DNA of 29,636 bases from a virus: IMG/VR virus record IMGVR_UViG_3300045993_000883, positions 1 through 29,636 of that record; one strand, written 5' to 3'. Made by a program: the position numbers and the translations under genes. Positions within the stretch are counted from its first letter, which is position 1; every line of letters begins with the position of its first letter. Shown piece by piece: positions 1 to 29,636 of this stretch. The notes below the pieces were generated by a model. That model had not been told where the DNA came from, did no database searches, and saw only the letters and a program-made list of their open reading frames with translations.

Positions 1-60
1 GTAATAAAAGATAATGCAAAAGATATTTTTGAAAAACACGGATACAAAAATAAGGATTAA
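1..60 (+). CDS. 3' end of an unidentified CDS (partial)
   Basis: An open frame enters the window from the left and ends at a TAA at 58-60. The last 19 residues are charged (ending KNKD). The next gene starts 3 bases later, and its Shine-Dalgarno (TAAGGA) lies inside the end of this frame, which is typical of tightly packed phage operons. Too little is present to assign a function. Confidence 0.55.
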   Translation, partial: VIKDNAKDIFEKHGYKNKD

Positions 61-63
61 AAA

Positions 64-267
64 ATGAAAACTACGCACGAAATAATAGAGCATATAGAAA
101 AAGAAACTGAAGAGGCAAAGGAAATGCTGAAGGTAACTATAATGCCAGAATTAACAAAGAAGCTAAATACTAAACTTGAAATAATGCAAAACATGTATTT
201 TACAGAGCATTTTAATATTAAAATTGACACACTTGAAAATTTATTAAATTTTATTAAAGGAAACTAA
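64..267 (+). CDS. small hypothetical phage protein, helical
   Basis: This encodes 67 residues, rich in Glu, Lys, Leu and Ile, with a heptad-like pattern that suggests helical or coiled-coil structure. I do not recognise a family. The ATG is preceded by TAAGGA about 8 bases upstream. It sits in a plus-strand run of small genes (1-1497) separated by 0-30 bases, and the next ATG lies one base after its stop. A small accessory early protein is the likely category; no function can be given. Confidence 0.7.
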   Translation: MKTTHEIIEHIEKETEEAKEMLKVTIMPELTKKLNTKLEIMQNMYFTEHFNIKIDTLENLLNFIKGN

Positions 268-268
268 A

Positions 269-577
269 ATGATGTCTTATTCAAAAGTAAAAACATGGTT
301 AAAAAGAAACGGATTTAAGGGAATAAAAATAGCACATGTATCAAAAATAAAAGAAGCAAGAGTGCCTCTTAGAGAGCGCTACACTCAATTAGAAAGAGAC
401 GGTAGAAGATTCATGGTTTACAAAAGCAAAGTAAACGGCGAAGTACATATAGAAGTACATATAAGTGATTTAGAGTTCGATAGGTGGGCTAATAGCAGAG
501 AAAGAATAGTGTTATGGTCTGATTTTATGATTGAATTTAAAAAACCAGAGGTAAAACATGAAAACAAAAAAATATAA
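269..577 (+). CDS. hypothetical phage protein, basic
   Basis: This encodes 102 residues and starts with two consecutive ATG codons (269 and 272) behind a good AAAGGAA site. The protein is strongly basic at the N-terminus (VKTWLKRNGFKGIKI), with alternating hydrophobic and charged stretches that suggest a small alpha/beta fold. No family was recognised. Its last 20 bases overlap the start of the next, interrupted gene at 558 in another frame, implying translational coupling in one operon. Confidence 0.7.
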   Translation: MMSYSKVKTWLKRNGFKGIKIAHVSKIKEARVPLRERYTQLERDGRRFMVYKSKVNGEVHIEVHISDLEFDRWANSRERIVLWSDFMIEFKKPEVKHENKKI

Positions 578-1013
578 AATACTTAAAGATGAAACAATGA
601 TAATTGGAGAAAAAAAGCTTTTTAGAATTGAAGCTTTAATTGATTTTTCAAATGTAAAAAAATGAGACAAAGGAGGCTGGATAGAAAAAGAAAGAAATCT
701 ATCTCATGAGGACGACTGCTGGCTATATCGAGAATCAAAATGCTATGGGGCTGCTTGTGTATCTCAAAATGCTAAACTTTACGAAAATTCAGAAGCTTTT
801 GATTGTGCGTCAATAAAGGGAAGAGCAGAGTTAAGAGATAACTCTAAAGTCTATCAATGCGCAGAAGTTTATGGATTTTCTCGTGTAAAGGATGATTCAG
901 AAGTTTTTGGATGCGCCAGGCTTTCAGGATATGCTTGGATCAGTGGAAAAGATAAAATTTGGGGCTGGGGTGAATTAAGAGGTATGTTTCATACCAGCTG
1001 TATTCTTTCCTAA
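558..1013 (+). pseudogene. phage repeat protein (GGWIE / LSHE family) with in-frame TGA
   Basis: One frame of 151 codons runs from ATG 558 to TAA 1011-1013, interrupted only by a TGA at 663-665 (codon 36). Sequence on both sides belongs to one recognisable phage family. The N-terminus reads KKYKILKDE..LFRIEALIDF.NVKK, then DKGGWIEKERNLSHEDDCW, then short repeats of the form x-V/A-Y/S-x-x-A/S (KVYQCAEVYGFSRV) that suggest a beta-helix of the hexapeptide type. Relatives usually read KKGDKGGWIE or similar here, so TGA most simply replaces GGA by one G-to-T change. No ATG, GTG or TTG restart follows closely. Nonsense mutation, sequencing error and readthrough all remain possible; neighbouring genes use TGA as a normal stop. 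AGAGG precedes the ATG. Confidence 0.75.
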
Positions 1014-1025
1014 AGGAAAATTAAA

Positions 1026-1175
1026 ATGAACAGAGAAAAAATAGAAGTAATATTTTTGATGATTTTATTAGGTTTTCTGGGTGCTCAAATAATAATTTCA
1101 TCAATTCATGAAAATTGGATATTTTTATGTCTTTACAGTTTTCTTTTAATATTAATTTTCATTTACTTATTCTAA
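1026..1175 (+). CDS. small membrane protein
   Basis: This encodes 49 residues from ATG 1026 behind AAGGAA. There are two hydrophobic segments, at about residues 7-25 and 30-48, separated by a short polar stretch (SSIHENW). The protein is therefore probably a two-span inner-membrane miniprotein. The family was not recognised. It lies 12 bases after the interrupted repeat-protein gene, within the same small-gene operon. Confidence 0.55.
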   Translation: MNREKIEVIFLMILLGFLGAQIIISSIHENWIFLCLYSFLLILIFIYLF

Positions 1176-1202
1176 GTTTGTTTAAAAAAAAGGTTAGTTA
1201 AG

Positions 1203-1364
1203 ATGCATAAAATAAGAAACATAACCCTTTCTGAGCTTAAAGAAGAATTTGAAACTTTTTTAAATAAAATTTTACCCCAAGAAGAAGTAGTTTACGATTA
1301 CCTTATTGAATTATTAAAAAACTACAAGTTAAAATTAAATCAAAACAAAAAAAGGATTAGTTAA
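1203..1364 (+). CDS. small hypothetical protein
   Basis: This encodes 53 residues from ATG 1203, preceded by AAAAAGG. It is acidic in the middle (SELKEEFETF) with a basic, Asn/Lys-rich C-terminus, and is predicted to be helical. No family was recognised. The end of this gene (AAAAAGGA) serves as the ribosome-binding site of the next gene, which starts one base after its stop. Confidence 0.5.
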   Translation: MHKIRNITLSELKEEFETFLNKILPQEEVVYDYLIELLKNYKLKLNQNKKRIS

Positions 1365-1365
1365 A

Positions 1366-1497
1366 ATGTTTCACGAAATTGTTGATAAAGCGGGAGATTA
1401 TCTTCTTACGACATTCTTTTTATGCCTTGCAGTATCTCTTGTTTCTCTTACTGTCTGGCTTGTTTTTTCAATAATAAAATCTATACTAACAATGTAG
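1366..1497 (+). CDS. small single-span membrane protein
   Basis: This encodes 43 residues with one long hydrophobic segment (about residues 14-38, TTFFLCLAVSLVSLTVWLVF) after an acidic N-terminus. It starts one base after the preceding stop and ends 31 bases before the terminator hairpin, so it is the last gene of this plus-strand unit. No family was recognised. The tight coupling supports a real gene, but the length is near the limit. Confidence 0.5.
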   Translation: MFHEIVDKAGDYLLTTFFLCLAVSLVSLTVWLVFSIIKSILTM

Positions 1498-1528
1498 TTT
1501 TATGGTCACGCTTTAAACTTTATCGCCT

Positions 1529-1552
1529 AAGCCCAATTTTTTGGGCTTTTTA
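1529..1552 (+). terminator. rho-independent terminator closing the 1-1497 operon
   Basis: The 8-bp perfect stem AAGCCCAA / TTGGGCTT (1529-1536 with 1541-1548) has a 4-base loop and is followed by a T-rich run on the plus strand. It lies between the plus operon and the convergent minus-strand nuclease gene. It lacks a T-tract in the minus direction, so it most likely works only for the plus transcript. Confidence 0.8.
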
Positions 1553-1966
1553 TTTTAAATACCCCAAAAACTCATCTAAAGCCTCATCTGGGCCATAAGC
1601 AACTACAGCATAGTACCCTACGTTCTTAACCATTTTAACGAAATCACGCTGCTTTTGGCTTACTTGTGATTTATAATTTCTGCTAGGTTTAAACTCAAGA
1701 AACATACCGTGATACCCTTTTGAAGGATAAAAAAACATTAAATCGCTTACACCTGCTTTTCCACCCATTTTCTTTAGCATGACTGCTTGACCTATTGATG
1801 TTTTAAAACCATCTTTGTATGAAGCCAAAAACTCAAAGTAATTCTTCAAAAACGGATGAGCCTGAAACCTTTCTATCAACTGAATCTGTTGTTTTTGCTC
1901 TATCTTTAGGTTTTTTCTGGGTTTCTTCTGAATCATTTTTTTGTAGCTTTCCATGCTAACTATCAT
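1550..1966 (-). CDS. VRR-NUC domain nuclease
   Basis: This encodes 138 residues. The C-terminal half carries the signature of VRR-NUC proteins in the PD-(D/E)XK superfamily. GGKAGVSD (68-75) supplies the conserved Asp75, MFLEFK supplies Glu91 and Lys93, SQKQRDF (103-109) matches the conserved Gln region, and GYYAVVAYG (117-125) is the closing strand. Family members are structure-specific or Holliday-junction-type nucleases, and phage copies often lie near replication genes. Here it is the last gene of the HTH / initiator / loader unit, the position of the nin-region genes in lambda. AAGGA lies about 6 bases before the ATG. The first 40 residues are basic and not recognised. Confidence 0.85.
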   Translation of the reverse strand: MIVSMESYKKMIQKKPRKNLKIEQKQQIQLIERFQAHPFLKNYFEFLASYKDGFKTSIGQAVMLKKMGGKAGVSDLMFFYPSKGYHGMFLEFKPSRNYKSQVSQKQRDFVKMVKNVGYYAVVAYGPDEALDEFLGYLK

Positions 1967-1993
1967 TTCTTTTCCTTGTTTTTCTAAATATTA

Positions 1994-2012
1994 TGTTAAA
2001 ATACTTTTAACA
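1994..2012. promoter_or_regulatory. perfect 8-3-8 inverted repeat upstream of the nuclease gene
   Basis: TGTTAAAA-TAC-TTTTAACA is a perfect 8-bp inverted repeat with a 3-base spacer. It lies 28 bases upstream of the minus-strand nuclease start. This is the size and symmetry of a dimeric repressor operator. It overlaps a weak promoter-like arrangement on the minus strand (TTGTTA, 14-base spacer, TAATAT). A function is inference only. Confidence 0.35.
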
Positions 2013-2014
2013 AC

Positions 2015-2053
2015 ACCCGCTACGCCTCTGATTTAAGCGCCTCTCTAGCGGGT
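2015..2053. repeat. GC-rich hairpin with internal direct repeat
   Basis: ACCCGCTA (2015-2022) pairs perfectly with TAGCGGGT (2046-2053). The loop contains CGCCTCT twice, at about 2023-2029 and 2038-2044. The element is much more GC-rich than its surroundings and sits between the interrupted small gene and the nuclease gene. In the plus direction it is followed by TTTTAT, a poor terminator tail. It could be an RNA processing or stability element, or a terminator for antisense transcripts. Confidence 0.45.
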
Positions 2054-2059
2054 TTTATA

Positions 2060-2296
2060 TTAATAAATTTCGTTTAAATTTATTTTTTCTATTTCAACAA
2101 AATTATCTTGTTCAGCAAAATTATCTTGTATTGAACCAAAATAGTATTCCATTAAATCGTTTTGGCAAAAAGATAGTATTTGAACTCTATTTTTGTATTT
2201 TTTGTTACAAGCTTAAATGGCTTTCTCTTTGGAATCAAAAACACCTGTTATTTTTTTGTTTTCTTCCAGAGCGCTAACAATCCATAATTCTTTCAT
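2060..2296 (-). pseudogene. small phage protein gene interrupted by an in-frame TAA
   Basis: A frame of 78 codons starts at ATG 2296 and ends with TAA at 2062-2060. It is broken only by a TAA at 2215-2213 (codon 28). The N-terminal part (MKELWIVSALEENKKITGVF, then DSKEKAI) looks like the small phage proteins that begin W-I-V and continue G-V-F-x-S-x-E-K-A. After the stop, ACNKKYKN and an acidic C-terminus follow in the same frame, so a single base change (for example CAA, AAA or GAA to TAA) would explain it. The start overlaps the stop of the 23-codon ORF upstream (TTATGA). A shortened 27-residue product is the alternative. Confidence 0.6.
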
Positions 2297-2364
2297 AACT
2301 CATCATCCCCATGTAATATTTCGTGTTCAATAAAATTTCCTAGATATACGTTACTTTCCCACAT
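2293..2364 (-). CDS. possible 23-residue ORF coupled to the next gene
   Basis: The frame runs from ATG 2364 to TGA 2295-2293 and encodes MWESNVYLGNF followed by a short acidic tail. GAGG precedes the ATG. It overlaps the end of the loader gene by 25 bases in another frame, and its TGA overlaps the ATG of the interrupted gene (ATGA). The coupling pattern argues for translation. The small size means it could equally be a chance frame that carries ribosomes between the two genes. Confidence 0.3.
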   Translation of the reverse strand: MWESNVYLGNFIEHEILHGDDEL

Positions 2365-2942
2365 TGAACCTCAACTTTCTTCTCGTCTCTCTTTTGCTTA
2401 TAAAGCTCATCAAGCTTTCTCTCTATCTGAGATTTAGAAAGACATAAATCAGTTAAATTTCCTTCTTTCAAAAGATGTTTAAATTTTGTAATTACTTCAC
2501 AAGTACTTCTTAAATGATTCTCCTGGTTCTCAATTTCTTTATCTAGCTCACTTTTCTTATCATAAACTTTAACAACTGCTGTTTTATTAGCTCTACAAAT
2601 CTCATTAAACTCAGGAATATTGGGAGGCCAATGCTCTCCGGATTTATTAGCTTGCTTTCTATTAGCACAATATTCTAAAGCCCTAGAAATAGTTTCTGAG
2701 TCGTAATTGTCGGCTAAAGACATCCACTCCGCCGTTCTTAACATATTTTGATCATCACTTAAATTTTGAGGCCATCGATAATCATAAATTAAACTCATTC
2801 GAGTAAATATCTGTGCAACCTTGCTCGCGGATTTCTTGAAGTCTGGCGAGGCTGTCGTGGATTTTGTCAATGTATGATTTTTTTGGTTCAACTCTTTGTT
2901 GTTGATATCCAACGTTTTTACTAAATCCTGAAGCTTTTCCAT
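2340..2942 (-). CDS. lambda P-like replication protein (helicase loader)
   Basis: This probably loads the host replicative helicase onto the origin complex. The core resembles the replication protein P family: KVAQIFTRMSLIYDYRWP, then DDQNMLRTAEWMSLADNY, SETISRALEYC, and the diagnostic HWPPNIPEFNEICRA. The C-terminal third is highly charged and probably coiled-coil. The open frame extends to an ATG at 2975, but the ATG at 2942 has AAGGAA 7 bases upstream and is preferred, giving 200 residues. The N-terminal 160 bases overlap the initiator gene in a different frame. It follows the initiator directly, as P follows O in lambda. Confidence 0.72.
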   Translation of the reverse strand: MEKLQDLVKTLDINNKELNQKNHTLTKSTTASPDFKKSASKVAQIFTRMSLIYDYRWPQNLSDDQNMLRTAEWMSLADNYDSETISRALEYCANRKQANKSGEHWPPNIPEFNEICRANKTAVVKVYDKKSELDKEIENQENHLRSTCEVITKFKHLLKEGNLTDLCLSKSQIERKLDELYKQKRDEKKVEVQCGKVTYI

Positions 2943-3765
2943 TTGTAATTTCCTTTTCTTTGTATTTTCTTGCATTTAAAAGCCACGTCGAAAATCTAGA
3001 ATTCCATTTTGGGCTTAAAGTCCCGTTTTCCGTGTGGTAAACAATAAATCTCTCTAACAAATCAGGATGGCTTGGATGTTCTATTCCTAGTTTTTCAGCA
3101 AGAGCAACATGTTCTTCTGTGTAAGTAAAATTTTGGTCGATTTCTGTTCTTGGTCTTTCAACGCATTTTTTAATCGATGTATTTCTTTTTTTCTTTACCT
3201 TAATCTCGATGTCCATTTTTTCATCTCCTTTTTGGTTGTCGCTATAATAATTATGTTTTTTATAATTATTATTATATATATTATTATATATATAGTTGTT
3301 GTTCTTCGGTTCTTCATCATGTTGCTCATGCTTTTTTGAATTTAGGATAAAGTCAGTGTTTGCAACGGCTTGAGTGTATGATTTTGCTTTTTTTTGGTAG
3401 GTAATTTGATGTTCTTCAGATGTTGTTCTAAACTGTCCAAAATTTCCAATTGTTCCGAGCATTAATTTAACGATTACGCTTCGATCTGTTCGTTTGCTTA
3501 AACGCTGAATAAGATTTTCTCTCTCCAGTCTTTTAATTGAAGCTATCAATTCAGCGTCTGTATAAGTCTCTGCTTTCTTCGTGCTTCCTTGTCTAATTTT
3601 AGGACTTAAATACTGCCTTATTTTTTCGTAAGAGACTTTAAAAAATTGACCAACAATTCCAGTTTTTAAATCCATCGATTTCTTAAAAAAATGATAAATG
3701 CATCTATCGATTAAAAACAAATTTTCAAGAATGCTATCTTCTTCATCTACAAAAACGATTCTCAT
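2782..3765 (-). CDS. phage replication initiator, O-like with DnaT-like C-terminus
   Basis: This encodes 327 residues. Residues 35-105 look like a winged-helix region (VGQFFKVSYEKIRQYL, then TDAELIASIKRLERENLIQR). Residues 150-200 form an Asn/Tyr/Lys-rich low-complexity linker. Residues 213-268 resemble the C-terminal domain shared by DnaT and many O-type proteins (HPDLLERFIVYHTENG, WNSRFSTWLLNA). The architecture of DNA-binding domain, linker and partner-binding domain fits a phage origin-binding protein that recruits the helicase loader encoded next. AGGAAGAGG lies about 11 bases before the ATG. The linker DNA is the AT-rich tract reported separately as a possible origin. Confidence 0.65.
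   Translation of the reverse strand: MRIVFVDEEDSILENLFLIDRCIYHFFKKSMDLKTGIVGQFFKVSYEKIRQYLSPKIRQGSTKKAETYTDAELIASIKRLERENLIQRLSKRTDRSVIVKLMLGTIGNFGQFRTTSEEHQITYQKKAKSYTQAVANTDFILNSKKHEQHDEEPKNNNYIYNNIYNNNYKKHNYYSDNQKGDEKMDIEIKVKKKRNTSIKKCVERPRTEIDQNFTYTEEHVALAEKLGIEHPSHPDLLERFIVYHTENGTLSPKWNSRFSTWLLNARKYKEKEITNGKASGFSKNVGYQQQRVEPKKSYIDKIHDSLARLQEIREQGCTDIYSNEFNL
3243..3294. other. AT-only tract inside the initiator gene, candidate origin unwinding region
   Basis: Of 52 consecutive bases, 51 are A or T (the only G is at 3255), with alternating TA steps and ATTATT repeats. It encodes the Asn/Tyr linker of the initiator (about residues 158-174), between its putative DNA-binding and partner-binding domains. 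In lambda-like phages the origin lies in the equivalent part of the O gene. I see no clear iterons beside it; GTTCTTC recurs at about 3300-3420 but irregularly. Confidence 0.45.
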
Positions 3766-3964
3766 TTTATATACAACCTCTTCCTTGATTTTTAAATTTA
3801 TTATTCATTTTGAATATTTCTTATTTACAAGCAGATATACTTTCGTTATCATTGCTTTGTTGTTTGAGAAAAATAGTTTAAATAGAAAAGGCTGGTACCT
3901 TCTCGTTACAAAGAAACCGCTTTTTTAAAAAAAGGATTTTTTGTTTAAACTCTGCTAAAAGTTA

Positions 3965-4010
3965 ACCGGCTCATTAAGTCCCTCTTCAAAGTTTGCTTAA
4001 TGAGCTCGGT
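3965..4010 (-). promoter_or_regulatory. attenuator-like hairpin in the regulator-initiator leader
   Basis: The arms 3965-3978 and 3996-4010 pair over 14 bp with one bulged base. The core is GCTCATTAAG against CTTAATGAGC and the outer part is ACCG against CGGT. The loop is 17 bases. In the minus-strand RNA the first arm is the last codons and stop of the 10-codon leader ORF, so translation would open the stem. Only a weak U-run follows, so termination is uncertain. Confidence 0.5.
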
Positions 4011-4029
4011 AAATTTCAAATATTTTCAT
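3997..4029 (-). CDS. putative 10-residue leader peptide
   Basis: The ORF is ATG 4029 to TAA 3999-3997 and encodes MKIFEIYRAH. It is preceded by an excellent Shine-Dalgarno (AAAGGAGGG, formed by the last codons of the regulator gene) with 5 bases of spacing after GGAGGG. Its final codons and stop form one arm of the downstream hairpin. It may be a regulatory leader peptide. Its short length leaves chance as an alternative. Confidence 0.35.
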   Translation of the reverse strand: MKIFEIYRAH

Positions 4030-4030
4030 C

Positions 4031-4312
4031 TTACCCTCCTTTTTTTGGTTTCGGCAATAATAGCTTAAAACCTAGTTCTTGTTCAATCTCTTTTATGCTT
4101 AAACCTATTTCTTTTTGAAAAATGTAATCGAGCCTATAATTCAATCCATAACTTTTGCAAAACTTTATAAGTTTTATGGCTGCGGACTGCGGAAGATTTC
4201 TTTTTTCATTATAAAATAAACTCAATGTAGTGTAGTCACATCCGCTTAATTTAGCGATATGCTTTAACTTCATCCCCAGGCTTTCTTTGATGTTGTGTAT
4301 TATGATGTTCAT
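4031..4312 (-). CDS. small helix-turn-helix transcriptional regulator (Cro/CI-like)
   Basis: This encodes 93 residues. Residues 14-40 (MKLKHIAKLSGCDYTTLSLF, then YNEKRN) match an XRE/Cro-type helix-turn-helix: a short basic helix, A-K-L-S-G turn, recognition helix and the N-E-K-R loop. The C-terminus is helical and ends in a basic PKPKKGG. There is no peptidase domain, so it is not a full-length LexA/CI-type repressor. It is the first gene of the minus-strand replication unit and diverges from the early plus-strand unit, the position of Cro or a compact repressor. The start at 4312 has no Shine-Dalgarno and lies at the predicted transcription start. An internal ATG at 4273 would cut into the domain. 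Confidence 0.75.
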   Translation of the reverse strand: MNIIIHNIKESLGMKLKHIAKLSGCDYTTLSLFYNEKRNLPQSAAIKLIKFCKSYGLNYRLDYIFQKEIGLSIKEIEQELGFKLLLPKPKKGG

Positions 4313-4319
4313 AAAGACT

Positions 4320-4347
4320 ATTCTACTAAGGATCTTTAATATGTCAA
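4320..4347 (-). promoter_or_regulatory. sigma70-type promoter for the regulator/replication operon
   Basis: On the minus strand TTGACA (4347-4342) is followed by a 16-base spacer and TAGAAT (4325-4320). The predicted start of transcription is at about 4313-4312, so the mRNA would begin at or within two bases of the regulator ATG at 4312. The -35 is a consensus match and the -10 has five of six consensus bases. Confidence 0.7.
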
Positions 4348-4431
4348 TAAATAAAAATTGTATATATATAAGGAGTTAGAAAGTATTTGATTTGTTGGCA
4401 GGATTAAATATAAATATTTTTTATAAAAAAC

Positions 4432-4460
4432 TTGACTTAACAATCTGCTAAATGTAAAAT
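4432..4460 (+). promoter_or_regulatory. sigma70-type promoter of the rightward early unit
   Basis: TTGACT (4432-4437), a 17-base spacer and TAAAAT (4455-4460) give a strong plus-strand promoter with a predicted start near 4467. It diverges from the promoter of the regulator gene about 85 bases away. The region between holds AT-rich sequence but no obvious repeated operator of the lambda type. Confidence 0.7.
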
Positions 4461-4537
4461 TCCCTTCATTGCAGCAAATCTCACGACTAAATAAGATTTG
4501 ATGCAAAGTAAAAAACCAAAATTACTTGAAGGGAATT
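4458..4537 (+). promoter_or_regulatory. nested inverted repeats at promoter and ribosome-binding site of the first early gene
   Basis: The inner stem pairs TTGCAGCAAATCT (4469-4481) with AGATTTGATGCAA (4494-4506), 12 of 13 positions, with a 12-base loop. The outer repeat AATTCCCTTCA (4458-4468) is perfectly complementary to TGAAGGGAATT (4527-4537), which contains the Shine-Dalgarno of the gene at 4541. The left arm of the outer repeat abuts the inner stem exactly. With the predicted start near 4467 only the inner stem is in the mRNA. A slightly earlier start, or read-through from upstream, would also allow sequestration of the ribosome-binding site. Confidence 0.55.
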
Positions 4538-4540
4538 ATC

Positions 4541-5008
4541 ATGAATTATATCTTAGATGACGAAACAAAAATAGCATTACGTTACTCAAACACTGTTCAT
4601 TTTTTAGAAAATGAAATACCAAACAATTTTGAAACTATAAACTACGATTACTACGCAAACATGTATTTTGACAACTCTTCTAAAAAAGAGCTTGTCAGTT
4701 GTCTTTTAAAAGATAGCGAAGACTTACAAGACGAAATCTACGATTCGATAGATGAGTTAGAACAAACATCAATATTTTTAAATCTTATTAATCCTGCATC
4801 ACAAAACAAGTGGCTACAAGATGCTTTGCAAAGAAAAGTATCAAACTTAGCCATCTCTTATCGTCAACAGCAAATAGAAGCAATTATTGAATATCTTAAA
4901 GTAAAAAATTTCCATCTTGCTGAAAAATCACAATCAGAAAAATATTTAACATATCACGATGATAAATATGGTTCTGCGTCACTTGATTCTGAAAGAAACC
5001 CGTTCTAA
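4541..5008 (+). CDS. hypothetical early protein
   Basis: This encodes 155 residues from ATG 4541. AAGGGA ends 6 bases before it. An upstream in-frame TTG at 4526 lies inside the Shine-Dalgarno region and is rejected as start. The protein is acidic and Tyr/Asn-rich in the first 60 residues, then helical (QDEIYDSIDELEQ, later SYRQQQIEAIIEYL). No family was recognised. As the first gene behind the strong early promoter and the structured leader, it is a candidate for an early host-takeover or regulatory protein. That is position-based inference. Confidence 0.7.
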   Translation: MNYILDDETKIALRYSNTVHFLENEIPNNFETINYDYYANMYFDNSSKKELVSCLLKDSEDLQDEIYDSIDELEQTSIFLNLINPASQNKWLQDALQRKVSNLAISYRQQQIEAIIEYLKVKNFHLAEKSQSEKYLTYHDDKYGSASLDSERNPF

Positions 5009-5030
5009 AAAATAAAAGGAATTTACAAAA

Positions 5031-5201
5031 ATGAATACTTCAAAAGTAAAATCATGCGCTAGCTTTGTTAAAGATTACGCAAAACAAGAAAGAATGAAGT
5101 TTTTAACTGAATATGATTTAGATTATCCAGATGGAACAATGGCTGTTATTTCTGTTGTTGCAACTGTGTTTTTCTTAATTTTACTTTATCTAGGAGCTTA
5201 A
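5031..5201 (+). CDS. small C-terminally anchored membrane protein
   Basis: This encodes 56 residues from ATG 5031, preceded by AAAAGGA. A charged N-terminal 35 residues (KVKSCASFVKDYAKQERMKF) is followed by a hydrophobic segment of about 20 residues (MAVISVVATVFFLILLYLGA) reaching the C-terminus, so it is probably a tail-anchored or single-span membrane protein. No family was recognised. It starts 22 bases after the preceding stop and ends 2 bases before the Sak4-like gene, whose ribosome-binding site (AGGAG) lies within its last codons. Confidence 0.6.
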   Translation: MNTSKVKSCASFVKDYAKQERMKFLTEYDLDYPDGTMAVISVVATVFFLILLYLGA

Positions 5202-5203
5202 TC

Positions 5204-6094
5204 ATGGCTTTGCGCGGCGTTAAACCAAAAACAGTTGAAAAAAGATTAAAGGCTTTATTTTATGGTGCTGCAGGAGTTGGTAAGACAACTTGTGCTATTG
5301 GGTTTCCGAAACCATATTTGATAGATACTGAAAAAGGTGCTGAAAACTCAAAATATGTGGAAATATTAGAAAAAAATGGAGGTTGTATTTTTCAAACAAT
5401 GAATTTTGATGAACTTTTAGTGGAAATAAAATCTTTGTTAACTGAGAAACATGAATATAAAACTTTGGTAATAGACCCCTTAACTAATATTTATAACGAC
5501 TTATTAGATAAGTCTGCTGCTCATATAAAGAAAACTAGTAGAGACAAAGACGCTGACGGCACTGAGTTTGGAAGGCATTACGCTTTAGCTAATAAAAAAA
5601 TGAAACACCTTCTTGCTCTTCTTTTGCGTCTTGATATGAACGTAATTATTACTTCTCATGCCAAAAACGAATATGGCGAAAATATGAAAGTTATTAAGCA
5701 AACTTACGATTGCTATAAAAAGCTAGATTATTTTTTCGATTTGGTTTTTGAAGTAGTTAAAAGAGGATCTGACCGAGAAGGAGTTGTTAGAAAATCTAGA
5801 ATAGAAGGTTTTGATGAAGCAATGAAACCTTTCCCATTTTGCTATGAAGAAATAGCAAGAATATACGGCAAGGAAATTTTAGAAAGAGACGCGGAGCAAG
5901 AAGCTTTAGCAACACAGGAACAAGTAGAGAAAGTAAATCATTATGTTGATTTGATGTCTATTCCGGAAGAAATTTTTCAAAAATGGCTTGATAAATCAGA
6001 TGCCGAAACATTTGAAGAAATGAAAGAAAAAGACATAAGTAAACTAATAATTGTACTTGAAGAAAAAATAAAACTTAAAAAAGAAGCCGCTTAA
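5204..6094 (+). CDS. Sak4-like RecA-fold ATPase / single-strand annealing protein
   Basis: This encodes 296 residues. It belongs to the phage nucleotide-binding (AAA_24, Sak4-like) family, RecA-fold ATPases that promote single-strand annealing together with a partner SSB. Walker A is GAAGVGKTT (21-29, Lys27). Walker B is TLVIDPLT (87-94, Asp91). DTEKGAEN (41-48) follows the first strand as in the family, and NVIITSHAK provides the sensor strand. The C-terminal 80 residues are charged and helical. The SSB-like gene follows 20 bases later, the typical Sak4-SSB pairing. Its place in the rightward early unit parallels the recombination genes of lambda PL. Confidence 0.85.
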   Translation: MALRGVKPKTVEKRLKALFYGAAGVGKTTCAIGFPKPYLIDTEKGAENSKYVEILEKNGGCIFQTMNFDELLVEIKSLLTEKHEYKTLVIDPLTNIYNDLLDKSAAHIKKTSRDKDADGTEFGRHYALANKKMKHLLALLLRLDMNVIITSHAKNEYGENMKVIKQTYDCYKKLDYFFDLVFEVVKRGSDREGVVRKSRIEGFDEAMKPFPFCYEEIARIYGKEILERDAEQEALATQEQVEKVNHYVDLMSIPEEIFQKWLDKSDAETFEEMKEKDISKLIIVLEEKIKLKKEAA

Positions 6095-6114
6095 TTAATT
6101 AAAAGGAGACAAAA

Positions 6115-6588
6115 ATGAATAATTTAGATTATGGAAAAGATAATAAGTATCACATATCTTATCCAGTTATAAGTTCTGAAGAAGCAAAAGAAAGGCAATC
6201 TAATTTACTTCCGGATGGAGATTATAAATTTAGTGTTGCAGGTTTTGTTAACGGATTTTCGACAAAAAATCCAAAGAATCCGATGATTACAGTAGATTTT
6301 ATTATTTACAAAGATCATGGTCATATAAACATCAAAGAATATTTTTTACCGACTCATGATTTAATGTTACATAAGTTTAGATTGTTTTGTGACTCTATTG
6401 GGTTAAGTAAAGAATATGAAAATGGAGACCTAGACTTAAGGCTTATTATTGATAAAACAGGTTATGCAAAAATAGGAAAACAGTCAGATAAAAATGGAAA
6501 ATATGAAGACAAAAACGTTATAAAAAGATTCTATGAAAAAGAAAAATCTTCTTTATCAAGAGAATTTGAAGACGAAATAGGGTTTTAG
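6115..6588 (+). CDS. DUF669-type single-stranded DNA-binding protein
   Basis: This encodes 157 residues from ATG 6115 behind a near-perfect AAAGGAGA. The sequence fits the DUF669-like phage SSB group that accompanies Sak4 ATPases: LLPDGDYKFSVAGF near residue 31, NPMITVDFIIYKDHGHINIK in the middle as successive strands of an OB-type fold, and a C-terminal acidic tail ending FEDEIGF, reminiscent of SSB tips. Adjacency to the ATPase strongly supports the assignment. The expected role is coating single strands during annealing and replication. Confidence 0.75.
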   Translation: MNNLDYGKDNKYHISYPVISSEEAKERQSNLLPDGDYKFSVAGFVNGFSTKNPKNPMITVDFIIYKDHGHINIKEYFLPTHDLMLHKFRLFCDSIGLSKEYENGDLDLRLIIDKTGYAKIGKQSDKNGKYEDKNVIKRFYEKEKSSLSREFEDEIGF

Positions 6589-6597
6589 TTAATAACA

Positions 6598-6681
6598 GGA
6601 GAGGTATGCAAGTGGTTAAAGCAGGCTGACTGTAAATCAGTTCTCGAGGGTTCGAAGGTTCAAATCCTTCCCTCTCCACCA
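6598..6681 (+). tRNA. tRNA-Tyr (GTA)
   Basis: The cloverleaf is complete. The acceptor stem GGAGAGG pairs with CCTCTCC. The D arm is TGC..GCA with GGTTAAA. The anticodon stem GCTGA/TCAGT carries loop CTGTAAA, giving anticodon GTA. A long class II variable arm is followed by T arm GAAGG-TTCAAAT-CCTTC, discriminator A and an encoded CCA. The 84-base length and long variable arm are normal for bacterial tRNA-Tyr. It lies inside the early operon, 9 bases after the SSB stop and 16 bases before the next gene, so it must be cut from the polycistronic transcript. It cannot read TAA or TGA. Confidence 0.95.
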
Positions 6682-6697
6682 ATTTGGATTTTCAAGG

Positions 6698-6910
6698 ATG
6701 AAAAAAATATCTGACCACATCATGTCGTTGTTTGACAAAAAAAAATCATTGTTTTTTGTTGAAATAGTCGAAGAAGTTTCTAAAAAATTCGGTAAAAAAT
6801 TTGGAAGTTACAGGGTCTTTATGTCAATAAGGTTTTTAATAAGATACAAGTTTTTGCAAAAAATAGGTGAACGCTCTATTGATTGCTCATATTTTCAAAA
6901 GGTAATTTAA
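6698..6910 (+). CDS. small winged-helix-like protein
   Basis: This encodes 70 residues. The pattern KKSLFFVEIVEEVSKKFGKK, SYRVFMSIRFLIRYKFLQKI followed by a short C-terminal strand resembles a small winged helix of the kind used in phage regulators, but no family can be named. A weak GGATT/AAGG site precedes the ATG, which follows the tRNA by 16 bases. The next gene starts one base after its stop. Confidence 0.6.
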   Translation: MKKISDHIMSLFDKKKSLFFVEIVEEVSKKFGKKFGSYRVFMSIRFLIRYKFLQKIGERSIDCSYFQKVI

Positions 6911-6911
6911 C

Positions 6912-7106
6912 ATGATTAAATCAGAAAAGATAGAAAGAAAAAACATTGTTTGGATTGAGTATCATTTAACGTCTCCGGCAAAGGCTTGGTTGTGCAAAGA
7001 TATTATTTCTGGTCTTAGGGTAATTGGTGTTTCGAAAGAAAAACCTTTCAAAATGCACAACTTAAATTCTTTGTCTCAATTTGAAGTAACTCTAAAGGAA
7101 CTATAG
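6912..7106 (+). CDS. small hypothetical protein
   Basis: This encodes 64 residues of mixed alpha/beta composition (NIVWIEYHLTSP, AWLCKDIISGLRVIGV). The family was not recognised. It starts one base after the stop of the preceding gene. Its own TAG overlaps the GTG start of the following gene by one base, so it is embedded in a coupled run of small genes. The Shine-Dalgarno is weak (AAAAGGTAATTTAAC), consistent with coupling. Confidence 0.55.
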   Translation: MIKSEKIERKNIVWIEYHLTSPAKAWLCKDIISGLRVIGVSKEKPFKMHNLNSLSQFEVTLKEL

Positions 7107-7360
7107 TGAAACTTAAAGAAAAAATCTCGTTTAAATACGAAAAATACAACTTGGCAGAAAGGTATCACGCCAGTTTGTCTTTTATAAAATCAATAAAACA
7201 TTTTATCGAATATAACGAAAATAGTAATAGAGAAATTGTAGAAGATTACATTAAATCTTATATAAATTTGTTTTTAGATACGCATCCTATACATATAAAC
7301 AAAGCTCATCGAGATTTTATGAGAGAGAAAATAGAAAAGTCAGAAGAACAAGTTTTTTAA
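7106..7360 (+). CDS. small hypothetical protein, GTG start
   Basis: This encodes 84 residues beginning with GTG at 7106, which overlaps the TAG of the previous gene. AAAGGAA lies about 6 bases upstream, supporting the GTG. The protein is basic and helical (YHASLSFIKSIKHFIEYN, then EDYIKSYINLFLDTHP), with several His residues in the second half. No family was recognised. It is followed 16 bases later by another small gene with a proper ribosome-binding site. Confidence 0.6.
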   Translation: MKLKEKISFKYEKYNLAERYHASLSFIKSIKHFIEYNENSNREIVEDYIKSYINLFLDTHPIHINKAHRDFMREKIEKSEEQVF

Positions 7361-7376
7361 ACCACAGGAGCTAAAA

Positions 7377-7715
7377 ATGAAAGTTAAAATAGAGTATCAT
7401 ATATCGCTTTGCAACACGCAAAAAGAACCATTTATCGTTTATCAAAAAGATGATGGCGTAATGGATTTCTTTTCTCAATGGCGTGAATGCGGAAGGTTGC
7501 AAACACGAGAAGAAGCTATCGACCATGCTTTATCAAGAGCTAAAAAAGTCACAATGTGCGGCATGTATTGCATTAACGACGACACTAAAGAAATAACACG
7601 TATGCCATATCATCGAAATCCTCCAGCTAAAGATGTTCGCACTGATAACAAACGTGAAATAGAATTTGGTGATGATTTTAGACAAATTAACAGGCACGAA
7701 AAGGGTTTTAAGTAA
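7377..7715 (+). CDS. hypothetical protein, last gene before a terminator
   Basis: This encodes 112 residues from ATG 7377 behind CAGGAG. It begins with a strand-rich part (MKVKIEYHISLCNT, FIVYQKDDG). A helix with TREEAIDHALSRAKK follows, then a Cys-containing strand (VTMCGMYCIND) and a basic, polar C-terminal tail. The layout of strand, T-R-E-E-A helix and strand recalls small phage proteins that modulate host enzymes, but no family is recognised. Its base composition is slightly richer in GC than its neighbours. The rho-independent terminator at 7727 follows directly. Confidence 0.6.
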   Translation: MKVKIEYHISLCNTQKEPFIVYQKDDGVMDFFSQWRECGRLQTREEAIDHALSRAKKVTMCGMYCINDDTKEITRMPYHRNPPAKDVRTDNKREIEFGDDFRQINRHEKGFK

Positions 7716-7726
7716 TATGTTTATCG

Positions 7727-7761
7727 AATCGACATAACTAAACAATATGTCGATTTTTTTT
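7727..7761 (+). terminator. rho-independent terminator
   Basis: AATCGACATA (7727-7736) pairs perfectly with TATGTCGATT (7746-7755), a 10-bp stem with a 9-base loop, followed by a run of eight T within TTTTTTTTAA. It ends the unit that includes Sak4, SSB and tRNA-Tyr. The genes from 7790 on need either a new promoter or partial read-through. Confidence 0.85.
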
Positions 7762-7789
7762 AATTTTTTAAACATTTAGGATAAAAATT

Positions 7790-8176
7790 ATGTTTGTAAA
7801 TTTACTAAAATTTAGCGAAGAAGAAATAAAAGAAATGTTTCCAGAAATTAATTCTAAAGAAACAAAAGATGAACAAGTTTATTCAAAAACGTTGAAGTTT
7901 GTTTTGCAACATTTAAATAAATCACATAATTTAAACAAAAAATTACAAGATAAAATAAAATTTTTAGAAAACGAAATAACTAAATTTTTAACAAAAGACA
8001 AATTGTATAGACAATTTTTATTAGAAATAGCAGATTATGTTCATATGGTAAATGATGGCAAAGAAATTTGTAGTCTCTGTAATTTCAAAGAAACAAAAGA
8101 TCGTTCTATTTTTGAAGAAAAACTTCAGGCTTTATTGGAACAACAACAAAAAATTAATTTAACAACAAAAGGATAA
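7790..8176 (+). CDS. hypothetical coiled-coil protein, paralogue of next gene
   Basis: This encodes 128 residues. The first 17 residues (MFVNLLKFSEEEIKEMF and then P) match the start of the next gene's product almost position by position. The middle is a probable coiled coil (NLNKKLQDKIKFLENEITKF). A CSLC motif near residue 97 could bind metal only with partners elsewhere. TTAGGA precedes the ATG. It is the first gene after the terminator at 7727. The family was not recognised. Confidence 0.65.
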   Translation: MFVNLLKFSEEEIKEMFPEINSKETKDEQVYSKTLKFVLQHLNKSHNLNKKLQDKIKFLENEITKFLTKDKLYRQFLLEIADYVHMVNDGKEICSLCNFKETKDRSIFEEKLQALLEQQQKINLTTKG

Positions 8177-8181
8177 CGCTC

Positions 8182-8457
8182 ATGTTTATAAATATATCAA
8201 AATTTACACAAAAAGAATTAGAAGAGATGTTTCCAAGTTCTGCTATTAAAAAAGATAAAAAAGACGCAGATTTTTTTGAGAAAGCAGCTGAGTTATTAAT
8301 CTCTATTAACGAAAAATTAGTTTCTGAAAATATGGATTTGAAAAATAAACTTGGCTTTCAAAAAACATATAGCGATGGATTAGAAAGAATTTTAATAAAG
8401 GTGGATAAAAATTATAAAGAAATGATAGAAGATATTAAAAAAGATGTAATTGATTAA
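8182..8457 (+). CDS. hypothetical coiled-coil protein, paralogue of previous gene
   Basis: This encodes 91 residues. The N-terminus MFINISKFTQKELEEMFP aligns with the start of the preceding gene's product, and both continue with charged linker then coiled coil (NEKLVSENMDLKNKL). It therefore looks like a tandem duplicate that has diverged and shortened. AAAGGA lies about 8 bases before the ATG, only 5 bases after the previous stop. Function unknown. The conserved first 18 residues suggest a shared short docking or assembly motif. Confidence 0.65.
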   Translation: MFINISKFTQKELEEMFPSSAIKKDKKDADFFEKAAELLISINEKLVSENMDLKNKLGFQKTYSDGLERILIKVDKNYKEMIEDIKKDVID

Positions 8458-8464
8458 TTATTTA

Positions 8465-8560
8465 AAACCCGACCAGTCTCCGAAGAAATAGCTGGCCGGG
8501 AGTGTTCAAAAATTAATTGATACACATCCGTGTTGGACTTTCCGTGTCATTCAATCAAAA
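8465..8560 (+). ncRNA. candidate structured RNA (two GC-rich hairpins)
   Basis: The 165 bases between 8457 and 8623 carry no gene, but about 8465-8560 is clearly richer in GC than the rest. Hairpin 1 pairs CCCGACCAG (8468-8476) with CTGGCCGGG (8492-8500), with one A-C mismatch. Hairpin 2 pairs ATTGA+ACAC (8516-8525) with GTGT+TCAAT (8544-8555) around a small internal loop, and contains CCGTGT twice. No T-tract follows either hairpin, so they are not ordinary terminators. It could be a cis leader of the downstream genes, a processed small RNA or a packaging/replication site. Strand is assumed from neighbouring genes. Confidence 0.45.
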
Positions 8561-8622
8561 GAACCACGCATACTAACAAAAGTTATTTAAATAAGCAAAT
8601 AAAAAATTTAATAAGATAAAAT

Positions 8623-8859
8623 ATGTACGATGAAATAGAGAAGCCTAAGCATTACAACTCATCTAAAGCTGAGTGCGAAAAATGCGGTTCTCAAATAGAG
8701 CCGATTTGGATTACCAGGCATTTAATATCTGCACTTGGTAACGCAATAAAGTACATTTGGAGAGTTGACGACAAAGGAAATCCTATTAAAGACCTTAAAA
8801 AAGCTGTTTTTTATTTAAATGATGAAATTAAACGAAGGGAAAAAATAAATGAACAATGA
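8623..8859 (+). CDS. DUF3310-like protein
   Basis: This encodes 78 residues. It has the hallmarks of the phage DUF3310 (SaV-like) family: an N-terminal PKHYN motif (8-12), a middle helix, the signature GNAIKYIWR (39-47) and then DLKKAVFYLNDEI (57-69). A CxxC pair (Cys18, Cys21) is present in the loop. Proteins of this family are common in phage nucleotide-metabolism regions, and their role is not established. The start has no strong ribosome-binding site. The 3' end overlaps the next gene by 11 bases. Confidence 0.75.
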   Translation: MYDEIEKPKHYNSSKAECEKCGSQIEPIWITRHLISALGNAIKYIWRVDDKGNPIKDLKKAVFYLNDEIKRREKINEQ

Positions 8860-9058
8860 AAAATCATCTAAAATAGTTTTAAACAAAGAAGATTTAATAA
8901 TGTTAATTCAAGTATTTGAATTGACTTTTAGCACAGAAGATTTAATAAATATATTTTTATCGGGAGTTACATTAGACCAAAAAAGACAATTTTTTTTGCT
9001 TAAAGAAAAACTTAAAGTTATTTATTCATCAGATGAAATTAGAGTTGGAGTTGAATGA
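8849..9058 (+). CDS. small hypothetical protein
   Basis: This encodes 69 residues starting inside the end of the DUF3310-like gene, with AAGGGA upstream of the ATG. It is hydrophobic and acidic, helical throughout ([23 protein letters not shown]). No family was recognised. The stop TGA overlaps the ATG of the deaminase gene (ATGATG), so the three genes from 8623 to 9654 form one coupled set. Confidence 0.6.
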
Positions 9059-9654
9059 TGACAATAAAAAGCGACATTTGGATTTCCGGAAAATGCAATT
9101 TAGCATATCAAGAAAAAATAATGATAGAACCGTTTATTGATGGTCAAATCAAAGAAATAATGCTTCCTGATGATATTTCACCAGAAAAAGTAATTTCATT
9201 CGGCTTATCAAGTTACGGATATGATGTCCGATGTTCCGATAAATTTAAACTATTTACAAACATAAATTCGTGTGTAGTTGATCCAAAAAACTTTGACGAA
9301 AAGTCTTTTGTTGATATAAAAACTTCTATATTGACAATACCTCCTAATTCTTTTGCATTAGCAAAGACAGTTGAGAGGTTTGTTATTCCTCGAGATGTTC
9401 TTGTTGTATGTTTAGGTAAATCAACTTACGCGCGTTGCGGAATTATCATCAATGTAACTCCTTTGGAGCCAGAATGGGAAGGTCACGTCACTATAGAAAT
9501 ATCTAACACAACCACTCTCCCGGCTCGTATTTATGCTAACGAGGGAATAGCTCAAATGCTGTTTTTTCAAAGTGATTCAGAATGCAAAACATCTTATAAA
9601 GACCGAAACGGAAAATATCAAAATCAAACTGAAGTAACTATAGCGAGGGTTTAA
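9055..9654 (+). CDS. dcd: dCTP deaminase
   Basis: This encodes 199 residues. It deaminates dCTP to dUTP, feeding thymidylate synthesis; some relatives also remove pyrophosphate. Family motifs are in order: SSYGYDVR (52-59), the active-site helix GKSTYARCG (121-129, Ser123 and Arg127), the turn [17 protein letters not shown] (135-151) with the catalytic Glu at 148, and the substrate loop [11 protein letters not shown]. Length is close to the family norm of about 190. The ATG at 9055 overlaps the preceding stop. The second ATG at 9058 has better spacing from GGAG and may be the true start. It supports phage DNA precursor supply in an AT-rich genome. Confidence 0.93.
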
Positions 9655-9655
9655 A

Positions 9656-9865
9656 ATGAGATTTATAAAACTTAATGTTAAATTTTACAAAACTGATTCA
9701 AAAGAATTTTACAAAGATGTTTATTTAAATGTAGACAAAATAGTAAGTTTTTATTTAATAGCCGAAAATGAAACAAACATTCATTTAAATGATCATTGTA
9801 TTTTTGAATGCAGCGAATCACCGGAAGAAATATTAGAATTAATTGGAGGTAAAATAAATGAATGA
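9656..9865 (+). CDS. small hypothetical protein (ESPEE family, copy 1)
   Basis: This encodes 69 residues. It is strand-rich (FIKLNVKFYKT, VYLNVDKIVSFYLI), with a C-terminal module HLNDHCIFECSESPEEILEL. The next gene ends with the same module (LYLNKNEIFFCKESPEEVIYL), so the two are diverged duplicates. It starts one base after the deaminase stop. The compact beta core with a terminal helix resembles small phage proteins of unknown role. Confidence 0.65.
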   Translation: MRFIKLNVKFYKTDSKEFYKDVYLNVDKIVSFYLIAENETNIHLNDHCIFECSESPEEILELIGGKINE

Positions 9866-10097
9866 TTTTATAAAGTTAACTACTACACCTGCAGAAGGTG
9901 AATATATATTTTTTATTAAATATTTAGAAATAAGACATGTTTCAGTAAGTATAGGACAATTTAGGGGTTATACTCAACTTTATCTAAACAAAAACGAAAT
10001 ATTTTTTTGTAAAGAATCACCTGAAGAAGTTATTTATTTGATAAATAATTATAAAAAAAATATGGAATATGAAGAAAATCTTGCGGGTGTTATATAA
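9858..10097 (+). CDS. small hypothetical protein (ESPEE family, copy 2)
   Basis: This encodes 79 residues and overlaps the end of copy 1 by 8 bases; GGAGGT gives a strong ribosome-binding site. The shared C-terminal block (N-x-x-I/C-F-F/E-C, then ESPEE and a hydrophobic helix) shows homology to the product of 9656. The N-terminal halves differ more but keep the strand pattern (IKLTTTPAEGEYIFFIKYLE). Function unknown. Confidence 0.65.
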   Translation: MNDFIKLTTTPAEGEYIFFIKYLEIRHVSVSIGQFRGYTQLYLNKNEIFFCKESPEEVIYLINNYKKNMEYEENLAGVI

Positions 10098-10136
10098 AAA
10101 ATGATGCATATTGACTCAAACGGTAAGGTTTTAAAT

Positions 10137-10361
10137 ATGACTAATTGGATATATTGCAAAGATTCTAATCCGCCATACGGAATTAAAGTTGTTATTTCTT
10201 TTGAGTCTTTCAAGGGTTTTTTAGGTTATTGCGTTGGATTTTTTTCTGAATCAGAAAATGGATATTATATGATCGCGTACACTGGAACAGATGAAAAAAG
10301 AAAACAAAACAGCATTGAAAAAATTTTAAAACCGATTCAGTGGGCAATGTTGCCAATTTAA
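10137..10361 (+). CDS. DUF551-like small protein, copy 1
   Basis: This encodes 74 residues when started at ATG 10137, chosen because TAAGG lies 8 bases upstream and the product then aligns with its neighbour (both begin MTNWI-x-CK). The frame itself stays open to an ATG at 10101. The pattern W-I-x-C-K-x-x-x-P-P near the start, a hydrophobic middle with GFFSE, and a closing PIQWAMLP recall the DUF551 layout (Trp near the start, central strands, W-x-x-L-P at the end). Family membership is tentative. The role of such proteins is unknown. Confidence 0.6.
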   Translation: MTNWIYCKDSNPPYGIKVVISFESFKGFLGYCVGFFSESENGYYMIAYTGTDEKRKQNSIEKILKPIQWAMLPI

Positions 10362-10383
10362 AAGTGATTAAATAGGAAAAATT

Positions 10384-10623
10384 ATGACTAATTGGATAGA
10401 TTGCAAAAAATTTAAACCTCCTGAAAATATGGATGTTATTATTTATTTTGAATATGATGTTGATTTTAAAAATAAATCCGTTGGGTTTGTTTCAGAAGGA
10501 TTTTATTATATTTATCAATACGAAGAAAATTTTAGAGGAAATACTATTCGTAGTAATAGTATTATAATAAATAGACCACTTTACTGGACTTTGCCGCTAA
10601 AGGAACCTAACTGTGATAAATAA
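10384..10623 (+). CDS. DUF551-like small protein, copy 2
   Basis: This encodes 79 residues starting MTNWIDCKKFKPPENMDVII, aligned with the preceding gene's MTNWIYCKDSNPPYGIKVVI. The first 15 bases of both coding regions are identical. It closes with RPLYWTLPLKEP, matching the W-x-x-L-P end of the DUF551 style. TAGGAAAAATT precedes the ATG. The last 11 bases overlap the lipoprotein gene that starts with GTG. It is a diverged tandem duplicate of the 10137 gene. Confidence 0.6.
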   Translation: MTNWIDCKKFKPPENMDVIIYFEYDVDFKNKSVGFVSEGFYYIYQYEENFRGNTIRSNSIIINRPLYWTLPLKEPNCDK

Positions 10624-10870
10624 AAAAATTTTAATTATTTTAACCTTATTGCTAACATCTTGCGCAACAACGCCAAAAGTTGTTTATTTACCTACAGTTA
10701 CAAAAGCCAAACCTTTGTACGTTCCTTTGCACTATCACGATCCTGTAAAAAATTTAACGGTAGATGACAAAAAAAACTATCCCAAGGTTGCAAAAGCTTA
10801 TGCTATGAGCCGCAAGATGTGTATCAACGAAAATATCGCTTTACGAAAACAGCTAAAAGTAGTAAATTAA
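10613..10870 (+). CDS. small lipoprotein, Rz1-like outer-membrane spanin candidate
   Basis: This encodes 85 residues from a GTG at 10613 with AAAGGAA 7-8 bases upstream. A basic N-terminus (INKKI), a hydrophobic stretch (LIILTLLLTS) and Cys17 in the lipobox LTSC form a classic lipoprotein signal, leaving a mature protein of about 69 residues. The mature part starts with ATTPKVVYLPTV and is Pro-containing. Size and lipobox fit Rz1-type spanins that bridge to the outer membrane. Against this, it is not nested in or next to the Rz-like gene at 12560, lies on the opposite strand, and sits in an early operon. A superinfection-exclusion lipoprotein is a good alternative. Confidence 0.6.
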   Translation: MINKKILIILTLLLTSCATTPKVVYLPTVTKAKPLYVPLHYHDPVKNLTVDDKKNYPKVAKAYAMSRKMCINENIALRKQLKVVN

Positions 10871-10874
10871 TTTT

Positions 10875-10954
10875 ATGCACCCAGAGCGCATAAAGAATCA
10901 GAAAACCTTTTGCGAGGATTCTTGTTAACAGGCTAGTTGATTGGCCGAGAACAA
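10875..10954 (+). other. structured 3' untranslated region
   Basis: Between the lipoprotein stop and the terminator several inverted repeats are packed into 80 bases. ATGC (10875-10878) pairs with GCAT (10888-10891). AAGAATC (10893-10899) pairs with GATTCTT (10917-10923). TTGTT+GGC (10922-10933) pairs with GCC+AACAA (10944-10954). The last two share two bases and would be alternative folds. With the terminator this could be a 3'-derived small RNA. Confidence 0.35.
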
Positions 10955-10955
10955 C

Positions 10956-10982
10956 CCCATGATAAAAACATGGGTTTTTTTT
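10956..10982 (+). terminator. rho-independent terminator of the early unit
   Basis: CCCATG (10956-10961) pairs with CATGGG (10969-10974), with a 7-base loop, followed by eight T. The T-tract overlaps the stop codon of the convergent minus-strand gene at 10981. It ends the plus-strand run 7790-10870. Confidence 0.85.
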
Positions 10983-11268
10983 ATTCAGGTTTTTCGCATT
11001 TCTGGTAAACCTTTTTTTCTCCTTCAACATCTTTTATCATTTCTCTGCGTTTTAGATTATATATTGTTGACGAAACCCAGAGTCTTTTTTTCTTAACGCC
11101 ATATTTTCTCATCATTCCAACGATTATTTCATCAATTGTTAAGTGTTGTTTTATGTCAAAAAGAGATAACAAGTTAACTGTGTCTCTGCGAATCCCCAAA
11201 CGGCGAACTTCTTTTTTTAAATCATTGGGCATATCATCTAAATCACTTAAATCAAAAATATGTTGCAT
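10981..11268 (-). CDS. small winged-helix-like protein in cargo island
   Basis: This encodes 95 residues. An acidic N-terminus (FDLSDLDDMPNDLKKEV) is followed by a region resembling a winged helix: LTIDEIIVGMMRKYG, KRLWVSSTIYNLKRREMIKD, then a basic wing and a charged end. It may be a DNA-binding regulator of the neighbouring cargo genes, but no family is named. AGAGGAAA precedes the ATG. It has its own minus-strand promoter (11316-11321 / 11294-11299) and is a single-gene unit, convergent with the early operon and divergent from the sRNA and kinase-like gene. Confidence 0.65.
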   Translation of the reverse strand: MQHIFDLSDLDDMPNDLKKEVRRLGIRRDTVNLLSLFDIKQHLTIDEIIVGMMRKYGVKKKRLWVSSTIYNLKRREMIKDVEGEKKVYQKCEKPE

Positions 11269-11293
11269 TTTAATTTCCTCTTTTAAAAGGATA

Positions 11294-11321
11294 ATTTTAT
11301 ATTAATCAGATAGTTTTTCAA
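11294..11321 (-). promoter_or_regulatory. promoter of the winged-helix-like gene
   Basis: On the minus strand TTGAAA (11321-11316), a 16-base spacer and TAAAAT (11299-11294) form a sigma70-like promoter about 30 bases upstream of the ATG at 11268. The spacer contains TGATTAAT (11308-11301), a motif that recurs in the palindrome at the kinase promoter. Confidence 0.55.
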
Positions 11322-11330
11322 TGCTTTCTT

Positions 11331-11359
11331 TTGATATAGAAATGTTTATTTGTTATAAT
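11331..11359 (+). promoter_or_regulatory. strong sigma70 promoter of the candidate sRNA
   Basis: TTGATA (11331-11336), a 17-base spacer and a consensus TATAAT (11354-11359). It points to the right, away from the minus-strand promoter only 9 bases to its left. The predicted start is about 11366. Confidence 0.7.
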
Positions 11360-11365
11360 GATAAT

Positions 11366-25901: not shown

Positions 25902-27437
25902 TTAGCTGTTTAAAGTGATTTCGCCGTTTCTTAAATTAACAAGAACTGTTCTAATTACCGGGAAGTTGGCTACGTAAATGTCAATCTGCAAAATTCCATT
26001 TTGAGCTTGTTGGTCTGTAGCGCTAACCGTGACCCGGTAATCATCTCCGCCGTTTACAGCGCCAATTTTTCCGAGATTTACAAGATTTTGAAGAAAAGCG
26101 ATAATTAGACTTTCAATTTTGTTTCTTAAAGCGGGAGAATCGTTTTGACCGACAAATTGCCCTACGCCGTCTTGAACACTAAGAGCAATAAAATAAGTAA
26201 GACGAGTTGTCTGGTCACCCCGTTGCAACACTTTTGTTGACATGTTATTTCCAGTCTGACACGCAAAATATTGACCACCTCCAGGAGCAGGGTTGTAAAT
26301 AACGTCTCCGCGATTAGATGTAATTAATGCAATATCTGAGCTTGTGTATTTTTTCTTTGAGCGAGTTGTTTGCGTATCGGTTATTAACGAAAGAGGTTTA
26401 TTTAAAATGCTTATTTCGGGAGATGAAGCTGCTAAATACCCAGCCACAAAAGCTTGCGGGCTTGATAATCGGCCTGGAATGTTATTGTAAGTGTCATTCC
26501 AATAGCACCAGTCGCCTAACAAGTATTTTGCATTAATTGTTGTTAAGCCAATTGTTTGCTGAGAAGTAACGAACTGAGAAACCGTTTGTCCGGCCGCAGC
26601 TGCGCAAATAAATTCAATGCCTTCTTGCGCTCCAAGAGCCGCTTGAGCCGAAAAATTGGAAGGAGTCGTTACATCGCAAAGCATGGCAACGCTTGAACGT
26701 GAATTTCTTAAGGAATACATTCCGGTAGGAGTAGAAGTATCAGCGCCGATCAAGATTGCTTGAGTTATCGTTGTGTTACCGCTTGTTCCACCAGCCAAAG
26801 TGTAAGAAGTTAAATTTGGAGCTAAAGTGGCAGACCCTGCTGTTGCAACAACTAAAGACGAAGGCTGTTGGTTATTAGTACCAAAATTAATAGCATTAGC
26901 CATGTTGACGTAGAAAGCATTTCCAGTTCCCCCTATGTTGTCAAATACTTCGCCAATTCCATTCGGCAAAACAAGGGTTATTTTAAAAGTAGGCGTTCCC
27001 GAAGTGTAATTAGAACCTTGAGATACAATCGCTTGCATAGAATTATAAATCGTTCCCGTGTACAGCGACGTAAGCGTTAATCCACTTACCGCAGAAGGAG
27101 ACGTTACATCTAATATAGAAGCCGTAGCCGCAGTATCTGTTCCGTCGGTTACTCTAACGCCAATGAATTGATTTGCGCCTTGACCTGCGGCTAAAACAAC
27201 AGCTGTCATCAAGTCATAAGTTGCGTTTTGCGGTAATCCAAAAACCGCAGAACCATCAGATACTCCGGTAAAAAAAACCTGTTTGTTGACTGGGCCACCA
27301 TTTGCTATACCAACAATTCCAAGAATGTTTGGATTTGCAGAAGGAATAGATATTTGACTCGGGTCTAAAATGTTAACGTAAACGCCAGCTGCGCTATTTG
27401 CATTTAAGTTAGTTTGTCCCTGGGGAATAAAGCTCAT
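25902..27437 (-). CDS. contractile tail sheath protein
   Basis: This encodes 511 residues. The N-terminus GVYVNILDPSQISIPSANPN, then ILGIVGIANGGPVNKQVFF is the hallmark of sheath proteins (GVYV..., hydrophobic strand, G-x-A-x-x-G-P-x-x-x). The C-terminal section with LRNKIESLIIAFLQNLVNLG and the final strand VRTVLVNLRNGEITLNS matches the conserved sheath core that binds the tube. The sheath gene identifies the virus as a myovirus type. AAGGA precedes the ATG. Confidence 0.92.
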   Translation of the reverse strand: MSFIPQGQTNLNANSAAGVYVNILDPSQISIPSANPNILGIVGIANGGPVNKQVFFTGVSDGSAVFGLPQNATYDLMTAVVLAAGQGANQFIGVRVTDGTDTAATASILDVTSPSAVSGLTLTSLYTGTIYNSMQAIVSQGSNYTSGTPTFKITLVLPNGIGEVFDNIGGTGNAFYVNMANAINFGTNNQQPSSLVVATAGSATLAPNLTSYTLAGGTSGNTTITQAILIGADTSTPTGMYSLRNSRSSVAMLCDVTTPSNFSAQAALGAQEGIEFICAAAAGQTVSQFVTSQQTIGLTTINAKYLLGDWCYWNDTYNNIPGRLSSPQAFVAGYLAASSPEISILNKPLSLITDTQTTRSKKKYTSSDIALITSNRGDVIYNPAPGGGQYFACQTGNNMSTKVLQRGDQTTRLTYFIALSVQDGVGQFVGQNDSPALRNKIESLIIAFLQNLVNLGKIGAVNGGDDYRVTVSATDQQAQNGILQIDIYVANFPVIRTVLVNLRNGEITLNS

Positions 27438-27450
27438 TATTTAAATCCTT

Positions 27451-27609
27451 TTAGATAATTACTGTTTTTACAACGTCGTCTTTGTTTTCTGATGTCAAAA
27501 TCATTTCAACTTCAGCGGGTTCTGTTATTTGTTGTCCTTTTTGGTATTCTTGAAAAGGGTTGGTTACTGTTAACATATAAAAAACGGGCGCAGAGCTATC
27601 CTTAGCCAT
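27451..27609 (-). CDS. small protein upstream of the sheath gene
   Basis: This encodes 52 residues from ATG 27609. The fragment DSSAPVFYMLTVTNPFQEYQ and a strand-rich, acidic C-terminus form a small beta domain. It is unlike DUF2635, the short protein that precedes the sheath in many Mu-type phages, but has the same position, so a similar neck-sheath role is possible. The frame is open, and the coding region fills an otherwise empty gap. Its ribosome-binding site is weak. Confidence 0.55.
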   Translation of the reverse strand: MAKDSSAPVFYMLTVTNPFQEYQKGQQITEPAEVEMILTSENKDDVVKTVII

Positions 27610-27623
27610 GGTTAATTTCCTTT

Positions 27624-28421
27624 TTAGATTGGGTTTATGGTGTCAATGAAAGCGTTTATTTGTTGAGCTGAGCCAACTTCTGTTGTAGCAAATTCAACTT
27701 CGTATTTAATTGAGCAGCAATAAAGAGATTCTTTTTCATAATCATCAATGTAATCTGTTGATTTCCAGATAATTCTTGCGTCAATGTCGTTTTGAAGTTT
27801 TAAATAATCAATTTTTGAAAAAGCTAATTCAATAGTCGGGTACAAAATTTCCCTTTGGCTTACATTTGATGTATGAATTGTCACATTAAACATCATCTTT
27901 TGACGTTTAGTTTCGTAAGCAATTAACCCTTGAGTTCCTACGTGATATCTCACAGAATAAGCAAAAGTTACGCTAATTGTGTTTAGATAATTAGATGACG
28001 CGGGTATTAATGCTGATACAGCAGCTGCAATATCATTTAGTGATTGACCTGATAAAACCGTATAAACATACAAAACACCGTTAATATTAATAACTATTTT
28101 TTCGCCAGCTGTAGGCGTTCCTGAAAAAGTTATTGTTCTTGTTTGTGAGCTAAAGCTTACAACAAGAGTAGGAATTGGTGACTTTATTTGCCTGTAGCAT
28201 CTTGCATAGCGAGATTCTGTTTTTTGCATGCCTTTTATGTTAAAAACAGAAATATTTGCGTTTTGAAGTCTTAAAAGATTATCAAGCCTTGTTGAGCTAG
28301 GCCAACCCGGTCTTATTGTTACGTCTTTGTTTATAATCGAAGGATTTGCCGTAGAATTTGGGTAAACAACATCTTTGATAAAGTAAACTAACGCCGACTC
28401 TATCGTAGCTATGTTTGCCAT
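27624..28421 (-). CDS. neck / tail terminator-like protein with inserted beta module
   Basis: This encodes 265 residues. Ends of the protein fit a tail-terminator type protein by position (after the head-closure gene, before the sheath): the N-terminus IESALVYFIKDVVYP and the C-terminus SIKYEVEFATTEVGSAQQIN. In the middle a module of about 60 residues (TRTITFSGTPTAGEKIVINI, then NGVLYVYTVLSGQSLNDIAA) resembles Ig-like modules inserted in phage structural proteins. Such proteins close the tail tube. Family assignment is by order mainly. Confidence 0.6.
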   Translation of the reverse strand: MANIATIESALVYFIKDVVYPNSTANPSIINKDVTIRPGWPSSTRLDNLLRLQNANISVFNIKGMQKTESRYARCYRQIKSPIPTLVVSFSSQTRTITFSGTPTAGEKIVININGVLYVYTVLSGQSLNDIAAAVSALIPASSNYLNTISVTFAYSVRYHVGTQGLIAYETKRQKMMFNVTIHTSNVSQREILYPTIELAFSKIDYLKLQNDIDARIIWKSTDYIDDYEKESLYCCSIKYEVEFATTEVGSAQQINAFIDTINPI

Positions 28422-28774
28422 TACGTGGTCAATCTCTTAACAAAAAGTTTGTAAGCTAACAAGTTCCAATAATCCGTTATCACTTCAAACTCTCTGCCTA
28501 AATCATCAATGATAAAATCACGAACTTGAATCATCCCTTTAGGAACCGAAAAAATAGCTGGGAAAATGTTCCATCCAGTATCATAGCTTGAGTCCTGAGG
28601 AAATTTTGTTCCCGGAACTGAAAGCCTTGTCGTGTTTTGAATGCTGGCGCTGACATTAGCGATGATTACGTTAAACGATGAAATTGGTGGAGAAAGACCT
28701 TCGTAGCTATTGTTATCTATAGAAGTGTCTTCAGGCGAACGATAAACAGTTATTTTGCTAGCCCAGATGTTCAT
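28421..28774 (-). CDS. head closure / head-tail joining protein
   Basis: This encodes 117 residues. The C-terminal part (MIQVRDFIIDDLGREFEVIT, then DYWNLLAYKLFVKRLT) is typical of small head-tail joining (stopper) proteins: a strand, D-x-x-G-R-x-F/Y, and a hydrophobic strand ending in positively charged residues. It is one base away from the adaptor gene upstream and overlaps the neck gene by one base. It would plug the portal channel after packaging. Confidence 0.65.
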   Translation of the reverse strand: MNIWASKITVYRSPEDTSIDNNSYEGLSPPISSFNVIIANVSASIQNTTRLSVPGTKFPQDSSYDTGWNIFPAIFSVPKGMIQVRDFIIDDLGREFEVITDYWNLLAYKLFVKRLTT

Positions 28775-29379
28775 TAGTAATGATTTCTTCTAAATGAACG
28801 CAACAAACTGGCTGTAGCTGGGTCTACAAAAGCGTTGTAGTAAGATAAGTTTCCAGAAATTCCTAGTTTTATTTCAGTGTCACCTGCTCTTATTCCAGAA
28901 ACATTTCCTGAGATTATCCCGTTTTGCAAAAAAAGAACGATATTGGCGCAAGCTTGTTTTATTTGATACGGAAGGCCTGCGTATGTCCACCCTGCAACAT
29001 AATTTACTATTATCTGTAATCCCGCATATCCACTTGAATAAAAATCTTCCAAAGAAAAACTGTATTTGCTAGAGTCCCACAATATAAAAGAGGGTAATCC
29101 GGAATTTAAGCTGTAATAAGCCGAAACAACGTTGACGATTGGCGTATAACCCAAAACGTTTACCAAATTTAAATTTATTTTTGATTTATATTTTATGGGC
29201 AAACCCGTAGCCGACATAACTACGGGAATGTTATTGATATCAACATCATAGAGTAAGCCATCCGGTTTATTCAGATAGCCGTCTATGATAGCTGAAGCTT
29301 TTATGATTTCGCTTTGTGACGTAGTGGAAGGAAGCCCATACGTTGCGTAGTCTGATGATTGAAGATAAATGCTAGGCAC
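28774..29379 (-). CDS. head-tail connector (adaptor) protein
   Basis: This encodes 201 residues from GTG 29379. The open frame reaches a TTG at 29406, but the GTG sits at a proper distance from GGAAACAAGG and overlaps the previous stop by only 8 bases. The start IYLQSSDYATYGLPSTTSQS, then IIKASAIIDGYLNKPDG and the helix IKQACANIVLFLQNGIISGN with GIRAGDTEIKLG match adaptor proteins (HK97 gp6-like) that bind below the portal. It lies between the capsid side and the head-closure gene. Confidence 0.7.
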   Translation of the reverse strand: MPSIYLQSSDYATYGLPSTTSQSEIIKASAIIDGYLNKPDGLLYDVDINNIPVVMSATGLPIKYKSKINLNLVNVLGYTPIVNVVSAYYSLNSGLPSFILWDSSKYSFSLEDFYSSGYAGLQIIVNYVAGWTYAGLPYQIKQACANIVLFLQNGIISGNVSGIRAGDTEIKLGISGNLSYYNAFVDPATASLLRSFRRNHY

Positions 29380-29554
29380 TTGCCTTGTTTCCTTTTTTTT
29401 CTTCAACTTTAATCGAAAATCCGTGTAAAATTAAAACATCAACGTGAATATCTTTAACTAAAAATATTCCATCGCTGTTAATTTCGTAAGATTCACCATC
29501 AACAAAAGCTCCTGAAACCCCTTCTGGGGCTTCCATTTTGATTGTTTCACTCAT
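29372..29554 (-). CDS. small hypothetical protein between capsid and connector genes
   Basis: This encodes 60 residues from ATG 29554. The core (APEGVSGAFVDGESYEINSD, then GIFLVKDIHVDVLILHGFSI) looks like the small Gly/Ser/Val beta proteins found just after the capsid gene in several phages (head accessory or FI-like role, inferred). The lysine-rich tail supplies the ribosome-binding site for the connector gene. The family was not recognised. Confidence 0.6.
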   Translation of the reverse strand: MSETIKMEAPEGVSGAFVDGESYEINSDGIFLVKDIHVDVLILHGFSIKVEEKKGNKASA

Positions 29555-29559
29555 GATTA

Positions 29560-29636
29560 TTACCCGTTAGCTATGTTTGTAATTGCGCCAAACGCAGGTG
29601 GGAAATAATTTTTGAGTGTTTCGTCACAATAAATAC
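29560..29636 (-). CDS. 3' end of capsid-region gene (partial)
   Basis: The frame ends with TAA at 29562-29560, and the last 24 residues (ending FPPAFGAITNIANG) are present. Its position, 5 bases upstream of the small capsid-adjacent gene and ahead of the connectors, suggests the major capsid protein, but the fragment is too short to prove this. The rest lies beyond the right edge. Confidence 0.45.
   Translation of the reverse strand, partial: IYCDETLKNYFPPAFGAITNIANG

Follow-up and report, generated by a model that had tools for sequence, protein, structure and literature searches.

The leader of the first early gene in a 29,636-base virus record (the window, meaning the whole stretch of DNA that was analysed) carries a perfect inverted repeat that connects the -10/start region of the predicted early promoter with the Shine-Dalgarno sequence (SD) of that gene. 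In folding calculations, the SD is buried when the RNA includes both arms of the repeat and is free when the RNA starts at the expected start of the early promoter. We favour, with moderate confidence, the reading of this leader as a start-site-dependent translation lock on the first early gene. On the strength of the modelled folds, the dependence of SD sequestration on the start is probably real and functional. A switch of this kind is already known from phage T4; unusual here are its place at a first early gene, its sigma-70-type promoter and its three-way junction.

Genomic setting of the leader

The window encodes a tailed phage, whose tail (with sheath, baseplate and tape measure) is contractile. 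Its rightward early operon includes a Sak4-like annealing ATPase, a possible single-strand-binding protein, a dCTP-deaminase-like protein and a tRNA-Tyr (GTA; window 6598-6681), and at the end of the rightward genes lies a 355-aa protein (window 11492-12559) with a weak match to a protein kinase domain, below the cut-off (E 1.5e-5). The leader in question sits between the first early gene and a divergent gene for a small helix-turn-helix protein (Table 1), which, judging from its profile matches, is likely the regulator of the early promoter. The regulator gene has a strong promoter match of its own on the minus strand (TTGACA-16-TAGAAT, window 4310-4347). The expected start of this promoter, at about 4313, touches the ATG at 4312, and the regulator mRNA is probably leaderless, as is the lambda cI mRNA. 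An imperfect 21-nt inverted repeat with a 17-nt loop (window 3958-4016) lies directly downstream of the regulator gene and is perhaps its terminator.

Three abutting helices are predicted in the leader

The sequence-only reading had described a 12/13 stem and a perfect 11-bp repeat in this leader, with their left arms adjoining. Both were found where it placed them, and the coordinates confirm that the left arms abut (4468/4469). The outer stem pairs AATTCCCTTCA with TGAAGGGAATT over all 11 positions, its arms lying 58 nt apart. The inner stem pairs TTGCAGCAAATCT with AGATTTGATGCAA, with one G4474-A4501 mismatch, and is the only 12/13 hairpin with a loop of 3-20 nt across the 29.6-kb window. 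In the predicted fold, the rest of the leader is filled by a third, weak stem, absent from the sequence-only reading, between AGUAA (4507-4511) and UUACU (4522-4526), which, though unstable by itself, fits a role at the RNA level in these models. Together the three helices tile positions 4458-4537 and meet in a three-way junction with no unpaired bases, at a predicted -23.7 kcal/mol; the longer segment 4458-4560 folds at -24.4 kcal/mol, with a z-score of -4.7. The 11-bp outer stem covers the whole of the SD, itself a prediction, whose pairing with a generic anti-SD is worth about -5.5 kcal/mol.

Table 1. Features of the leader and its surroundings (window coordinates)
Feature	Position	Strand	Remarks
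Candidate upstream rightward promoter, TTTACA-17-TATCAT	3824..3852	+	Consensus 10/12, count not above chance; antisense to the regulator gene
Divergent small helix-turn-helix protein	4031..4312	-	93 aa; HTH_3 E 0.004 (below curated cut-off); phrog_8 transcriptional regulator E 7e-4
Weak candidate upstream promoter, TTGATT-16-TATAAA	4387..4414	+	Consensus 9/12; its transcript would include the left arm
Predicted sigma-70-type early promoter, TTGACT-17-TAAAAT	4432..4460	+	Consensus scan 10/12
Left arm of outer stem, AATTCCCTTCA	4458..4468	+	Perfect 11-bp inverted repeat; extends from the last three bases of the -10 hexamer into the expected start region
Inner stem-loop	4469..4506	+	Arms 4469-4481 and 4494-4506 (12/13); 12-nt loop
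Third, weak stem	4507..4526	+	Predicted fold; 10-nt A-rich loop; completes the three-way junction
Right arm of outer stem, TGAAGGGAATT	4527..4537	+	Includes the SD, GAAGGGA, 4528-4534
First early gene	4541..5008	+	ATG at 4541; 155 aa, acidic, pI 4.6; second gene upstream of the Sak4-like gene

Predicted access to the Shine-Dalgarno sequence depends on the start of the transcript

The predicted early promoter, a consensus match of a kind that in this AT-rich stretch is no commoner than in shuffles, has its -10 hexamer at 4455-4460, and the last three bases of the hexamer belong to the left arm of the outer stem. From the usual spacing, we infer a start at 4466-4469, most likely at A4468, which follows a pyrimidine. 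We computed the mean probability that the SD is unpaired for RNAs beginning at successive positions. It was 0.001 for starts at 4313, 4380, 4432, 4450, 4455 and 4458, and rose through 0.005 (4460), 0.02 (4461), 0.14 (4462) and 0.45 (4464) to 0.79 at 4465 and 0.88 at 4468. All the starts expected from the predicted promoter (4466-4469) fall in the open range, with values of 0.81-0.88. In a transcript started at A4468, no more than 1-2 nt separate the 5' end from the inner hairpin, which remains folded in the calculation.

It had been proposed from the sequence that the start site decides whether the SD is accessible. As a prediction this stands, but the idea of alternative starts of a single promoter does not: the left arm overlaps the -10 hexamer, and therefore the message of the early promoter itself cannot form the outer stem. 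The closed form must come from RNA entering from upstream, and the arrangement is thus better described as a lock against read-through.

Under the proposed mechanism, RNA entering from upstream would carry 4458-4537 entire, and the three-helix fold (outer 11 bp, inner 12/13 and third 5 bp) would pair the whole SD and block ribosome entry. Polymerase at the early promoter would begin near A4468, at a point within the left arm or immediately beyond it, and its transcript would retain the inner hairpin only, as a 5' cap, leaving the SD free. Translation of the first early gene would then require the firing of its own promoter, presumably under repressor control, and stray read-through would have no effect; this protective purpose is our interpretation of the computed behaviour.

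Such read-through RNA would have to come from a source that is not evident, because neither a rightward gene nor a firm rightward promoter lies within 3.4 kb upstream, where the regulator and the next genes are leftward. Two consensus matches are possible sources, namely the candidate at 3824-3852, which would run antisense through the regulator gene, and the weaker candidate at 4387-4414. No integrase that would point to a prophage state was seen in the 29.6-kb record.

Chance as an explanation of the fold

The outer repeat could be an accidental complement of a purine-rich SD in an AT-rich leader, with the inner hairpin unrelated to it and neither having a role. When the SD and start were kept and the ~110 nt upstream were shuffled (n=4000), an SD stem of at least 11 bp arose in 2 of 4000 leaders (~5 in 10,000). 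Over the ~40 genes of the window, we estimate that a stem this long would be met by chance at ~2%, or a few per cent, a figure that favours chance to that extent and leaves aside both the position at the promoter and the interior fold. Both of these speak against an accident: the left arm is positioned precisely on the -10/start region, the three helices abut exactly, and the fold is more stable than nearly all shuffles. The interior alone (4469-4526) was more stable than 1990 of 2000 shuffles, the other 10 being as stable, and with the outer arms fixed, the native energy was reached by 3 of 2000 shuffled interiors. The interior fold thus adds support that is independent of the outer SD stem.

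The leader also stands out from other genes. For SD occlusion by a long-range stem, it ranks first among 688 genes, drawn from the window and from 44 loci with a related Sak4 protein. A strong predicted promoter lies 25-110 nt upstream of the start codon in 29 genes; of these, no other goes from <0.01 to >0.8 in SD access depending on the start, and the same switch appeared in none of 400 shuffled leaders.

SD stems do occur elsewhere in the comparison set, at L022 and at L041 and L042, which is a point in favour of chance. In L041 (about 3187-3253) and L042 (about 472-538), the SDs of divergent genes are inverted repeats of each other (TCCTTTC / GAAAGGA); each leader therefore folds on the other, a general route to SD stems without selection. 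Weighing the rank, the exact abutment and the placement of the left arm against these cases and against the lack of conservation described below, we regard chance as unlikely, though it fares best among the explanations other than the lock.

Relatives of the locus

Searches of viral contig, phage, plasmid and prokaryote genome collections found no homologue of the first early protein or of the divergent regulator, and the leader had no match in Rfam. Because no homologous leader was found in the collections searched, covariation and compensatory changes give no support either way. A DNA-pattern search with the outer arms gave 11 hits, mostly in unrelated sequence, against an estimated 12 or so expected by chance. 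A query with the replication protein returned no relatives, and one with the sheath protein returned distant relatives only. The search with the neighbouring Sak4-like protein yielded the 44 loci (41-69% identity), in which a different gene family takes the place of the first gene and there is no profile match to the first early protein. The fold is absent before the positional counterpart gene in five distant relatives (L011, L024, L025, L034 and L043), an absence of conservation that fits an accidental origin, and the start-dependent switch was not shown by the Sak4-locus leaders with a predicted promoter.

A comparable arrangement, which speaks for the lock, was met in the relative L006, where an SD stem of 12 bp encloses a nested hairpin (2586-2597 / 2652-2663 region; z -4.1). 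It lies before a ribbon-helix-helix-like gene, with the upstream site ~80 nt from the SD and GTATCATATATGATAC as the nested palindrome. Its SD has a probability of being unpaired of 0.002-0.006 only when the left arm is in the RNA, and is otherwise partly open (~0.55-0.59). The SD stem is not shared by genes of the same family in other loci; since these homologues lack it, L006 is at most an independent case. The sequence TGATACATTTG, or close variants of it, recurs before the same ribbon-helix-helix-like gene in several other loci.

Possible alternative roles in DNA binding and RNA stability

The inverted repeats might instead act in the DNA, with the inner 13-bp repeat (with GATTTGNTG half-sites) or the outer repeat serving as a pair of sites through which the divergent helix-turn-helix protein represses the early promoter, RNA pairing being a by-product. 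A regulator-like gene does diverge from the early operon, and short dyads recur at the corresponding promoter in some relatives, L021 and L007 among them. Three copies of the half-site lie within 115 bp (4389+, 4472- and 4495+), and the whole window has five where 1.4 are expected, a count reached in 2 of 100 shuffles; however, the motif was chosen post hoc, and the inner stem itself accounts for two of the copies. The proposal of a protein-site pair, which the sequence-only reading had also raised, found little support in the repeats: extra copies of either full arm in the window are not above chance, and apart from these stems the divergent intergenic region has no excess of repeats. A search with the inner hairpin gave one hit, unrelated, and related viral contigs yielded no copy of the hairpin and its flanking sequence, which also counts against an operator. 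Binding in the DNA further leaves unexplained the third stem and why the right arm of the outer repeat is the SD. An operator is not exclusive of a function in the RNA, but as the explanation of the repeats, with pairing a mere by-product, we think it improbable.

By its structure, the ompA leader protects its message against 5'-end-dependent decay. That the inner hairpin does the same for the early transcript, or is an RNase III site, with the outer repeat incidental, seems to us very improbable. With a start at A4468 the hairpin would be suitably placed and folded at the 5' end, and 24 of 1000 shuffles of 4468-4540 are equally stable. Against this, the hairpin of the promoter's own transcript is only moderately unusual, and the perfect outer repeat with the SD is left unexplained. 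The left arm was also considered as the SD of a leftward gene, a reading that was rejected for want of a minus-strand start codon at a suitable distance.

Comparison with known start-dependent switches

The start-dependent logic of the proposed lock has been established in T4 for e, soc, 49, I-TevI and segB and in phage Aeh1 for mobE (PMC2988022, PMC3014915). In T4 gene e, early transcripts fold and the start of the late ones lies within the stem; the folded RNA supports ~100-fold less synthesis (PMC3014915, PMC2988022). The likeness to these genes is twofold. Transcripts started upstream fold and hide the ribosome-binding site, and transcripts from the adjacent promoter start in the stem, lack the 5' arm and are translated; in the leader studied here, both the fold and such a start are predicted. 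There are also differences. The adjacent promoter is late in T4, whereas here it is a sigma-70-type match ahead of recombination genes, and the gene opens the early operon. In T4 the hidden form actually exists, as an early or middle transcript of long operons, whereas the upstream promoters here are consensus matches only. Finally, the T4 structure is a simple hairpin, in contrast to the three-way junction predicted here.

Insertion sequences offer a second comparison. Fold-back inhibition of the IS10/Tn10 (and IS50) transposase was reportedly described by Davis, Simons and Kleckner in 1985. In IS10 and IS50, the ribosome-binding site is paired with an arm located at the promoter of the element, but only when the RNA comes from outside, which makes the key gene deaf to outside promoters. 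For IS200, a stem occluding the ribosome site is mentioned in PMC3196728. These elements resemble the present leader in that outside-started RNA has its ribosome-binding site paired, a state that is here predicted. They differ in that the inhibition affects transposase genes, located close to insertion-sequence ends, whereas here an early phage gene with no homologue found is concerned. Fold-back inhibition of the IS10 type applies to elements integrated beside foreign promoters; the present record is a 29.6-kb virus fragment in which no integrase was seen.

Implications for early-operon control

A stronger form of the lock can be put forward tentatively, although we lean towards doubting it. 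Only the transcript of its own repressible promoter would allow translation of the first early gene, and read-through from the host or from antisense transcription could not trigger the lytic programme. The three-way junction over the promoter would then provide a second, RNA-level layer of immunity.

T4 late genes and insertion sequences are the settings from which a start-site-dependent translation switch is known; if the lock is true, a phage's first early gene would be added to them. The switch would act there as a safeguard against accidental expression, and would mean that the immunity of an early operon can rest on more than the transcriptional repressor.
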